Assembly (NCBI RefSeq): GCF_025699485.1
Contig: NZ_JANUXN010000022.1
Coordinates: 1-55,944 of the forward strand
Reading direction: 5' to 3'
DNA: 55,944 bases
From: Thauera carbonicopians
GTDB lineage: Bacteria > Pseudomonadota > Gammaproteobacteria > Burkholderiales > Rhodocyclaceae
Part shown: piece by piece, positions 1 through 55,944 of the stretch
How the letters are laid out: each line of letters begins with the position of its first letter
How positions within the stretch are numbered: the first letter of the stretch is position 1
The notes under the pieces: model-generated
Told to the model about the DNA's origin: nothing
Databases searched by the model: none
The model's input: only the letters and a program-made list of their open reading frames with translations
Program-made: the position numbers and the translations under genes

Positions 1-99
1 GACGGCGATGCGGGCGCGGCCGGGCCAGTCGGCGTGGGGCGGATTCTTGCCGTAGCCGATCAGGTCGCGCGGGTAGGGTGTAATGATTTGCGAAGTCAT
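1..99 (-). CDS. puuE: PuuE-type allantoinase, N-terminal fragment (cut by window edge)
   Basis: The first 33 codons of a minus-strand gene that runs off the left end. The peptide begins MTSQIITPYPRDLIGYGKNP, the characteristic start of PuuE, the polysaccharide-deacetylase-fold allantoinase that opens the allantoin ring after urate breakdown. A GGAGG ribosome site lies just upstream of the ATG. It is the fourth gene of the urate operon, 24 bp after uraD. The family call rests on the N-terminus only; the catalytic part is outside the window. Confidence 0.85.
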   Translation of the reverse strand, partial: MTSQIITPYPRDLIGYGKNPPHADWPGRARIAV

Positions 100-123
100 C
101 GGAGAGCCTCCTTCAGCCGGTGG

Positions 124-675
124 TCAGCCCTGGGCTGCGAACAGTGCGTCCAGGCGGAAACGGGCAATTTTGCCGATTTCCTTCAGGCAGGTGCGGAATT
201 CGGTTTCGCGGTCGTTGGCCAGGCGGGCTTCGACGCCGTCCATGATCTGGTAGCGGGTCAGGCCCTTGACCGCGATCACGAAGGGAAAGCCGAAGCGTTC
301 GCGGTAGGCCTTGTTCAGGTCGCGCAGGCGCTGCAGTTCTTCCTTGCTGCACTGGTCCAGCCCGGCGCCGCGCTGCTCGCCGGTCGAGGCGGTGGTCAGC
401 GTGCCTTCCTCGGCTTCCTTGCCCGCCAGTTCCGGGTGGGCGCAGATCAGCGCGAGCTGTTCGGATTGGGCGGCGTTATCCACCACCAGGCACATCGCGG
501 CGTGCAGCGCATCGACGCTGGTGAAGGGGCCGGCGCTCCAGGCGCGCTCGGCGATCCAGGGCGAATGTTCGAAGATGCCGTCGAGGCGGGCGACGAAGGC
601 GTCCTGCGGCAGGCGGGACAGTTTGGCCAGTGCGGCGGTCGTGTCGGTCGCCGGCGAGGAGGTGTGGGTAGTCAT
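124..675 (-). CDS. uraD: OHCU decarboxylase (2-oxo-4-hydroxy-4-carboxy-5-ureidoimidazoline decarboxylase)
   Basis: A 183-residue protein of the UraD family, which catalyses the last step from urate to S-allantoin by decarboxylating OHCU stereospecifically. Family hallmarks visible are the ICAHPELAGK segment near residue 100 and the ...LNKAYRERFGFPFVIAVKG stretch near residues 122-140. Length matches stand-alone UraD. A purine-rich stretch (GAGGGAAGAGA) precedes the ATG. It lies between puuD and puuE in the same direction with short gaps, so probably one transcript. Cytoplasmic; no signal peptide. Confidence 0.95.
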   Translation of the reverse strand: MTTHTSSPATDTTAALAKLSRLPQDAFVARLDGIFEHSPWIAERAWSAGPFTSVDALHAAMCLVVDNAAQSEQLALICAHPELAGKEAEEGTLTTASTGEQRGAGLDQCSKEELQRLRDLNKAYRERFGFPFVIAVKGLTRYQIMDGVEARLANDRETEFRTCLKEIGKIARFRLDALFAAQG

Positions 676-750
676 TTGTCTCTTCCCTCGTGGGATTCGG
701 TATGGAATGCCGGTTCGCGCGCGGGCGGCGGCCCGCGGCGCCGGGCGTTC

Positions 751-1944
751 TCAGTCGGTGGTGGATGCGCCCTGGGCGTGCCAGATGGCGACGGCTTCGC
801 GTTCCTGGTCGGTGATCCCGGTCAGATTGCCGAGGGGCATGTAGCCGCTGGCGATGGTTTCGGCGATCTTGGCCGCGTGCTGGCGGATCTGCTCCGGTGT
901 CTCCAGCGCAATCCCCTTGGGCGCCTGCACGAAACCGTCGTAGCTGGGCTTCTCGGCGTGACAGGTCACGCAGCGCTGGGTCATCACGTCGCGGATGGTG
1001 GAGAAGCTCACCTTGTCGCCGCTCGCATCGACCGGCTTCGGTGCCATCAGCACGATCAGCAGCAGGATCAGCGCGGCGCCGGCGGCGGGCAGCCACCACT
1101 TGACCTGGCCGCGGTGGCGCAGCACGAAGAACTGGCGGATCAGCACGCCGGCAACCATCAGCACGCCGAGGATCAGCCAGCCGTTGGGGTTGGCGTAGGT
1201 CATCGGGTAGTGGTTGCTGATCATGATGAACAGCACCGGCAGCGTGAAGTAGGTGTTATGCACCGAGCGCTGCTTGCCGACGATGCCGGGCTTGGGGTCG
1301 ACCGGTTCGCCGTTGCGGATCTGCTCGACCATCTTCTTCTGCCCCGGAATGATGTGGAAGAAGACGTTGGCCGCCATCATCGTGCCGATCATCGCGCCGA
1401 CGTGGATGTAGGCGCCGCGGGCCGAGAACACCTGGTGCAGCACGTAGTTGGCGACCATCACGAACACGAACACGATCGCCACCAGCAGCCCGTCCTTGCC
1501 GACCATGTTGCGGCACAGGACGTCGTAGAAGACCCAGCCGACGACGAGGAAGGCGATCGAGATGCCGATGGCGGCAGCGGGGGAAAGCGCCATCACGTTG
1601 CTGTCGATCAGGTAGCTGGAGGCGCCGATCCAGTACACGATGGCCAGCATGCCCATGCCCGACAGCCAGGTGCTGTAGGCCTCCCACTTCGACCAGTGCA
1701 GGTCGTTGCTGAGCGGTTCGTGCTTGGGGCCAGTGAGGTATTTCTGGCTGTGGTAGAAACCACCGCCGTGCACCGCCCACAGTTCACCGAACACGCCGCG
1801 TTTGGTCGCTTCCGGATCCTTGGGCGGTTTCAGCGCGTTGTCCAGCATGACGAAGTAGAAGGATGCGCCGATCCAGGCGATGCCTGCGATCAGGTGTATC
1901 CAGCGGACCAGCAGGTTGGCCCAGTCGAGCAGGTAGGCTTCCAT
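751..1944 (-). CDS. puuD: Membrane urate hydroxylase PuuD with C-terminal cytochrome c domain
   Basis: A 397-residue protein of the PuuD family, which oxidises urate to 5-hydroxyisourate without producing H2O2. About eight hydrophobic segments span residues 8-300 and include the WIHLIAGIAWIGASFYF start typical of the family. A C-terminal cytochrome c domain follows with the haem-binding motif CVTCH at 325-329 and a likely axial Met at 369 (YMPLGN). Electrons therefore probably enter the respiratory chain through the fused haem. It lies between uraH (63 bp upstream) and uraD (75 bp downstream). Confidence 0.95.
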   Translation of the reverse strand: MEAYLLDWANLLVRWIHLIAGIAWIGASFYFVMLDNALKPPKDPEATKRGVFGELWAVHGGGFYHSQKYLTGPKHEPLSNDLHWSKWEAYSTWLSGMGMLAIVYWIGASSYLIDSNVMALSPAAAIGISIAFLVVGWVFYDVLCRNMVGKDGLLVAIVFVFVMVANYVLHQVFSARGAYIHVGAMIGTMMAANVFFHIIPGQKKMVEQIRNGEPVDPKPGIVGKQRSVHNTYFTLPVLFIMISNHYPMTYANPNGWLILGVLMVAGVLIRQFFVLRHRGQVKWWLPAAGAALILLLIVLMAPKPVDASGDKVSFSTIRDVMTQRCVTCHAEKPSYDGFVQAPKGIALETPEQIRQHAAKIAETIASGYMPLGNLTGITDQEREAVAIWHAQGASTTD

Positions 1945-2007
1945 GATCTCGTGTCTCTATGTAGTGGTTATGGTCTTCAGGAAGGGCGGCGATGGATCAG
2001 GGAAGGC

Positions 2008-2358
2008 TCAGCTGCCGCGATAGGTGGAGTAGCTCCACGGCGACACCAGCAGCGGCACGTGGTAGTGCGCGCCGGTGTCGGCGATGCCGAAGCGCAGCGC
2101 GACTTCGTCGACGAACAGTGGTTCGGGCAGGTTCTGGCCCTGGGCGCGGAAGTAGTCGCCGGCGCCGAAGACGATTTCGTATTTGCCGGCTTCGAGTGCC
2201 GCGCCTTCGAGCAGCGGCTGGTCGCAGCGGCCGTCGTGGTTGGTGACGGTGCGCGCCACTTCGCGGCGCTCGCCGTCGAGGCGATAGACGATGACGGAAA
2301 TGCCCTGGCCGGGTTTGCCGTTGGCGGTGTCGAGTACGTGAGTGGTGAGGCGTCCCAT
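2008..2358 (-). CDS. uraH: 5-hydroxyisourate hydrolase (transthyretin-like)
   Basis: 116 residues. It hydrolyses 5-hydroxyisourate, the PuuD product, to OHCU, the UraD substrate. The sequence carries the HVLD motif at residues 7-10 and ends in the diagnostic C-terminal YRGS tetrapeptide. An in-frame ATG exists 36 codons upstream, but the start at 2358 is preferred because AGGAG lies 8 bp in front of it and the protein then has the usual family length. It is the first gene of the urate operon and is divergent from the LysR gene. Confidence 0.95.
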   Translation of the reverse strand: MGRLTTHVLDTANGKPGQGISVIVYRLDGERREVARTVTNHDGRCDQPLLEGAALEAGKYEIVFGAGDYFRAQGQNLPEPLFVDEVALRFGIADTGAHYHVPLLVSPWSYSTYRGS

Positions 2359-2478
2359 GCTGTTGCTCCTGGTAGTGTCCGGTGGAGAAGGATGAAATCG
2401 GTATGTTCGGCTACCGGTTTCGGGGGATCGTGTGAGGCGCAGTGTAAGCCCGGCCTTTCTTAACAAAACACATATGCC

Positions 2479-2509
2479 TTTATAAGTGATATACCCTCTC
2501 GCTTATAAA
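2479..2509. promoter_or_regulatory. Inverted repeat in the uraH/LysR divergent promoter region
   Basis: TTTATAAG (2479-2486) and CTTATAAA (2502-2509) form a perfect 8-bp inverted repeat with a 15-bp spacer in a locally AT-rich stretch. It lies about 20 bp upstream of the LysR start and 120 bp upstream of uraH. Position and symmetry suit the operator of a LysR activator controlling itself and the urate operon. The role is inferred. Confidence 0.5.
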
Positions 2510-2527
2510 TAGACGAGGAGACCCACC

Positions 2528-3466
2528 ATGAGCCTGAGACGCGGCGACGACCCGCTCGATACCTACCTGTTGCGCATCTTCGTGCTGCTGATCACCGAGC
2601 GCAGCGTGTCGCGTACCGCCTTGCGCATGAACCAGTCGCAGCCCGCCGTCAGCGCGGCGCTGAAGCGCCTGCGCGACATCCTGGGCGACCCGCTGCTGGT
2701 GCGCGAGAAAGGCGGCATGGTGCCGACCGAGCGCGCGCTGGCGCTGATGTCGCATGCCAAGGGGGCGCTGGCGGAGATCGACCGCATGGTCGATGCGCCG
2801 GAATCCTTCGAGCCGCACAGCACGCGCCACGAGTTCCGCATCGGTTCGCCCGACTATCTGGCGCCGGTGTTCGTCGCCAGCGTGGCCGAGCGCTTCCGCC
2901 GCGAGGCGCCGCAGGCGCGGCTGACGCTGCATGCGCTGGGGCCGAACTTCGATTTCGAGCGCTCGCTGGCCGAGGGCGACCTGGACGTCGTGATCGGCAA
3001 CTGGCCCGAGCCGCCGCACCGCATGCACCTGTCGATGCTGCTCGAGGACGAGATCGTCTGCCTGGTGGCGGCCAGCCATCCGCTGGTGCGCAAGGGCATG
3101 ACGACCGAGGACTACATGCGCGCCGCCCACGTGGTGCCGATGCCATACTCGATCAGCCAGCGCGGCGTGATCGACAGCGTGCTGGCGTCGATGCGCATCA
3201 ACCGCGACGAGCGCGTGGTGGTGCAGTCCTTCACCGCCGCGCCCTATCTGCTGCAGAACACCGACCTGGTATTCACCACCACCCGGCACTTCGCCCAGTT
3301 CTACGCCGACCTACTGAAGCTCGCGATCGTGCCGTCGCCGATTTCCTTTCCGCCGATGCGCTTCTACCAGCTGTGGCACGAGCGCAACCACCATTCGACC
3401 GGCCACCGCTGGCTGCGCCGGCTGCTGTCCGACTGCGGCCGGCGCATCGTGCTGCCGTCGGCGTAA
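2528..3466 (+). CDS. LysR-family transcriptional regulator (probable urate-operon regulator)
   Basis: 312 residues. An N-terminal winged helix-turn-helix lies at about 10-70, with ERSVSRTALRMNQSQPAVSA as the recognition region. A LysR substrate-binding domain covers about 95-300. The GAGGAG ribosome site sits 8 bp before the ATG. The gene is transcribed divergently from uraH-puuD-uraD-puuE, the classical arrangement for a LysR regulator of its neighbours, so a purine intermediate is the likely effector. Target and ligand are inferred from position only. Confidence 0.85.
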   Translation: MSLRRGDDPLDTYLLRIFVLLITERSVSRTALRMNQSQPAVSAALKRLRDILGDPLLVREKGGMVPTERALALMSHAKGALAEIDRMVDAPESFEPHSTRHEFRIGSPDYLAPVFVASVAERFRREAPQARLTLHALGPNFDFERSLAEGDLDVVIGNWPEPPHRMHLSMLLEDEIVCLVAASHPLVRKGMTTEDYMRAAHVVPMPYSISQRGVIDSVLASMRINRDERVVVQSFTAAPYLLQNTDLVFTTTRHFAQFYADLLKLAIVPSPISFPPMRFYQLWHERNHHSTGHRWLRRLLSDCGRRIVLPSA

Positions 3467-3472
3467 ACGGCA

Positions 3473-3506
3473 CACGGGGAGCGGGCCGTGCGGCGCGCTC
3501 CCCGTG
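3473..3506. terminator. Hairpin between the LysR and usp genes
   Basis: CACGGGGAGCG (3473-3483) pairs with CGCTCCCCGTG (3496-3506) across a 12-nt loop, an 11-bp perfect stem. It sits between the convergent ends of the LysR and universal stress protein genes. There is no clear T-tract, so this is a probable bidirectional or factor-assisted terminator. Confidence 0.5.
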
Positions 3507-3528
3507 GAGATGGCGAGGATGGATGCGC

Positions 3529-4002
3529 TCAGCGGTCGATCGGCACCAGGATCACCGGCACGTCTGCCTTCATCGTCACCTTGTGGGCGACCGAGCCCAG
3601 CAGCAGCTCGCCGATCGTGCTGTGGCCGCGCGAGCCCATGATGATCATGTCCGCCAGCACGTGCTTGGAGACGTCGAGGATGCGGCGCGAGGCGTCGCCT
3701 TCGAGCGCGCGCACGCTGGCCAGCACGCTCTTGACGTCGAGATCAGGGTTGGCTTCGGCGAACACGTCGATGCGGTGGCGCAGCAGCGCCTCGGCCTTCT
3801 TGTGGCCGGCCAGCTTGATTTCGTCCATCTTCTCTTCGCTGAGGAATTCCTCGTAGGGCAGGCTGGACGAGGGCAGCGTCACGGTGACGGCATGCAGCTT
3901 GGCGTTGAATTTCATCGCCAGGCCGACGGCATGGCGGAAAACCGCGGGCGAGCGCGGGGTGAGGTCGGAGGCGTAAAGGATCGAACGGATTTCGTAGCTC
4001 AT
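3529..4002 (-). CDS. Universal stress protein, UspA family
   Basis: 157 residues with a single Usp domain of Rossmann-like fold. The ATP-binding signature is visible near the C-terminus as MGSRGHSTIGELLLGSVAHK (G-x2-G-x9-G-S pattern), followed by the final strand VPVILVPID. The start IRSILYASDLTPRS matches the family's first strand and loop. It is a monocistronic gene. Such proteins act in the cytoplasm under starvation or stress; the specific role is unknown here. Confidence 0.92.
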   Translation of the reverse strand: MSYEIRSILYASDLTPRSPAVFRHAVGLAMKFNAKLHAVTVTLPSSSLPYEEFLSEEKMDEIKLAGHKKAEALLRHRIDVFAEANPDLDVKSVLASVRALEGDASRRILDVSKHVLADMIIMGSRGHSTIGELLLGSVAHKVTMKADVPVILVPIDR

Positions 4003-4164
4003 GCGAGTCTCCCGATTTGATGTTGTCCGGCCCTTGCGCGCCGCTGCCGAGGCTGGCAGCCATGGCAGCGGATGGCCGATTGGTGTGCTGGTCCGAAGTG
4101 TAGTGGTGCCGGGGCCCGCTCCGCCATGCCGCGTTTGATAGCGCTTATACGCGAAAGCTGATGT

Positions 4165-4647
4165 TCAACTGCGGGGCCGGTAATGCACGTGGCGGGTGCT
4201 GTGCGGATGCCCGTGCGGGTGCGTGTGGCCGTGGTCCGCGGCGCTGACCTCGACGCCGATCAGGTTCAGGCTGCCGTGGCGCACGCCGCTTTCGGCCATG
4301 ATCGACTCGGCGAAGCGGCGCACCGCGGCGCTGGGCCCGCGCAGGATGGCGCATTCGATGCAGTCGTCGTGGTCGAGATGGGCGTGCAGCGTGGACACCG
4401 TGAGGTCGTGGTGCGCGTGCTGCAGCCGGGTCAGCCGTTCGGCGAGCGCGCGCTCGTGGTGCCGGTACAGGTAGCTCAGCGTCGCCACGCATTCGCCGCC
4501 GGCTTCGTCGCGCAGGCGGGTCGATTCCAGCTCGCGGCGCAGCAGGTCGCGCATCGCCTCCGAGCGGCTGCTGTAGCCGCGCTCGGCGATCAGCGCGTCG
4601 AAGGCGCTGGCCAGTTCCTTGTCCAGCGAAATGGTGATGCGTTCCAT
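4165..4647 (-). CDS. nikR: Nickel-responsive regulator NikR
   Basis: 160 residues. A ribbon-helix-helix DNA-binding region lies at about 1-45 (MERITISLDKELASAFDALI). An ACT-like nickel-sensing domain follows, with candidate ligands His77, His88, His90 and Cys96 in the NikR spacing. The C-terminal tail is unusually His-rich (HGHTHPHGHPH), which may hold extra metal. It is the last gene of the nickel-uptake operon, 47 bp after the ATPase gene. A NikR operator upstream of the first gene implies autoregulation by nickel-loaded NikR. Confidence 0.93.
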   Translation of the reverse strand: MERITISLDKELASAFDALIAERGYSSRSEAMRDLLRRELESTRLRDEAGGECVATLSYLYRHHERALAERLTRLQHAHHDLTVSTLHAHLDHDDCIECAILRGPSAAVRRFAESIMAESGVRHGSLNLIGVEVSAADHGHTHPHGHPHSTRHVHYRPRS

Positions 4648-4694
4648 CGGTTTCTCCCGGTCGTCGATGTGCGGCCGTAAGCTCGGTGCCGCCT

Positions 4695-5381
4695 TCAGCT
4701 GTCGAGCGCAGGAGCAGCGAGGGCGATGCGCCGGGTCGCGAGCGCCGCGACCAGGGTTTCGTCATGCGAAGCGACGATCATCGGCAGCCCGCTGTCGGCC
4801 AGGACGGCGGTGATGCGGGCCGCGCTGACAGTATCGAGCGCGGCCGTGGGTTCGTCCAGCAGCAGCACGCGCGGCTGCATCGCCAGCACGCCGGCCAGTG
4901 CGGCCAGGCGCTGCTGGCCGCCGGACAACTCGTGCACCGGCCGCTGCGCCAGGCCGGCGATGCCGACGCGCAGCAGCGCTTGCTGTGCCCGGGCACGGGC
5001 CGCGGCGGCGTCCAGGCCCTGGTTCAGCGGGCCGAACTCGGCGTCCTCGATCACCGTCGGGCCGAACAACTGGTCGTTGCTGTCCTGGAACAGCATGCCC
5101 AGCGGCCCGCGCAGCGGCGCGAAGTCGCGCTCGCGGCGGCAGTCGCGGCCGAGCAGGCGGATGCTGCCGGCGGCGGCCGGCACGAAGCCGAGCAGCGCCT
5201 GCAGCAGCGTGGATTTGCCCGCACCGCAAGGACCGAGCACGAACAGGCGCTCGTCCTCGTGCAGATCGAGGTCCAGGCGGTCGAGCACGCTGCGGCCGCG
5301 GCGCGCCACCGTCAGGCCGCGCACTTCGATCAGGGCTGTGGCAGCCGATGCCGGGCCGGTGCCGGCGGCGCGCGCGTTCAT
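4695..5381 (-). CDS. nikO: Nickel/cobalt ECF transporter ATPase (NikO/CbiO-like)
   Basis: 228 residues. This ABC ATPase energises group-I ECF metal uptake. The Walker A motif GPCGAGKST lies at 50-58, the Q-loop FQDSNDQLF at 98-106, the signature LSGGQ at 152-156 and the Walker B motif LLLDEP at 173-178. The start at 5381 is fixed by the 4-bp ATGA overlap with the upstream permease gene. It is shorter at the C-terminus than many CbiO proteins. The choice of nickel over cobalt comes from the adjacent nikR and its operator. Confidence 0.92.
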   Translation of the reverse strand: MNARAAGTGPASAATALIEVRGLTVARRGRSVLDRLDLDLHEDERLFVLGPCGAGKSTLLQALLGFVPAAAGSIRLLGRDCRRERDFAPLRGPLGMLFQDSNDQLFGPTVIEDAEFGPLNQGLDAAAARARAQQALLRVGIAGLAQRPVHELSGGQQRLAALAGVLAMQPRVLLLDEPTAALDTVSAARITAVLADSGLPMIVASHDETLVAALATRRIALAAPALDS

Positions 5382-6001
5382 GTACGGAAGCCGCGTGCGC
5401 GCATCGCGACTTCGACGCGCTCGGCCCGCAGCATGGCCTGCACCAGCAGCAGCGCCACCAGTTGGGCGCAGACCTGCAGCGTGCGGCGGTTCATGCCCGG
5501 GCGGAAGCCGCGCGCGCGCATCGCGCGCTCGATCCGCCGCCGGCTGTCGGCGAGCAGGCCGAAGTAGCGCACCATCAGCGTCAGCAGTCGCGCCATGCGG
5601 GCCGGCAGGCCGAGCCCGGCGGCGGCGCGGCCGATGGCGAAGGCATCGAGGCCGTCGAGCAGCCCCAGGCAGCACAGCGCGATTGCGTTGGTGCGCAGCG
5701 AGATCTGCAGCGCGAGCTCCTGTCCGGCGGCGGAGACGGTGATGCCGTCGGCGCCGAACTGCCAGGGCAGGCTCAGCCACAGCATCGCGACGAAGCCATT
5801 GACTGCCAGCAGCCGGCGCAGCAGGCGCCCGCGCCCGCTGCTACGCCACAGCGCCGCCGCCATCACCATCGCACCGAATGCGACCGCAGCCATCAGCCAG
5901 GTGTGGCTGGACAGCAGGGAAACGACCAGGCTGGCGCCGATCGCGGCGGCCAGCCGCAGGCGCGGCCACCGCGGCGCTGCAGCCATTGGCGGGCCGTTCA
6001 T
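5378..6001 (-). CDS. nikQ: ECF transporter transmembrane protein (NikQ/CbiQ-like)
   Basis: 207 residues with about five hydrophobic segments. It carries the coupling-helix signatures typical of CbiQ/T-components near the C-terminus: RRRIERAMRARGF and later RVEVAMRARGF, two copies of the Ala-Arg-Gly motif that docks on the ATPase. The start overlaps the nikM stop by 4 bp (ATGA) and the stop overlaps the nikO start the same way, so the three genes are translationally coupled. Confidence 0.92.
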   Translation of the reverse strand: MNGPPMAAAPRWPRLRLAAAIGASLVVSLLSSHTWLMAAVAFGAMVMAAALWRSSGRGRLLRRLLAVNGFVAMLWLSLPWQFGADGITVSAAGQELALQISLRTNAIALCCLGLLDGLDAFAIGRAAAGLGLPARMARLLTLMVRYFGLLADSRRRIERAMRARGFRPGMNRRTLQVCAQLVALLLVQAMLRAERVEVAMRARGFRT

Positions 6002-6612
6002 GGCCGCACCGGTGCCAGCGACTGCGGCATCATGCGTAGCAGCGCGGCGACGGTGAAGGCACCGATGACCGCATCCACCGCCATCACCGGCAGGTGGGCG
6101 AGGCTGAACAGCACGATCAGTTCGCCGAAGGCTCGGCCGCCGGACAGCGCCAGCATGCCGCCGATCATCAGCACCGCGCCGCCGATGCCGATCACGCCGC
6201 AGGCTGCGCCGGCCAGCATCGCTCGAGCGTGCGTCGTTTCGACGCCGAGGCGGCTGCGCAGCAGGTAGTGGGCAAGGACGCCGGGCAGGGCGACCGCCAG
6301 CAGGTTGGCGCCGAGCACGGCGAAGCCGCCGAAGGAGAACAGCGCCGCCTGCAGCAGCAATGCCACGCACAGCACCGGGAACACCGACCAGCCCAGCAGC
6401 AGGCCGGCCAGGCCGTTGAGCACCAGATGCACGCTGCCGGGGCCGACCGGCACGTGGATCGTGCTGGCGACGAAGAAGGCCGCGCCGAGCAGCGCCGCCA
6501 GCGGCAGCTTGTCCTCGCGCAGGCTGCGCAGGCCCAGCGCCACGCCGGCCGCCGACAGGGCGGCGCCGGCGATCAGCAGCGGTGCGTTCAGGACGCCATC
6601 TGCCAGGTGCAT
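5998..6612 (-). CDS. nikM: Nickel/cobalt ECF transporter substrate-binding membrane subunit (NikM/CbiM-like)
   Basis: 204 residues with about six hydrophobic segments. The N-terminus MHLADGVL corresponds to the conserved MHIxDG start of CbiM/NikM, where the N-terminal amine and His2 coordinate the metal. A second conserved His lies in the STIHVPVGPGSVHLVLNG stretch near residues 50-66. The start codon overlaps the stop of nikL (TGATG). It forms the S-component of the metal uptake complex with the overlapping nikL, nikQ and nikO products. Confidence 0.92.
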   Translation of the reverse strand: MHLADGVLNAPLLIAGAALSAAGVALGLRSLREDKLPLAALLGAAFFVASTIHVPVGPGSVHLVLNGLAGLLLGWSVFPVLCVALLLQAALFSFGGFAVLGANLLAVALPGVLAHYLLRSRLGVETTHARAMLAGAACGVIGIGGAVLMIGGMLALSGGRAFGELIVLFSLAHLPVMAVDAVIGAFTVAALLRMMPQSLAPVRP

Positions 6613-7097
6613 CAGGCCCTCCGCCGCGCCATGAACCAGGCGCTCAGCCCGGCCAGGCCGAGGATGTAGCCGATGCCGCCGAGGATGTCCTGCAGGCGGA
6701 TGCGCTGCTCCAGGCGGGCGATGTCCTCGCGCAGCAGGCGCAATGCGTCGGCGTCGGCCGTCCCGCCGGCGGCCACGCGCACGGCTTCGGCTTCGCTGCG
6801 GTGGCCTTCGTCGCCGTCGACGACGATCCGGTAGCGCGGCAGCGGCGGCACGGCGATGCGGAAGCGGCCGTCGGCGCCGCTGCTGCCCTGGGCCAGCGTG
6901 GCGCCGGTGGCGGGGTCGAGGACGTCGACGAACAGGCCGGCGGCGGCCGTCTGGTCCGAGTAGCGGGCCTGGCCGACCACCGCCTCGTCTTCGGCATGGG
7001 CGCTGACCCACAGGCCGTGGGCCAGCGCCGGACCGTTGGCAGCAAGCAGGCTAGTGCCAAGCAGGAAGGCGCGAAGAGCGGCAGATACGCCCCTCAT
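6612..7097 (-). CDS. nikL: NikL-type accessory subunit of the nickel transporter
   Basis: 161 residues. A signal peptide (about 1-26, ending ALA) is followed by a small beta-rich periplasmic domain (to about 115), a short helical stretch, and a C-terminal membrane helix (GIGYILGLAGLSAWFMARRR). This matches NikL-like components that accompany NikM in some nickel ECF systems. The start overlaps nikK by 4 bp and the stop overlaps nikM by 1 bp. The mature protein begins HGLWVSAHAED, a His-containing N-terminus that could bind metal; that is inferred. Confidence 0.8.
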   Translation of the reverse strand: MRGVSAALRAFLLGTSLLAANGPALAHGLWVSAHAEDEAVVGQARYSDQTAAAGLFVDVLDPATGATLAQGSSGADGRFRIAVPPLPRYRIVVDGDEGHRSEAEAVRVAAGGTADADALRLLREDIARLEQRIRLQDILGGIGYILGLAGLSAWFMARRRA

Positions 7098-7831
7098 CGC
7101 TGCGGCTCCGCGTCGAAGCCGAGCAGATACTCGATCGACAGCGTGGTGTAGCGCGGGTCGCCTTCGACCTCGCTGCGCTGTCCCGCCCAGATGCGGTTGA
7201 AACCGGCCTGCGGCACGATCGTAGCATAGCCGTCGGCATCGCTGACGGCGCCGGGGCCGCCTTCCTCGCCGGCGGCGACGCTGATGCCGGCTGCCGGTTT
7301 GCCGTCGATCAGCACGCGCAGCTTCAGCGGCACGCCGGCGCGCGGCGCGGCGGCATCGGCCGGTACCAGCTCGAAGGGTTGGCCCCAGGCGCGGGTTGCG
7401 GTCCCGCTTCCCCGGTCCCAGCTCGAAATGGTCTTGTGGTACTTCAGCGCGCGCACGCCGCTGACGGCGCCGGGCACTTCGTTCATCGGCTTCTCGACGC
7501 TGCGCCCAGCTTCCGCCCGGCTCCAGATGCCGTTGTCGAAGCTCAGCAGCAGCACCGCGGCATCGCCGTCGACGCGCACCCGCACGCCGTCGCCGGTTTC
7601 GCTGCGCACGACCGGCAGCGTGCCGCCATCGGCGGCGAACGCATCCAGCGGACCGACCTTGCTCGCGGCATAGGCTTCGGTCCTGCCTTCGTGGCCGCCG
7701 AAGGCGACGCGGTACTGCCCGGCGGCCTCACGTTCGAGCCAGACGGTGTGGGCAGCGGCGCCGGTGGCGACAACTGCGAGCAGCGTGGCGAGCAGGCCGC
7801 GGGCCGAACGTGTAGAGGTTTTCATGTTCAT
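7094..7831 (-). CDS. nikK: DUF4198 periplasmic protein, NikK-like component of nickel uptake
   Basis: 245 residues with a signal peptide (about 1-27, ending GAAAHTVWLE). The mature part is a DUF4198-type beta protein, the family found as NikK or GH25-like partners of nickel and cobalt ECF transporters. The mature N-terminus HTVWLE may present a metal-binding His. A second ATG two codons downstream is possible; the first is used because a GAGGG precedes it. The gene overlaps nikL by 4 bp and follows the TonB-receptor remnant by 11 bp. Confidence 0.8.
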   Translation of the reverse strand: MNMKTSTRSARGLLATLLAVVATGAAAHTVWLEREAAGQYRVAFGGHEGRTEAYAASKVGPLDAFAADGGTLPVVRSETGDGVRVRVDGDAAVLLLSFDNGIWSRAEAGRSVEKPMNEVPGAVSGVRALKYHKTISSWDRGSGTATRAWGQPFELVPADAAAPRAGVPLKLRVLIDGKPAAGISVAAGEEGGPGAVSDADGYATIVPQAGFNRIWAGQRSEVEGDPRYTTLSIEYLLGFDAEPQR

Positions 7832-7842
7832 GATGGATGCCC

Positions 7843-8385
7843 TCAGAAATCGAATTGGGTCCCGACGCGCAGCGTGCGCGGCGCACCGGTGGCATGGCCG
7901 ACGCTGCCGGCACGGTTGAAGTTGCCGTAAGGCACCGAAACAGGGCCTTTGCGCACCGTCATGGTGCGCAGCTCGAGCGGTACGATCACGTTCAGGTCGG
8001 CGTAGCCGTCGGCATGCGACATCGCTTCGTCGAGCGGAATGCCATCGACGGTGACCGCGATGTCGCCGCCGAAGCCGCGCAGCACGATCGAGCCGGCCAC
8101 GCGGCTCAGGCCGAGGCCGCGGATGTCCATGCCGGGTACCTGGCGGAACAACTGCTGCACCTGGTTGACGCCGCGTTCGCCGATGTCGCCGGTTTCCAGC
8201 CGGGTGCTGGTGAAGGTGGCACTGCCGCCGGCCAGCGCCTGGCCCTTGACCTCGATGGCGGATAGGCTGGCTTCATGCCCGTCGGCGACTTCGTGCGCAA
8301 GGACAGGACCGCAGGTGAGGCGGGAGGCGAGCATGGCGGCACACGGTTTCAGGTGTGGTGCGCAGGGCGGCAGGGGATGAGGCAT
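7843..8385 (-). pseudogene. TonB-dependent receptor reduced to plug domain plus last beta-strand
   Basis: 180 residues. After a signal-like N-terminus, residues about 45-162 are a clear TonB plug domain (QLFRQVPGMDIRGLGLSRVA, LRGFGGDIAVTVDGIPLDEA, VRKGPVSVPYGNFNRAGSV). The frame then jumps to GAPRTLRVGTQFDF, the typical C-terminal strand ending in Phe. Some 500-600 residues of barrel are missing without a frameshift, so this looks like an in-frame deletion. It heads the nickel operon and would have been its outer-membrane receptor. AAGGAA 7 bp before the ATG supports this start. It may still be translated; transport function is probably lost. Confidence 0.8.
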
Positions 8386-8421
8386 GTGATGTTCCTTGCT
8401 TTGCGGTCGCGACGCAGCGCC

Positions 8422-8449
8422 GTATGAACTTACTGTCAAATATTCATAA
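8422..8449. promoter_or_regulatory. NikR operator upstream of the nickel operon
   Basis: GTATGA (8422-8427), exactly 16 bp, then TCATAA (8444-8449). The established NikR consensus of enteric bacteria is GTATGA-N16-TCATAC, so 11 of 12 bases agree with exact spacing. It ends 37 bp upstream of the start of the TonB-receptor remnant, where it would block the promoter of the whole nik operon, including nikR itself. Confidence 0.85.
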
Positions 8450-8667
8450 CAACTGCTCCAAAGCAAGCCTCATGCCAATCCGTGCGGTTAGCGTCGACCT
8501 GCAACATTGCACATGCCCGGCTCAACCTTGGCGGACGGAACGACTGGCGCCCATTGCCGGTGACTGGTTGCCGCCGTGAGAAATGCACTCATGTAGGCTG
8601 ATTTGCGCGTGCTAAATTCAAAATCGATAAAATCTACTGGCGTGCCAGGTGAAGGAGCTGTTTTCTT

Positions 8668-9894
8668 ATGGTGCAACTCAGGTCTCATGTTGCTGCGGGC
8701 GACGTAACTGCCGACGTGCTGTCGGAGCTTTCGGCAGCATTGGAAACTGCGCCGATCGAGCCCGATTTTCTTTGCGTCTTCTATGGCTGCATGCACGATG
8801 ACGAGGCGATCTGGGCATTCGTGCGTGACAGATTTCCCGATGCCGCGATCCTTGGCGGGACCTCGTGTGGCGGCGTCATGAGTGAAAACGGTCTGGGAGG
8901 CGAGCATTCCATCGGACTGCTGCTCGTCGAGGATCCGGACGGTGATTACGGCACGGCGGCCGTTCGGCTGCAGGGCAATGCCGCTGACTGCGCCGAACGG
9001 GCGCTTCACGACGCGCTCGAGGCAGCGGGTTGTGCCGGAGAACTGCCGGAACTGATATGGATCTACCAGGCACCGGGCCAGGAAGAGGCGGTGATCGATG
9101 GTCTTCGCCGTGTGGTCGGAGATCGTTGCCCGATCATCGGCGGCAGTTCGGCAGACAACGAGGTTGCCGGAGACTGGAGTCAGCTCGGCCCCGAGGGATT
9201 GATGCGCGACGGCCTGGTGGTCGGCGTGCTGTTCTCGTCCGGTGGGATCGGGTTCGCTTTCCAGGGCGGCTACGAGCCGAGCGGCGCGAGCGGGGTCGTG
9301 ACGCGGGTGGGTTTCGACGCTGCAGGCGAAAGTGGGATCGTCACCAAGGCCTGGGGGCGTCAGATCATCAGCATCGACGGGGAGCCGGCCGCGGAGGTCT
9401 ACAACCGCTGGCTTGGCGGTGTGCTGGGCGAAAAAATGACGGCCGGCAGCAACATCCTGACCGACACGACCATGTTCCCGGTCGGCGTCGATGTCGGCAA
9501 GATCGAGGGGATCACCCACTATCTGCTGATTCACCCCGACCGGGTTCTGGAGGACGGCGTGCTGTCGACTTTCGCCGCTGTCGAAGAAGGGACGCGGCTG
9601 TTCAGCATGCGGGGCAACAAGTCGAACCTCGTCGAACGGGCAGGGAAGGTTGCGACGGCGGCTATCTCGATGCTGCCGGGCGGATCGTCCAGCCTTGCCG
9701 GTGGCCTGGTCATTTATTGCGCGGGCTGCATGCTCGCCGTAGGCAACGAGATGCCGAACGTGTCGCGCGCGGTTTCGGCGAGCTTCGACGGGGCTCCCTT
9801 CCTGGGCTGTTTCACTTTCGGTGAGCAGGGCGCCATCCTCGGCAGGAACGCTCACGGCAATCTGATGATCTCGGCCATTGCCTTTGGAAAGTGA
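8668..9894 (+). CDS. FIST-domain sensor protein (NosP-like)
   Basis: 408 residues made of a FIST N-terminal domain (about 30-215) and a FIST C domain (about 225-390), with no signal peptide or membrane segment. FIST proteins encoded beside c-di-GMP enzymes or kinases include NosP, a haem-based nitric oxide sensor. Here the stop is only 9 bp before a GGDEF-EAL gene, which fits that pairing. The haem ligand cannot be assigned by eye, so NO sensing is an inference from family and context; small-molecule sensing in general is safer. Confidence 0.85.
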   Translation: MVQLRSHVAAGDVTADVLSELSAALETAPIEPDFLCVFYGCMHDDEAIWAFVRDRFPDAAILGGTSCGGVMSENGLGGEHSIGLLLVEDPDGDYGTAAVRLQGNAADCAERALHDALEAAGCAGELPELIWIYQAPGQEEAVIDGLRRVVGDRCPIIGGSSADNEVAGDWSQLGPEGLMRDGLVVGVLFSSGGIGFAFQGGYEPSGASGVVTRVGFDAAGESGIVTKAWGRQIISIDGEPAAEVYNRWLGGVLGEKMTAGSNILTDTTMFPVGVDVGKIEGITHYLLIHPDRVLEDGVLSTFAAVEEGTRLFSMRGNKSNLVERAGKVATAAISMLPGGSSSLAGGLVIYCAGCMLAVGNEMPNVSRAVSASFDGAPFLGCFTFGEQGAILGRNAHGNLMISAIAFGK

Positions 9895-9903
9895 GGCCGG
9901 GCA

Positions 9904-11802
9904 GTGCGCATGGAAGACTCGGAGGAACTGCGAGAGGCGCTCGTCAACCTGCGCCGGGAATTGGACATTCTGCGTATCGAGACGACGCATGCCAATCTTC
10001 TTCTGTCCGCACTGGATGCATTGCTCGGTGCCAATGATGACGACGACGATCCGTTCAAGGGTGTCTTTGCCGCGCTGATGCCGGTATTCGAATATGAGCA
10101 TGCAATCGTCCTGATCGAGCGGGGCGACGGCTGCGAGGCGCTGGAGTGCGTCGCATCGAACCATGAAGCCCTGATCGGCTCGGCCTGGCCCACCGACAGG
10201 CTTCTCCAGAAGGCGCTGTCCGGACGCATCCTGTCCACCGTGGCGGGGAGTGGAACGGATACCTGGCCCAGTGGATTCGATCCTGAAATCTCGTGTGACC
10301 AGCCAGCGTTGTATTTTCCGCTGGCGGTCCGCGGCAGCCGTGGTGCCGTGATCCTGCTGCGCAGGCTGGGCCAGTCCGGCTTCGATCGATCACACGTTGC
10401 GCTCGCACGAAAATTCTCGCTGCTGGCTTCGCACGCCTTCGCTGCCCGCCAGGCCAGCCTGACCCAGGCGGAAAGCCACCGCCTGAAGGATTTGGCCAGA
10501 AAGCTGGAGGCAAGCCAGGAAGCCTTGCGTTTCCGTGCCAACCACGACCAACTCACAGGCTTGCCGAATCGCGCCTATGTCGGTGAAATCGTCGATCAGA
10601 TGATCGGGCGCAAGCAGTGGGGAGAGCAATTGGCGCTGGCCTTCATCGACCTCGATGAGTTCAAGCGGGTCAATGACGTGCACGGCCATGCTGTAGGAGA
10701 CCGGCTGTTGCAGGAGATCGCCCGCCGCGTCAAGGCCGAGATCAGGCGCAACGACGTGTTCGGTCGTATCAGTGGCGACGAATTCGTCATTGTTTTAGAC
10801 CCGGTCGGAGGGCAGAGTGACGTTGCCCAGATCGTCGAGCGCATCCTGAACAGCATCAGGCAGCCCTTGTCCGTCGAAGGGACGGAGATCAGGCCGTCGG
10901 CATCGATCGGGATCGCCTTCTATCCGGAGCACGGCCAGGACTACGAAACGCTGCGCCGCCGCGCCGACCTCGCCATGTACCAGGCCAAGACATCGGCCAA
11001 GGGCAGTCTGTCGTTCTTCACCCGCGACCTGGGCCAGGAAGTCGACGATCGGCTCGTCCTCGAACAGCGTGTCAAGGAGGCCGTCGCCGCCGGCGAATTC
11101 CGCTGTGCACTGCAGCAGAAAATCAACATCAGGACCGGGTGCGTCGTGGGCTTCGAAGCACTGGCGCGCTGGGTCGATGCTGCGGGTGTGGTCCACAGTC
11201 CCGGCCATTTTCTGCCGACTGCCTCCCGGCTCGGCCTGCTGGACGAGATATCGGCGCAGGTGATGGAGGATCTGCTGCAGAACCTGCCGGCCCTCGATGC
11301 CGGATTCGGGCCGACGATCAGGTACAGCATCAACGTTTCGCCAGCGCAGACGACGAGTGTTCCGTTCATGCAGAAGCTGCTCCGGCGCCTGTCGGAATCA
11401 GGCCGGGCTGGGCGCTTCATCCTGGAGCTGACGGAAGAGTCCTTCGCTGCGACCGGTCTCTTCCAGACCCACGTGCTGCCTGCGCTGCGCAACGCCGGCG
11501 TGGCCATTTCGATCGACGATTTCGGCTCCGGCTATTCGTCCCTGGCAAAGCTTGCGGAACTGACCGTCGACGAACTGAAGCTCGACCGCTCGCTGGTGTC
11601 GTCGATCCATCGGCGGCCGCGCAACCAGATCGTTCTGCGCGCGGTCGAGTCGCTCGGCGCGGCGCTGAACATGTCGATCGTCGCCGAAGGGATCGAGACC
11701 GACGAAGAAAACCGTTACCTGCTGGAGCAGACCTGCATCGCCATCGGCCAGGGCTTCCTGCACCACAGGCCGCAACTGCTCGCCGATCTGCTCGGCCGCT
11801 GA
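9904..11802 (+). CDS. GGDEF-EAL cyclic-di-GMP enzyme with N-terminal GAF-like domain
   Basis: 632 residues. A short coiled coil (about 5-30) leads into a GAF-like sensory region (about 45-185) and a second helix. The GGDEF domain has active-site SGDEF at 290-294 and a product-inhibition RxxD at 281-284 five residues before it. The EAL domain starts near 385 with EAL at 418-420, a DDFGSGYSS loop and a VAEGIE segment, so the phosphodiesterase site looks intact. The start is GTG 9904 or ATG 9910; GAGG at 9893-9896 fits the GTG better. It is probably controlled by the FIST protein encoded immediately upstream. Confidence 0.93.
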   Translation: MRMEDSEELREALVNLRRELDILRIETTHANLLLSALDALLGANDDDDDPFKGVFAALMPVFEYEHAIVLIERGDGCEALECVASNHEALIGSAWPTDRLLQKALSGRILSTVAGSGTDTWPSGFDPEISCDQPALYFPLAVRGSRGAVILLRRLGQSGFDRSHVALARKFSLLASHAFAARQASLTQAESHRLKDLARKLEASQEALRFRANHDQLTGLPNRAYVGEIVDQMIGRKQWGEQLALAFIDLDEFKRVNDVHGHAVGDRLLQEIARRVKAEIRRNDVFGRISGDEFVIVLDPVGGQSDVAQIVERILNSIRQPLSVEGTEIRPSASIGIAFYPEHGQDYETLRRRADLAMYQAKTSAKGSLSFFTRDLGQEVDDRLVLEQRVKEAVAAGEFRCALQQKINIRTGCVVGFEALARWVDAAGVVHSPGHFLPTASRLGLLDEISAQVMEDLLQNLPALDAGFGPTIRYSINVSPAQTTSVPFMQKLLRRLSESGRAGRFILELTEESFAATGLFQTHVLPALRNAGVAISIDDFGSGYSSLAKLAELTVDELKLDRSLVSSIHRRPRNQIVLRAVESLGAALNMSIVAEGIETDEENRYLLEQTCIAIGQGFLHHRPQLLADLLGR

Positions 11803-11812
11803 GCCGCTTCTC

Positions 11813-11836
11813 CCGGGCAGCGCCTTTTGCGCCCGG
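11813..11836 (+). terminator. Hairpin after the FIST/GGDEF-EAL operon
   Basis: CCGGGC (11813-11818) and GCCCGG (11831-11836) pair, with further GC pairing next to a bulged A and a TTTT-containing loop, starting 11 bp after the stop codon. There is no T-tract downstream, so this is a weak terminator candidate. Confidence 0.35.
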
Positions 11837-11986
11837 CCTGCTTTCACTGCCGCATCGACGCCTTCGCTCACTCTTCGGGCGGATGCTGGTCCACTTGGCC
11901 GAGCGGCGGCAGCGACCGGCTGCCGAGCACGGTCGGAGCGTGATTGCAAGGATGTCTCTGACATTCCGTGGCTTGATATTAAAAAT

Positions 11987-12005
11987 AGAAATGATTATTA
12001 TTTCG
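11987..12005. promoter_or_regulatory. Fur-box-like site upstream of the siderophore receptor
   Basis: The core AATGATTATTATT (11990-12002) matches 11 of the 13 central positions of the Fur consensus core AATGATAATCATT, in an AT-rich island within GC-rich DNA. It lies about 100 bp upstream of the receptor start. Iron-dependent repression of the receptor is the expected role. The remainder of this roughly 300-bp gap shows no gene. Confidence 0.6.
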
Positions 12006-12100
12006 TAATGTACTGACCAGCCAGCCACCCAACCGGAATTCTCCCGGCCAGGAAGCCCGCCCCTTCGTACTTCCTGTCCCCAATGCACGGAGATATTCCA

Positions 12101-14287
12101 ATGGCCTATTCAGAGAGCCAGAAATACACACGGGTGCCGCAGGCACGCCCGCACCGGATCGGCACGGGTACTTCCCTGCGCCTGAACCTCGTCGCTCTCG
12201 CTCTTCTGGCGAGTGGTGCGACCCAGGCGCAGACCGCGGCAGGAACCGAATCCGGCGTTGCCCAGCTGCCGGCCGTCACGGTCAAGGCCGAACAGAGCGG
12301 CAGCGCCGAGGACGGCTACCTCGTCAAGAGCATTACCGGCGTGGGGATCTGGGGCGAAAGAAGCCTGCAGGACACACCTTATTCGATGAGCATCATATCG
12401 GGCGATCTGATCGAGAACGTGATCGCCAAGGACATGAACCAGATCTTCAAGATGAATCCGACGACGCAGGAAACGGCGAGCATTGCCAGCGATGCCACCG
12501 ACAATCTGTGGGTGACGATGCGCGGGTTCCAGGTCAATTTCCCGATCATCAACGGCATTCCCTACGCAAGCCGGATTGCCGGCACGCCGATGATGCAGGA
12601 TATCGAGCGCGTCGAGATCATCAACGGTGCGACCGGCTTCCTGTATGGCGGCGGGCGTGTCGGCGGCGCGGTGAACTACGTCACCAAGAAACCGACGATC
12701 GATACCCGGAGAAGCGTATCCGCCGGCAGCTATGGCGGCAGTTCGTATTTCGGCCATGCCGAACTGAGCGGGCAGTTCGACGACAACAATGTCTTCGGCT
12801 ACCGGTTCAGCGTATTCAACCAGGGCGGTGAAACCAGCAGGAAGGAGGAAAAGAAGCAGAAAGCGGTCAGCCTGGTATTCGACTGGAAGCCGACGGACAA
12901 CTTCTATGCCGACCTGCGCTACAGCTACAAGGACACCGAAGCGCCGGGGCCGACGATCTTCTGGGCGACCGGGGGCCAGATCGACCGCAGCGGCATCAGC
13001 CGGAACCGCAGCCACACCCCCGACTGGCTGGTGCAGGAATTCACCTCGAACAGGGTCGAGAGCGGCATCAGGTGGGACATCAACGATGTCTTCACGCTGC
13101 GGACCAACCTGCTCTACGAAGAAGTGGAAAAGACCGGCGGCGACGCCCGCATGAGATATCTGGACAGGAAGGTGCTGGCGACCTCCTGGTTCGGCAATTA
13201 CGCCCTGCAGGAGAACGAGAAGAAGGGCATCAGCGCCTACCTGGATTCGAAGTTCGAGACCTTCGGCATATCGCATACGCTGACGGTGGGCTACTCCTCG
13301 GCGTCGGACAAGACGAGGAGCAGCACGGACAATTCGCGGAGCTACCAGATACCCACCGACATGACGCTCGACGAATTCAGGAACTATCCCAAGCCCGGCA
13401 CCTGGGGCAGCGTGGGGCAGACGCCGAGAACGCCGAACTCGAAAGTGAAGTACGACAACATCCTGATCGGGGACGACATCGTCTTCAACGAGCGCTGGTC
13501 CGCGCTGGTCGGCTTTAACTACGCAACGACGATGAGCGAGAACTACCGCTCGGGGGTCAAGTACGACGAATCCGCGCTGACGCCGACGCTGTCGCTGATG
13601 TACAAGCCGTTCAACGAGCTGACCACCTATGCGACCTACATCGAAAGCCTGGAAGCCGGGGCGGTCGTCGGCAGCACCTACCTGAACGAGAACGAGGTGC
13701 TGGACCCCTACATCAGCAAGCAATACGAAATCGGCGCGAAATACACCCTGAACGACCGGGTGTCGATCAATTCGGCGCTGTTCAGGATCGAGAAGGCCAA
13801 TGCCTACGACATCCAGACCACGCCGAAGCCGACGCGGACGCAGGACGGCGAGCAGGTCCACCAGGGCATCGAGCTCGGCATCACCGGCAAGGTGACGGAC
13901 GACCTGACCATCATCGCCGGCGGCACCTTGATGGACCTGAGCATCGACAAGGCCACCAACAGTGCACTGGAAGGCAAGAAGCCGACCGGCGCAGCCAGGG
14001 TCATGGCGAAGATCTATGCCGAATACAGCGTCCCGACCGTCAGAGGCCTGTCGGTGTCGGGCGGGGCCTACTACACCGGCAAGAAGTACCAGGACGATAT
14101 GAATACCGATGTGGTGCCGTCCTACACCTTGTTCGATGCCGGCGTCAGGTATACGACCAAGATCGGGCAATACCCGACCACCTTCAACTTCAGCATCCAG
14201 AACATCACGGACGAAGTGTACTGGTCGAACAGCCTGGCGCTGGGCGATCCGAGGACCTTCTCGTTCTCGGTGCGAACGATGTTCTGA
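12101..14287 (+). CDS. TonB-dependent siderophore receptor
   Basis: 728 residues. A signal peptide ends near residue 38 (ATQAQ). The plug domain (about 50-200) includes LWVTMRGFQVNFPIINGIPY and VEIINGATGFLYGGGRVGGA. A 22-strand barrel follows and ends in FSFSVRTMF with the terminal Phe. The plug and barrel pattern fits TonB-dependent ferric-siderophore receptors. An ATG six codons upstream exists, but GGAGAT lies directly before the one at 12101. A Fur-like site upstream and a siderophore-binding protein gene downstream support iron uptake. The ligand is not identifiable. Confidence 0.9.
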   Translation: MAYSESQKYTRVPQARPHRIGTGTSLRLNLVALALLASGATQAQTAAGTESGVAQLPAVTVKAEQSGSAEDGYLVKSITGVGIWGERSLQDTPYSMSIISGDLIENVIAKDMNQIFKMNPTTQETASIASDATDNLWVTMRGFQVNFPIINGIPYASRIAGTPMMQDIERVEIINGATGFLYGGGRVGGAVNYVTKKPTIDTRRSVSAGSYGGSSYFGHAELSGQFDDNNVFGYRFSVFNQGGETSRKEEKKQKAVSLVFDWKPTDNFYADLRYSYKDTEAPGPTIFWATGGQIDRSGISRNRSHTPDWLVQEFTSNRVESGIRWDINDVFTLRTNLLYEEVEKTGGDARMRYLDRKVLATSWFGNYALQENEKKGISAYLDSKFETFGISHTLTVGYSSASDKTRSSTDNSRSYQIPTDMTLDEFRNYPKPGTWGSVGQTPRTPNSKVKYDNILIGDDIVFNERWSALVGFNYATTMSENYRSGVKYDESALTPTLSLMYKPFNELTTYATYIESLEAGAVVGSTYLNENEVLDPYISKQYEIGAKYTLNDRVSINSALFRIEKANAYDIQTTPKPTRTQDGEQVHQGIELGITGKVTDDLTIIAGGTLMDLSIDKATNSALEGKKPTGAARVMAKIYAEYSVPTVRGLSVSGGAYYTGKKYQDDMNTDVVPSYTLFDAGVRYTTKIGQYPTTFNFSIQNITDEVYWSNSLALGDPRTFSFSVRTMF

Positions 14288-14333
14288 CCCTTCCGTTCTT
14301 GCACGAGGGCGACGGGTCCCCGTGCTTGTGTGA

Positions 14334-14366
14334 CGCCAGCCCTTGCACCGGCTGGCGCTGTTTTTT
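14334..14366 (+). terminator. Rho-independent terminator after the siderophore receptor
   Basis: CGCCAGCC (14334-14341) pairs with GGCTGGCG (14350-14357) and is followed three bases later by six T residues (14361-14366). It lies about 45 bp after the receptor stop, so the binding-protein gene downstream may need its own promoter or read-through. Confidence 0.8.
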
Positions 14367-14396
14367 GGATGACCGCATTGTGCAAGGAGCCATCGC

Positions 14397-15362
14397 ATGA
14401 GCAACCGCTTTTCTCTCGTCCGCCGCCGCGTCCTGGCGGGCGCTATTCTCGCCGCGACCTGCGGCATCGCCGTGCCCGCATTGGCCGCCCAGCCCGTCAC
14501 GGTGGCGTTGACGCACGCCAAGGGCACGACCGAAGTGCCTGCCGCACCCAAGCGTGTGGTGGTGTACGACCTGGGCGCATTGGATACGCTGCAGGCCCTG
14601 GGCGTGCCGGTGGCGGGCGGTCCCAAGGCGCAGATGCCGGGTTACCTGCAGGACTATGCCAGCCGCTACGCCGTTGCCGGCAGCCTGTTCGAACCGGACT
14701 ACGAAGCGCTGAGCAGCATCAAGCCCGATCTGATCATCGTCGGCGGCCGTTCCAGCGCCAAGCTCGAGATCCTGGGCCGGATCGCGCCCACGCTGGATAT
14801 GTCGATCGACGGCAGGCAGATGCTGAACGACATCAAGCGCAACGTGAATACGCTGGCCGGCCTGTTCGGAAAGCAGGCGCAGGGCAAAGCGCTGATCGAG
14901 CGGATGGATAGGGAAGTGGCCGATCTGCGCCGCCTGGCAGGCCAGGCCGAGCCGGGCGTGCTGCTGATGGCGATCAACGAGAAGATCATTCCGCAGGTGC
15001 CAGGCTCGCGTTTCGGCTTCCTGTTCGACGTGCTGGGCGCGAAGTCTGCCGTCGGCAGCGCCGATCTGCCGCCGCAAGGCACGGCCTACACTTTCGACGA
15101 CCTGGCGAAGCTGAACCCGCAGTGGATCTACGTGATCGACCGCAACACCGCGACCGGCCAGGCTGCGGGCGGCGGCGACATCATTCCGTCGCAGAAGGTG
15201 TTCGACAACGCCCAGGTCAAGGGCACGGCGGCCGGGCAGAAAGGGCAGGTCGTGTTCCTCGATCCCAAGGGCTGGTATCTGATGGGTGGCGCCGGCCCGT
15301 CGGCGCTGCTGGGCAACGTCGCCCAGCTCCGCCAGGCGTACAACGCGGCCGGCCTGCGCTGA
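14397..15362 (+). CDS. Periplasmic siderophore-binding protein (FatB/CeuE/FecB-type)
   Basis: 321 residues with a signal peptide cleaved near VPALAA (about residue 31). The mature protein is a class-III ABC substrate-binding protein: the start VAAPKRVVVYDLGALDTLQALGVPVAG-like strand, the FEPDYEALSSIKPDLIIVGG segment and the C-terminal lobe are all evident. Such proteins carry ferric catecholate or related siderophores to an inner-membrane ABC importer. No importer permease genes follow; the downstream ABC gene is an exporter type. A Cys in the signal region (ATCG) lacks a good lipobox, so a soluble form is favoured. Confidence 0.88.
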   Translation: MSNRFSLVRRRVLAGAILAATCGIAVPALAAQPVTVALTHAKGTTEVPAAPKRVVVYDLGALDTLQALGVPVAGGPKAQMPGYLQDYASRYAVAGSLFEPDYEALSSIKPDLIIVGGRSSAKLEILGRIAPTLDMSIDGRQMLNDIKRNVNTLAGLFGKQAQGKALIERMDREVADLRRLAGQAEPGVLLMAINEKIIPQVPGSRFGFLFDVLGAKSAVGSADLPPQGTAYTFDDLAKLNPQWIYVIDRNTATGQAAGGGDIIPSQKVFDNAQVKGTAAGQKGQVVFLDPKGWYLMGGAGPSALLGNVAQLRQAYNAAGLR

Positions 15363-15410
15363 GCCTCGTCAAGTGCCTGTCCGGTCTGACCGGGTCCAGC
15401 CTGAACGGGC

Positions 15411-15452
15411 CAGGTCCGGCCGAGCCTGATGGGCCTGACCTGGCCGGACCTG
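15411..15452. repeat. Long GC hairpin in repetitive GGCC/CCTGACC-rich spacer
   Basis: CAGGTCCGGCC (15411-15421) and GGCCGGACCTG (15442-15452) form an 11-bp perfect stem with a 20-nt loop. It lies in a 130-bp spacer built from short variations of CCTGACC and GGCCGG. It could terminate the binding-protein transcript; no T-tract follows. Confidence 0.5.
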
Positions 15453-15495
15453 ACCCGGCTGGGCACTTCCACTGCGCGATCGACGATAATCGGGC

Positions 15496-17325
15496 ATGCC
15501 CGAATCGACCGCGCCATCCCCATCCTCCTCGCCGCCCGGCACCGCTTCCCTTCCCGCAGACGCGCCGCCGCGCGGCCTGTCGGCGCTGCGCGGCCTGCTG
15601 CCTTTCCTGCGGCCGTATCGCGCGCGTATCGCGCTGGCCTTCGTGCTGCTGTGCCTCGGCTCGGCCACGCTGCTGCTGGTGCCGCTGGCCTTCCGCGACC
15701 TGGTGGATTTCGGCTTCGGTTTCGGCAGTGCCGGCGGCGCGGGGACGGCCGCGGCGCTCGACGGCCATTTCCTGCAATTGTTCGCGCTCGCGGCGTTCTG
15801 GGGCATGGTGGTGGCGGCGCGCTACTACACCGTGTCCTGGGTCGGCGAGCGGGTCACGGCCGACCTGCGCAACGCGGTGTATGCGCGCGTGCTCGGGCAG
15901 TCGCCGCAGTTCTTCGAGACCCTGCAGACCGGCGAGGTGCTGTCGCGGCTGACCGGCGACACCACGCTGATCCAGACCGTGGTCGGCAGTTCGGTGTCGA
16001 TGGGGCTGCGCAGCCTGTTCCAGTTCGCCGGCGGCATGGTGATGCTGGCGGTGACCAGCTTCGGCCTGTTCGCGCTCAATCTCGGCCTGATGGTGGTGCT
16101 TGCGGTGCCGATCGTGCTGATCGGGCGCCGGCTCAGGAAGCTGTCGCGCGAATCGCAGGACCGCATTGCCGATGCTTCGGCGCTGGCTGGCGAGATCCTC
16201 AATGCGATGCCCACGGTGCAGGCCTTCACCCAGGAAGCGGCAGAGGCCCGCCGCTTCGCCGGACGCAGCGAAACCGGCTTCCTCGCCGCGATCCGCCGCA
16301 CCCGGACGAGGGCGGGTCTGACCGCGCTGATCATCACCGCGGTGATGGGCAGCATCATCTTCGTGCTGTGGGTCGGCGCGCAGCAGGTGCATGCCGGTGA
16401 ACTGAGCACCGGCGAGCTCGCCGCCTTCGTGCTGTATGCGGCGCTGGTCGCCGGCGGCGCGGGCACGCTGGCCGAAGTGTGGGGCGACGTCATGCGCGCG
16501 GCCGGCGCCACCGGCCGCCTGCTCGAACTGCTGCAGGCCGAGCCGGCGATCCGCGACGCTACGATGCCGGCCGTGCCGCGGCGCCTGCCGCAGATGGCGA
16601 TCCGCTTCGACCACGTCGGCTTCGCCTATCCGGCGCGGCCGCAAGTGCGTGCGCTCGACGACGTCTGCCTCGACATCGCGCCCGGCGAGCGGGTCGCGCT
16701 GGTCGGCCCGTCCGGTGCCGGCAAGACCACGCTGTTCCAGCTGCTGCTGCGCTACTACGAGATTTCGGCCGGCGCCATCCTGATCGACGGCCAGGACACC
16801 CGCACGCTGGCGCTGCGCGCGCTGCGCCAGAACATCGCGATCGTGCCGCAGGACCCGGTGATCTTCTCCGCCAGCGCGATGGACAACATCCGCTACGGCC
16901 GTCCCGGCGCCGACGACGAGGCGGTGCGTGCAGCGGCGCGTGCGGCCGGCGCCGACGATTTCATCGCCCGCCTGCCCGAAGGCTACGACACCTTCCTCGG
17001 CGAACGCGGCACCCGCCTGTCGGGCGGCCAGCGCCAGCGCATCGCGATCGCCCGCGCCATTCTCAAGGATGCCCGGTTGCTGCTGCTCGACGAGGCCACC
17101 AGCGCGCTCGACGCCGAATCCGAGATCCTCGTGCAGCAGGGCCTGGATGCGGCGATGCACGGCCGCACTACGCTGGTCATCGCCCACCGCCTGGCGACGG
17201 TGCAGCGGGTGGACCGCATCGTCGTGCTCGACGGCGGGCGCATCGTCGAAGTCGGCACGCCGGCCGACCTGCGTCGCCAGGGCGGCCTCTACGCCCGGCT
17301 CGCCGCGCTGCAACTCGATCATTGA
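15496..17325 (+). CDS. ABC exporter, fused permease-ATPase (MsbA-related)
   Basis: 609 residues. A proline-rich leader (1-28) precedes a six-helix exporter domain (about 35-325). The nucleotide-binding domain has Walker [10 protein letters not shown] (about 410), the signature [14 protein letters not shown] (about 510) and Walker [13 protein letters not shown] with His-switch IAHRL. The layout fits half-transporters of the MsbA-related lipid or multidrug family, acting as a homodimer in the inner membrane. The substrate is unknown. It runs directly into a small VF530 gene (TGATG-like junction), so the two are probably cotranscribed. Confidence 0.93.
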
Positions 17326-17336
17326 TGGATATCCGC

Positions 17337-17588
17337 ATGAGCACTCAGCCCAACAACCCGCTGCACGGCATCACCCTCGAAAATCTGCTCCATGCGCTGG
17401 TCGAGCACTATGGCTGGGCCGGGCTCGGCCGCCGGGTGGCGATCCGCTGCTTCACCCACGAGCCCAGCATCGCCTCCAGCCTCAAGTTCCTGCGCCGCAC
17501 ACCGTGGGCCCGCGCGCAGGTCGAAGCCTTGTACGTCGATATGCTCGCTGACGGAGCCGCAGGCCCGCGTGGTGCTCAGCGCGGCTGA
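17337..17588 (+). CDS. VF530-family (DUF2132) small DNA-binding-like protein
   Basis: 83 residues. The sequence [24 protein letters not shown] through [31 protein letters not shown] is the complete VF530/DUF2132 domain. A Vibrio member of the family has a DNA-binding-like fold, but cellular roles are unknown. An alternative ATG at 17325 overlaps the exporter stop; the start at 17337 gives the usual MSTQPNNPL beginning. The 3' end overlaps the convergent ceramidase-family gene by 13 bp. Confidence 0.85.
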
Positions 17589-18250
17589 GAGGGGGCGGCC
17601 GGCAGCGCGTTCAGCAGATAGGCCCGGGTGGTGAGGTAGAGCACCAGCCCGTTCAGCAGATGCCACAGGAAATGGGTGCCGAGCGCAGCGTGCGGGCAGA
17701 CCTGCTGGTCGATCGAACGGAAAAAGAGCGACAGCAGGAGCACGGCGAATGCCGCCAGCACGCCCCAGGCGTCGCGGCGGCCGGCGCGCAGATGGTGGAG
17801 GCCAATGCCGGCGACGAACACCAGCGCGCTGCCATAGGCCAGCGAACCGTTCAGCCAGGCCCGCGGCAGGCTGGCGAAGGCGAAGGACAGGGCGAGGTAG
17901 AGCAGCACCAGCCCGGCCACCACGGCCACCGGCTGGCGGCTCACCCTGCGGGCATAGAGGCCGACGAAGGCAATCTGGTAGATGAAGATCGGCAACACGT
18001 CGGCGACCAGAGTCCCGCGATTGGCCAGGGTATGGAACAGGAAGCTGCCGATGCCGATCAGGGCCACGTTGGCCACCAGAAAGCTGCCCGCCGGATCGAG
18101 CCGCAGCCTTTCGCGCCGGATCAGATGCAGCAGGCCGAAGGCGGCGGCGATGAAGGACAGGTTGGTCAGCGCATTGACCGGCTCGGCCCAGAAGGCCGCC
18201 GAGGCGCGTTCGCAGTAGAGGTCCAGCGGAGTGCCGAGGTCGGAGGACAT
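17576..18250 (-). CDS. Ceramidase-family (CREST superfamily) membrane protein
   Basis: 224 residues with seven hydrophobic segments. The N-terminal motif [20 protein letters not shown] and the His-containing segments [13 protein letters not shown] and [15 protein letters not shown] are those of the ceramidase (PF05875) family, whose metal site uses Asp and His residues at membrane helices. Bacterial members are poorly characterised; hydrolysis of an amide-linked lipid is possible but unproven. An EGGAC-like GGAGG does not precede the start clearly. The gene is convergent with VF530 and divergent from the MFS gene. Confidence 0.8.
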
Positions 18251-18318
18251 GGATGCCCGGATGGAACGATGATGCTGCGCATGATGCCGTGGAACGACGT
18301 GGAAGGCGTGATTCGCCG

Positions 18319-18332
18319 GTCCACCGGTGGAC
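18319..18332. promoter_or_regulatory. 14-bp perfect palindrome between divergent ceramidase and MFS genes
   Basis: GTCCACCGGTGGAC reads the same on both strands and lies 69 bp from the ceramidase-family start and 120 bp from the MFS start. It is a candidate operator, but in GC-rich DNA a palindrome of this size is only moderately significant. Confidence 0.3.
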
Positions 18333-18451
18333 TCGGATACCGCCGCGGCCGTGGAAGGATGGGCATCGTGCCTGTTTTGCAGTGGCAGGTTGATGGCACT
18401 GCAGGCGTGCGGGCGCGATAATCCGCAGTTCGCTTTTCGGTTCCTGTCTCC

Positions 18452-20071
18452 ATGTCTTCGTCGCTCGTTTCCGCAGCCCACCCCCGTCCCGCCACCCGCC
18501 GCGAATGGTGGGGTCTCGCCGTACTGGTGCTGCCCACGCTGCTGCTGGCGCTGGACATGACGGTGCTGCACCTGGCAGCGCCGCACCTGAGTGCCGACCT
18601 GCGGCCGAGCAGCAGCGAGCTGCTGTGGATCCTGGACATCTACGGCTTCATGATCGCCGGCTTCCTGATCACGATGGGCACGCTGGGCGACCGCATCGGC
18701 CGGCGCCGCCTGCTGCTGGCCGGTGCCTTCGCCTTCGGCGTGGCCTCGGTGCTGGCGGCCCTGTCGACCACTGCGGCGATGCTGATCGCCACCCGCGCGC
18801 TGCTCGGCATCGCCGGCGCCACGCTGATGCCGTCCACGCTGTCCCTGATCCGCAACATGTTCCACGTCGAGCGCGAGCGCACGGTGGCGATCACGGTGTG
18901 GATGACCGGTTTCATCGTCGGCAGCGCGATCGGCCCGCTGGTCGGCGGCGTGCTGCTCGAATATTTCCCCTGGGGATCGGTGTTCCTGCTCGGCGTACCG
19001 GTGATGCTGGTGCTGCTGGTCGCCGGCCCGCTGCTGCTGCCGGAATTCCGCGACGATGCCGCCGGGCCGCTCGACCTACCGAGCGCGCTGCTGTGCGTCG
19101 GCATGGTGCTGGCGGTGATCTTCGGCATCAAGTCGGCGGCGCGCGACGGCGTGACGCTCGCCGCGCTGGCGGCGGTGCTGCTCGGGCTGGCGGTCGGCGT
19201 GCTGTTCGTGCGCCGCCAGCGCCAGCTGGCGCAGCCGATGTTCGATCTCGGCCTGTTCGCCAACCGCGGCTTCTCGGTGTCGGTGGCGGCGATGCTGCTG
19301 ACCATCCTGGCGCTGTCCGGCACCTGGCTGATGGTGTTCCAGTACCTGCAGGGCGTGCTCGGCCTGTCGCCGCTCGACGCCGGCATCGTGATGCTGCCGC
19401 CGGCACTGCTGCAGGTGCTGGCGTCGGTGCTGGTGCCGCGGCTGGCGCGCCGCCATCCGCCGCATCGGCTGGTCAGTGCCGGCCTGCTGCTGGCACTGCC
19501 GGGTTTCCTTGCGATGATGCTGGTCGGGGGCCCGCCTGCCGGCAGCCCGTATGTTGGCGATGCGGTCTCGCTGTGGCTGCTGGTGGCCGGCACCTCGGTG
19601 CTGGGGGTGGGCGTCATGCCGATGATGATCCTCGGCACCGACCTGGTGGTCGGTTCGGCACCGCCGACCAAGACCGGCGCCGCCGCGGCCACCTCGGAAA
19701 CGGCCACCGAGCTCGGCATGGCGCTCGGCATCGCGATCATCGGCAGCGTCGGCGCGGCGGTCTATCGCAGCCACATGCTGGCCGTGGCAAACGGTGTGGG
19801 ACTGCCGCCCGAACTCGCCGCCTCGGCCATCGATACCCTGGGCGGCGCGCTCGGCGCGGCGGAACGGCTGCCGGGCGAGGCCGGCGCGGCCCTGCTGCAT
19901 GCCGCGCGCGAAGCCTTCGCCGCGGCGCTGCATGTCAACGCGGTGATCAGCGCCACCATCATGCTGGCGACGGCGCTCATCGTTGCGCTGTTCCTGCGGC
20001 GGGCGGCGGGACCGGGGCAGGGGGAGAGCGGACACGGACCGGCTGACATATCAGATGATTTGATCAAGTAA
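18452..20071 (+). CDS. MFS multidrug exporter, DHA2 (14-TM) family
   Basis: 539 residues with about 14 transmembrane helices. Motif A is present as GTLGDRIGRRRLLLAG (near residue 75), motif B/C-type stretches include RALLGIAGATLMPSTLSLIRN, and the antiporter motif C appears as TGFIVGSAIGPLVGG. The layout resembles SmvA/QacA/EmrB drug-proton antiporters. The C-terminal 30 residues are polar and cytoplasmic. The gene precedes an AraC regulator by 80 bp in the same direction; whether the two are linked is unclear. Confidence 0.92.
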   Translation: MSSSLVSAAHPRPATRREWWGLAVLVLPTLLLALDMTVLHLAAPHLSADLRPSSSELLWILDIYGFMIAGFLITMGTLGDRIGRRRLLLAGAFAFGVASVLAALSTTAAMLIATRALLGIAGATLMPSTLSLIRNMFHVERERTVAITVWMTGFIVGSAIGPLVGGVLLEYFPWGSVFLLGVPVMLVLLVAGPLLLPEFRDDAAGPLDLPSALLCVGMVLAVIFGIKSAARDGVTLAALAAVLLGLAVGVLFVRRQRQLAQPMFDLGLFANRGFSVSVAAMLLTILALSGTWLMVFQYLQGVLGLSPLDAGIVMLPPALLQVLASVLVPRLARRHPPHRLVSAGLLLALPGFLAMMLVGGPPAGSPYVGDAVSLWLLVAGTSVLGVGVMPMMILGTDLVVGSAPPTKTGAAAATSETATELGMALGIAIIGSVGAAVYRSHMLAVANGVGLPPELAASAIDTLGGALGAAERLPGEAGAALLHAAREAFAAALHVNAVISATIMLATALIVALFLRRAAGPGQGESGHGPADISDDLIK

Positions 20072-20152
20072 TTCAATATTTCTTGTATCCTGACGACTTC
20101 CGCGTGCCCGACACGATCCTTCAAACGCGTTCAGTTTCCGCTTGGTCGTCAT

Positions 20153-21055
20153 ATGAGCACCTTGATTACTCCAAGGGACCTGCCTACCTGGGTGCCAGGG
20201 CGGGTCCTGTCCGCCAGTGACGGATTGGGCTGGAAGGATGTGGCTCACCGTGCCTATCTCTATACCGGCCTGGACGTGCTGGTGCCGCCGATGGACCATT
20301 GCATGATCGTCCGCTACCGCAGCGGCCAGACGCCGATGGACCGGCAGGTGGAGGGGCGCTGGAGCCGCAAGAAGTGCGTGCCGGGGGACTTCTCGCTGCT
20401 GACGCATGCGGAGATGTCCCATTGGCACTGGACCGAATGCATCGGCGTGTCCCACACCTATCTCTCGGGCGCGCTGATGCAGCGGGTGGCCGTGGACATC
20501 ACCGGGCGCAGCATGGTCGACGTGCGCCTGCAGGACGTGTTGCAGGCGCAGGACCCGATCGTCACCGGCATCGTCGATGCCATCACCGCGGAAGCGGAGC
20601 AGTGCGCGCCGGGCGGCAACATCTACGTCGAGGGGCTCGCGCTGCAGCTGGCCGTCCATCTGTTCCGCAAGTACGCCTGTATCGACATTCGCGACGACAC
20701 ACCGGTGGGGCCGCTGGCGCCCCGGCAGATACGCCGCCTCGACGAATACGTCGAAACCCATCTGCACAAGGGGATCACCATCGAGCAGATGGCCGAGGCA
20801 ATCGGGCTCGGCGTATGGACCTTCTCCAAGCATTTCCGCGCGAGCACGGGCATGTCTCCCCACGAGTACGTCGTCCGCCGCCGCCTGGAGCGGGCCGCCC
20901 GCCTGCTGACCAGCGATGGCCTGGCGATCAAGCAGGTCGCGGCGATGTGCGGATTCGCCGACCAGGCCCATCTGACGCGGGTGATGCGCAGCAGGATGGG
21001 CACCACGCCGGCCTGTCTCAGAAAGACCGGCGGCCTCAGGCCGGAACAGGAATGA
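20153..21055 (+). CDS. AraC-family transcriptional regulator
   Basis: 300 residues. The N-terminal about 190 residues are a sensor domain without clear assignment. The C-terminal about 100 residues contain two helix-turn-helix motifs: ITIEQMAEAIGLGVWTFSKHF and LAIKQVAAMCGFADQAHLTRVM, ending in MGTTPACLR. Once the mobile element is removed conceptually, this gene is the direct neighbour of the Baeyer-Villiger operon, so it may be its activator, as ChnR-like AraC proteins are for cyclohexanol genes. That link is an inference. Confidence 0.88.
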   Translation: MSTLITPRDLPTWVPGRVLSASDGLGWKDVAHRAYLYTGLDVLVPPMDHCMIVRYRSGQTPMDRQVEGRWSRKKCVPGDFSLLTHAEMSHWHWTECIGVSHTYLSGALMQRVAVDITGRSMVDVRLQDVLQAQDPIVTGIVDAITAEAEQCAPGGNIYVEGLALQLAVHLFRKYACIDIRDDTPVGPLAPRQIRRLDEYVETHLHKGITIEQMAEAIGLGVWTFSKHFRASTGMSPHEYVVRRRLERAARLLTSDGLAIKQVAAMCGFADQAHLTRVMRSRMGTTPACLRKTGGLRPEQE

Positions 21056-21093
21056 AAAATAACCCCCACGCTCCCTCACTGCGTGCGGTCGCT

Positions 21094-21114
21094 GCCCCCC
21101 AAGGGGGCGCTTTT
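21094..21114 (+). terminator. Terminator-like hairpin after the AraC gene
   Basis: GCCCCC (21094-21099) pairs with GGGGGC (21103-21108) across a 3-nt loop, followed by GC and four T residues. The surrounding sequence (CCCCCAAGGGGG) resembles an intergenic repeat common in betaproteobacteria. It ends the araC transcript. Confidence 0.6.
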
Positions 21115-21134
21115 CATCTTGGGGCGGCCCGGCG

Positions 21135-21142
21135 ATGAAAAA
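21135..21142. repeat. Left attachment-site repeat of the integrative element
   Basis: The octamer ATGAAAAA (TTTTTCAT on the other strand). It is the left copy of the direct repeat bounding the element, directly after the host AraC terminator region. From here to the relaxase scrap (about 200 bp) no gene can be supported. Confidence 0.6.
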
Positions 21143-21340
21143 TGTCTGCTGTCAAGCCTTCCGCGTACAAGTGACGTGGAGAGAAAGGCTATACAGCGCA
21201 CGAGGTTAGAGCTGATTTCTGGGTAGCAGGCACCTGAATCATCCAAACGTCAGGGGCCAATTGGGGTGCATTGTCGTGGCAAGCCTTGGCTCTGTGTAGC
21301 GTGGATTGGCGCAGGGTATAGCTGCCGAAACCGGTCTGGA

Positions 21341-21502
21341 TCATCGCCCGATGGCCAGTGCGTGGCCGTTATCTACCGGCGCTCCGTCATGCTCGCCAGC
21401 GGGCGCTACGCGATGCTCGATGACGGCATGGGCTTCTCACTGGTGCTGTGGAAGCCAGTGATTGAGCAGCGGCTGAGGCGGCAGCGCGGCCCTTCGGTTT
21501 GA
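21341..21502 (+). pseudogene. 3' remnant of a VirD2-like relaxase (DUF3363) gene
   Basis: The frame reads SSPDGQCVAVIYRRSVMLAS, then GRYAMLDDGMGFSLVLWKPV, then IEQRLRRQRGPSV and a stop. This is the recognisable C-terminal end of DUF3363 relaxases carried by Tn4371-type elements, in which a stretch after IEQRL (normally about 15-20 residues) is missing. Nothing upstream in frame belongs to the family. It marks the former transfer module of the element. Confidence 0.7.
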
Positions 21503-21574
21503 GCGCCCAGCCTTGCCTCGACGGCCTCCGGGGAGTCCGTCGTTACTCGAAAAATACATGCGCGCGCAAATAGT

Positions 21575-21616
21575 TTGACAGCCCTGTTCCCCTTCATTAA
21601 CATGCATGTGCATGCA
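21575..21616 (+). promoter_or_regulatory. Promoter and palindromic operator of the frnE-SMR-deaminase operon
   Basis: The -35 box TTGACA (21575-21580), a 17-bp spacer and the -10 box TAACAT (21598-21603) form a strong sigma-70-type promoter. TGCATG-TG-CATGCA (21603-21616), an inverted repeat, overlaps the end of the -10 and the expected transcription start. The same palindrome with one mismatch lies in front of marR, so MarR repression is likely. Confidence 0.75.
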
Positions 21617-21633
21617 AATAAATGGAGTCCGAC

Positions 21634-22263
21634 ATGGCATCTATCACCCTCTATTCCGACTATGTGTGCCCCTACTGCCTGCTGGCGGAAAAGGTACTGT
21701 CCGACGCGATCGGCAACCGGGACATCGACATCACATGGCGTCCCTTTGAGCTGCGTCCCGCGCCCGAGCCGACGCTGAGGCCGGAAGACCCGTATCTGCC
21801 GTCCGTCTGGCAGCGATCCGTCTATCCGCTGGCCGAGCGCCTCGGGGTGCCGATCCGCTTGCCTTCCATATCGCCCCAGCCTCGCACGGCAAAGGCGTTT
21901 GAACTGCTGGCGATGGCCCGGGATCAGGGGCTGGACAACGCTTACTCCCTGCGCGTCCTGCGGGCCTTCTTTCAGGAGGATCGGGACATCGGCGAACCTG
22001 AAATTCTGATCGAACTCGCCGCCGAGATCGGGCTTGACCCCGACGAGGCCAGGCATGCGCTCGAAAACGGCACCTATGCCCAGCGCCACCGCGAGGCCCA
22101 ACGCCATGCCCGCGAGGAAATGCAGATCACATCCGTTCCCACCATCGTCGTCGGGAAACAAGTGTTCCGTGGCACGCCGCCTCTGGATGAACTCAAGCGT
22201 GCCATCGACCAGCTCGGAAACGAGCCGAACGGCGATCCGTCGCCAGCATCACCGCAGGGCTGA
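21634..22263 (+). CDS. DsbA-family thiol oxidoreductase, FrnE-like
   Basis: 209 residues without signal peptide, so cytoplasmic. The thioredoxin-fold active site CPYC is at about 14-17 (SDYVCPYCLLAEK) and the cis-Pro loop is SVPTIVVG near residue 175. The helical insertion between matches the FrnE/2-hydroxychromene-isomerase-like DsbA group. GGAG six bases before the ATG at 21634 decides this start over the ATG four codons upstream. It is the first gene of the MarR-controlled operon. A role in thiol or disulfide handling during xenobiotic stress is inferred. Confidence 0.88.
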   Translation: MASITLYSDYVCPYCLLAEKVLSDAIGNRDIDITWRPFELRPAPEPTLRPEDPYLPSVWQRSVYPLAERLGVPIRLPSISPQPRTAKAFELLAMARDQGLDNAYSLRVLRAFFQEDRDIGEPEILIELAAEIGLDPDEARHALENGTYAQRHREAQRHAREEMQITSVPTIVVGKQVFRGTPPLDELKRAIDQLGNEPNGDPSPASPQG

Positions 22264-22327
22264 ACGCCCATTTTCTCGACACATCACCCAACCGCTCTTT
22301 GGGGCATCAACGAAAGGAACCTTCATC

Positions 22328-22648
22328 ATGAGTTGGCTATATCTGAGCATCGCCGTGGTCTTTGAAATTGCGGTAGCCATTTCCGCAGGCAACGCCAAGG
22401 GCTTCACCCGCCTTGGCTGGACAGCCGCCACGCTGGTCAGCGGGGCCATCGCCACCTACTTCCTCAGCCTTGCCTTGCTGACCTTCGATGTCGGCGTGGG
22501 CTATGCCATCTGGACGTCCGTTGCAGGCGTGGGAATCGTCATCCTGGGGGCCTTGTTCTTCGGGCAACGACTGAACCTGAGCAAGTTCTTCGGAATCGCG
22601 CTCGTCATCGGCGGCGTCGTGGGTCTGCGGCTCAGTGGCGCGGCATGA
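22328..22648 (+). CDS. SMR-family efflux subunit, EmrE/QacE-like
   Basis: 106 residues with four transmembrane helices. The essential membrane Glu lies in helix 1 (VVFEIAVAISAG, residue 14). The stretch YAIWTSVAGVGIVILGALFFGQRL and following resembles EmrE-type members. AAGGAA precedes the ATG. It is followed by a second, different SMR gene, so the two probably form a heteromeric pump, as in paired SMR systems. The substrate is unknown; small cationic drugs are typical for the family. Confidence 0.9.
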   Translation: MSWLYLSIAVVFEIAVAISAGNAKGFTRLGWTAATLVSGAIATYFLSLALLTFDVGVGYAIWTSVAGVGIVILGALFFGQRLNLSKFFGIALVIGGVVGLRLSGAA

Positions 22649-22704
22649 AGACGACAGACCACCGCTTCATTCACTCTCAATCTGACATCACAAAGGAATC
22701 CGAC

Positions 22705-23094
22705 ATGACGACTATCAACGAAACCAGCCAAAGCAACGGACGTGCTTGGATCATGCTGCTGCTGGCCAGCGCATTCGAGATTGGCTATGCCCTCAGCGTA
22801 GGGGGCAGCCAGGCATTCACGGTGCTTGGATGGTCGATTTCCGCTGGGGTGTTTTTCCTGCTGACGTTGTATGCGCTCAGTGTTGCGCTGAAAACCATCG
22901 ACGTGGGCATCGGCTATGCCGTATGGGCCGGTATCGGCTCGGTGGGGGCGGCGACTTTCGGTAGCGTCCTGCTTGACCAGCCGCTGACACTGGCCCAGGC
23001 ATGCTGGCTGGCCGTCATCATCGGTGGCGTGGTCTGGTTGAAGCTCGCCGACAGCGCCAAGCTCCAGGCTCACAAAAGTGGGGTTCCCGCATGA
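22705..23094 (+). CDS. SMR-family efflux subunit, SugE/Gdx-like
   Basis: 129 residues. After a polar 12-residue leader come four helices with the conserved Glu in helix 1 (LLLASAFEIGYALSVGG). The segment YAVWAGIGSVGAATFGSVLL is close to SugE/Gdx proteins, many of which export guanidinium. Start 22705 has AAGGAATCC before it; an upstream in-frame ATG at 22645 would overlap the previous stop and give a longer, atypical leader. The stop overlaps the deaminase start by 4 bp (ATGA). Confidence 0.88.
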   Translation: MTTINETSQSNGRAWIMLLLASAFEIGYALSVGGSQAFTVLGWSISAGVFFLLTLYALSVALKTIDVGIGYAVWAGIGSVGAATFGSVLLDQPLTLAQACWLAVIIGGVVWLKLADSAKLQAHKSGVPA

Positions 23095-23570
23095 AGGCGG
23101 GCGATTTCGATGAACGCCTCATGCAGCGCATGAAGGAGGCCGTCGCCTGGTCGGGCGAGCATGTCCACGGCGGTGGCATTCCCTTCACGGCCTTCGTGGT
23201 CGATGCACGCGGCACGGTTCTCGGGCGTGGGGTCAACCGCGTCCGGGAACACCACGACCCGACCGCCCATGCGGAAATCGAAGCCATCCGGGATGCGTGC
23301 CGCACGGCGGGCACGCCATATCTTCGCGGCCTGACGCTGTTGGCCTCGGGGGAACCGTGCGCCATGTGCTACCTGAGCGCGCTCTATGCGGGTATCGAGC
23401 AGGTGTATTTCGCCGTCGATCGGAACGAGGCGGCGGCACATGGGTTCGACTATCGCGGCACCTATGCGCTGTTCTCCCGCGACCCGCTGGCTTGGCAATC
23501 CCCCGCCGTGCGCAAGCTGCCGGTGCCGGAGGGAATGCAACCCTTTCTGGCGTTTCGCTCGCAGACGTGA
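23091..23570 (+). CDS. Nucleoside/nucleobase deaminase-like protein (CMP/dCMP deaminase fold)
   Basis: 159 residues. The zinc and catalytic motifs are intact: HAEIEAI (His-Ala-Glu, about residues 62-64) and PCAMC (about 92-96). The overall layout resembles guanine deaminase/TadA-type single-domain enzymes. The start overlaps the stop of the SugE-like gene (ATGA), so the enzyme is translationally coupled to the exporter pair. Deamination of an amino-substituted base or analogue is the likely chemistry; the substrate cannot be read from sequence. Confidence 0.88.
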   Translation: MKAGDFDERLMQRMKEAVAWSGEHVHGGGIPFTAFVVDARGTVLGRGVNRVREHHDPTAHAEIEAIRDACRTAGTPYLRGLTLLASGEPCAMCYLSALYAGIEQVYFAVDRNEAAAHGFDYRGTYALFSRDPLAWQSPAVRKLPVPEGMQPFLAFRSQT

Positions 23571-23589
23571 GCGCCACAGGGTGGGCCTC

Positions 23590-23619
23590 TTGACGTGCTT
23601 GCATGGGCATACATATGAG
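23590..23619 (+). promoter_or_regulatory. marR promoter with operator palindrome
   Basis: TTGACG (23590-23595) is a -35 candidate, with TATGAG about 18 bp downstream as a weak -10. Between them lies TGCATG-GG-CATACA (23600-23613), the same inverted repeat as at the operon's first promoter with one changed base. This suggests MarR binds both sites and represses itself. Confidence 0.65.
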
Positions 23620-23657
23620 AAAATGGATCGTCCGTCGTTCAATAGGAGTACGCGCCG

Positions 23658-24071
23658 GTGACGTCAAAGAAAAGCGATGCTTGGCTCATGCTGATCCAGA
23701 TCGTCGCCAACGTCGAAGCCGATCTGGTCAAGGTGCTGCAAGCCCGGCATGGGCTTGGCCTGTCGGAATACCGCGCACTGGAAATACTGGCCCGGTCGCA
23801 GAACTCCGAACTGCGCATGCAGGATCTGGCTGCGCACCTTGGTCTGAACCAAAGTTCGGTGTCGCGGATGGTCGAACGTCTGGAGCGTTCCGGCTTCACC
23901 GTCCGCGATCTGTGCCCGGACGACAAGCGGGGGGTTTACACGGTGCTGACCAAAGACGGACGCACACGCCTCGAAAGCGCGCAGCCCGACTACGAGAAAG
24001 CATTGGCGGCTGCGCTCAAGGCGCATGGCGGCGAAAAGTTGCTGGCAATGCAAGGCGCGAAGGCGCGATAG
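23658..24071 (+). CDS. MarR-family transcriptional regulator
   Basis: 137 residues from a GTG start with AGGAG nine bases upstream (23644-23648). The winged helix-turn-helix is clear: LRMQDLAAHLGLNQSSVSRMVERLERSGF, followed by the wing with the family's DxR-like DDKRGVYTVLT. It is the last gene of the cassette. Shared palindromes upstream of frnE and of this gene point to local autorepression lifted by a small molecule, the classical MarR mode. Confidence 0.92.
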   Translation: MTSKKSDAWLMLIQIVANVEADLVKVLQARHGLGLSEYRALEILARSQNSELRMQDLAAHLGLNQSSVSRMVERLERSGFTVRDLCPDDKRGVYTVLTKDGRTRLESAQPDYEKALAAALKAHGGEKLLAMQGAKAR

Positions 24072-24177
24072 GCCATGCGTTGAGCCTTGCCAACAGGGCG
24101 AGGCTGATTGATGAGTGTTGTGTGCTCGCTGCGCGCTCAGCCAGCCGGGCGCGGTTCGTCATCGGCCATGAGGTCAG

Positions 24178-25077
24178 ATGATGGAACTCCGACATCTACG
24201 CTGCTTTCTCGCCGTGGCCGAAGAACTCCATTTCGCCCGCGCCGCCGAGCGCCTGCACATCGAGCAGTCGCCGCTGTCGCGAGCCATCAAGGAGTTGGAA
24301 GAAGACTTGGGCGTGCGCCTGTTCATCCGAACCACACGCAGCACCCGCCTGTCGCGTGCCGGGCAGGTCTTCAAGGAGCATGTGCCGCGCATCTTCACCG
24401 CCTTGCAGCAGGCCCGCGAGGGAGCCAAAGCGGTGGCCGCCGGCTACGACGGTCAATTGCGCATCGCCCTGTCCGACGGCATCACGCCGCCGCGCCTGGG
24501 TGCCTGCCTGGAGAAGTGCCGGGGCGACGATCCCGAAGTCGGGATTCATCTGGCCGAAATACCGCTGTCGCAGCAGATCGCCGGACTGCGCGAAGACCTC
24601 TACGATGCGGGGTTCGCGCAGTCCGACGACGTGGGCGATGGCCTGCTGGCGGTGCCTGCCTGGCATGACCCGCTGGTGGTGGCAGTGCCAGCCAGACATC
24701 CACTGCTGACCCACAAACGCATCCCGCTGGAAGAAGTCCTGCGCTATCCGCTGGCGATGGGCGACCCGCATGTGTGCGAAGGCTACTGTTGGCAAATTGC
24801 ACGGGTGCTGCACACCGTGGACACGGAGCCGCTGGTGGCGGAAGAAGTCGCCTCGCTCGACCTGATGCTGACCCTGGTTTCGGCCGGCTATGCCTTGGCG
24901 CTGCTCGGGGCGTCGCAGATCGCTGCCAGCCGTTCGCCGGACATAGCCAGCCGCCCGCTGTCGGGCATCTCCCCGGCTCTGACGACCTATCTTCTGCGGG
25001 CCGACACGGCTCCCTCTGAACCGCTGTCCCGCTTCATTAAGCGGGCCATTTCGGGCGTTTCTGGCCCGCACCGCTGA
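24178..25077 (+). CDS. LysR-family transcriptional regulator carried by the element
   Basis: 299 residues starting MMELRHLRCFLAVAEELHFARAAERLHIEQSPLSRAIKELEEDLG, a textbook LysR helix-turn-helix, followed by a substrate-binding domain to the C-terminus. A second ATG one codon downstream is equally possible. It lies on the integrative remnant between marR and the integrase region. A neighbouring target gene is not obvious; the cargo operon already has a MarR regulator, so this LysR may control host genes or genes since lost. Confidence 0.9.
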   Translation: MMELRHLRCFLAVAEELHFARAAERLHIEQSPLSRAIKELEEDLGVRLFIRTTRSTRLSRAGQVFKEHVPRIFTALQQAREGAKAVAAGYDGQLRIALSDGITPPRLGACLEKCRGDDPEVGIHLAEIPLSQQIAGLREDLYDAGFAQSDDVGDGLLAVPAWHDPLVVAVPARHPLLTHKRIPLEEVLRYPLAMGDPHVCEGYCWQIARVLHTVDTEPLVAEEVASLDLMLTLVSAGYALALLGASQIAASRSPDIASRPLSGISPALTTYLLRADTAPSEPLSRFIKRAISGVSGPHR

Positions 25078-25499
25078 TTCACTTCCCGAGATTCGATGCG
25101 CTGCGGCTCCGGCGCAGCACGGCGTGCTGCTGCGCAGGTGGCACGCGGGCAAACCAGCATTCATGCGGTTTGGTGAATCTCGACGGCACGATGCCATCGA
25201 CGCGGCGTGCCGCGCTTCCCCCATGTGCAGACTGGCTTCGACGCGACCCCGTGCCGCGTCCTTTTGTCTTGCCTTCCGCCGCTTCAAGCGCCACGGCACG
25301 CAAACTCGGTGTGGCGGCGGCGCGGCATGGGCCACTGTCTGCACGTGGGACGGCTGCGCCGAGTGCGATTTGGCGCGCAGTGTGAATGCACGCGCAATGA
25401 CAGGCCGGAGACACGACGCAATGCACGCCGATGGCTTCATGATGAGCGGCGACGATGCCAGCGACCACGCTTTCGGCTGACGTGGCTTTCTAAATGCTG
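25078..25499. other. Region without a supportable gene
   Basis: Several open frames of 70-130 codons exist in different frames, but none has a family resemblance, a convincing ribosome site or a consistent reading direction. The stretch is probably degraded element DNA between the LysR gene and the integrase. Confidence 0.5.
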
Positions 25500-25542
25500 C
25501 CGCCCCTGTTTTGCGCACGTTGTCGTGCGTAAAACAGGGCGG
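25500..25542. terminator. Long near-perfect hairpin downstream of the integrase gene
   Basis: The left arm 25500-25519 (CCGCCCCTGTTTTGCGCACG) pairs with the right arm 25524-25542 (CGTGCGTAAAACAGGGCGG) across a 4-nt loop TTGT, with one G-T pair and one extra C. It lies 36 bp after the integrase stop, so it is a likely terminator, although no T-tract follows on the minus strand. A recombination-site role is an alternative. Confidence 0.5.
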
Positions 25543-25578
25543 AATCTTGTAATCGGAATGCAGAACGGAGCGGCTATG

Positions 25579-26790
25579 TCATGCGGCAGTGGTGCTTTCC
25601 TGCGCGGCTGGCGGTTTGCCCATGACAACGGTTTTGCGCCGGTTCGCCACAAGCTCCGCCGCCTTGCGCACCGGGTCGTCTTCGGTGTGAACGTAGTGCA
25701 TGAACATCGCTACGGTCTTGTGCGCGGTCAGTGCCATGCCGACCTTGATCGGGATGCCCGAGTTGGCAATGTCGGTCGTCGAGCGATGGCGGATGCCGTG
25801 CGTGCCGACATGCGTTGCGCCTGCGGCCTTGAGGGTGCGGCTCCAACCGCCGTAGTACTCGCCTTCGGTGAGGGCCTTGGTCGGGTCGTTCGGTGAGGGC
25901 AGCACGTGGGGGCAGCCGTCTTGGCGTGGCGCTGTTAAGAGCAGCCGGTAGGCTTCCTCGCTCATGGGCTTGGACATGCCGCCGGTTTTGCTGTCGGGCC
26001 AGACGACACGGCGGTTTTCCAGATCGACCCATTGCCATTGCAGCGAGATGATTTCCGAACGGCGGCCCGCGAACTCGAATTGCAGGCGGATTGCCAGCGG
26101 GATGGTGTAGTGCTCCAGCCCTTCGGCTTCCAGGCGCTCCAGGTAGCGGAACAGCTTGCCCATGTCTTCGTCGCTGATGAGGTGGGTGGCCTTGCCATCC
26201 GGGTACACCGGGACATGGCGGCAAGGGTTGGTGCCGTCGGGCCGGTAGCCCCACACCTCGGCCAGGTTGAACATGCGGCGCATGACGCTGAACGTGCGGT
26301 TCGCATCGGCGGGCTTGTGCGCCATCTTCTTCATCGCTGCGGCCACGTCGGAACGCTTCACGTCCTGCACCTTCATGCGGCCCAACATCGGGATGATGTT
26401 GCGGTCGATGGCGCTCTGGTAGCCTTTCTGCGTGCTGGGTTTGTTGCGCTGCTTGGAGTAGTCCCCCATGAACTTGCCGCACAGTTCCTTGACCGTGGGG
26501 GCGGCACGGGAAGCAGCCTTGGCCGCGCTGGGGTCGCCGCCCCGGCGTACCTCGGCCATCCATTCCTGCGCCAGGGCGCGGGCTTGCTCGACGGTCAGTT
26601 CCCCGTACAGGCCCAGGGCGGGCTTGCGGTGCTCGCCCGCGTTGGTGCGGTACTGGAGCATGAATACCTTGCGGCCCGCCGGTGTAACCTTGCACATAAA
26701 ACCCGGTACGACGGTATCCCGCAACTCGATGGCCTGCGCCTGGGGTTGCGCCGCATCGACGGCGGACTTGGTGAGCTTCAGCTTTGCCAT
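25579..26790 (-). CDS. int: Tyrosine recombinase / integrase
   Basis: 403 residues. An arm-type DNA-binding N-terminus (about 1-95) and a core-binding domain (about 98-185) precede the catalytic domain. The active residues are visible as Arg243 or Arg244 (AGRRSE), Lys268 (SKTG), His331-x-x-Arg334 (HGIRH), His357 (AHKT) and Tyr366 (MHYVH). GAGGAG before the ATG at 26790 fixes the start. It sits about 180 bp from the right att repeat and points into the element, as integrases of integrative elements usually do. It appears intact, so excision remains conceivable. Confidence 0.93.
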   Translation of the reverse strand: MAKLKLTKSAVDAAQPQAQAIELRDTVVPGFMCKVTPAGRKVFMLQYRTNAGEHRKPALGLYGELTVEQARALAQEWMAEVRRGGDPSAAKAASRAAPTVKELCGKFMGDYSKQRNKPSTQKGYQSAIDRNIIPMLGRMKVQDVKRSDVAAAMKKMAHKPADANRTFSVMRRMFNLAEVWGYRPDGTNPCRHVPVYPDGKATHLISDEDMGKLFRYLERLEAEGLEHYTIPLAIRLQFEFAGRRSEIISLQWQWVDLENRRVVWPDSKTGGMSKPMSEEAYRLLLTAPRQDGCPHVLPSPNDPTKALTEGEYYGGWSRTLKAAGATHVGTHGIRHRSTTDIANSGIPIKVGMALTAHKTVAMFMHYVHTEDDPVRKAAELVANRRKTVVMGKPPAAQESTTAA

Positions 26791-26965
26791 GATGACTCCT
26801 CGGAAAGACCCGTTTCCCAGGGGCCTCATAGGGGCCGACAAAGAGAAAGGCCGGTCAGGTTTCGGAATGCACCGGCATATGCTTGGCTCACCTAAGTGAT
26901 TGATAAACCTTCTGTATCTGGCTTCGGCGCAGTCCAGCGCATGGCCGGGCTGGAGTCATGGTGAA

Positions 26966-26973
26966 ATGAAAAA
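26966..26973. repeat. Right attachment-site repeat of the integrative element
   Basis: A second direct copy of ATGAAAAA. It overlaps the A-run that forms the T-tract of the downstream gene's terminator on the minus strand. Between the integrase start and this point (about 175 bp) no gene is seen. Confidence 0.6.
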
Positions 26974-27003
26974 AAGCCGCGGTCTCGTCAAAGAGGCCGC
27001 GGC
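26969..27003 (-). terminator. Rho-independent terminator of the BVMO operon
   Basis: On the minus strand, GCCGCGGCCTC pairs with GAGACCGCGGC (27003-26993 with 26986-26976), followed by seven T residues (complement of 26969-26975). It lies about 45 bp after the stop of the MetX-fold hydrolase, the last gene of the BVMO operon. Confidence 0.9.
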
Positions 27004-27047
27004 CTGCAAGCCCCGCCGCGGATGCGGCAGGGGGCACGCTGGACACG

Positions 27048-28097
27048 TCAGACGCTGGGCTGAGCGTCCAGCAACTGCCGGAGATTGGTGTCCAGTTCGG
27101 CGATGCAGTTGGCGTCGGTGCCGAACAGCGCCAGGTGGCCGTCGATGCTGTTCAGCGGGCGGAATTCACTGTCGGCGATCTGCTTCTGCTCGGCCAGGCA
27201 GTCGTTGGGCGGGAAGAACATGTCGTGGCTGATCGGCATCACGAAGGTCTTCGCCTTGATGCGGCCGAGCGCCGCGGCCAGGTCGCCGCCGGTATGGCGG
27301 CTGACGTCGCCGCGCTGCCATTTCCAGATCATGCACAGCAGGTTGTTCGGGTCCATCGGCGCGAAGTAGCCGGTCATGAATTGATCGACGAAGCTCTCCA
27401 TGCTGTCGAAGCCCAGCGCCTTGTGGCGGCCGCCGCGGAAGAAGTCGGTGCTCCAGCCCATCACCGTCCACAGCTTGGCATGGCGGCGCAGGCCGGCCGC
27501 CATCTCGGCGGAGTCGGCGTAGTTGCCGTCGCGGAAGGCCGGATCGGTGACGATGGTGTCGATCAGGGTTTCGCCGAACATGAAGTCGTGTTCGGTGTTG
27601 CGGGCCGTGCCGGCGATCGGGGCGGCGCGTTCGACCATGTCCGGATGGCGCACCGCCCATTCGTAGGTTTGCTGGGCGCCCATCGAGCCACCCACGACCA
27701 GGGCCAGGCGTTCGATGCCGAAATGCTGGGTGAGCAGGCGGTGCTGGGCCCGGACGTCGTCGCCGATGCGCACGCGGGGGAATTTCGGCCCGGCGATTTC
27801 CGCCGGCGCGTTGCTGGGCGACAGCGACAGGCCGCTGCCGATCTGGTTGACGACGATGATGAAGTAGCGGTCCGGGTCCAGCGCACGGCCGGGGCCGATA
27901 TAGACCTGCTCCATGATCTTGCTCGTGCCCGAATACCAGGTCGGGACGAGGATCGCGTTGTCGCGCGCGGTGTTGAGCCGGCCGTGGGTGGCGACGGCCA
28001 GCGTGCAGTCTTCGAGCACGCCGCCTTCCTCGAGTTCGAGCCGGCCGATGCTGACGAGCTTGTAGGGGCCGTGGTTTTCCTGGGTGTAGTAGGTCAT
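27048..28097 (-). CDS. Alpha/beta hydrolase of the homoserine O-acetyltransferase (MetX) fold
   Basis: 349 residues. The nucleophile elbow is GGSMGAQ with Ser138; the acid and base are likely Asp in the PISHDMFFPP segment and His in DGHLALFG near the C-terminus. The fold is that of MetX, but the context is catabolic: last gene of a Baeyer-Villiger operon without methionine genes. A hydrolase acting on the lactone or ester made by the monooxygenase is therefore more likely than acetyl transfer. GAGGAC lies upstream of the ATG at 28097. Confidence 0.85.
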   Translation of the reverse strand: MTYYTQENHGPYKLVSIGRLELEEGGVLEDCTLAVATHGRLNTARDNAILVPTWYSGTSKIMEQVYIGPGRALDPDRYFIIVVNQIGSGLSLSPSNAPAEIAGPKFPRVRIGDDVRAQHRLLTQHFGIERLALVVGGSMGAQQTYEWAVRHPDMVERAAPIAGTARNTEHDFMFGETLIDTIVTDPAFRDGNYADSAEMAAGLRRHAKLWTVMGWSTDFFRGGRHKALGFDSMESFVDQFMTGYFAPMDPNNLLCMIWKWQRGDVSRHTGGDLAAALGRIKAKTFVMPISHDMFFPPNDCLAEQKQIADSEFRPLNSIDGHLALFGTDANCIAELDTNLRQLLDAQPSV

Positions 28098-28209
28098 TTG
28101 AGTGTCCTCGTGGGGCTGGGGGCAGGGCCGCGGACGGCCTCGGCGCCGCAGGGCATGTGGATGAGGCCGGTGTTCCGGCCGTCGTGGCGGGAAGGGGATG
28201 TCGGCGGAC

Positions 28210-28977
28210 TCAGCCTGCCGACATGCCGCCATCGACGCAGTAGCGTCCGCCGGTGCAGAAGGTGCTTTCGTCGCTGGCCAGGAACAGGGCGGTCCGGGCG
28301 ACCTCTTCGGACAGGCCGTAGCGTCCGGCCGGGATCATGGTCTCGAACTGGGCTTTCACCGTTGCAGCCGCGCCGGGCGCTGCGCCTTCCTCGATGGAAC
28401 GCATCATGCGATTGTCGATCGGGGAGGGGTGAATGGTGTTGATGCGCACCCCGCTGTTGCCCACTTCCAGCACCGCCGAACGCATCAGCCCGACCACCGC
28501 GTGCTTGCTCGCCACATAGGCCGACAGCCCGGCGAAACCCTTCAGGCCGGCGATCGACGAGGTGATGACGATGCTGCCGCCGCCCTGTTTCTGCATCACC
28601 GGAATGGCGTGCTTGAGCGGCAGGAACACGCCGCGCACATTCACCGCCATGACGCGGTCGAAAGCCTCGACGGTGTAATCGACCAGCGGCGAGATGCTGC
28701 CTTCGGTGCCGGCGTTGGCAAACACCACGTCCACCCGGCCGTGGTGCTGCACCACGGTGTCGATCATGTTGCGTACCTGGTCTTCCCGGGTGACGTCGCC
28801 CGCCACATGGCTGACGGCATCGCTGCCGATTTCCTTCACGGCTGCCTGCAGCGCCTGCTCGTTAAGGTCGGCCAGCACCACCCGGGCGCCTTCGGCAACG
28901 AACAGCTTGGCCGTGGCCAGGCCGATGCCGCCTGCGCCGCCGGTGATCAGGGCGACTTTGTTGCTCAGTCTTTTCAT
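28210..28977 (-). CDS. Short-chain dehydrogenase/reductase
   Basis: 255 residues, classical SDR. The cofactor motif is TGGAGGIG (12-19), the NAG motif ends at residue 90, and the catalytic Ser140 or 141, Tyr154 and Lys158 (AYVASK) are present. An Asp at the end of strand 2 (VVLADLNE) points to NAD(H) preference. Similar enzymes oxidise cyclic or secondary alcohols. In this operon it would supply the ketone for the monooxygenase or act on its later products. Confidence 0.92.
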   Translation of the reverse strand: MKRLSNKVALITGGAGGIGLATAKLFVAEGARVVLADLNEQALQAAVKEIGSDAVSHVAGDVTREDQVRNMIDTVVQHHGRVDVVFANAGTEGSISPLVDYTVEAFDRVMAVNVRGVFLPLKHAIPVMQKQGGGSIVITSSIAGLKGFAGLSAYVASKHAVVGLMRSAVLEVGNSGVRINTIHPSPIDNRMMRSIEEGAAPGAAATVKAQFETMIPAGRYGLSEEVARTALFLASDESTFCTGGRYCVDGGMSAG

Positions 28978-28996
28978 GATTGTCTCCTCCGTGGAT

Positions 28997-29022
28997 GGCC
29001 GGCCGCAGGCTGGCGGCCGGCC
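28997..29022. repeat. 10-bp inverted repeat between the two SDR genes
   Basis: GGCCGGCCGC (28997-29006) and GCGGCCGGCC (29013-29022) form a perfect stem with a 6-nt loop in the 78-bp gap. It may stabilise or attenuate the operon transcript; there is no T-tract on the minus strand. Confidence 0.5.
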
Positions 29023-29055
29023 CCCGGGGTTGAAGGGTTGGGGTCGGGGGTGGGG

Positions 29056-29835
29056 TCAGCGTGCGGTGTAGCCGCCGTCGATGACGAGTTCGGCGCCGGT
29101 GACCCAGCGCGCCTCGTCCGAGGCCAGGTAAACCGCGCCCCAGGCGATGTCGTCCGGCGTGCCGGTGCCGCCCAGCGGATGCAGGGCATCCAGATGGGCC
29201 TTGGCCGCGTCGTGCGCCAGGCCGTTGTCCTGGACGTAGCGGTCCACCATCGGCGTGAACACGAAGCCCGGATGGATGGAATTGACCCGGATGCGCTCGG
29301 GGGCGTAGAGCAGGGCGTCGTTCTTGCTCATCGTCCGCACCGCACCCTTGGCGGCGTGGTAGGGCGGGATGTCGCCGCCGCCGACGATGCCGTAGATCGA
29401 CGAAATGTTGATGACCGAGCCGCCCCCGGCCTGGCGCAGATACGGCACGGCGTGCTTGGTGCACAGGAACACCGCCGTCACGTTCACCGCCATCACCCGG
29501 TTCCACTCGGCCAGCGCCAGCTTGTCGGTCGGCGTGTTCTCGCCCTCGATGCCGGCGTTGTTCACCAGCACGTCGATACGGTTGAACCCGGAGCCGAACT
29601 GCGTGGCGGCAGCCTGCATGGCTGCGCTGATGCGCTCTTCGTCGGTCACGTCCACCTGCACGAACAGCGCCTTGCCGCCCATGCCGCGGATCGCTTCCGC
29701 CTCCGCCTCGCCGCGCGCATCGCGATCGAGGATGGCGACGGCCGCGCCTTCCCCGGCCATGCGCCGGACGATGGCCAGGCCGAGGCCGCTGCTGCCGCCG
29801 GTGACGACCGCCACCTTTCCAGCAAGTCGATTCAT
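29056..29835 (-). CDS. Short-chain dehydrogenase/reductase (cyclic alcohol dehydrogenase-like)
   Basis: 259 residues. Motifs are TGGSSGLG (12-19), NNAG (92-95), Ser146, Tyr159 and Lys163 (YHAAK). AILDRDA after strand 2 suggests NAD(H). The protein resembles cyclohexanol or cyclopentanol dehydrogenases by general pattern. It starts 19 bp after the monooxygenase stop, so the two are cotranscribed, and alcohol oxidation to the ketone feeding the monooxygenase is the simplest role. Confidence 0.92.
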   Translation of the reverse strand: MNRLAGKVAVVTGGSSGLGLAIVRRMAGEGAAVAILDRDARGEAEAEAIRGMGGKALFVQVDVTDEERISAAMQAAATQFGSGFNRIDVLVNNAGIEGENTPTDKLALAEWNRVMAVNVTAVFLCTKHAVPYLRQAGGGSVINISSIYGIVGGGDIPPYHAAKGAVRTMSKNDALLYAPERIRVNSIHPGFVFTPMVDRYVQDNGLAHDAAKAHLDALHPLGGTGTPDDIAWGAVYLASDEARWVTGAELVIDGGYTAR

Positions 29836-29854
29836 GTTGGTTTCTCCGGTCCGG

Positions 29855-31504
29855 TCAGTTCATCGCGAAACCGGGGTAGCCCTGGCGAGCCAGCTCGTCG
29901 CACTTGTTGTGGTAGGTGCCCGCGCCGCCGACGTAGGAGAGCAGCCGGCGCGGCTTGCCTTCGACGTTGGAGCCCATGTACCACGAGTCGGTCTTGGTCA
30001 GCAGCGTGGCGTTGGCCACTTCGTCGTGGTGCCTGACCCATTCGTCCTCGAATTCCTGCGTGGCTTCCACCACCTTCTTGCCGTTCTGGCGGGCATAGGC
30101 GATGCAGTCGGTGATCCAATTGACCTGCTGCTGCAGGCAGGTGGGCATGTTGCACAGCGCGGCGGACGGCGCTAGCGGCGCGCCGGTGGTGAACAGGTTG
30201 GGGTAGCCGTGGACCTGCAGGCCCATCGCGGTGCGGATTTCCTTGCTCCACTGCTCCTTCAGCGAACGCTTGCCGCGGCCGCGGATGTCGATGCGGCTCA
30301 GCGCGCCCGAACCGGCGTCGAAGCCGACCGCCAGGATGATCACATCGACTTCGTGCACCTTGCCGTCGGAGGTCTGGAAACCTTCCGGCACGACCCGCTC
30401 GATCGGCGTCTTGCGGCAATCCACCGCTTCGACGTTGGGCTGGAGATAGACCTCGAGGTACTTGGTTTCCAGCGGCACGCGATGGGTGCCGAAGCCGTAG
30501 TCCTGCGGAATCAGCAGGTCCCACAGGTCGGGGCGGCTCTTCAGGCGCTCGCGCATCTTGCCGCGGACGAATTCGGACACCACTTCGCTGATTTCCTCGT
30601 CGAAGAACATTTCCGGGAAACCGGCCAGCCACGGCGCCAGCGAGCCATCCTCCCACAGCGCCTCCATGACGGCGGTGCGCTGCTCCGGCGTGTTCTCGGC
30701 CCACGAACCCTTGTCGAAGTCGTAGTCGAAGCCGGCGAAGGTGCTGCGCACGCGCTGCTTGAGCTCGTGGAAGCGGGAGCCCCATTTTTCCCAGTCCACC
30801 GCGGTGTACTTGGGGTTCTTCATCGGCACGACGTATTGCGGCGTGCGGGCGAAGATCTTCATCGAACCGACGATGGGGGCGATCGTCTGGATCACCTGGA
30901 TGCCGGTGGCGCCGGTGCCGACCACGGCAACGCGCTTGCCTTTCAGATCCACCGGCTCCTTGGGCCACAGGCCGGTGATGTAGAGCTCGCCCTTGAAGCT
31001 GGACTGGCCGGGGAAGCGTTCGGTGATCGGCGCCGACAGCATGCCGCAGCAGGCGACCAGGTACTGGGTCGTCACCTGTTCGCCGTCCGCGGTGGTGATG
31101 CGCCAGATGTCCTGCGCTTCGTCGTAATGGGCCGAGGCGATCCGGGTATTGAACTGGATGTCCTTTCTCAGATCGAGCTTGTCGGCGACGTAATTGAGCC
31201 AGCGCTCCGTTTCTTCCTGGGCGGGGAAGCGTTCGGAAGGCTGCCACGATTTGTACAATTCCTCGGAGAACCAGTATTGGTAAATCTCCGCCTGGGAATC
31301 GAAGCGGGCGCCCGGATAACGGTTCCAATACCAGGTTCCGCCGACGTTGCTGGCAGTTTCATAGGCACGCACATTCATGCCCATTTCCCGCAGGCGATGC
31401 AATTGATAGAGCCCGGCCACGCCCGCGCCGATGACGATGGCGTCGAAATGCCTGGCTGCCGCCTGGTTTCCGGCGCTGTTGCCTTGTACCTGTGCAGTAC
31501 TCAT
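29855..31504 (-). CDS. Flavin-dependent Baeyer-Villiger monooxygenase (type I)
   Basis: 549 residues. Two Rossmann motifs are visible, GAGVAG (26-31, FAD) and GTGATG (196-201, NADPH). The family fingerprint between them is FKGELYITGLWP (170-181), where the normally conserved His is Ile176. The rest matches cyclic-ketone monooxygenases (GGTWYWNRYPGARFD near 55-69). It inserts an oxygen next to a carbonyl to give a lactone or ester. The start at 31504 has GGAG before it; a start seven codons upstream is weaker. It leads the operon SDR-SDR-hydrolase. Confidence 0.92.
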   Translation of the reverse strand: MSTAQVQGNSAGNQAAARHFDAIVIGAGVAGLYQLHRLREMGMNVRAYETASNVGGTWYWNRYPGARFDSQAEIYQYWFSEELYKSWQPSERFPAQEETERWLNYVADKLDLRKDIQFNTRIASAHYDEAQDIWRITTADGEQVTTQYLVACCGMLSAPITERFPGQSSFKGELYITGLWPKEPVDLKGKRVAVVGTGATGIQVIQTIAPIVGSMKIFARTPQYVVPMKNPKYTAVDWEKWGSRFHELKQRVRSTFAGFDYDFDKGSWAENTPEQRTAVMEALWEDGSLAPWLAGFPEMFFDEEISEVVSEFVRGKMRERLKSRPDLWDLLIPQDYGFGTHRVPLETKYLEVYLQPNVEAVDCRKTPIERVVPEGFQTSDGKVHEVDVIILAVGFDAGSGALSRIDIRGRGKRSLKEQWSKEIRTAMGLQVHGYPNLFTTGAPLAPSAALCNMPTCLQQQVNWITDCIAYARQNGKKVVEATQEFEDEWVRHHDEVANATLLTKTDSWYMGSNVEGKPRRLLSYVGGAGTYHNKCDELARQGYPGFAMN

Positions 31505-31887
31505 TTTTGTCTCCTTCACTTCCATTGCTAAGGGTTTCCCGATGATCGGAGATCACGCGGTAGCACGCTGCCGCGCCTCGATGGACGCGTTTCGTTTCAT
31601 GCCGGAAGAGAATCTATAGGCGTATCGCTCCGGGCATCTTGTCGGTTCTTGGCAATGTTTTGAACAAACCGGTGAAACCGCAATGAGCCTGAGGCGAAAT
31701 GTCTTTGATCCAAGTTAAAGTTTTTTCCGGCCACGTTCCGTGGCTGTCGAAAGCAAAAAGAAATCCGCTTCGAGAAAGACGCCTCGTGGAAATGGCGCAC
31801 CTGGCTGCGGCCATTTCCGGAGGATTCGCCATCGGGCGCGACAGCGCATCGAATCGAATGCGCGGCCCCACCGAAGGAGACAAACAG
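31505..31887. other. Divergent control region between the BVMO operon and the outer-membrane protein gene
   Basis: About 380 bp without a supportable gene. Two short inverted repeats stand out: GCCACG-TTC-CGTGGC (31730-31744) and GCGCAT-N8-ATGCGC (31844-31863), the latter 24 bp before the start of the downstream gene. Either could bind the operon's regulator. No strong sigma-70 or sigma-54 promoter was found. Confidence 0.4.
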
Positions 31888-32859
31888 ATGATCGAAAGAG
31901 ACGCATCCGGGCTCATGCCCGGCATTTCCACCGAGACCGAGAAACGTGTCGGGCAGGCTTCCGCCGTGCCGGCGAAGCGCCGGCGCGGCAGTCGCATCAC
32001 GGTCTGGCTCGGCGCCACGCTGCTCGCAGCGACTGCGCAACAGGCTGCGGCGATAAGCGTCGATCCGGGCGATTACGACCACGCGCCGCCGGGCACCACC
32101 CTGGGGCTGATGTACTACCAGTACAGCAAGGGGGACAAGCTGTATGCCGGCGGCGACAAGGTTTCGAGCGATGCCAGCCTGCGCGCCCAGGTGGGCATGC
32201 TGAGGCTGGTCAGGTTCGTCGAGCTCGGCGGCATCACGATGACGCCGCAGATCATCCTGCCGTTCGGCTCGGTCAATACCGGTGGCGACCTCGGCGGTGC
32301 GACCGTGCGCAACGGTGTGGGCGACGTGATCCTGGGCAGCGGCATCTTCCTGTACAGGGACGAGCAGCGCCGCGTGTTCGGCATCATGCCCTACCTGACG
32401 CTACCCACCGGGCAGTACGACCGCCACCGCACGCTGAACCCCTTCGGCGAAAACCGCTGGAAGTTCACGCTGCAGGCAGCAGGGGTGCTGCCGCTGGGCG
32501 ACAAGTTCACGCTGGATGTGGTCGGCGACGTGCAGTTCCACGGCGACAACAAGCGCTTCGGCGAGAACAGGCAGACCATGAGCCAGAAGCAGGTTTGGGA
32601 ACTGCAGACCCATCTGCGCTACCACCTGTCGCCGGCCACCACGCTCAGTGCCAGCCTGTTCCGGGTCGAAGGCGGCGAAACGGAGATCGATCGCGTGGAT
32701 CAGGACGATCGCCAGCGCCGCACGCGGATGATGATCGGCGCATCCCACTTCCTGGCGCCGAACTGGCAACTGATGGGCCACATAGGGCGGGATCTGTCGG
32801 TGGATCAGGGTGTCCGCGAAAACCTGCGCGTCAATCTGAGGCTGATGACGATCTTCTGA
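31888..32859 (+). CDS. Outer-membrane protein of the meta-pathway type (PF13557)
   Basis: 323 residues. A long signal peptide with a basic n-region (RRRGSRITVWLGATLLAATAQQAAA) precedes a beta-strand protein. PPGTTLGLMYYQYSKGD near the mature N-terminus and the alternating strand pattern to the end (LRVNLRLMTIF) are typical of phenol meta-pathway associated outer-membrane proteins. GGAG before the ATG at 31888 selects this start among several upstream frames. It is divergent from the BVMO operon, so it probably forms a channel for that pathway's hydrophobic substrate. Confidence 0.85.
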   Translation: MIERDASGLMPGISTETEKRVGQASAVPAKRRRGSRITVWLGATLLAATAQQAAAISVDPGDYDHAPPGTTLGLMYYQYSKGDKLYAGGDKVSSDASLRAQVGMLRLVRFVELGGITMTPQIILPFGSVNTGGDLGGATVRNGVGDVILGSGIFLYRDEQRRVFGIMPYLTLPTGQYDRHRTLNPFGENRWKFTLQAAGVLPLGDKFTLDVVGDVQFHGDNKRFGENRQTMSQKQVWELQTHLRYHLSPATTLSASLFRVEGGETEIDRVDQDDRQRRTRMMIGASHFLAPNWQLMGHIGRDLSVDQGVRENLRVNLRLMTIF

Positions 32860-32916
32860 GCCTCGGCCGGCCCGTGGCGCGCTGCCCGATTCCGGCAGCG
32901 TGCCACGGGCCGGTGC

Positions 32917-34173
32917 TTACAGCACGCGGAAAGCCAGGATCGCGACCAGGGTCGGCGGCAGCGCGGCAACGAACAGGCCGAGCGGGTTGACCACGCCCTG
33001 GTTGAAGTCGCGGCGCAGGATCGACATGCCCGCCGGATTGGGCGCGTTGGCGATCACCGTGAGGCCGCCGCCGGTCACCGCGCCGGCGACGATGGCGTGC
33101 TTGAATTCGTCGCTCAGGCCCTCGACCAGCGAAGCCAGGTAGGTCAGCGCGGCGTTGTCGGTGACGGCGGTCAGCGCGGTGGCGCCGAAATACACCGTGG
33201 TCGCATCCATCTTCGTCAGCAGGGGCTGCAGCCACCACGCCTGCTGGCCGCCGAGCACCACCAGGCCGGCGAGGAAGAAGGCCACCATCAGCCCTTCGCG
33301 CAGGATCAGGCGTTCCTGGAAGCGCGGATAGGCCGTCGCCAGGCCCATGAACAGCAGGAACACGCCGAGGAAGATCGGCGGATGGTGGACGAAGGCGACG
33401 ATCAGGAACAGCAGGAAGAGGTGGATGCCGACCATCGTCATCGGCACTTCATCCGTGCGCTCCTCGGTTTCCAGCGGCAGTGCATTCAGTTCGCGGTAGA
33501 AGATCAGCGTCGCCGCGGCGGCATTGATGGTCACGGCGAGCGCCGACTTCCAGCCGAAGTGCGACAGCATGTAGAGCGAGTCCCAGCCCCAGGTCGAGGC
33601 CACCATCAGGACCGGCGGCGCGGCGAAGTTGGTCAGCGTGCCGCCGATCGACACGTTGACGAACAGCGCGCCGATGGTCACGTACATCAGGTGGCGGGAG
33701 ATGCCCCGGCTGTAGTAGCGCTCGCGCAGCATCATCGCCGCCAGCGTCATCGCCGCCGGCTCGGTGATGAAGGAGCCGAGCAGCGGCACGGCGGCGACGA
33801 TGGTGAAATAGGTCGCGACCGATTCCGGCAGCGGCACGGTGCGGGCGATCATGCGCACCGTGGCCGAGGCGAACTGCATCACCGGCTTGCTCGCCGCCAC
33901 CACCATGATCGCGAACACGAACATCGGCTCGGTGTAGTTGCGCGTGTCCAGATACTCGACCGCGCTGTCCAGGCCGGTGGCGAAGCCCATGAACACCACC
34001 AGTACGATGGCCCAGAAGCCGAATACCGCTTCGACCTCGCCCAGCAGGTGCCACAGCCCCGCGTGGGCCGGCCGGGTGTGGGCCAGGTGCTCGAAGAATT
34101 TGGTGGAGAAGGTGTGGATGATGGCGATGGCGAACAGGATCGCGCCGATCACCTGGATTGTTGTTGGATTCAT
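32917..34173 (-). CDS. Putative Na+/H+ antiporter (PF07399 family)
   Basis: 418 residues with about 11-12 membrane helices. The stretch SFITEPAAMTLAAMMLRERYYSRG and FVNVSIGGTLTNFAAPPVLMVAS, plus ALTAVTDNAALTYLASLVEGL, are the twin half-helix regions of this ion-transporter superfamily family. Members are annotated as Na+/H+ antiporters, mostly without experimental proof. The gene is isolated between the two catabolic modules and convergent with the outer-membrane protein gene, so a direct pathway role is doubtful. Confidence 0.85.
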   Translation of the reverse strand: MNPTTIQVIGAILFAIAIIHTFSTKFFEHLAHTRPAHAGLWHLLGEVEAVFGFWAIVLVVFMGFATGLDSAVEYLDTRNYTEPMFVFAIMVVAASKPVMQFASATVRMIARTVPLPESVATYFTIVAAVPLLGSFITEPAAMTLAAMMLRERYYSRGISRHLMYVTIGALFVNVSIGGTLTNFAAPPVLMVASTWGWDSLYMLSHFGWKSALAVTINAAAATLIFYRELNALPLETEERTDEVPMTMVGIHLFLLFLIVAFVHHPPIFLGVFLLFMGLATAYPRFQERLILREGLMVAFFLAGLVVLGGQQAWWLQPLLTKMDATTVYFGATALTAVTDNAALTYLASLVEGLSDEFKHAIVAGAVTGGGLTVIANAPNPAGMSILRRDFNQGVVNPLGLFVAALPPTLVAILAFRVL

Positions 34174-34716
34174 GCGGCTTCACCGGAAAAGGGGTGGGGA
34201 TGGGGTGTTGCGGCCACGGTAGACGGGCCGGGGTGGAAGCCGTTGGTCAGTGGAGGCGCACGTGGCGGGCTGCGGCGGGTGCGCAGGCGAAGGAGACGGT
34301 GATCCGCAGCGTCGGAGGATGGGCGGGCAGCTTGCTGCGGCTGCAGGGCGAGGTGTCGGTTCATGGGCGCACGGGTGCTCCGTGAGGCGGCCCGACCATC
34401 ACGAAAACCTGCCCGGCGGCGGAGTTGCGGCACGGACACCCGGCCGCAAGCTTACACAAGCAGGGGGGTGATCAACAAGCGGCAAGCGGGGGCGACAGGC
34501 TTGAAAGTGCCTTGCCGAGGCTGAAGAGAAGGGATGTCCGATCTTGCGGCCATCAGACCTTGGTCAGAGCCTGTCCGTACTGTGCGGATTCACGTGCACC
34601 CAGCGGATAAGGGCTGCGTTCAGCGGATAGCCCCGGGGGGGAGGGAGCCTCTAGCGTAGAGGCCACTAGAAACCTCTACGGCTCTTGCGAGCCAGCCCCG
34701 ACCCGACAGAGCAGCC
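34174..34716. other. Control region upstream of the YCF48-RND-DUF1302-DUF1329 operon
   Basis: About 540 bp with no supportable gene. Near the right end are a direct repeat CAGCGGATA at 34601-34609 and 34621-34629, spaced 20 bp (two helical turns), and an inverted repeat GCCTCTA-GCG-TAGAGGC (34647-34663), 54 bp before the first start codon. The pattern suits tandem activator sites followed by an operator or promoter element; it is not proven. Confidence 0.45.
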
Positions 34717-35793
34717 ATGGACCGCATCCCCGAACAGATTACCTCTTTTTCTCCGCCCGCCTCCGCGAGCCTGTCAGCCGCGCCAGGCAAGGGCCGCCGC
34801 CGTAACTGGACAGTCGGTGGCTGCGTGGTGTCCGCACTGCCGTGGTTGACCATTGCCGGTCTGTTGTGGGCGGGCCTGTTCGTCAAGCCGCAGCCAGTAG
34901 GTGCCAGCCTGCAGCCGCCAGTGCTGGAGCGGCGTGATCACTATTACGGCCTCGTCGCCGCGAACGGCATGCTGCTGGCAGCGGGTTCGGGCGGGAAGAT
35001 CCTGCGCATCGATCCGTCTGCGGAAGATATCACGCGCGCTCCGACACCCACTGGCGAGACCCTGCAGGATGTGGCGACCTGGGACGGCGTGCGCGTGGTG
35101 GCGGTGGGCAATGCCGGTGTGATCCTGGTGTCCGCCGATGGCGGCACGACCTGGTCGCAAGTGGCCGACGTGCCCCGCTCCGAGATCGCCAACAAGCTTG
35201 CGCGGGTCCGCACCGCCCCCGGAGGCATCGCCGTGGCCACCGGTGAGATGGGCGCGTTGCTGATGAGCCACGACTTTGGCGGCACCTGGATGCGCATCCG
35301 CGATGAGGAGGATTTGGCCTGGAATGACGTGGCGCTGATCGGCGAGGCACGCATGGTCGTCGTCGGCGAGTTCGGCCGCATTCTGGTCAGCGAGGACGGC
35401 GGTGCCACCTGGGCTGAGCTCTCATCCCCGGTGGCAAGTTCCCTGATGGCAGTGGCCTTTCGCGACGGCCAGCACGGCGTGGCGGTGGGCTTGGAGGGCG
35501 TCGTGCTGACCACGCGGGACGGCGGCCTCAGCTGGACCCAGGTGGAGACGGACATCCATGTTCACCTATTCGACGTGAGTTGGGACGCTGCGAACGCACG
35601 CTGGATCGGTGCTGGCGCACTGGGCCGCTGGATCGCTGCCGATGCCGAAGGCCAGCGCTGGCAGAGCGGGCGCCTGGACGAACGTGATCTGTCCTGGCAC
35701 ACGCGCGTACTGCCGGTCGATGGCCGCGCCTGGTTCGCCGGCGCCAACGTCGGCCGCTGGGACGGTCAGATCTGGGCACCGCTCGGCTACTGA
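34717..35793 (+). CDS. YCF48/HCF136-like beta-propeller protein
   Basis: 358 residues. An N-terminal membrane anchor (about 35-57, VVSALPWLTIAGLLWAGLFV) precedes a beta-propeller with repeated SxDGGxTW motifs: SADGGTTWSQV, SHDFGGTWMRI, SEDGGATWAEL, TTRDGGLSWTQV. These are YCF48/BNR-like repeats. Proteins of this type are regularly encoded with RND, DUF1302 and DUF1329 genes in hydrophobic-compound catabolic loci. A periplasmic scaffold for the transporter is a reasonable guess. The gene is 45 bp before the RND gene. Confidence 0.85.
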   Translation: MDRIPEQITSFSPPASASLSAAPGKGRRRNWTVGGCVVSALPWLTIAGLLWAGLFVKPQPVGASLQPPVLERRDHYYGLVAANGMLLAAGSGGKILRIDPSAEDITRAPTPTGETLQDVATWDGVRVVAVGNAGVILVSADGGTTWSQVADVPRSEIANKLARVRTAPGGIAVATGEMGALLMSHDFGGTWMRIRDEEDLAWNDVALIGEARMVVVGEFGRILVSEDGGATWAELSSPVASSLMAVAFRDGQHGVAVGLEGVVLTTRDGGLSWTQVETDIHVHLFDVSWDAANARWIGAGALGRWIAADAEGQRWQSGRLDERDLSWHTRVLPVDGRAWFAGANVGRWDGQIWAPLGY

Positions 35794-35838
35794 GCCCACA
35801 GCAGCGCTCCGAATCATCCCCAATCAGAGAGCACAGAA

Positions 35839-38217
35839 ATGATCGAACGCATCGCGGAGTTCTGTATCCGCAAACGCAACTTGGTTGTCGGCGCGCTTGC
35901 CGCGGCGACGCTGTTCCTGTCCTGGTTCGCGCTCCACGTCGAGGTGCGCACCGTATTTGAGGACATGCTGCCCACCAAGCATGAGTACATCCAGACTCAC
36001 CAGAAATTCAAGGATACTTTCGGCGGCTCGAACATGATCACGATCATGGTCGAGGTGGAACAGGGTGACATCTTCTCTGCCGCGGTGCTCGACAAGGTGC
36101 GCACGATTACCCTCGGACTGCGCGAAGTGTCGGCGGTAAACCCGTACCAGATCACCTCGCTGGCGTCCAAGAAGCTCAAGGAAGTGCGCGCGTCCACCGA
36201 CGGCATCGAGACCAGGCCGCTGATGTGGCCGGATCTGCCCACCAATGCAGCAGAAATGGCCTTGCTGCGTGAATCGGTGCTGCGTAACCCGTTGGTGTAC
36301 GGTCTCTATGTTTCCAAGGACCTGCAGTCTACGTTGATCACCGTGGACTTCATCGACCGGGAGGTGGACTACGCCAAGGTATTCGCCGAGATCCGCGGCT
36401 TGGTAGCCAGCGTCGACGATGGTTCGGTGAACATCCGTGTGGTGGGCGATCCCATGCTGTATGGCTGGGTGAACCACTATGTGCCGGAGACCATCCATCT
36501 GGTCGCTGCTGCCATGGGCCTGACCCTGGCGATGCTCTTCGTGCTGCTGCGCACCTGGCGCGGCGTGCTGCTGCCGCTGCTGGCGGGCGTGGTCAGCGCG
36601 ATCTGGGCGCTGGGTATCTGCCGCATCCTGGGTGTGCATTTCGAGCCGCTGGTGATCGTGGTGGCGATGCTGATCACTTCCCGTGCGGTGTCCCACTCGG
36701 TGCAGATCGTCAATCGCTTCGACGATGAACTGGCTGTGATTCCGCCCGACGCGGACTGCGCCCGATTCGCCGCCAAAGTGGCGCTGGCCGACCTGTTCCG
36801 CCCCGGCATGCTGGGCGTCGTCGCGGATGCGGCCTGCATGGCGGTGGTGGCACTGTCGCCAATCCCCATGCTGCAGAAACTGACACTGCTGTCGGTGGTG
36901 TGGGTGTCCACGCTGACCATCAGCGCGGTGATCCTCACCCCGGTACTGCTCTCGTACATCCGCAAACCCCACGGCACGGTACACCCCATCGACTGTGCTC
37001 TGCTGCTGAGGAAGTTCCTGGATCTGGGCGTGTGGATGGCAACCTCGCGCTTCCGTTATGCGGTCATCGGCTGCAGTGCAGTGGTGATGGCCATCTCCGG
37101 CCTCTACGCCTTCAATCTCAAGATCGGCGATGCCAACCCGGGCTCGCCAATCCTGTGGCCGGAATCCGCTTACAACCTGGATTCCGCGGCCATCAACCAA
37201 CGCTTCCAGGGTGTGGACCGCATGTTCATTGTCGTCGGAGAGGACGGCAACGAAGGTCTGGTGAAGTCCAACGAGGTGCTGCAAGCCATGAATGGTTTCC
37301 AGCGCTTCATCGAGGCCCAGCCGGAAGTGGGCGGTTCGATCTCCATCGCGGACGTGATTCCGGTGGTCAACAGCACACTGCGGGAGGGCAACCCGCGCTA
37401 CCTGGAACTGGGCGACAGCCAGGCGGTGAATGGCAGCTTGATGGCCATTCTGGATTCCGTATCCGAACCGGGCGACATGGACCGTTTCACCGACACCGCC
37501 TACGCCAACGGCGCCATCACCATGATGTTCCGAGACCGCCAGGGCGAAACCATCCGAACCGCGGTGGCACGCATCAAGGAGTTCATCGAGCAGCACCCTC
37601 TCTCCGAAGGGCAGTGGCAGCTCGCCGGCGGCCTGATCGGCGTGATGGCGGCGGTCAACGAAGTGATCCTGTCCAGCCAGATCGAACACATCGCGCTTGC
37701 GCTCTTCGTGCTGGTGGTGATCTGCACCGTGGTTTACCGCTCCACAGTGGCCGGGATGCTGTTCATGGTGCCGGTCATCATCTCCAACACGCTCACCTTC
37801 AGCTTCATGGCCTGGAAAGGCATCGGCATGAACATCAACACCGTGCCGGTCGCCGCGCTGGGCATCGGCCTGGGCGTGGATTACGCCTTCTACGTGGCCG
37901 ACCGCATCAAGGAAGAGATTGCCGCCGGAAGTTCGCCCGAAAAGGCCATTCACGAGGCCATGCATTCGGCCGGCATGGGGGTATTGGTCACTGCTGGCGT
38001 ACTCATTTTCAGCACCCTGCTGTGGTGGGCATCTTCTCTGCGTTTCCAGGCGGAAATGGGTCTGCTGATGGCGATCTGGCTGGCCGTTTCTGCGGCGTCG
38101 GCCCTCTTCGTCATGCCTTCCATCATCTACGTGTTCCGCCCCGTTTTCATCTTCGGCAGCAGGAACCATCACGACCGCCCTGTGCTCGCCGGCCTGCGTT
38201 CCGTCGCCGGCGCCTGA
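35839..38217 (+). CDS. RND-superfamily (MMPL-like) inner-membrane transporter
   Basis: 792 residues with the duplicated RND layout: one helix, a periplasmic loop (about 35-215), five helices (about 220-375), a further helix near 400, a second loop (about 425-620) and a five-helix bundle to about 780. Membrane Asp and charged residues appear in the helix-4 region (ALGIGLGVDYAFYVADRIKEE in the second half). This group moves lipids or hydrophobic esters rather than drugs. It shares an operon with the YCF48, DUF1302 and DUF1329 proteins. Confidence 0.92.
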   Translation: MIERIAEFCIRKRNLVVGALAAATLFLSWFALHVEVRTVFEDMLPTKHEYIQTHQKFKDTFGGSNMITIMVEVEQGDIFSAAVLDKVRTITLGLREVSAVNPYQITSLASKKLKEVRASTDGIETRPLMWPDLPTNAAEMALLRESVLRNPLVYGLYVSKDLQSTLITVDFIDREVDYAKVFAEIRGLVASVDDGSVNIRVVGDPMLYGWVNHYVPETIHLVAAAMGLTLAMLFVLLRTWRGVLLPLLAGVVSAIWALGICRILGVHFEPLVIVVAMLITSRAVSHSVQIVNRFDDELAVIPPDADCARFAAKVALADLFRPGMLGVVADAACMAVVALSPIPMLQKLTLLSVVWVSTLTISAVILTPVLLSYIRKPHGTVHPIDCALLLRKFLDLGVWMATSRFRYAVIGCSAVVMAISGLYAFNLKIGDANPGSPILWPESAYNLDSAAINQRFQGVDRMFIVVGEDGNEGLVKSNEVLQAMNGFQRFIEAQPEVGGSISIADVIPVVNSTLREGNPRYLELGDSQAVNGSLMAILDSVSEPGDMDRFTDTAYANGAITMMFRDRQGETIRTAVARIKEFIEQHPLSEGQWQLAGGLIGVMAAVNEVILSSQIEHIALALFVLVVICTVVYRSTVAGMLFMVPVIISNTLTFSFMAWKGIGMNINTVPVAALGIGLGVDYAFYVADRIKEEIAAGSSPEKAIHEAMHSAGMGVLVTAGVLIFSTLLWWASSLRFQAEMGLLMAIWLAVSAASALFVMPSIIYVFRPVFIFGSRNHHDRPVLAGLRSVAGA

Positions 38218-38248
38218 ACCCCCGAACGACCCCCTGGAGAGAACTAGC

Positions 38249-39850
38249 ATGAAAAAGAGAAACTGCAAGTCGGAATGCTGCCGTACCTGGTTCGGCGCTA
38301 CCGTAGCCGTTGGCCTTGCGTGCTCGGCCATGCCGCTGCACGCCGAGGGCGATGGCAGCCTGAAGGTCGATGGCTACCTGCGTCAGGAACTTTCCTGGAA
38401 CATGCGCAACTGGGAAGACACACCCGACTACGACGACGGCGGCAAACTGTCCATGGCGCGCACCACCGCCCGTCTCAACCTCGACTGGAAGGCCACGGAA
38501 GACGTTTCCGTGGTTGCCAAGCTGCGCGCCGTGGGCGAGGTGAAAACGTCCTTTCTGCGCCATCTGGAAAAAATGGGCGCGCACAACTACCGTGATGGCG
38601 ACATCATGGCGCTGTACAACCGCAATCGGATCAGCGACGTGATTCGCGAGTTGTACGTGGACTTCCCGCTGGGCGAGCGCACCCGCGTGCGCCTGGGCAA
38701 GCAGCAGATCGCCTGGGGCGAGACTGACTTCTTCGCTGCCAATGACCTGGTGCACGGCTTCGACTGGACGTGGCGCTCCTTCCTGGAGCCGGCCAACGAG
38801 GAGCTGCGCAAGGCCAACATCATGGCCAAGGTGAACATCGACGTGCCCGAACTGGAAGGCGGCATCGAGATGTTCATCCGTCCGGGCTGGGACCGCAAAA
38901 GCGACATCGGCACCGAATTGGAGATCTACGGGGGACGCTGGTCCAGCCAGCCCTGGGCGGGGGTGGATTTCCGCAACATCGACCCTTACGACTTCGAGAA
39001 CAACAAGGGCGACGTGCGCGACGTGACCGGCGGCATCCGTTGGAGCGGCATGGCGGGCGACATCAATTATTCGGTGTCCTACCTGAAGACCTACTGGCCT
39101 GCGGCCATCATGAATGGCACCAGCAAGTTCAATGGCATGCCCGGTTTCAGCAACGTCAGAACCGAAGGCCGTGCCGATACCAATGGCTTGTTCGGCGACA
39201 TCATCTATCCGAAGGTGGATGTGTTCGGGTTCACTGCCAGTGGCTATTCGGATTTGGCCGATGCCGTGTTCAGTGCCGAAGTGGCCTACGTCAGGAACGC
39301 TGCCTACAACTTCTCGGCGACGCCGGGCTCATTCGCCAGCCAGAACGTTGCGCCGGGCTTCGACGGGGTCAAGTACAAGGATGTGCTGGCGTGGATGGTG
39401 CGCATGGACAAGAACCTGGCGTTCACTCAGTCCCTGCTGGGTACGGAAAAGCCGGCGTTCTTCTCCGTGCAGCTATTCGACAAGTGGATTCTGGATTACG
39501 ACAAGGACGAGCGCCTGCTCTACTCCGTGGGCTGGGGCGGCAAGGCGAAGGAGCACTCCTTCCTGCTCACCGGCATCCTGGGCCTGTCCTATGACAACGG
39601 TCGCATCCGGCCTGAACTGGTAGTCGGCGCTGATCTCTCCAACAAGGGCGGTTTCGCCGTGCCTTCGGTGACCTTCGAACTGGCCAAGAATTGGCGCTGG
39701 AAGGTGGAGTACGACAAGTTCTGGGACGACGAATGGCGCGACGGCAGCAAGTGTGCCCCGCCCAACGCCAACAACTGCGACAGCACCACCATGTTCGGTT
39801 ACTTCCACAAGCGCGACCAGCTCTACACCAGCCTGACCTATCTCTTCTGA
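38249..39850 (+). CDS. DUF1302 outer-membrane protein
   Basis: 533 residues with a signal peptide ending MPLHA (about residue 32). The mature part alternates aromatic-rich beta strands and carries the family's RVRLGKQQIAWGETDFFAANDLVHGFDWTWR-like segment, ending SLTYLF. DUF1302 proteins are predicted outer-membrane barrels found beside DUF1329 and RND genes in steroid and hydrophobic-substrate clusters. GGAGAG precedes the ATG. It likely forms the outer-membrane passage of this module; no transport assay is known to me for this exact type. Confidence 0.9.
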   Translation: MKKRNCKSECCRTWFGATVAVGLACSAMPLHAEGDGSLKVDGYLRQELSWNMRNWEDTPDYDDGGKLSMARTTARLNLDWKATEDVSVVAKLRAVGEVKTSFLRHLEKMGAHNYRDGDIMALYNRNRISDVIRELYVDFPLGERTRVRLGKQQIAWGETDFFAANDLVHGFDWTWRSFLEPANEELRKANIMAKVNIDVPELEGGIEMFIRPGWDRKSDIGTELEIYGGRWSSQPWAGVDFRNIDPYDFENNKGDVRDVTGGIRWSGMAGDINYSVSYLKTYWPAAIMNGTSKFNGMPGFSNVRTEGRADTNGLFGDIIYPKVDVFGFTASGYSDLADAVFSAEVAYVRNAAYNFSATPGSFASQNVAPGFDGVKYKDVLAWMVRMDKNLAFTQSLLGTEKPAFFSVQLFDKWILDYDKDERLLYSVGWGGKAKEHSFLLTGILGLSYDNGRIRPELVVGADLSNKGGFAVPSVTFELAKNWRWKVEYDKFWDDEWRDGSKCAPPNANNCDSTTMFGYFHKRDQLYTSLTYLF

Positions 39851-39865
39851 CCCCGGAGCAAGTCC

Positions 39866-41137
39866 ATGAACGCCATCAATCGCCCCCTCTTTCGCCTCAC
39901 CGCTGCTGCTCTCGCAGTGGCCGCCTGTGGCCTCGCCCATGCAGCCGAACTGCCGGCCGGCACCGTCATCTCCGCCGCCAACATCGATCAGGTGAAGAAC
40001 GACACTTTCGAAGGCCACACCATCGCCAGCCTGCTCACCGAGAAGATCGAGTGGCGCATCCGCAACAACGGCATGCAGATTCCGCTTGCCAAGTCCAGGG
40101 AGATCCCCCTCGATCCCAAGTGGGTCAAGGCTTCCCAGGCCAATGCAGGAAAGACGAAGATCAATGGCGAAAGCTGCCAAGTGGACGGTTGGGAAGCGGG
40201 CCTGCCTTTCCCGGATATCGACATGGCCGACCCCCAGGCCGCAGAAAAGGTGGTCTGGAACTGGCACCTGGGCCAGCTCACCGGTGATCTCGCCCATGCT
40301 CCTTTTTACACCCAGGTATTGATCGACGGTGCCAAGGGCGTGCACGCCGAACCGGTGGCGGAATTCATTCGCTACTCCATGAAGGGCCGCCTTTCCGGCG
40401 GTGCCGCGGTGGAAGGCGACGGCAGCGAACGTGGCCGCCAGATCCTGTTCTTCAAGGCTCCGTCCGACATGAAGGGGTTGGGCACCTTCACCATCATGTA
40501 CGACTCCGCCAAGGTGCCCGACGTGTGGGCCTACATTCCCGCAGTGCGCCGAGTGCGCCGCCTCTCCGGCGGTGCGTGGATGGATCCGGTGGGTTCCTCT
40601 GATCAGCTCCAGGATGACCTGGAAGTCTTCAACGCTCGTCCGTGCTGGTATGCCGGTTACAAGATGCTGGGCAAGCGTTGGGTGCTGGCCGTGGCCAACA
40701 GCAAGACGCCGCTGTGGAAGCGCGACGGGAAGGGTTTCGCAGAGAAATACCCCGTGCTGGAGGACAAGGCCCCGTTCTGGAACATGAACAACAATGACTA
40801 CGAGCCCCGCGAAGTTTACGTCATCGAAGCCACGACGCCCTCCGAGCATCCTTACAGCAAGAAGGTGCTGTACGTCGATACCAAGTATCCGCGCATTTAT
40901 TACGGTGAGGCCTACAACCGCAAGGGCGAGTTCTGGAAGATGATGGAATTCCACTCCTACCCGGCCAAGGCTGAGGACGGTTTCATCGACATCCGCACTG
41001 CCGCTGGCGCCGTCATCGATTTCCAGCGCAACCATGCCACCGTGTCCCTGGTGGACTCCACCACATGGAAGACCAATCCGCCGGGGAAGAGCGCCAAGGA
41101 TTTCACGCTGCAGACGCTGCAGGCAGCGGGGCGCTGA
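39866..41137 (+). CDS. DUF1329 periplasmic protein (LolA/LolB-like fold)
   Basis: 423 residues with a signal peptide cleaved near LAHAAELP (about residue 26). The segment VWAYIPAVRRVRRLSGG is the family hallmark and recalls LolA/LolB-type lipid carriers. It directly follows DUF1302 by 15 bp and ends at a strong terminator. A carrier of hydrophobic molecules or lipoproteins between the RND pump and the outer-membrane barrel is the most plausible role; this is an inference from fold and company. Confidence 0.9.
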   Translation: MNAINRPLFRLTAAALAVAACGLAHAAELPAGTVISAANIDQVKNDTFEGHTIASLLTEKIEWRIRNNGMQIPLAKSREIPLDPKWVKASQANAGKTKINGESCQVDGWEAGLPFPDIDMADPQAAEKVVWNWHLGQLTGDLAHAPFYTQVLIDGAKGVHAEPVAEFIRYSMKGRLSGGAAVEGDGSERGRQILFFKAPSDMKGLGTFTIMYDSAKVPDVWAYIPAVRRVRRLSGGAWMDPVGSSDQLQDDLEVFNARPCWYAGYKMLGKRWVLAVANSKTPLWKRDGKGFAEKYPVLEDKAPFWNMNNNDYEPREVYVIEATTPSEHPYSKKVLYVDTKYPRIYYGEAYNRKGEFWKMMEFHSYPAKAEDGFIDIRTAAGAVIDFQRNHATVSLVDSTTWKTNPPGKSAKDFTLQTLQAAGR

Positions 41138-41155
41138 GCCTTTGCATCCTTCGTG

Positions 41156-41184
41156 GGGTATGGCATTCCGCCATACCCTTTTTT
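41156..41184 (+). terminator. Rho-independent terminator after the DUF1329 gene
   Basis: GGGTATGGC (41156-41164) pairs with GCCATACCC (41170-41178) across a 5-nt loop, followed by six T residues (41179-41184). It ends the four-gene envelope operon; the SnoaL gene starts 20 bp beyond it. Confidence 0.93.
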
Positions 41185-41204
41185 CATTTCAACGAGGCCC
41201 TTTC

Positions 41205-41600
41205 ATGACCGACGACACGGTGCGCAGGCTGGTGAGCAAGATTGGACAAGGTGCAACTCCCGCCGAGATTGCTTCCTTATTCAGCGAGGATGTGGATTGG
41301 TTCATCGCTGGAGATACGGAAAATGTTCCCTGGATAGGCCGCAAGCATGGCAGAAAGGGCGTTGCGGAATTCTTCAGCCAGATTCGAGAACTGATTGCAG
41401 CTGAGCGCTTCGAAATCAGCGATGTGCTGGTGAAGGGCGGCCGCGCTGTGGTACTGGGTGCGCTGGCGTCGCGGGCGAGAAGCACCGGCAAGTTGATGGA
41501 GACGGAGTTCGCCTTCGATCTGATAGTCGAGAACGGGCTGGTCGTCCGCTATCGCATGTTCGAGGACAGCTTTGCGGTGGCGCGGGCTGTTGCTCCCTGA
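41205..41600 (+). CDS. SnoaL-like / NTF2-fold protein
   Basis: 131 residues from an ATG preceded by GAGG. The pattern ASLFSEDVDWFIAGDTENVPWIG...HGRKGVAEFFSQIRE and FDLIVENGLVVRYRMFEDSFAV is a SnoaL-like NTF2-fold domain, a cone-shaped pocket used by small isomerases, hydrolases or binding proteins. It has no membrane or signal segment. It lies after a terminator and is convergent with an SDR gene, so it may have its own promoter or read-through. Substrate unknown. Confidence 0.8.
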   Translation: MTDDTVRRLVSKIGQGATPAEIASLFSEDVDWFIAGDTENVPWIGRKHGRKGVAEFFSQIRELIAAERFEISDVLVKGGRAVVLGALASRARSTGKLMETEFAFDLIVENGLVVRYRMFEDSFAVARAVAP

Positions 41601-41707
41601 AGGCCCGCACTCCGCACCCATGGGGCGTGTCCTCCTGAAGACACTGCCGATCCACGCTGAGCAACCGGCATTGCGTCTTCGACTTGCGACGATTGCGTCC
41701 CGGTACC

Positions 41708-42457
41708 TCAGGCCGCACTCATCCCGCCGTCGACCGGCAGCAGCGCTCCGGTCACATACGACGATGCCCCCGACAGCAGCCACAACACTGCAGCACTGAC
41801 TTCGGCTGGTTTGCCGATGCGGTGCATGGGCACGCCGTCGTCGTACATGTGGTCGTCGCCACCGGTCACGCGGTCGTAGCTCGGGGTTTTGATCGGGCCG
41901 GGGCAGACCGCATTAACGCGGATGCCGCGCGCAGCATAATCCAGCGCCGCAGCGCGGGTGGCGCCGACGATGCCGTGCTTGGCGGCGACGTAGTACGCCA
42001 GGTGCGGCATGGCCTTGAGGCCGAAGATGGAGCTGTTGTTCACGATGGAGCCACCGCCGCTCGCCAGCATCGCGGCGGCTTCGTACTTCATCATGTAGAG
42101 CACGCCCTTGAGGTTGATGTCGATCACGTCGCCGATATCGGCATCGGGCGTGTCGTGGATGTCGCAGAACTCCCTTTGCAGGCCGGCGTTGTTGAAGGCG
42201 CCGTCGAGCCGGCCCCAGGTGTCCAGTGTGTATTGCACCAGCGCAGCGCAGTCGGCGGGGCGGGAAACGTCCGTGATGCGGAAGGCCGCCTGCCCGCCTG
42301 CGGCACGTATCTCTGCGACCACGGCTTCGCCTTCCTCTGCGCGGCGGCCGCCAAGCACCACGCGGGCGCCCGTGCGGCCTAGCGCCAGAGAGGTATCGCG
42401 TCCCATGCCACTGCCGCCGCCGGTAACGATGACCACTTTGCCGTCCAGATCTGTCAT
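41708..42457 (-). CDS. Short-chain dehydrogenase/reductase
   Basis: 249 residues. Motifs are TGGGSGMG (12-19), NNAG (89-92), Ser143, Tyr156 and Lys160 (YYVAAK). After strand 2 it has GGRRAEEG, where the Arg pair suggests NADP(H). The start at 42457 is supported by GGGAGA; an ATG eight codons upstream is less likely. It lies downstream of the amidase operon but separated by a minus-strand terminator, so it may be transcribed independently. Confidence 0.9.
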   Translation of the reverse strand: MTDLDGKVVIVTGGGSGMGRDTSLALGRTGARVVLGGRRAEEGEAVVAEIRAAGGQAAFRITDVSRPADCAALVQYTLDTWGRLDGAFNNAGLQREFCDIHDTPDADIGDVIDINLKGVLYMMKYEAAAMLASGGGSIVNNSSIFGLKAMPHLAYYVAAKHGIVGATRAAALDYAARGIRVNAVCPGPIKTPSYDRVTGGDDHMYDDGVPMHRIGKPAEVSAAVLWLLSGASSYVTGALLPVDGGMSAA

Positions 42458-42480
42458 GACTTCGTCTCCCTGAAACCACA

Positions 42481-42509
42481 AAAGCCCGCCTGCCGGGTGG
42501 CGAGGCGGG
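42481..42509 (-). terminator. Terminator after the amidase operon
   Basis: On the minus strand CCCGCCT pairs with AGGCGGG (42509-42503 with 42491-42485) and is followed by CTTTTG. It is located 25 bp after the stop of the last amidase gene. Confidence 0.65.
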
Positions 42510-42533
42510 TCGAAAAGAGCCGTCGGCCTTTTG

Positions 42534-43973
42534 TCACAGCGCGGAAGGAATTCGCCCCAGTACGGCCTCGAGTGCCATGCCGATGGATAGCAGGCGGCGA
42601 TCCGTGCCGGCCGGGCCGTCCAGTTCCATGCCCACGGGCAGGCCGGTCGCGGGGCCGAGACCGATGGGAAGCTGGATGGAGGGCAAGCCAGCGCTGGCCG
42701 AGGGTTCGGTATTCTGGATCAGGAGGCGGAAGTTCTCCGGCAGGCTTATCTCGGGTCGGGCGATGGGGGCGACCACGGGCGTGGTGGGGAACACGAAAGC
42801 ATCCAGGCTGTGGCGGGCGAACAGTTCGCGGTAATGTGCCTTCAGCGCGGGGCGGCCGTGGAGAACGGCTTCGTCGTAGAGCGGACGTGCCGGAACGGGC
42901 TTGCCGCCCGAGCCGAGGGTCTGGCGCTTGAGGACGAATTCGCAATAGATGCTTTTCACGTCCGGACTGGTGATTCCATCGAACAGCGTTTCGATGGAAA
43001 TGCCTGGCCCATGGTCGCGCAGCCAGGTGACCATGTCGTCATAGGCTTCGTAAAGGACGATGGGAAAGCCGATGGGGTCGTTCAATTCCAGCAACCGTGC
43101 TTCCGGAACTTCGATGAAGTTCACGCCGACGGCTTCGAGCTTTTTCACCGCGGCCGAAGTGAGGGCCTGGGTGTCTTCGTCCAGGTTGGCCCAGAAGCCG
43201 GGTGCCACGCCAAGGCGCAGCGTCTCCAGGCTTACCGCGTGCAGCGCAGCTTCACCGGTGACGATACCGTCCAGCAGCGCCACGTCGGCCATGCACAGGG
43301 CCATTGGGCCCACGGTGTCGCGACTGTTGGCAATCGGGATGACCCCCTCGCTGGAATATCGCCCCCACGACGGGCGCAGGGACGCGCAGCCGTTGAGTGC
43401 GCATGGAATGCGCATGGAGCCGCCTGTATCGGTGCCCAGTGCGCCCAGCGCCATGCGCGCGCCCAGCGCCGCGGCGCTGCCGGAGGACGAGCCGCCGGCG
43501 ATGCGGGTGGCGTCGTAGGGGTTGCGCACGCCCACGCTGCCCGGGTGGTGGAAGGCGTGGTTGTAGCCTGTGGCGCCGAAAGCGAGTTCATGCATGTTGG
43601 TTTTTCCCAGCACCACGGCGCCGGCTTCCCTCAGCCGGCTCAGCGTGGGTGCGTCACTGTGGGGCACGAAGTCGGCCAGCGCCGGCGTGCCGGCTGTGGC
43701 CGGCAGGCCGGCGGCGTGGATGTTGTCCTTGACCACGATGGGCAGGCCGGTGAGCAGTCCCTGCACGTGGCCGGCGGCGCGTGCCGTGTCGGCTGCGCGG
43801 GCCGCAGCGAGCGCCCGTTCGGCGTCGAGGGTGATGAAGATGTTCAGTTCCGGGTGGGCCTCGGCGCGGGCGATGCAGTCGCGCATCAGCGCTTCACAGC
43901 TCAGTTCACCGGCGGCGATCAGTGCCGTCGCTTCAGCCAGCGTCGGGCCGGCGCTCTGGGGGTTGGGATTCAT
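42534..43973 (-). CDS. Amidase signature family hydrolase
   Basis: 479 residues. The Ser-cis-Ser-Lys triad is visible: Lys82 (PIVVKDN), Ser162 or 163 in GGSSSGS (160-166) and Ser186 in GTDTGGS (180-186). The sequence resembles indoleacetamide-hydrolase-like and Asp-tRNA amidotransferase-A-like amidases, but no GatB/C genes are present, so it is catabolic. It is the last gene of the six-gene minus-strand operon and lies 58 bp after a second amidase gene. It likely releases ammonia or an amine from an amide. Confidence 0.92.
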   Translation of the reverse strand: MNPNPQSAGPTLAEATALIAAGELSCEALMRDCIARAEAHPELNIFITLDAERALAAARAADTARAAGHVQGLLTGLPIVVKDNIHAAGLPATAGTPALADFVPHSDAPTLSRLREAGAVVLGKTNMHELAFGATGYNHAFHHPGSVGVRNPYDATRIAGGSSSGSAAALGARMALGALGTDTGGSMRIPCALNGCASLRPSWGRYSSEGVIPIANSRDTVGPMALCMADVALLDGIVTGEAALHAVSLETLRLGVAPGFWANLDEDTQALTSAAVKKLEAVGVNFIEVPEARLLELNDPIGFPIVLYEAYDDMVTWLRDHGPGISIETLFDGITSPDVKSIYCEFVLKRQTLGSGGKPVPARPLYDEAVLHGRPALKAHYRELFARHSLDAFVFPTTPVVAPIARPEISLPENFRLLIQNTEPSASAGLPSIQLPIGLGPATGLPVGMELDGPAGTDRRLLSIGMALEAVLGRIPSAL

Positions 43974-44031
43974 CCATGGTTCTCCTGTAGGGGGTGCGGC
44001 GGTCCGGGGGCCTGGTGGATTCGGCGCCGCA

Positions 44032-45429
44032 TCAGCGATCGAGCGGCGGATGCGCCTTGTGCCAGCCGGTCACGCCCTGTACCGCCGCGCCGGCGCGCAG
44101 CAGCGTGGCTTCGCTGCCCTTGGCCCCGATCAACTGGCAGCCGATGGGCAGGCCGGCGGCCGTGGTGCCGCAGGGCAGCGACAGTGCGGGATGGCCGCTG
44201 ACGTTGATGGGCGCGGTGTACTGGATGAGCTGCTGGTTCAGCTCGGGCGATTCGGCCAGCGCGGCGAGCGTTTCGTAGGTGGGTGCGGCGAAGGGCTGGA
44301 CAGGGGCGAGCAGCGCATCCACGCCGGCCAGCGTCTCGTCCAGGCGGCCGGTGAAGGCGAGCGCGTCGAGGATGGCCTGCTGGTAGCGCATGCCGCCGGT
44401 CGCACGGCCCACGTCGATGAGCCGCGACAGCGCCGGCCCGTAGTCCGCCGCGCGGCCGGGGTAGGTGGCCGCATGGGCGACGGCGGTCTGCACGCCGCAC
44501 AGCACTTCCCATTCGCCGGCGATGTGCCAGGCGGTGTCGGGCACGCGGCTGTCCACGATTTTCGCACCCAGATCGGCGAGCACCTTCAGCATCGCCTCAG
44601 TCGCCGCCAGCACTTCGGCGTCCGAACCGTGGGCGTTCCAGGCCCGGTCGATACCGATGCGCATGCCGGCGATGCTGCCGTGGGCGCAGGGCTCCACCGG
44701 CGCGAGCAGCGAGGTCGGGTCCAGCGGATCGTGGCCGGCGATGGCTTCGTACAGCAGCGCCGCGTCGCGCACGCTGCGCGCCATGGGGCCGACGTGGTCC
44801 AGCGTGGCCGCCAACTCGAATACGCCGTGGCGGCTCACCCTGCCCCACGTGGGCTTCAGGCCGGAAAGGCCGTTGGCCGCGGACGGAAAGCGGATCGAGC
44901 CGCCCGTGTCCGTGCCCAGTGCGGCGAAACACAGGCCGGCGGCGGTGGCGACGCCGGAGCCGCTGGACGAGGCGCCGGTCCAGTGATCCGTGCCCCACGG
45001 GTTGAGCGGCGGCGGCAGGGTCGGATGCGGCGTGGCGAAGGCGCCTTCGGTCATCTGCAGCTTGCCGAGGACGATGGCGCCCGCTTCGCGCAGGCGGTGC
45101 ACGACCGTGGCGTCCTCGTCAGGCACGAAGCCGGCGAAGACCGTGGTGCCGGCGGCGGTGGCGACGCCCTTGGTCCAGAACAGATCTTTCACCGCCACCG
45201 GCACCCCATGCAGCGGCCCGCGGTACTGGCCGGCGGCGATCTCCGCCTCGGCCCGGGCGGCGGCTTCCAGCGCCTCGGCCTCCATCAGCCGGGCGTAGGC
45301 GCGCAGACCACCATCCACTTCGGAGATGCGGGCGAACATGTGCCGGGCGAGTGCCACCGGCGACACCTCGCCCGTGCGCAGCAGCGGCGCCAGGTCGGCG
45401 ATTTCCAGGTAATGCAGCGGGGTGTTCAT
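44032..45429 (-). CDS. Amidase signature family hydrolase
   Basis: 465 residues. The catalytic triad is Lys81 (VAVKDLF), Ser154-155 in GASSSGSG (152-159) and Ser178 in GTDTGGS. It differs clearly from its neighbour amidase, so the two are not a recent duplication and may act on different amides. The start is fixed by a 4-bp ATGA overlap with the upstream alpha/beta hydrolase gene, indicating coupled translation. Substrate not identifiable. Confidence 0.92.
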   Translation of the reverse strand: MNTPLHYLEIADLAPLLRTGEVSPVALARHMFARISEVDGGLRAYARLMEAEALEAAARAEAEIAAGQYRGPLHGVPVAVKDLFWTKGVATAAGTTVFAGFVPDEDATVVHRLREAGAIVLGKLQMTEGAFATPHPTLPPPLNPWGTDHWTGASSSGSGVATAAGLCFAALGTDTGGSIRFPSAANGLSGLKPTWGRVSRHGVFELAATLDHVGPMARSVRDAALLYEAIAGHDPLDPTSLLAPVEPCAHGSIAGMRIGIDRAWNAHGSDAEVLAATEAMLKVLADLGAKIVDSRVPDTAWHIAGEWEVLCGVQTAVAHAATYPGRAADYGPALSRLIDVGRATGGMRYQQAILDALAFTGRLDETLAGVDALLAPVQPFAAPTYETLAALAESPELNQQLIQYTAPINVSGHPALSLPCGTTAAGLPIGCQLIGAKGSEATLLRAGAAVQGVTGWHKAHPPLDR

Positions 45430-46310
45430 GCCGTGTAGCCCCCGATGAAAGCGAGCGCCGCGGCGTTGAACTCGTCCGGGCATTCGGTCTGCAGGTGGTG
45501 GGCGGCGTTGCCGACCACGTGCAGGCGCGCGTCGGCGAAGCGGTTGAGCATCAGCATCGGCACGTCGATGCTGCCGAACCAGTCGTGCAGGCCCCAGAAG
45601 ATCATGGTGGGGACGGCCACGCGGGGGAGCAGGGCGGTGAGGTCGTCGGGCCGGCCGAAGAAGCCGGGCGTCTTGATGAGTTCGAGGTAGGCGGGGTTGA
45701 TGCTGGCTTCAAAGCGCAGGCGCACGTTCTCCGCGTCCACCTTGTCGTCGTCGTGGAACTCCAGCCGCGCGATCAGCGCGCGCATCTTCTCCGGGCTGGG
45801 GCCGCCGCCGCCGAAGTAGCCGGGGAAGATGTCGCGGGCGTGCTTGGTGGTGAGCGGCATGGGCGCGATGACGCCGTGGCCCACCGGCTGGGAGCCGATC
45901 ATCACCATGCGGCCGATGCGCTCGCCGTGCTCCGCCGCCAGCGCGGTGGCCACGCAGCCGCCGAAGCTCTGGTTCACCAGATGGGCGAGGGCGATGCCCA
46001 GCGCGTCCAGGAAGCCGAGCAGCTTCTTCGCATGCCAGGAGAACACGGGGCCATCGACCACCACCATGTCCGACTTTCCGAACTGGGCGAAATCCAGGAA
46101 ATAGCAACGATGCTTCGCCGAGAAGGCTTTGGCGGAGAGGCGGAAATTGCTCCACCCGGTGCTGCCCGGCCCGCCGCCGTGGGTGAAGACGATCGGCGGC
46201 GCGTCGTCCGGGCCATCGACTTCGACATAATGCAGGCGCACGCCATCGACGGTGACGTAGCGGCTCGTGCCCTCGACATCGTCCACTTGGAATTTGTCTT
46301 GCTCGCTCAC
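45426..46310 (-). CDS. Alpha/beta hydrolase of the meta-cleavage-product hydrolase group
   Basis: 294 residues. The oxyanion motif HGGGPG (44-49) followed by STGWSNF is typical of C-C bond hydrolases such as MhpC/BphD/HsaD. The nucleophile is Ser115 in an unusual elbow NQSFGG; Asp243 (GLHDWF) and His271 or 272 (NAAHHLQ) complete the triad. It overlaps the amidase gene by 4 bp. It could cleave a ring-fission product or an ester. A second, more typical hydrolase of this group is encoded at 52228-53094. Confidence 0.88.
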   Translation of the reverse strand: MSEQDKFQVDDVEGTSRYVTVDGVRLHYVEVDGPDDAPPIVFTHGGGPGSTGWSNFRLSAKAFSAKHRCYFLDFAQFGKSDMVVVDGPVFSWHAKKLLGFLDALGIALAHLVNQSFGGCVATALAAEHGERIGRMVMIGSQPVGHGVIAPMPLTTKHARDIFPGYFGGGGPSPEKMRALIARLEFHDDDKVDAENVRLRFEASINPAYLELIKTPGFFGRPDDLTALLPRVAVPTMIFWGLHDWFGSIDVPMLMLNRFADARLHVVGNAAHHLQTECPDEFNAAALAFIGGYTA

Positions 46311-46333
46311 TGTACCCTCCTGTCGCTGCGCGA

Positions 46334-46354
46334 CATCCTCCCCGAGGGAGGATG
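46334..46354. repeat. Perfect hairpin (REP-like) between hydrolase and racemase-like genes
   Basis: CATCCTCCC (46334-46342) pairs with GGGAGGATG (46346-46354) around CGA; a GCGCCCCC...GGGCGG stem follows directly. It resembles the small intergenic GC hairpins common in betaproteobacteria and sits in the 94-bp gap inside the operon, where it may modulate expression. Confidence 0.6.
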
Positions 46355-46404
46355 AGCGCCCCCTTCGGGCGGCCGTGCGGTCTCATTCATGGGGCTTGTC
46401 TCGC

Positions 46405-47142
46405 TCAAAATGAAAAAGCCTGATCCTTGATCGTCTCGGGCGCGGGATAAGCGACCTTGCTGTGCGCCAGCCCCAGGTCGAGGAAGAGTTCGCACAGCTT
46501 GTAGGCGACCACGCCGGGGTTGAGCACCGGCACCGGCAGGCGCTCGGCCAGCCAGGCGTGGGACTGGTGCATGGTGGTGGAGCCGAGCACGATGGCATCC
46601 GCACCGTCCTGTTCGATGGCCTTGCGCGCCTCGGCTTCCAGCCTGGCGAACACGACTTCCTCCTTGCCCGTCAGCAGCGCTTCGGTATCCGGCCGCACGT
46701 CGATGGAGCGGATGGACGCCAGCCGCGACTCCAGCCCGTATTCCTTCAGCGTCTTGCGGTACAGCGGGAACCAGCGCGGCCACATGGTCAGGATGGAAAA
46801 GCGGTGGCCCAGCATGGACGCGAGGTGGAAGGAGCTTTGCCCCGGCGCCAGCACCGGGATGGAGAGCCGCGCCCGCAGCGCCGCGAGGCCGGAATCGCTG
46901 ACGGTGTTGATGCACACCGCGTCGAAGCCCTCGTCCTGCGCGCGCATGCCGGCCTCGATCACTGCCATCTCCATGATGGCCAGGTCGTAGTAGCTGTCGG
47001 CCAGTGTCATCGTGCGGCCAGCGCCGACGAATTCCACGTCGATGTCGGGCCGGCGCACGCCCGGGGGCAATTGCGATTCCACCAGGGGACGGGTCGCCTC
47101 GCTCATCGGCACGGGGAAGATCATCCTGATTTTCTTACTCAT
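46405..47142 (-). CDS. Asp/Glu/hydantoin racemase-superfamily protein
   Basis: 245 residues of the Asp/Glu racemase fold. The first catalytic Cys is Cys77 (DAVCINTVSDSGL). At the second position, where two-base racemases have LGCxGM, this protein has LGSTTM (186-191), so the second Cys is replaced by Ser or Thr. A classical two-base racemisation is therefore doubtful; an isomerase, decarboxylase or lyase activity of the superfamily is possible. It lies 12 bp after the M20-like gene in the same operon. Confidence 0.85.
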   Translation of the reverse strand: MSKKIRMIFPVPMSEATRPLVESQLPPGVRRPDIDVEFVGAGRTMTLADSYYDLAIMEMAVIEAGMRAQDEGFDAVCINTVSDSGLAALRARLSIPVLAPGQSSFHLASMLGHRFSILTMWPRWFPLYRKTLKEYGLESRLASIRSIDVRPDTEALLTGKEEVVFARLEAEARKAIEQDGADAIVLGSTTMHQSHAWLAERLPVPVLNPGVVAYKLCELFLDLGLAHSKVAYPAPETIKDQAFSF

Positions 47143-47154
47143 GGCGATCTCCCC

Positions 47155-48495
47155 TTACAGGCCCATGTCTTCGCGCTTGCGCGTCAGTGTGTCGATCAGC
47201 ACATACATGATCTTCTTCGCGCACGGCAGCAGGTCCGGGATGTAAGTGGCGCCCATGCCGCCCAATCCTTCGGCCACCGGCTCGGTGGCGCCCTGGGCCG
47301 GCCACGGCCAGCCGATGCGCACGGTGGGTACGCCGTAGCGGCGCAGCGCGGTGCCGTCGGTCTGGCCACCGAGCAGGTCGGGCTTGCCGTGGGAGCGGCC
47401 TTCGATGAATTCCCAGCCGCGCTTGGCGGACTGGACGATCCAGTTGGCCTCGTCCGTGGTGCCGCCGGGCACCGAGCCGTACATCTCCCAGTCCAGCACC
47501 AGATCGGGACGGCGCTGCTGCAGGTCGGCAACGAAGGCGGCGAACTGCGCCTTCACGTCCGCGGGCGAGGTTCGCGGGCTGATGCGCACGTCGAAGAAGA
47601 TTTCGGTGATGGCCGAGGGGAAGGCCGGCCGCTCCGGATTGCCCGAGCGGATGCCGGAAATCCAGCCGTGGGGCGCGACCACGCCGGAGGTGTTGCGCTC
47701 CGCGTAGGCGACGATCCACTTTTCCAGTTCCTGGATCACATCGGCGGCCGGCACGACGGAGCTGCGGAAGCCCGGCGTGCCGCGCGGCACGCCCGCGTAG
47801 CCCAGGGTGCCGTGCACGCGCAGCTTGAACCAGCCCATGCCCGGCTCCTCGTGGTACACCCAGTTCCACGGCTTCATCACCACGGCGAAGTCCGCCGCCG
47901 CGCCGCGGTTGAGCAGGTGCAGCACGCCATTGGACATGCCCGAGTGCTGGCGCGCGGAGATGTCCACCGGCATGCCGCCGTCGCCCATGCCCAGCAGCAG
48001 GTCACCCACCAGCGGCACGCCCGATTCCACCAGCGCGGAGGCGATCTCGGTCAGCGTGGCGACCATGGCCTTCGGGTTCGATGCACCCAGGCCGTAAACC
48101 CAGTCGTCCACGATCTGGGCGCGCGGCCGCATGTCGGCCTCGTCCTTGCTGCCGGTCCATTGGCGCTCTTCATCGTCCAGTTCCAGGTGGGTGTCGATGG
48201 GCGAATACAGCATCACCGCCGCCCCGCCGCCGCTGCCGCGGCGTTCGGCGAGCACGTTGCCGCTGGTCCCAGTCATGGGCATGTAGCGAGAACTGAAGCC
48301 GACCTTGCCGAGATGGTCGGCCATGAACTCGCTTGCCTCGCGGGCGAGGCCGGTGGGACTGTGGATGTCGGTGATCGAAAAAAGCAGCTTCTGCAGGCGG
48401 CCAGCGTCGATGCGCGCGCAGGCCTGCTCGTACCACGCCAGTTGCTGCGCGGAGAGGGGATTCCGGACTGTGGGGATGGGGGTGTAGTCGCTCAT
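47155..48495 (-). CDS. M20-family metallopeptidase-like protein with altered metal site
   Basis: 446 residues with the catalytic and dimerisation-domain layout of ArgE/DapE/acylase-1 proteins. The usual GHxD is SPID (98-101), the bridging Asp of GAxD is Asn140 (GASN) and the EE pair is replaced by GDGG (171-174). Asp101 and a C-terminal-half His-containing segment remain. Either the metal site uses different ligands or activity is lost. It lies between the reductase and racemase-like genes with 12-18 bp gaps. Confidence 0.82.
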   Translation of the reverse strand: MSDYTPIPTVRNPLSAQQLAWYEQACARIDAGRLQKLLFSITDIHSPTGLAREASEFMADHLGKVGFSSRYMPMTGTSGNVLAERRGSGGGAAVMLYSPIDTHLELDDEERQWTGSKDEADMRPRAQIVDDWVYGLGASNPKAMVATLTEIASALVESGVPLVGDLLLGMGDGGMPVDISARQHSGMSNGVLHLLNRGAAADFAVVMKPWNWVYHEEPGMGWFKLRVHGTLGYAGVPRGTPGFRSSVVPAADVIQELEKWIVAYAERNTSGVVAPHGWISGIRSGNPERPAFPSAITEIFFDVRISPRTSPADVKAQFAAFVADLQQRRPDLVLDWEMYGSVPGGTTDEANWIVQSAKRGWEFIEGRSHGKPDLLGGQTDGTALRRYGVPTVRIGWPWPAQGATEPVAEGLGGMGATYIPDLLPCAKKIMYVLIDTLTRKREDMGL

Positions 48496-48513
48496 TTCTC
48501 GTGGGTTCCGGGT

Positions 48514-49536
48514 TCAGTGGCTGGCGACGAACTGCTCGGCGAAGATGTTCTCGGGCCTGACGCCGAGTTCGGTCAGCCGCGCAGTGGCGGCATCCATCAT
48601 TCCCGGGGGGCCGCACAAGTAGGCGACGGTTTCGGGATCGGTCACGTCATTGGCGGCGAGCGTGGACACCGGGCTGCCGGAGATGAGCCCGTCGGTGGCT
48701 TCGCGGTCCACGCAGATGCGGGTTTCCAGCGTCGGCAGCCACTGGCGGCGCAGTTCCAGTTCGTCCAGATAGAAGAGCTGGTCCGGCGTGGCGCAGCCGA
48801 AGGCGAGCAGCATGGGTGGCTTGCGGCCGCCGAGCTGGTGGATGCGGTCCACCATCGCCAGCACGGGCGCGAGGCCGGTACCACCCGCCACGAAGATGTG
48901 GGGCACGCGCTTCTTTTCCCGCAGGAAGAAGGCGCCGTAGGGGCCCTTGATCCTCACCACGTCGTCGAGCTTGGCGCCACAGGTCAGCCAGGTGGACATC
49001 ACCCCCTGCGGTAGCAGGCGGATCAGAAGTTCGATGTTGGGCAGATCGGATTCAGTGCTCACCGGCGAATAGCTGCGCAGCACTTCGGCGCCCGGCACCT
49101 CGATCTGCACGAACTGGCCGGGGCGGAAGGAAAGCCAGTTGCCTTCGGCCAGTTCCAGCGACAGCTTTGCCACGTTGGAAGCCACCGGCTCGATGGCGTT
49201 GACGAAGGCATGGACTTCCACTTCCGGCTGGCTGCCTTCCTCGCTGCCGTAGTCAAGGTCGAAGGTGCAGTCGCCCCTGGGTTGCGTGATGCACAGCAGG
49301 CGCTGGCCGGCGGCCAGTTCGTGAGGCATCAACGTGGAGCTTGCGCCCGGTCTGATCGGTGCGTCGCCGTCGGCCAGGCGGGCAAGGCAGCTCGAACAGC
49401 TACCGCTGCGGCACTGGTGCAGCACGGGGATGCCTGCCTCCAGGGCTGCATCCAGCACGGTCTGATCGGCCATCACCGCGACTTCGCGGCTCACCCCGTC
49501 GGCAAAGCGCAGGGTAACGGTATGGGTATCGTTCAT
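48514..49536 (-). CDS. 2Fe-2S/FAD oxidoreductase (oxygenase reductase component)
   Basis: 340 residues. An N-terminal plant-type ferredoxin domain has the cluster ligands Cys42, Cys47, Cys50 and Cys82. A flavin domain follows with RSYSPVST (FAD motif, about 160-167) and a NAD(P)H domain with VAGGTGLAP (about 222-230) and CGPPGMM near the C-terminus. This is the layout of reductases of ring-hydroxylating and other multicomponent oxygenases (BenC/XylZ type). It heads the operon, but no oxygenase gene is in the window. AGAGA precedes the ATG at 49536. Confidence 0.9.
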   Translation of the reverse strand: MNDTHTVTLRFADGVSREVAVMADQTVLDAALEAGIPVLHQCRSGSCSSCLARLADGDAPIRPGASSTLMPHELAAGQRLLCITQPRGDCTFDLDYGSEEGSQPEVEVHAFVNAIEPVASNVAKLSLELAEGNWLSFRPGQFVQIEVPGAEVLRSYSPVSTESDLPNIELLIRLLPQGVMSTWLTCGAKLDDVVRIKGPYGAFFLREKKRVPHIFVAGGTGLAPVLAMVDRIHQLGGRKPPMLLAFGCATPDQLFYLDELELRRQWLPTLETRICVDREATDGLISGSPVSTLAANDVTDPETVAYLCGPPGMMDAATARLTELGVRPENIFAEQFVASH

Positions 49537-49694
49537 GGTCTCTATGTCTGTGTTTGTCAGGGGGCGCAGTGTTGCCCCGCATCCGTCATGGTCAATCTTA
49601 GGAATGGTCGATCCGGCATGCGCTCCCATGCATGAGGGGTTTATCCCGCCAGTGCACGAAATTCGGCACTGGAAGGATGTGCGGGATGGAAATG

Positions 49695-49735
49695 AAAAAA
49701 GCCCGGGGGCGGCCATGGCAGGCCGATCCCCGGGC
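49695..49735 (-). terminator. Rho-independent terminator after the AraC gene
   Basis: On the minus strand GCCCGGGG and CCCCGGGC (49735-49728 with 49708-49701) close a long stem with inner GGCC pairing, followed by six T residues (complement of 49695-49700). It separates the AraC transcript from the reductase operon, whose promoter must lie in the 158 bp after it. Confidence 0.9.
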
Positions 49736-49762
49736 GATGTCCGGTGCCGGATCCGGGCGGAC

Positions 49763-50767
49763 TCAGCGCGCCAGCGTTTCCGACGGGCTCTCGCCGAAGC
49801 GGCGCTTGTAGTCGGTGGTGAAGTGGCCGAGATGGTTGAAGCCCCACCGGAAAGCCACCGCCGTCACCGTGCTGCGGCCGGGCTCGGCGCGCTGCAGATC
49901 CTCGCGCACGCGCCGGAGCCGGATCTCCTTCAGATGAAGCATGGGTGAGGTCTGCCGGTACTTGCGGAAACCGTTGTAGAGCGAACGCGTACTGACACCA
50001 ACGTGTTCGGCCATGTCGCCGATGGTGATCGGCTCGTGCGCTTGCGCCTCGATGAATTCTTCGGCACGCCGCACGAATGCAGGCGCGAGGGGGCGACAGT
50101 CTTCGCGCAGCATGGCCGAATGATTGTTGGGCTGGCAGACGAGCAGCATGGCTACGATCATCTGCTCGATCTGCGCAGTCAGCAGGGTGGAGGTGAGGCC
50201 GTCGTTGTCCATGCGCAGGGCGTCGAGCAGCCAGGCGATGGTCCGCATCCAGCGCATGCCCTCGGGGGTGTCGAGAGGCATCGCGGTGTCGAATTCGATG
50301 CGGCCGCGAAGCCTCCCTCCGAGATGCTGGCTGCACTGCTGCTCCAGCAGGTCGCGGTCCACGCGCACGATGAGCTTTTCGGTGCGTTCGCCATGGCGGA
50401 TACGGATCGGCCGATGCGCGTTGAGCACGCTGCCGACGGTCGGCGAGGACAGGGTGAGCTCGCCCGCGCTCTCGATGCGTTCACCTCCGCATAGTGGCAT
50501 CTGGACCAGGTAGAAAGTGTCGAGCTGGCCGGGGTCTATCGTCACTTCGCCGCCATAGCTGATGCGGCCGATGCCGATGCCCCTGAGCTTGCGGTAGTCC
50601 ATGCGGGCATCGACCGGCTTGCGTGCGTCGATGCTGCGCAGTTCATTCTCGCAGAATACGCGTGTCCCCCAGCGCCGCGCTTCCTCGATGTCCCGTGTGT
50701 GGAAACGCTCGAAGCTGGGCATCATGGCTTGGCCGTGACATCCCGCGATCCATTGATGTCCTTCCAT
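49763..50767 (-). CDS. AraC-family regulator (XylS/AntR-type)
   Basis: 334 residues. The N-terminal half (about 20-215) is an AraC-binding-like sensor domain as in regulators of aromatic catabolism (PF14525-type). The C-terminal AraC DNA-binding domain contains ITIGDMAEHVGVSTRSLYNGFRKY and VTAVAFRWGFNHLGHFTTDYKRRFGESP. GAGGAG lies before the ATG. It is placed between the extradiol dioxygenase and the reductase operon, so it probably activates one or both in response to an aromatic compound. Confidence 0.9.
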   Translation of the reverse strand: MEGHQWIAGCHGQAMMPSFERFHTRDIEEARRWGTRVFCENELRSIDARKPVDARMDYRKLRGIGIGRISYGGEVTIDPGQLDTFYLVQMPLCGGERIESAGELTLSSPTVGSVLNAHRPIRIRHGERTEKLIVRVDRDLLEQQCSQHLGGRLRGRIEFDTAMPLDTPEGMRWMRTIAWLLDALRMDNDGLTSTLLTAQIEQMIVAMLLVCQPNNHSAMLREDCRPLAPAFVRRAEEFIEAQAHEPITIGDMAEHVGVSTRSLYNGFRKYRQTSPMLHLKEIRLRRVREDLQRAEPGRSTVTAVAFRWGFNHLGHFTTDYKRRFGESPSETLAR

Positions 50768-50872
50768 GTCTCTCTCCTCAGTGTTTTATTTCGTACGCGC
50801 CGCGTCCGTTCGCTGCGGACTGCGGCATGCGGTGCACGGTCCGGCAGGCCGTGCACCGGTTTCGCGGCATTG

Positions 50873-51757
50873 TCAGACTTTCAGGTGCTGATGGCCCCAG
50901 GCGCTGGTCACGTCGTAGGTCCGAACCTCGTTGTCGTCCTCCTCGACTTCCAGGCCGCCCCAACCATACTCGATCTGTGCGCCGGACGGACTTTGAACGT
51001 AGAAGGAGAACATGTGGTCGTTGATGTGCCGTCCCAGTGCGCGCGTCTGCGGCGCGCCGTACCGGCGCACGCGGTCGAGTGCACGGCCGACGTCGTCGAA
51101 TTCGTGTACCTGCAGCATCAGATGGCCGAGCCGGCGTCCGATCGGCAGGTAGCCAATGGCCACGCTGTGGTGCCTGCTGTTGCAGCGCATGAAGACGAAG
51201 TTACCCTGGCGGCCGCCGTAATCCTGCGTCGACACGTAGTCGCTGACCGTGAAGCCGAGCAGGTCGCAGTAGAAGCGCTGGGTTTCGGTGACGTTTTCGG
51301 CTACCAGCATCACATGCCCCAGTCCCTGCTGCTCGGTGACGAAGCCGCCGTGCGCCACCGGGGCGTGGAAAGGCGTCTGGGGGCGCATCAGCGAGCCGCA
51401 GCTCAGTTCCACCGCGAGGCCGGCCGGATCCACGAAATGGCGCAGCGCCTGAACGCAGCGTGCGGCACATTCTTCCGTGCCGCCTGTCCGAACCGCATGG
51501 CCGGCCGCGGCGAGGCGGGCATGGATGGCTTCGACGTCCTCGATGCAGTCGGCCTCCAGGCCGAGCGCCACGATGTCGTTGCGTGGCCCGGTGCTCAGAT
51601 GGATGCGCCATGGCCGGTCATCCACCCGCAGCCAGGCTTCGCGCCCGCCGCTGCCTGCGGCCACCTCGCAGGCGAGGACCTCGCGCGCGAATGCAGTCCA
51701 TGCTTCGACGTCCTCCGTCTCGATCTGGATATAGGCTAGACGTTTTACTTGTGCCAT
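50873..51757 (-). CDS. Type I extradiol ring-cleavage dioxygenase (BphC/HsaC-like)
   Basis: 294 residues with two vicinal-oxygen-chelate modules. The Fe(II) ligands are His148 (GLGHVML), His212 (LGHLML) and Glu263 (QIEYGWGG), and the second-shell segment RHINDHMFSFYVQSPSG is intact, so a functional meta-cleavage enzyme for a catechol or biphenyl-like diol is expected. The N-terminal module lacks metal ligands, as usual. It lies 21 bp after a lipocalin-like gene in the same transcript as the C-C hydrolase. Confidence 0.93.
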   Translation of the reverse strand: MAQVKRLAYIQIETEDVEAWTAFAREVLACEVAAGSGGREAWLRVDDRPWRIHLSTGPRNDIVALGLEADCIEDVEAIHARLAAAGHAVRTGGTEECAARCVQALRHFVDPAGLAVELSCGSLMRPQTPFHAPVAHGGFVTEQQGLGHVMLVAENVTETQRFYCDLLGFTVSDYVSTQDYGGRQGNFVFMRCNSRHHSVAIGYLPIGRRLGHLMLQVHEFDDVGRALDRVRRYGAPQTRALGRHINDHMFSFYVQSPSGAQIEYGWGGLEVEEDDNEVRTYDVTSAWGHQHLKV

Positions 51758-51778
51758 CGTGTTCTTCTCCTGATGCCG

Positions 51779-52216
51779 CTATTGCTTGCCTGCCCGCCGC
51801 CAAGCGAGGATCGCGGTCCTCGCTTCGGGCGTGCCCTCTTCGATGCGCGCGACCAGCGTGATCTCGTCTGCGCTCTTGCGTATCACCTTCCGCCGTTGCG
51901 CACTGCCCTGCCAGTTGGGGAATATGCACAGCTCGATGTGGTGGGTTACCGTCTCGCCGTCGTAGCTGTAGCGTCCGGCGTAGGTGAGGTATTCGTCGTA
52001 GGCCCGGGCCTTGTCGGCGTCGCTGGCGTCCCATTGGCCGCCGCTGCGGAAGGGCGTGCGTGGCTTGCGCGAGATTACGCAGAACATGGTGTCGGTGCCG
52101 CGTCCATAGTCGATGAAGCCTTCCAGGTTCTCGCCGAACGGATACACGCAGCGGCCGTCGTCGTATTCCTGCCGCCAGGAGACGATCTCCCAGCGTCCCT
52201 CGATGTCCTTCGTCAT
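51779..52216 (-). CDS. Lipocalin-like domain protein
   Basis: 145 residues that read as one small beta-barrel: IEGRWEIVSWRQEYDDGRCVYPFGEN near the start and YAGRYSYDGETVTHHIELCIFPNWQGSAQRRKV in the middle, the pattern of lipocalin_5-type proteins. No signal peptide. It lies 11 bp after the hydrolase gene and 21 bp before the dioxygenase gene, fully inside the meta-cleavage transcript. It may bind the hydrophobic substrate or product; nothing more can be said. Confidence 0.8.
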   Translation of the reverse strand: MTKDIEGRWEIVSWRQEYDDGRCVYPFGENLEGFIDYGRGTDTMFCVISRKPRTPFRSGGQWDASDADKARAYDEYLTYAGRYSYDGETVTHHIELCIFPNWQGSAQRRKVIRKSADEITLVARIEEGTPEARTAILAWRRAGKQ

Positions 52217-52227
52217 GCTTGGTTCTC

Positions 52228-53094
52228 CTATCTCACTGCTCGATCAAGAGGCAGGGGTTCGTCCAGGCCTGCCTCACCGAGGAAATCGCCTACCAGGCGG
52301 GTGAAGCGGGCTGCCTGTTCGATCTGCGTCCAGTGGCCGCAACGGCCGAACACGTGGAGTTGCGCGCGCGGCAGCAGGCCGGTCAGCGTGACCGAACTCT
52401 GCAGCGGGATGACGCGGTCCTCGCGGCCGTGGATCAGCAGGGTTTCGTGCGGAATGCATCGAATCTCGTCCTCGGCGCTGGCGAGTGCCTTCACCCAGCG
52501 CTGGCGTGGCGCCGGGAACATGGCTGCGAAGGCTTCCTGGAAGCCAGGCTGGATGCTTGCCTCATAGCGCAGGCGGGCGAGGTCGTCGGTGATCAGGCGG
52601 CGGTCGTAGGCGAAGATGTCGAGGATGCGCTTCATGTTTTCGGGTGAGGGTTCGTATCCCCACACGGCTTCCAGTCCGTCGGTGATCGGGAAATCGAGCC
52701 CCGCGCTGCCCATCAGCACCATGCGCCGTACCCGATGCGGATGGCGGATCGCCAGCTTCAGCGCGAGTGCGCCGCCGAAGGAGTTGCCGACGATGTCGGC
52801 CTGCGGCAGGTCGAGCGCGTCGAGCAGTCCGATGGCCTGTTCGACCCAGGTGTCGACGTCGTAGCGCTGGCCCGGCCGCCGTTCGGTAAAGCCGAATCCG
52901 ACCATGTCGGGAATCAGGACACGGCGCCCCTCGGCAAGCGGGTGCATGACCGTGCGCCAGTTGACGAAGCCGCTGACGCCTGGCCCCGAACCGTGAATCA
53001 TCAGCAGCGGAAAACCCTTGCCGAGGTCGTGATAGTTGGTGCGCACGCCGCGGATCTCGATGCTGTGGCCCAATTCCGGGTTGCTCTGGTTCAT
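52228..53094 (-). CDS. Meta-cleavage-product (C-C bond) hydrolase
   Basis: 288 residues. The oxyanion region HGSGPG (34-39) with the following VSGFVNW, nucleophile Ser105 in GNSFGG, Asp226 (GREDRVIP) and His254 (GRCGHW) form the full triad of DmpD/XylF/BphD-like enzymes. It hydrolyses the ring-fission product of the extradiol dioxygenase to a carboxylate and a 2-hydroxydienoate. It is the first gene of the transcript hydrolase-lipocalin-dioxygenase and is divergent from the GntR regulator across a 30-bp palindrome. Confidence 0.93.
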   Translation of the reverse strand: MNQSNPELGHSIEIRGVRTNYHDLGKGFPLLMIHGSGPGVSGFVNWRTVMHPLAEGRRVLIPDMVGFGFTERRPGQRYDVDTWVEQAIGLLDALDLPQADIVGNSFGGALALKLAIRHPHRVRRMVLMGSAGLDFPITDGLEAVWGYEPSPENMKRILDIFAYDRRLITDDLARLRYEASIQPGFQEAFAAMFPAPRQRWVKALASAEDEIRCIPHETLLIHGREDRVIPLQSSVTLTGLLPRAQLHVFGRCGHWTQIEQAARFTRLVGDFLGEAGLDEPLPLDRAVR

Positions 53095-53124
53095 CTCTCC
53101 TGCTCCTGTAGGTGTGGCGCCCGC

Positions 53125-53154
53125 TTCGTTAAAAATATCGATATTTTTAACGAA
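53125..53154. promoter_or_regulatory. Perfect 30-bp palindromic operator
   Basis: The half-site TTCGTTAAAAATATC (53125-53139) is followed without spacer by its exact reverse complement to 53154. It lies 31 bp upstream of the meta-cleavage hydrolase and 95 bp upstream of the GntR start, in an AT-rich island. A -10-like TATGAT for the GntR gene is at 53214-53219. GntR/FCD repressors bind such palindromes, so this is the probable operator for both directions. Confidence 0.8.
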
Positions 53155-53248
53155 AGAATTTTTTTAATTAGATTGTCTTTTATTTTGTTGGCTGTCAACA
53201 TCCTTTGCAGTGCTATGATTTTCCGTCCCATGAACACTTTTCCCGACG

Positions 53249-53986
53249 ATGCAACTCAACTCCTCACTTGCTGCGGATTTCTCCGCTGCCGACGATGCTC
53301 CTTCCACCCTGATCGAAGCGGCCTATCGCAGGATTCGGCGTGACATCGTCCTGGGCGTCCACCCTCCGGGTGAGCGGCTGCGCATCGAACATCTCAAGAC
53401 CCGCTATACGGCGAGTTCCAGCACTTTGCGCGAGGCGCTCGCGCTGCTGGTGTCCGACGCACTGGTGGTCGCCCAGGGGCAGCGCGGCTTTTCGGTGGCG
53501 CCGATGTCGCTGGCCGACCTCGAAGACCTCTCCTATGTGCGTTCCTTGGTCGAGGCGGAAGCGGCCAGCCAGAGTCTCGTCCACGGCAAGGACGAATGGG
53601 AGGCACGCCTAGTCAGCGCCTTCCACAAGCTTTCGTTGACCGAGGAAAGGCTGGCTGCGCGCACGCCCGAGGTGTACGAGGAATGGGAGCGGCGCAACTT
53701 CGAGTTCCATGAAGCGCTGGTCGGCGCCTGTGGCTCGCCGCGGCTGCTCGAGGCGCGCGCACGCTTGCATCTGCAGGCTGAACGTTACCGGCGGCTGTCG
53801 GCGCTCGACGGCCCCCGCCCAGGTGCAGTCCATGCCGAACACGAGCAGATATTCCGCTTCGCCCTTGCCCGCGATGCTGATGCGCTCACCATGGTGCTCC
53901 GGCGTCATGTCCGGCGCTCGCTGGACGTGATCCGCGACAGCGGCCTGCTCGGCGGCAGGCCTGTCGCTGGCGGCAAGACGGCCTGA
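53249..53986 (+). CDS. GntR-family regulator, FadR/FCD subfamily
   Basis: 245 residues. The N-terminal winged helix-turn-helix covers about 18-85 (AAYRRIRRDIVLGVHPPGERL, TLREALALLVSDALVVAQ). The C-terminal FCD domain has the expected Arg/Glu/His metal-type residues in EWERRNFEFHEALVGACGS and AVHAEHEQIFRFALARDADA. It is divergent from the hydrolase-dioxygenase transcript and convergent with the cupin gene. It most likely represses the meta-cleavage genes until a pathway acid or CoA-like intermediate binds. Confidence 0.9.
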   Translation: MQLNSSLAADFSAADDAPSTLIEAAYRRIRRDIVLGVHPPGERLRIEHLKTRYTASSSTLREALALLVSDALVVAQGQRGFSVAPMSLADLEDLSYVRSLVEAEAASQSLVHGKDEWEARLVSAFHKLSLTEERLAARTPEVYEEWERRNFEFHEALVGACGSPRLLEARARLHLQAERYRRLSALDGPRPGAVHAEHEQIFRFALARDADALTMVLRRHVRRSLDVIRDSGLLGGRPVAGGKTA

Positions 53987-54012
53987 CGGATCCGCCTTGC
54001 GCCAGCGGCCAT

Positions 54013-54543
54013 TCAGCTGCGCTGTGCGCCGAGCAGCACGAAGAACACGCGTGCCGGATGCCCGCTGCGGTTGCGCCAGGCGTGGCGTGTGCCGATCTGT
54101 ACGATGACGTCGCCCTGGCGCAGGCAGCGGGTCACGCCGCCATCGAGTTCCAGCCAGATTTCGCCAGCCACCACGACGCCATAGTCGATGGTGTCGGAGC
54201 GGTGGAAGCCGGGCGCATCCGGCTCGAAGCATTCGGCCAGACCCGGCAGGCGGCGGGCAATCTCGGCGACGGCCGCTGCTGGGTCGCCACCGTGTCCGGC
54301 TGACTCCGGTGGAAAAGTCACCAGCATGGCCACTGTTCCGCCTTGTGCGGGGACCACGGAGGCCAGCGCGGCGGCGCTGTCGGCAGGACGTGCTTCGATA
54401 TGTGATTGTGGTGTGGTCCCCCAGGCGATGCCGACCTCGAAGCCGGGGGTGTGCTCGAAGGCACCACCCAGCAGCGGGCCTTCCAGCAAAATGTCGGACT
54501 GTCCGGCACTGCCGTGGCCGGTGACGATGCGGATCGTGCTCAT
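54013..54543 (-). CDS. Cupin-domain protein
   Basis: 176 residues. The C-terminal cupin barrel shows SDTIDYGVVVAGEIWLELDGG and LRQGDVIVQIGTRHAWRNRSG, with a partial metal-ligand set (Glu and His positions; the first motif has DYG where His is common). The N-terminal 90 residues are an additional domain without assignment. It overlaps the alcohol dehydrogenase gene by 4 bp (ATGA) and is probably cotranscribed with it and the aldolase gene. Its function in the pathway is unknown. Confidence 0.82.
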   Translation of the reverse strand: MSTIRIVTGHGSAGQSDILLEGPLLGGAFEHTPGFEVGIAWGTTPQSHIEARPADSAAALASVVPAQGGTVAMLVTFPPESAGHGGDPAAAVAEIARRLPGLAECFEPDAPGFHRSDTIDYGVVVAGEIWLELDGGVTRCLRQGDVIVQIGTRHAWRNRSGHPARVFFVLLGAQRS

Positions 54544-55646
54544 CGATGCACGATGTGGAAGTTGGTGAATCCGCTGGCCTGGGTCTCGACGATCTCCAAT
54601 GCCTCGTTGAGTTGCTCCAGCGGATAGGCTCGTGCTTCGAGCACACCGAGGTCTACCAGACCCGCGTCGATCAGCTTCGCCATCTCGTCGCCCTCGGCCG
54701 TGGAGAACCACAGGGAGCCGATGTATTGCCATTGGGCGCACATGAAGGGGTGAGGGTCGATGGGAATCGGGCCGGCAACGCCGCCGATCTGCACGATGCG
54801 CCCCCCGCGGGCGACGCCCTGCATGGCATCCACCGACAGTTCGGCCGGCGCCTTGGCGCCCAGCGTGTCGAGCATGGCATCCACCCCGCCAGGCACGAGG
54901 TCGCGCACGCGCGCCGCGATGCCCTGTCCGTCCAGGCGCAGCGGCAGCACGCGCTTGGGATCGAGCGCCGCCAGCCGCCCCAGCAGGGCCGCGTCGCGCG
55001 CCACGACCACTACGCGGGCAGCGCCGAAAGCCAGCGCCAGCAGGGTCGCGCCCACGCCCAGCGTGCCGGTTGCACCGAGGATCAGGATGCTCTGCCCTGG
55101 CCGCAGGGCACTCTTGCGGATGGCCGAGTAGGCCGTGCCCAGGTAGCCGAAGCGCGTTGCATGGGCAGCGGGAATGCTGTCAGGCAGGCGCACCAGGTTG
55201 GTGGCTGGTGTGGTCATGTACTCGGCGTAACCTGCATACGGGTATTTCTCGAACAGGGTCTGCGATCCCTTGCCGAAGCCGAAATAGCCGGAAAAGGTGT
55301 AGTCCTCGCAGCGGGTGGATTCGCCCTGCTTGCAGTAGCGGCACTCGCCGCAGGACAGGCCCGGGTTCGCGTAGACCCGGTCTCCCGGCTTGAAGGACTT
55401 CACCGCCGAACCGACGGCTGCCACGGTGCCGGCCGCGTCCAGCCCGAAAATGGCGGGCAGCGCCGGCAGCGGCAGGAAGGGATACCAAGTGGGGAAATGC
55501 GTCACGACGTTGCGCAGGTTGGGAATCAAGCCGCAGGCCTCCACCTTCACCAGTACGTCATGCTCGCGCGGTTTGGGGATGGGCATCTCGTCGATGGAAA
55601 ACTTGCCGCCGATTTCGTGCAGGCGGGCCGCCCTCATTCTTGTCAT
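54540..55646 (-). CDS. Zinc-type alcohol dehydrogenase (MDR superfamily)
   Basis: 368 residues. The structural-zinc Cys set is complete (Cys99, Cys102, Cys105, Cys113 in CGECRYCKQGESTRC). Cys38 could be a catalytic-zinc ligand, but the GHE motif is replaced by GLDAAG (68-73), as in zinc-independent quinone-reductase-like members. The nucleotide-binding Rossmann motif GATGTLGVGA is near residue 195. It lies between the aldolase fragment and the cupin gene. Oxidation or reduction of a small pathway alcohol or aldehyde is likely. Confidence 0.88.
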   Translation of the reverse strand: MTRMRAARLHEIGGKFSIDEMPIPKPREHDVLVKVEACGLIPNLRNVVTHFPTWYPFLPLPALPAIFGLDAAGTVAAVGSAVKSFKPGDRVYANPGLSCGECRYCKQGESTRCEDYTFSGYFGFGKGSQTLFEKYPYAGYAEYMTTPATNLVRLPDSIPAAHATRFGYLGTAYSAIRKSALRPGQSILILGATGTLGVGATLLALAFGAARVVVVARDAALLGRLAALDPKRVLPLRLDGQGIAARVRDLVPGGVDAMLDTLGAKAPAELSVDAMQGVARGGRIVQIGGVAGPIPIDPHPFMCAQWQYIGSLWFSTAEGDEMAKLIDAGLVDLGVLEARAYPLEQLNEALEIVETQASGFTNFHIVHR

Positions 55647-55674
55647 AGTCTCTCTCCTTTGGTGTCGTGCGGGA

Positions 55675-55944
55675 TCAAGCGCGGACGGCTGTGGGCAGCT
55701 TGCCCTGGGTTCTCGCCAGATTCAGTGCGGTATCCTCGATCATGTCCTCCTGCCCGCCGACCATGCCGCGCCGCCCCATCTCGACCAGGATCTCGCGCGC
55801 CGGCACGCCGTACTTCTTCTCCGCGCGCTTGGCGAACAGCAGGAAGGAGCCATAGACGCCGGCATAACCCAGCGTCAGCGCATCGCGGTCGATGCGGATC
55901 GGGAAATCCATGATCGGCACCACCAGGTCCTCGGCCACGTCCTG
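55675..55944 (-). CDS. 4-hydroxy-2-oxovalerate aldolase, C-terminal part (cut by window edge)
   Basis: The last 89 residues of a gene that begins beyond the right edge. [24 protein letters not shown] and the closing [20 protein letters not shown] are the C-terminal communication domain of MhpE/BphI/DmpG-type aldolases, which split 4-hydroxy-2-oxovalerate into pyruvate and acetaldehyde and channel the aldehyde to a partner dehydrogenase. The partner gene should lie just outside the window. It confirms a meta-cleavage lower pathway. Confidence 0.93.

Follow-up and report, generated by a model that had tools for sequence, protein, structure and literature searches.

Octamer-bounded element and its insertion site

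Positions 21135-26973 of the window (the whole 55,944-nucleotide stretch of DNA analysed) are taken up by a short integrated element, its boundaries lying where a sequence-only reading had put them. The features of the element and its borders are as follows.

21051-21142 (+): dispersed host intergenic repeat, 83-bp unit, ATGAAAAA at both ends; only its octamer belongs to the element
21135-21142: att octamer, far (traG/trb-side) end; from window count, ICE far-end homology and the junctions as read
21143-21219: Tn4371-family ICE far-end sequence; ~75% identity to full-ICE far ends, from the octamer
21309-21488 (+): C-terminal scrap of a DUF3363 relaxase gene; DNA homology, inverted relative to int
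21575-21617 (+): promoter-like site and MarR-operator-like palindrome before dsbA; sequence match
21634-22263 (+; alternative start 21622): DsbA-family oxidoreductase, cargo; PF01323, 1.1e-32
22328-22648 (+): SMR transporter 1, cargo; PF00893
22645-23094 (+; possible start 22705): SMR transporter 2, cargo; PF00893 from residue 34
23091-23570 (+): nucleoside/cytidine-type deaminase, cargo; PF00383
23599-23613 (+): second MarR-operator-like palindrome, before marR; from sequence
23658-24071 (+): MarR-family regulator, cargo; PF12802
24178-25077 (+): traR-type LysR regulator of Tn4371-family ICEs; same direction as the cargo, inverted relative to int
25184-25361 (-): region homologous to oriT, oriented canonically with respect to int; homology to full ICEs
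25184-25212 (-): REPT2-like inverted repeat CGGCACG/CGTGCCG; read in sequence
25240-25260 (-): REPT1-type inverted repeat, 8-bp stem; sequence and covariation
25259-25279 (-): conserved block with CAAAAGG; putative function by homology to the oriT of PMC11448139
25500-25542: strong hairpin, z about -8, lying between the 3' end of int and the oriT segment; L040, L064 and L200 align here
25579-26790 (-): intact Tn4371-type tyrosine integrase, 403 aa; ORF, domain match and alignment with relatives
26966-26973: att octamer, integrase-side end; window count and alignment with relatives
26976-27003 (-): host terminator-like hairpin of the convergent operon, 11-bp stem, octamer in its T-tract

From the octamer inward, the element's left and right ends are matched by the corresponding ends of Tn4371-family ICEs of ~57 kb. 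The integrase-side end aligns with relatives right up to the octamer, and the left end resembles the far end of full ICEs from octamer base 1 in 8 of the 44 genomes searched, the search covering 46 of the 80 integrase loci; the resemblance extends through base 85 in seven of these genomes and through base 28 in one. The octamer ATGAAAAA stands in direct orientation at 21135-21142 and 26966-26973, which is the direct-repeat arrangement that PMC2789088 uses to define Tn4371-family ICEs; most of the elements listed there end in TTTTTCAT, TTTTTTAT or TTTTTTGT. These positions and the homology to ICE ends bear out the earlier claim of matching octamers in direct repeat, and the end homology together with the intact integrase ORF likewise supports a reduced Tn4371-type element of about 5.8 kb with integrase and cargo.

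Taken alone, the octamer pair is weak evidence, and we rejected it as sole evidence since ATGAAAAA is frequent in the window (7 occurrences versus 0.44 expected from shuffles) and belongs to a host repeat; the pair is convincing because both ends are homologous to ICE ends. That abundance, and the position of the left copy within the host repeat, would be all in favour of octamers that flank an unrelated integrase and neighbouring cargo by coincidence, a reading to which we assign next to no probability and which is already refuted, since both ends can be aligned with those of ICEs as far as the octamer; a same-genus genome, moreover, is without the whole insert. A further copy of ATGAAAAA lies at 21052, 83 bp beyond the left end, and the same-genus genome aligns as far as 21059. 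We rejected a left boundary at 21052 because ICE end homology begins at 21135 and 21051-21142 is the dispersed host repeat, at whose end the left octamer also lies. This repeat has nine matches in its own genome, itself included and several of them partial, and the best other copy (98% identity) is likewise bounded by the octamer. The host repeat probably supplied the target octamer.

The same-genus genome (G018) has neither the element nor the 83-bp repeat, its flanks being joined at the A-run. The prediction of an empty site in which the araC terminator region is fused at the octamer was thus half right: araC is directly joined to the operon terminator, but ATAGAAAAA replaces the exact octamer and the repeat is missing too. 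The right octamer adjoins the terminator-like hairpin at 26976-27003, in support of the view that the site was a terminator next to araC. Terminator-like hairpins adjoin 44 of 76 integrase-side sites. A preference of Tn4371-type integrases for terminators, if it holds, would help explain how insertion is tolerated; a literature search on ICEs and rho-independent terminators had as its one match a paper on pneumococcal Tn5253.

Integrase, oriT-homologous segment and missing transfer genes

The tyrosine recombinase reported beside the right octamer is indeed intact, an ORF of 403 aa running from 26790 down to 25579. Its product shares 79% amino acid identity with that of the PA7 locus (L086), which carries the TTTTTTGT octamer given for PA7 in Table 4 of PMC2789088; with the PA7 comparison as a stand-in, this agrees with the more than 70% protein homology to intTn4371 that PMC2789088 asks of a family integrase. 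The maintenance and transfer genes that the same definition expects, similar in kind and order, are down to a relaxase fragment (66 of 667 residues), and the 10 other core proteins are all without a match. The relaxase scrap near the left octamer is real, as claimed, by DNA homology and by a score above the DUF3363 cut-off, and it corresponds to residues 585-650 of a 667-aa relaxase. In a search with 11 queries, all of which matched a full-ICE control and among which TraG, TrbB, TrbE and TrbJ represented the T4SS, the 10 non-relaxase core proteins had no match in the window, L040 or L064, and one in G123 (a TraF remnant). Neither the coupling protein, the mating-pair genes tested nor partition and replication genes were found between the element ends. 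The HTH protein of the ICEs that is taken to be Xis had no homologue in the element, which may yet encode an unrelated small RDF.

The element does contain a segment (25201-25279) that is 90% identical to intergenic DNA preceding the relaxase gene of full ICEs, and 25339-25361 is identical to full ICEs. According to PMC11448139 (2024), by its own statement the first identification of a Tn4371-family oriT, this intergenic region is the experimentally mapped oriT of ICEKKS102Tn4677. Across 18 distinct sequences the REPT1-type stem covaries (0.288 versus 0.154 shuffled, 0 of 500 shuffles). Comparison of the window with L040 shows the oriT stretch to be conserved no better than neighbouring DNA, and in L200 it is poorly conserved, at ~52% to its nearest. 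Three things are new relative to the sequence-only reading: the oriT segment, recognition of the LysR gene as traR, and the inversion described below.

Could a helper reside in the same genome? A DUF3363 search returned the scrap and no second relaxase, and the C23 T4SS is no more than a distant relative (TrbE: 24% over 351 residues). We rejected a resident helper on these grounds, and a Tn4371-family helper seems to be absent from this genome at present.

Inverted inner block and sister elements

Between the element ends, the block of relaxase scrap, cargo and traR is inverted. PMC11448139 describes the position and direction of traR as conserved in Tn4371-family ICEs; here traR is present, and inverted relative to both int and the oriT segment. 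We therefore rejected a simple deletion derivative. The inversion and the traR-oriT junction are shared with L040 (8094 bp), L064 (6049 bp) and G123 (13930 bp), each with an identical octamer at both ends and different cargo, and in all four elements the cargo lies upstream of traR and in the same direction. Tn4371-family ICEs frequently carry degradation and resistance genes. The promoter-like site before dsbA matches no better than shuffles do, the palindrome there is also present in Paracoccus and Labrenzia clusters, and a comparison of 20900-27200 with Rfam gave no match at E values up to 1.

The traR product is at most 72% identical to ICE TraR copies, and 87% and 80% identical to those of sister mini-elements. 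In a TraR tree of 35 rows (a subset of the loci found by the TraR search, plus five others) the window, L040 and G123 form one clade (100/99). Their integrases group in the same branching order in a tree of 79 rows (85/85), moderate rather than strong support for an integrase grouping of the mini-elements. Where intact, traR is under purifying selection (dN/dS 0.11-0.15; values of 0.106 and 0.145, the latter 0.130/0.897), and int gives a dN/dS of 0.115; purifying selection on the two genes spans a dS of 0.77-0.90.

These results bear on whether the element is a decaying ICE remnant, formed by deletion and inversion, immobile, and with the oriT segment and traR as passive leftovers. The relaxase scrap with no other core gene found, the lack of a helper relaxase in the genome and the disruption, in two of the sister copies, of int or traR (integrase and traR both look disrupted in L064, and L200 is a damaged relative whose integrase has an internal deletion) are what such decay would leave behind. 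We nevertheless regard it as unlikely, given that the inversion and junction recur in different genomes, each time with other cargo and a matching pair of octamers, and that selection has acted on traR and int over such divergence. The earlier description as a transfer-deficient derivative thus holds insofar as no transfer gene was found, but not in that the oriT-homologous segment and traR are kept and the architecture recurs with other cargo.

A second type of short element is seen in L077 and L095, from two genera; these have int, other cargo and both ends, and 3.6 kb in common at 97%; their integrases are not mutual nearest neighbours in the tree. Their match to the oriT core has two mismatches and lies inside a gene, and we rejected their LysR gene as traR (33% over 122 residues versus 68% for the control). 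Because they are common to two genera, int and ends may spread without traR. Alternatively, then, the window element might move only within cells, or between cells without helper conjugation, its oriT segment unused; we consider this improbable, more so than decay, as it leaves the retention of traR and oriT in the window-type lineage unexplained.

One further candidate, L243 (G224), was rejected, having neither integrase nor oriT core. Members are under-counted, because in most genomes only two candidates were scored in the large scans and because the integrase scan kept 80 of 153 relatives, 64 of these 80 loci having at least 8 kb downstream of int. No near-identical copy of the element, at coverage of at least 80%, occurred among 103 plasmid records or the 2 matching records of the E. 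coli collection.

Proposed helper-dependent transfer and its significance

We favour, with a probability of about 70%, an oriT-only mobilizable element (an IME of the iOriT type) that would go back to an ancient reduction of a Tn4371 ICE and would need a helper's excisionase, relaxase and T4SS. Retention of the oriT segment and traR, and an inverted architecture that recurs with other cargo, point to an old helper-dependent mobile lineage and not a local deletion relic; since ends, integrase, apparent oriT and traR are kept and sister elements exist elsewhere, the element probably travels on the machinery of a full relative. We infer mobilisation as follows: the integrase, with the Xis of a resident Tn4371-type ICE, would excise the element as a circle, the helper relaxase would nick its oriT, the helper T4SS would carry it into a recipient, and the integrase would insert it into an octamer of the TTTTTYAT type, in many cases one that forms part of an intrinsic terminator's T-tract. 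The place of cargo exchange would be immediately before traR, so that transcripts of the cargo may continue into this gene; TraR is an activator of xis, of excision and of transfer in the one ICE tested, and the element may in this way activate its helper. We speculate, with considerable reserve, that there is a family of Tn4371-ICE satellites in which induction of the cargo operon would raise satellite TraR and so turn on helper xis and transfer, the passenger timing the movement of its helper.

Tn4371-family ICEs (Tn4371, ICEKKS102Tn4677, the PA7 relative) resemble the element in integrase type, octamer pair, both end sequences, oriT region and traR downstream of cargo; the element differs in having a relaxase scrap and no other tested core gene, an inverted traR block and about one-tenth the length. 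It also resembles the iOriT hitchers of PMC11389934, which are integrated and have an oriT but no relaxase: its candidate oriT is homologous to a mapped oriT region, relaxase and mating-pair formation system are missing where a full ICE served as positive control, and chromosomal integration is indicated by the integrase ORF, octamer pair and empty-locus relative. The available part of PMC11389934 has no Tn4371-dependent example, and oriT-only satellites of Tn4371 ICEs are unreported in the titles and abstract openings that the literature searches listed (PMC8627217 and PMC3158045 are among the papers mentioning both Tn4371 and mobilizable elements). Other parallels come from PMC5704250. MGIs with SXT/R391 helpers (MGIVflInd1 type) similarly combine an integrase and a helper-like oriT without conjugation genes, but encode their own RDF and respond to the helper activator SetCD, whereas our element has no match to the ICE protein taken to be Xis and carries its own copy of the family's transfer activator. 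CIMEs keep ICE att sites without transfer genes, yet lack integration genes, so that an element with an intact integrase ORF falls outside that class. SGI1 and GISul2 are likewise (thought to be) dependent on a helper conjugation apparatus, but carry some mating-pair proteins, of which none was found here.

Tn4371-family ICEs are described as widespread in beta- and gammaproteobacteria (PMC11448139). Should short elements be passengers of these ICEs, some islands that look like “orphans” but have a Tn4371 integrase would be mobile after all, with a testable signature: paired octamers, an integrase, the oriT core and traR in inverted orientation. An activator carried by the passenger would be an unusual relation between passenger and helper.

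Ends and gene content

We note that the octamer ATGAAAAA, present at 21135 and at 26966, occurs seven times in the window as compared to 0.44 expected, so that the pair alone is little proof; the ends are established by homology to those of relatives.

21135, left end, the far, traG/trb-side end
25579-26790, minus strand, integrase gene (int), an intact ORF of 403 aa
26966-26973, right end, the integrase-side end

Among the 80 integrase loci kept out of 153 found, the position before the integrase gene is held by TTTTTCAT (28 loci), TTTTTTAT (6), TTTTTTGT (41) or TTTTTCGT (1), 76 loci in all, and by another sequence in four. The window's left end, searched against 44 genomes (the sources of 46 of the 80 loci), matches a distant site from base 1 of the octamer in eight, over bases 1-85 in seven genomes and 1-28 in one. 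Full ICEs with a related integrase, to which the sequence-only reading had pointed, are indeed found: elements of Variovorax and Xenophilus, read end to end, have their two TTTTTCAT copies about 57 kb apart. These octamers are among the direct repeats published for the Tn4371 family of ICEs (PMC2789088, Table 4). That reading's paired octamers, their Tn4371 type, its intact integrase and its relaxase scrap are all upheld.

The order in full ICEs is int, accessory genes, parB, rep/par, a signal peptidase gene (traF), the oriT region, relaxase, an accessory region, traR (LysR), eexN, traG, the trb genes and the far end, with int, relaxase and traR co-directional in both elements read end to end. 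In the window element int and the far end are placed likewise, and the block of relaxase C-terminus (residues 585-650 of 667), cargo and traR is inverted. No match was found in it for TraG, TrbB, TrbE, TrbJ, ParA, ParB, RepA, DUF2285, an HTH protein taken to be Xis, or TraF, whereas all 11 queries match a full ICE. The element is not a Tn4371 ICE, because the maintenance and transfer genes of such ICEs were not found and traR is inverted relative to their co-directional arrangement. By its anatomy it would count as an integrative mobilizable element of the oriT-only class (PMC11389934, PMC5704250). The description as a transfer-deficient derivative stands as regards the relaxase scrap and the ten other core proteins, but not as regards the oriT-like segment and traR, which are kept in a layout that recurs in sister elements.

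The oriT-like segment and sister elements

25184-25361, oriT-like segment between traR and int, in canonical orientation, matching the ICE intergenic region that immediately precedes the relaxase gene (90% over 25201-25279; 25339-25361 identical)

For ICEKKS102Tn4677, Matsumoto et al. (2024, PMC11448139) located the oriT in the intergenic region between traF and traI, where a conserved 20-bp sequence containing CAAAAGG adjoins an inverted repeat, REPT1. In the same study TraR increased transcription of xis as well as excision and transfer, and traR was shown to be co-transcribed with the cargo operon. The window carries CAAAAGG followed by a hairpin with an 8-bp stem at the corresponding place, and on position, motif and repeat rests its candidacy as counterpart of the published 20-bp sequence. 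Across 18 distinct sequences (the window, L040, L064, L200 and 14 matches from other records, among them L159, L160 and L162, which lie upstream of a relaxase gene), 80% of stem cells are paired, both sides change in 14 cells as compared to 5.1 shuffled, and covariation is 0.288 versus 0.154 in shuffles (reached in 0 of 500) and no more than 0.125 when slid. Against the oriT reading, comparison of the window with L040 shows this stretch to be conserved no better than the sequence next to it.

The window's inverted layout and its traR-oriT junction recur in three sister elements, all in one collinear alignment; their cargoes, named from translations, are not alike:

L040, Pusillimonas sp. T2, 8094 bp, TTTTTTAT at both ends; SDR- and TetR-like genes, with ATPase- and subtilase-like genes between int and the oriT segment
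L064, metagenome-assembled genome labelled Enterobacterales, 6049 bp, TTTTTCAT; methionine aminopeptidase-, MarR- and monooxygenase-like genes
G123, another genus of the host's family, 13930 bp, TTTTTCAT; SDR-like, restriction-modification-like and IS110-like transposase genes

The relaxase remnant starts at nearly the same residue in the window (585) and L064 (583). The integrase and traR of L064 are apparently disrupted, and a damaged relative, L200 (genome G480), has lost an internal part of its integrase and preserves its oriT segment poorly. With L064 left out, window, L040 and G123 form one TraR clade (100/99; 35 rows, 25 different) and group in the same branching order, at only 85/85, in the integrase tree (79 rows, 56 different). 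For traR, dN/dS is 0.106 (window-L040) and 0.145 (window-G123; 0.130/0.897), and for int 0.115 (window-L040). The shared junction suggests that the inverted layout is ancestral; if so, constraint on traR and int acted when the elements were already short. A 43-nt hairpin (25500-25542, z about -8) lies next to the 3' end of int, and in L040 and L064 extra cargo separates int from the region aligned with it.

Insertion site and cargo

21051-21142, 83-bp intergenic repeat with ATGAAAAA-type ends (another copy: G000:C48:140050-140142)
21603-21617 and 23599-23613, a pair of palindromes, one ahead of dsbA and one ahead of marR, with counterparts in the Paracoccus and Labrenzia clusters

The empty site predicted beside araC is only partly borne out. 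In a genome of the same genus (G018) araC and the convergent operon's alpha/beta-hydrolase gene are directly joined, the junction falling at the A-run of a terminator-like hairpin, but the site reads ATAGAAAAA rather than the exact octamer, and the 83-bp sequence between the window's two left octamers is missing too. That sequence is a dispersed intergenic repeat with nine matches in the window's genome, itself counted and several partial; the best other copy (98% identical) is octamer-bounded as well. The repeat is thus the probable source of the target octamer. Among the 78 relatives whose flanks were tested, four have it beside the integrase-side end (L035 in part, L041, L046, L047). Several copies stand directly before terminator-like hairpins; the repeat also occurs in other betaproteobacteria and next to Tn4371-type insertions. 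In Xenophilus arseniciresistens (L164, L166) the full ICE is flanked on both sides by this host repeat and not by the octamer alone.

Of 76 integrase-side sites (one from the window and 75 from relatives, every locus counted, including sites common to related loci), 44 adjoin a GC-rich hairpin. Letter shuffling of the flanks gave a mean of 4.8 such sites and a largest count of 11; random stretches of flank had such a hairpin in 6.5% of cases, and T-runs of the host in 51 of 507. The T-tract of intrinsic terminators appears to be a favoured target of Tn4371-type integrases (26966-27003; loci L028-L107).

The cargo (DsbA-like, two SMR transporters, deaminase, MarR) forms one cluster; plasmids of Paracoccus, Labrenzia and Roseibium carry it at about 70-75% DNA identity, and one Streptomyces plasmid carries part of it. 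On Paracoccus sp. TOH p2 it is followed by a different LysR gene, traG and trb, a setting resembling the accessory slot of Tn4371 ICEs; the product of that LysR gene shares only 37% identity with TraR over 169 residues. In each of the three clusters read, dsbA and marR are preceded by palindromes of the TTGCATGNNCATRCA type (up to one or two mismatches allowed); these probable MarR operators make MarR control likely. A terminator scan gave four sites as compared to 4.7 in shuffles, one of them on the plus strand inside dsbA (21948) and none on that strand from marR to traR, so cargo transcription could reach traR.

Recurrence and proposed mobility

A second kind of short element keeps both ends and has a Tn4371-like integrase but no traR; its cargo is different, with genes whose translations look flavin reductase-, HxlR- and NmrA-like:

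L077, 9819-16235
L095, 9819-16176

The two share 3.6 kb at 97% across two genera. This points to short elements with a Tn4371 integrase being more than an isolated accident, although the two integrases are not nearest neighbours in the tree and the far octamer of L077 reads TTTTTTGA.

In titles and abstract openings we found no account of oriT-only mobilizable elements riding Tn4371 ICEs. A relaxase search found no Tn4371-type helper in this genome, and the T4SS on its contig C23 is a distant relative. Most likely the element would be excised by its own integrase with a helper's Xis, nicked at its oriT by the helper's relaxase, exported by the helper's T4SS and re-integrated at an octamer, often within a terminator. 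It would thus stay silent until the arrival of a Tn4371-type ICE.
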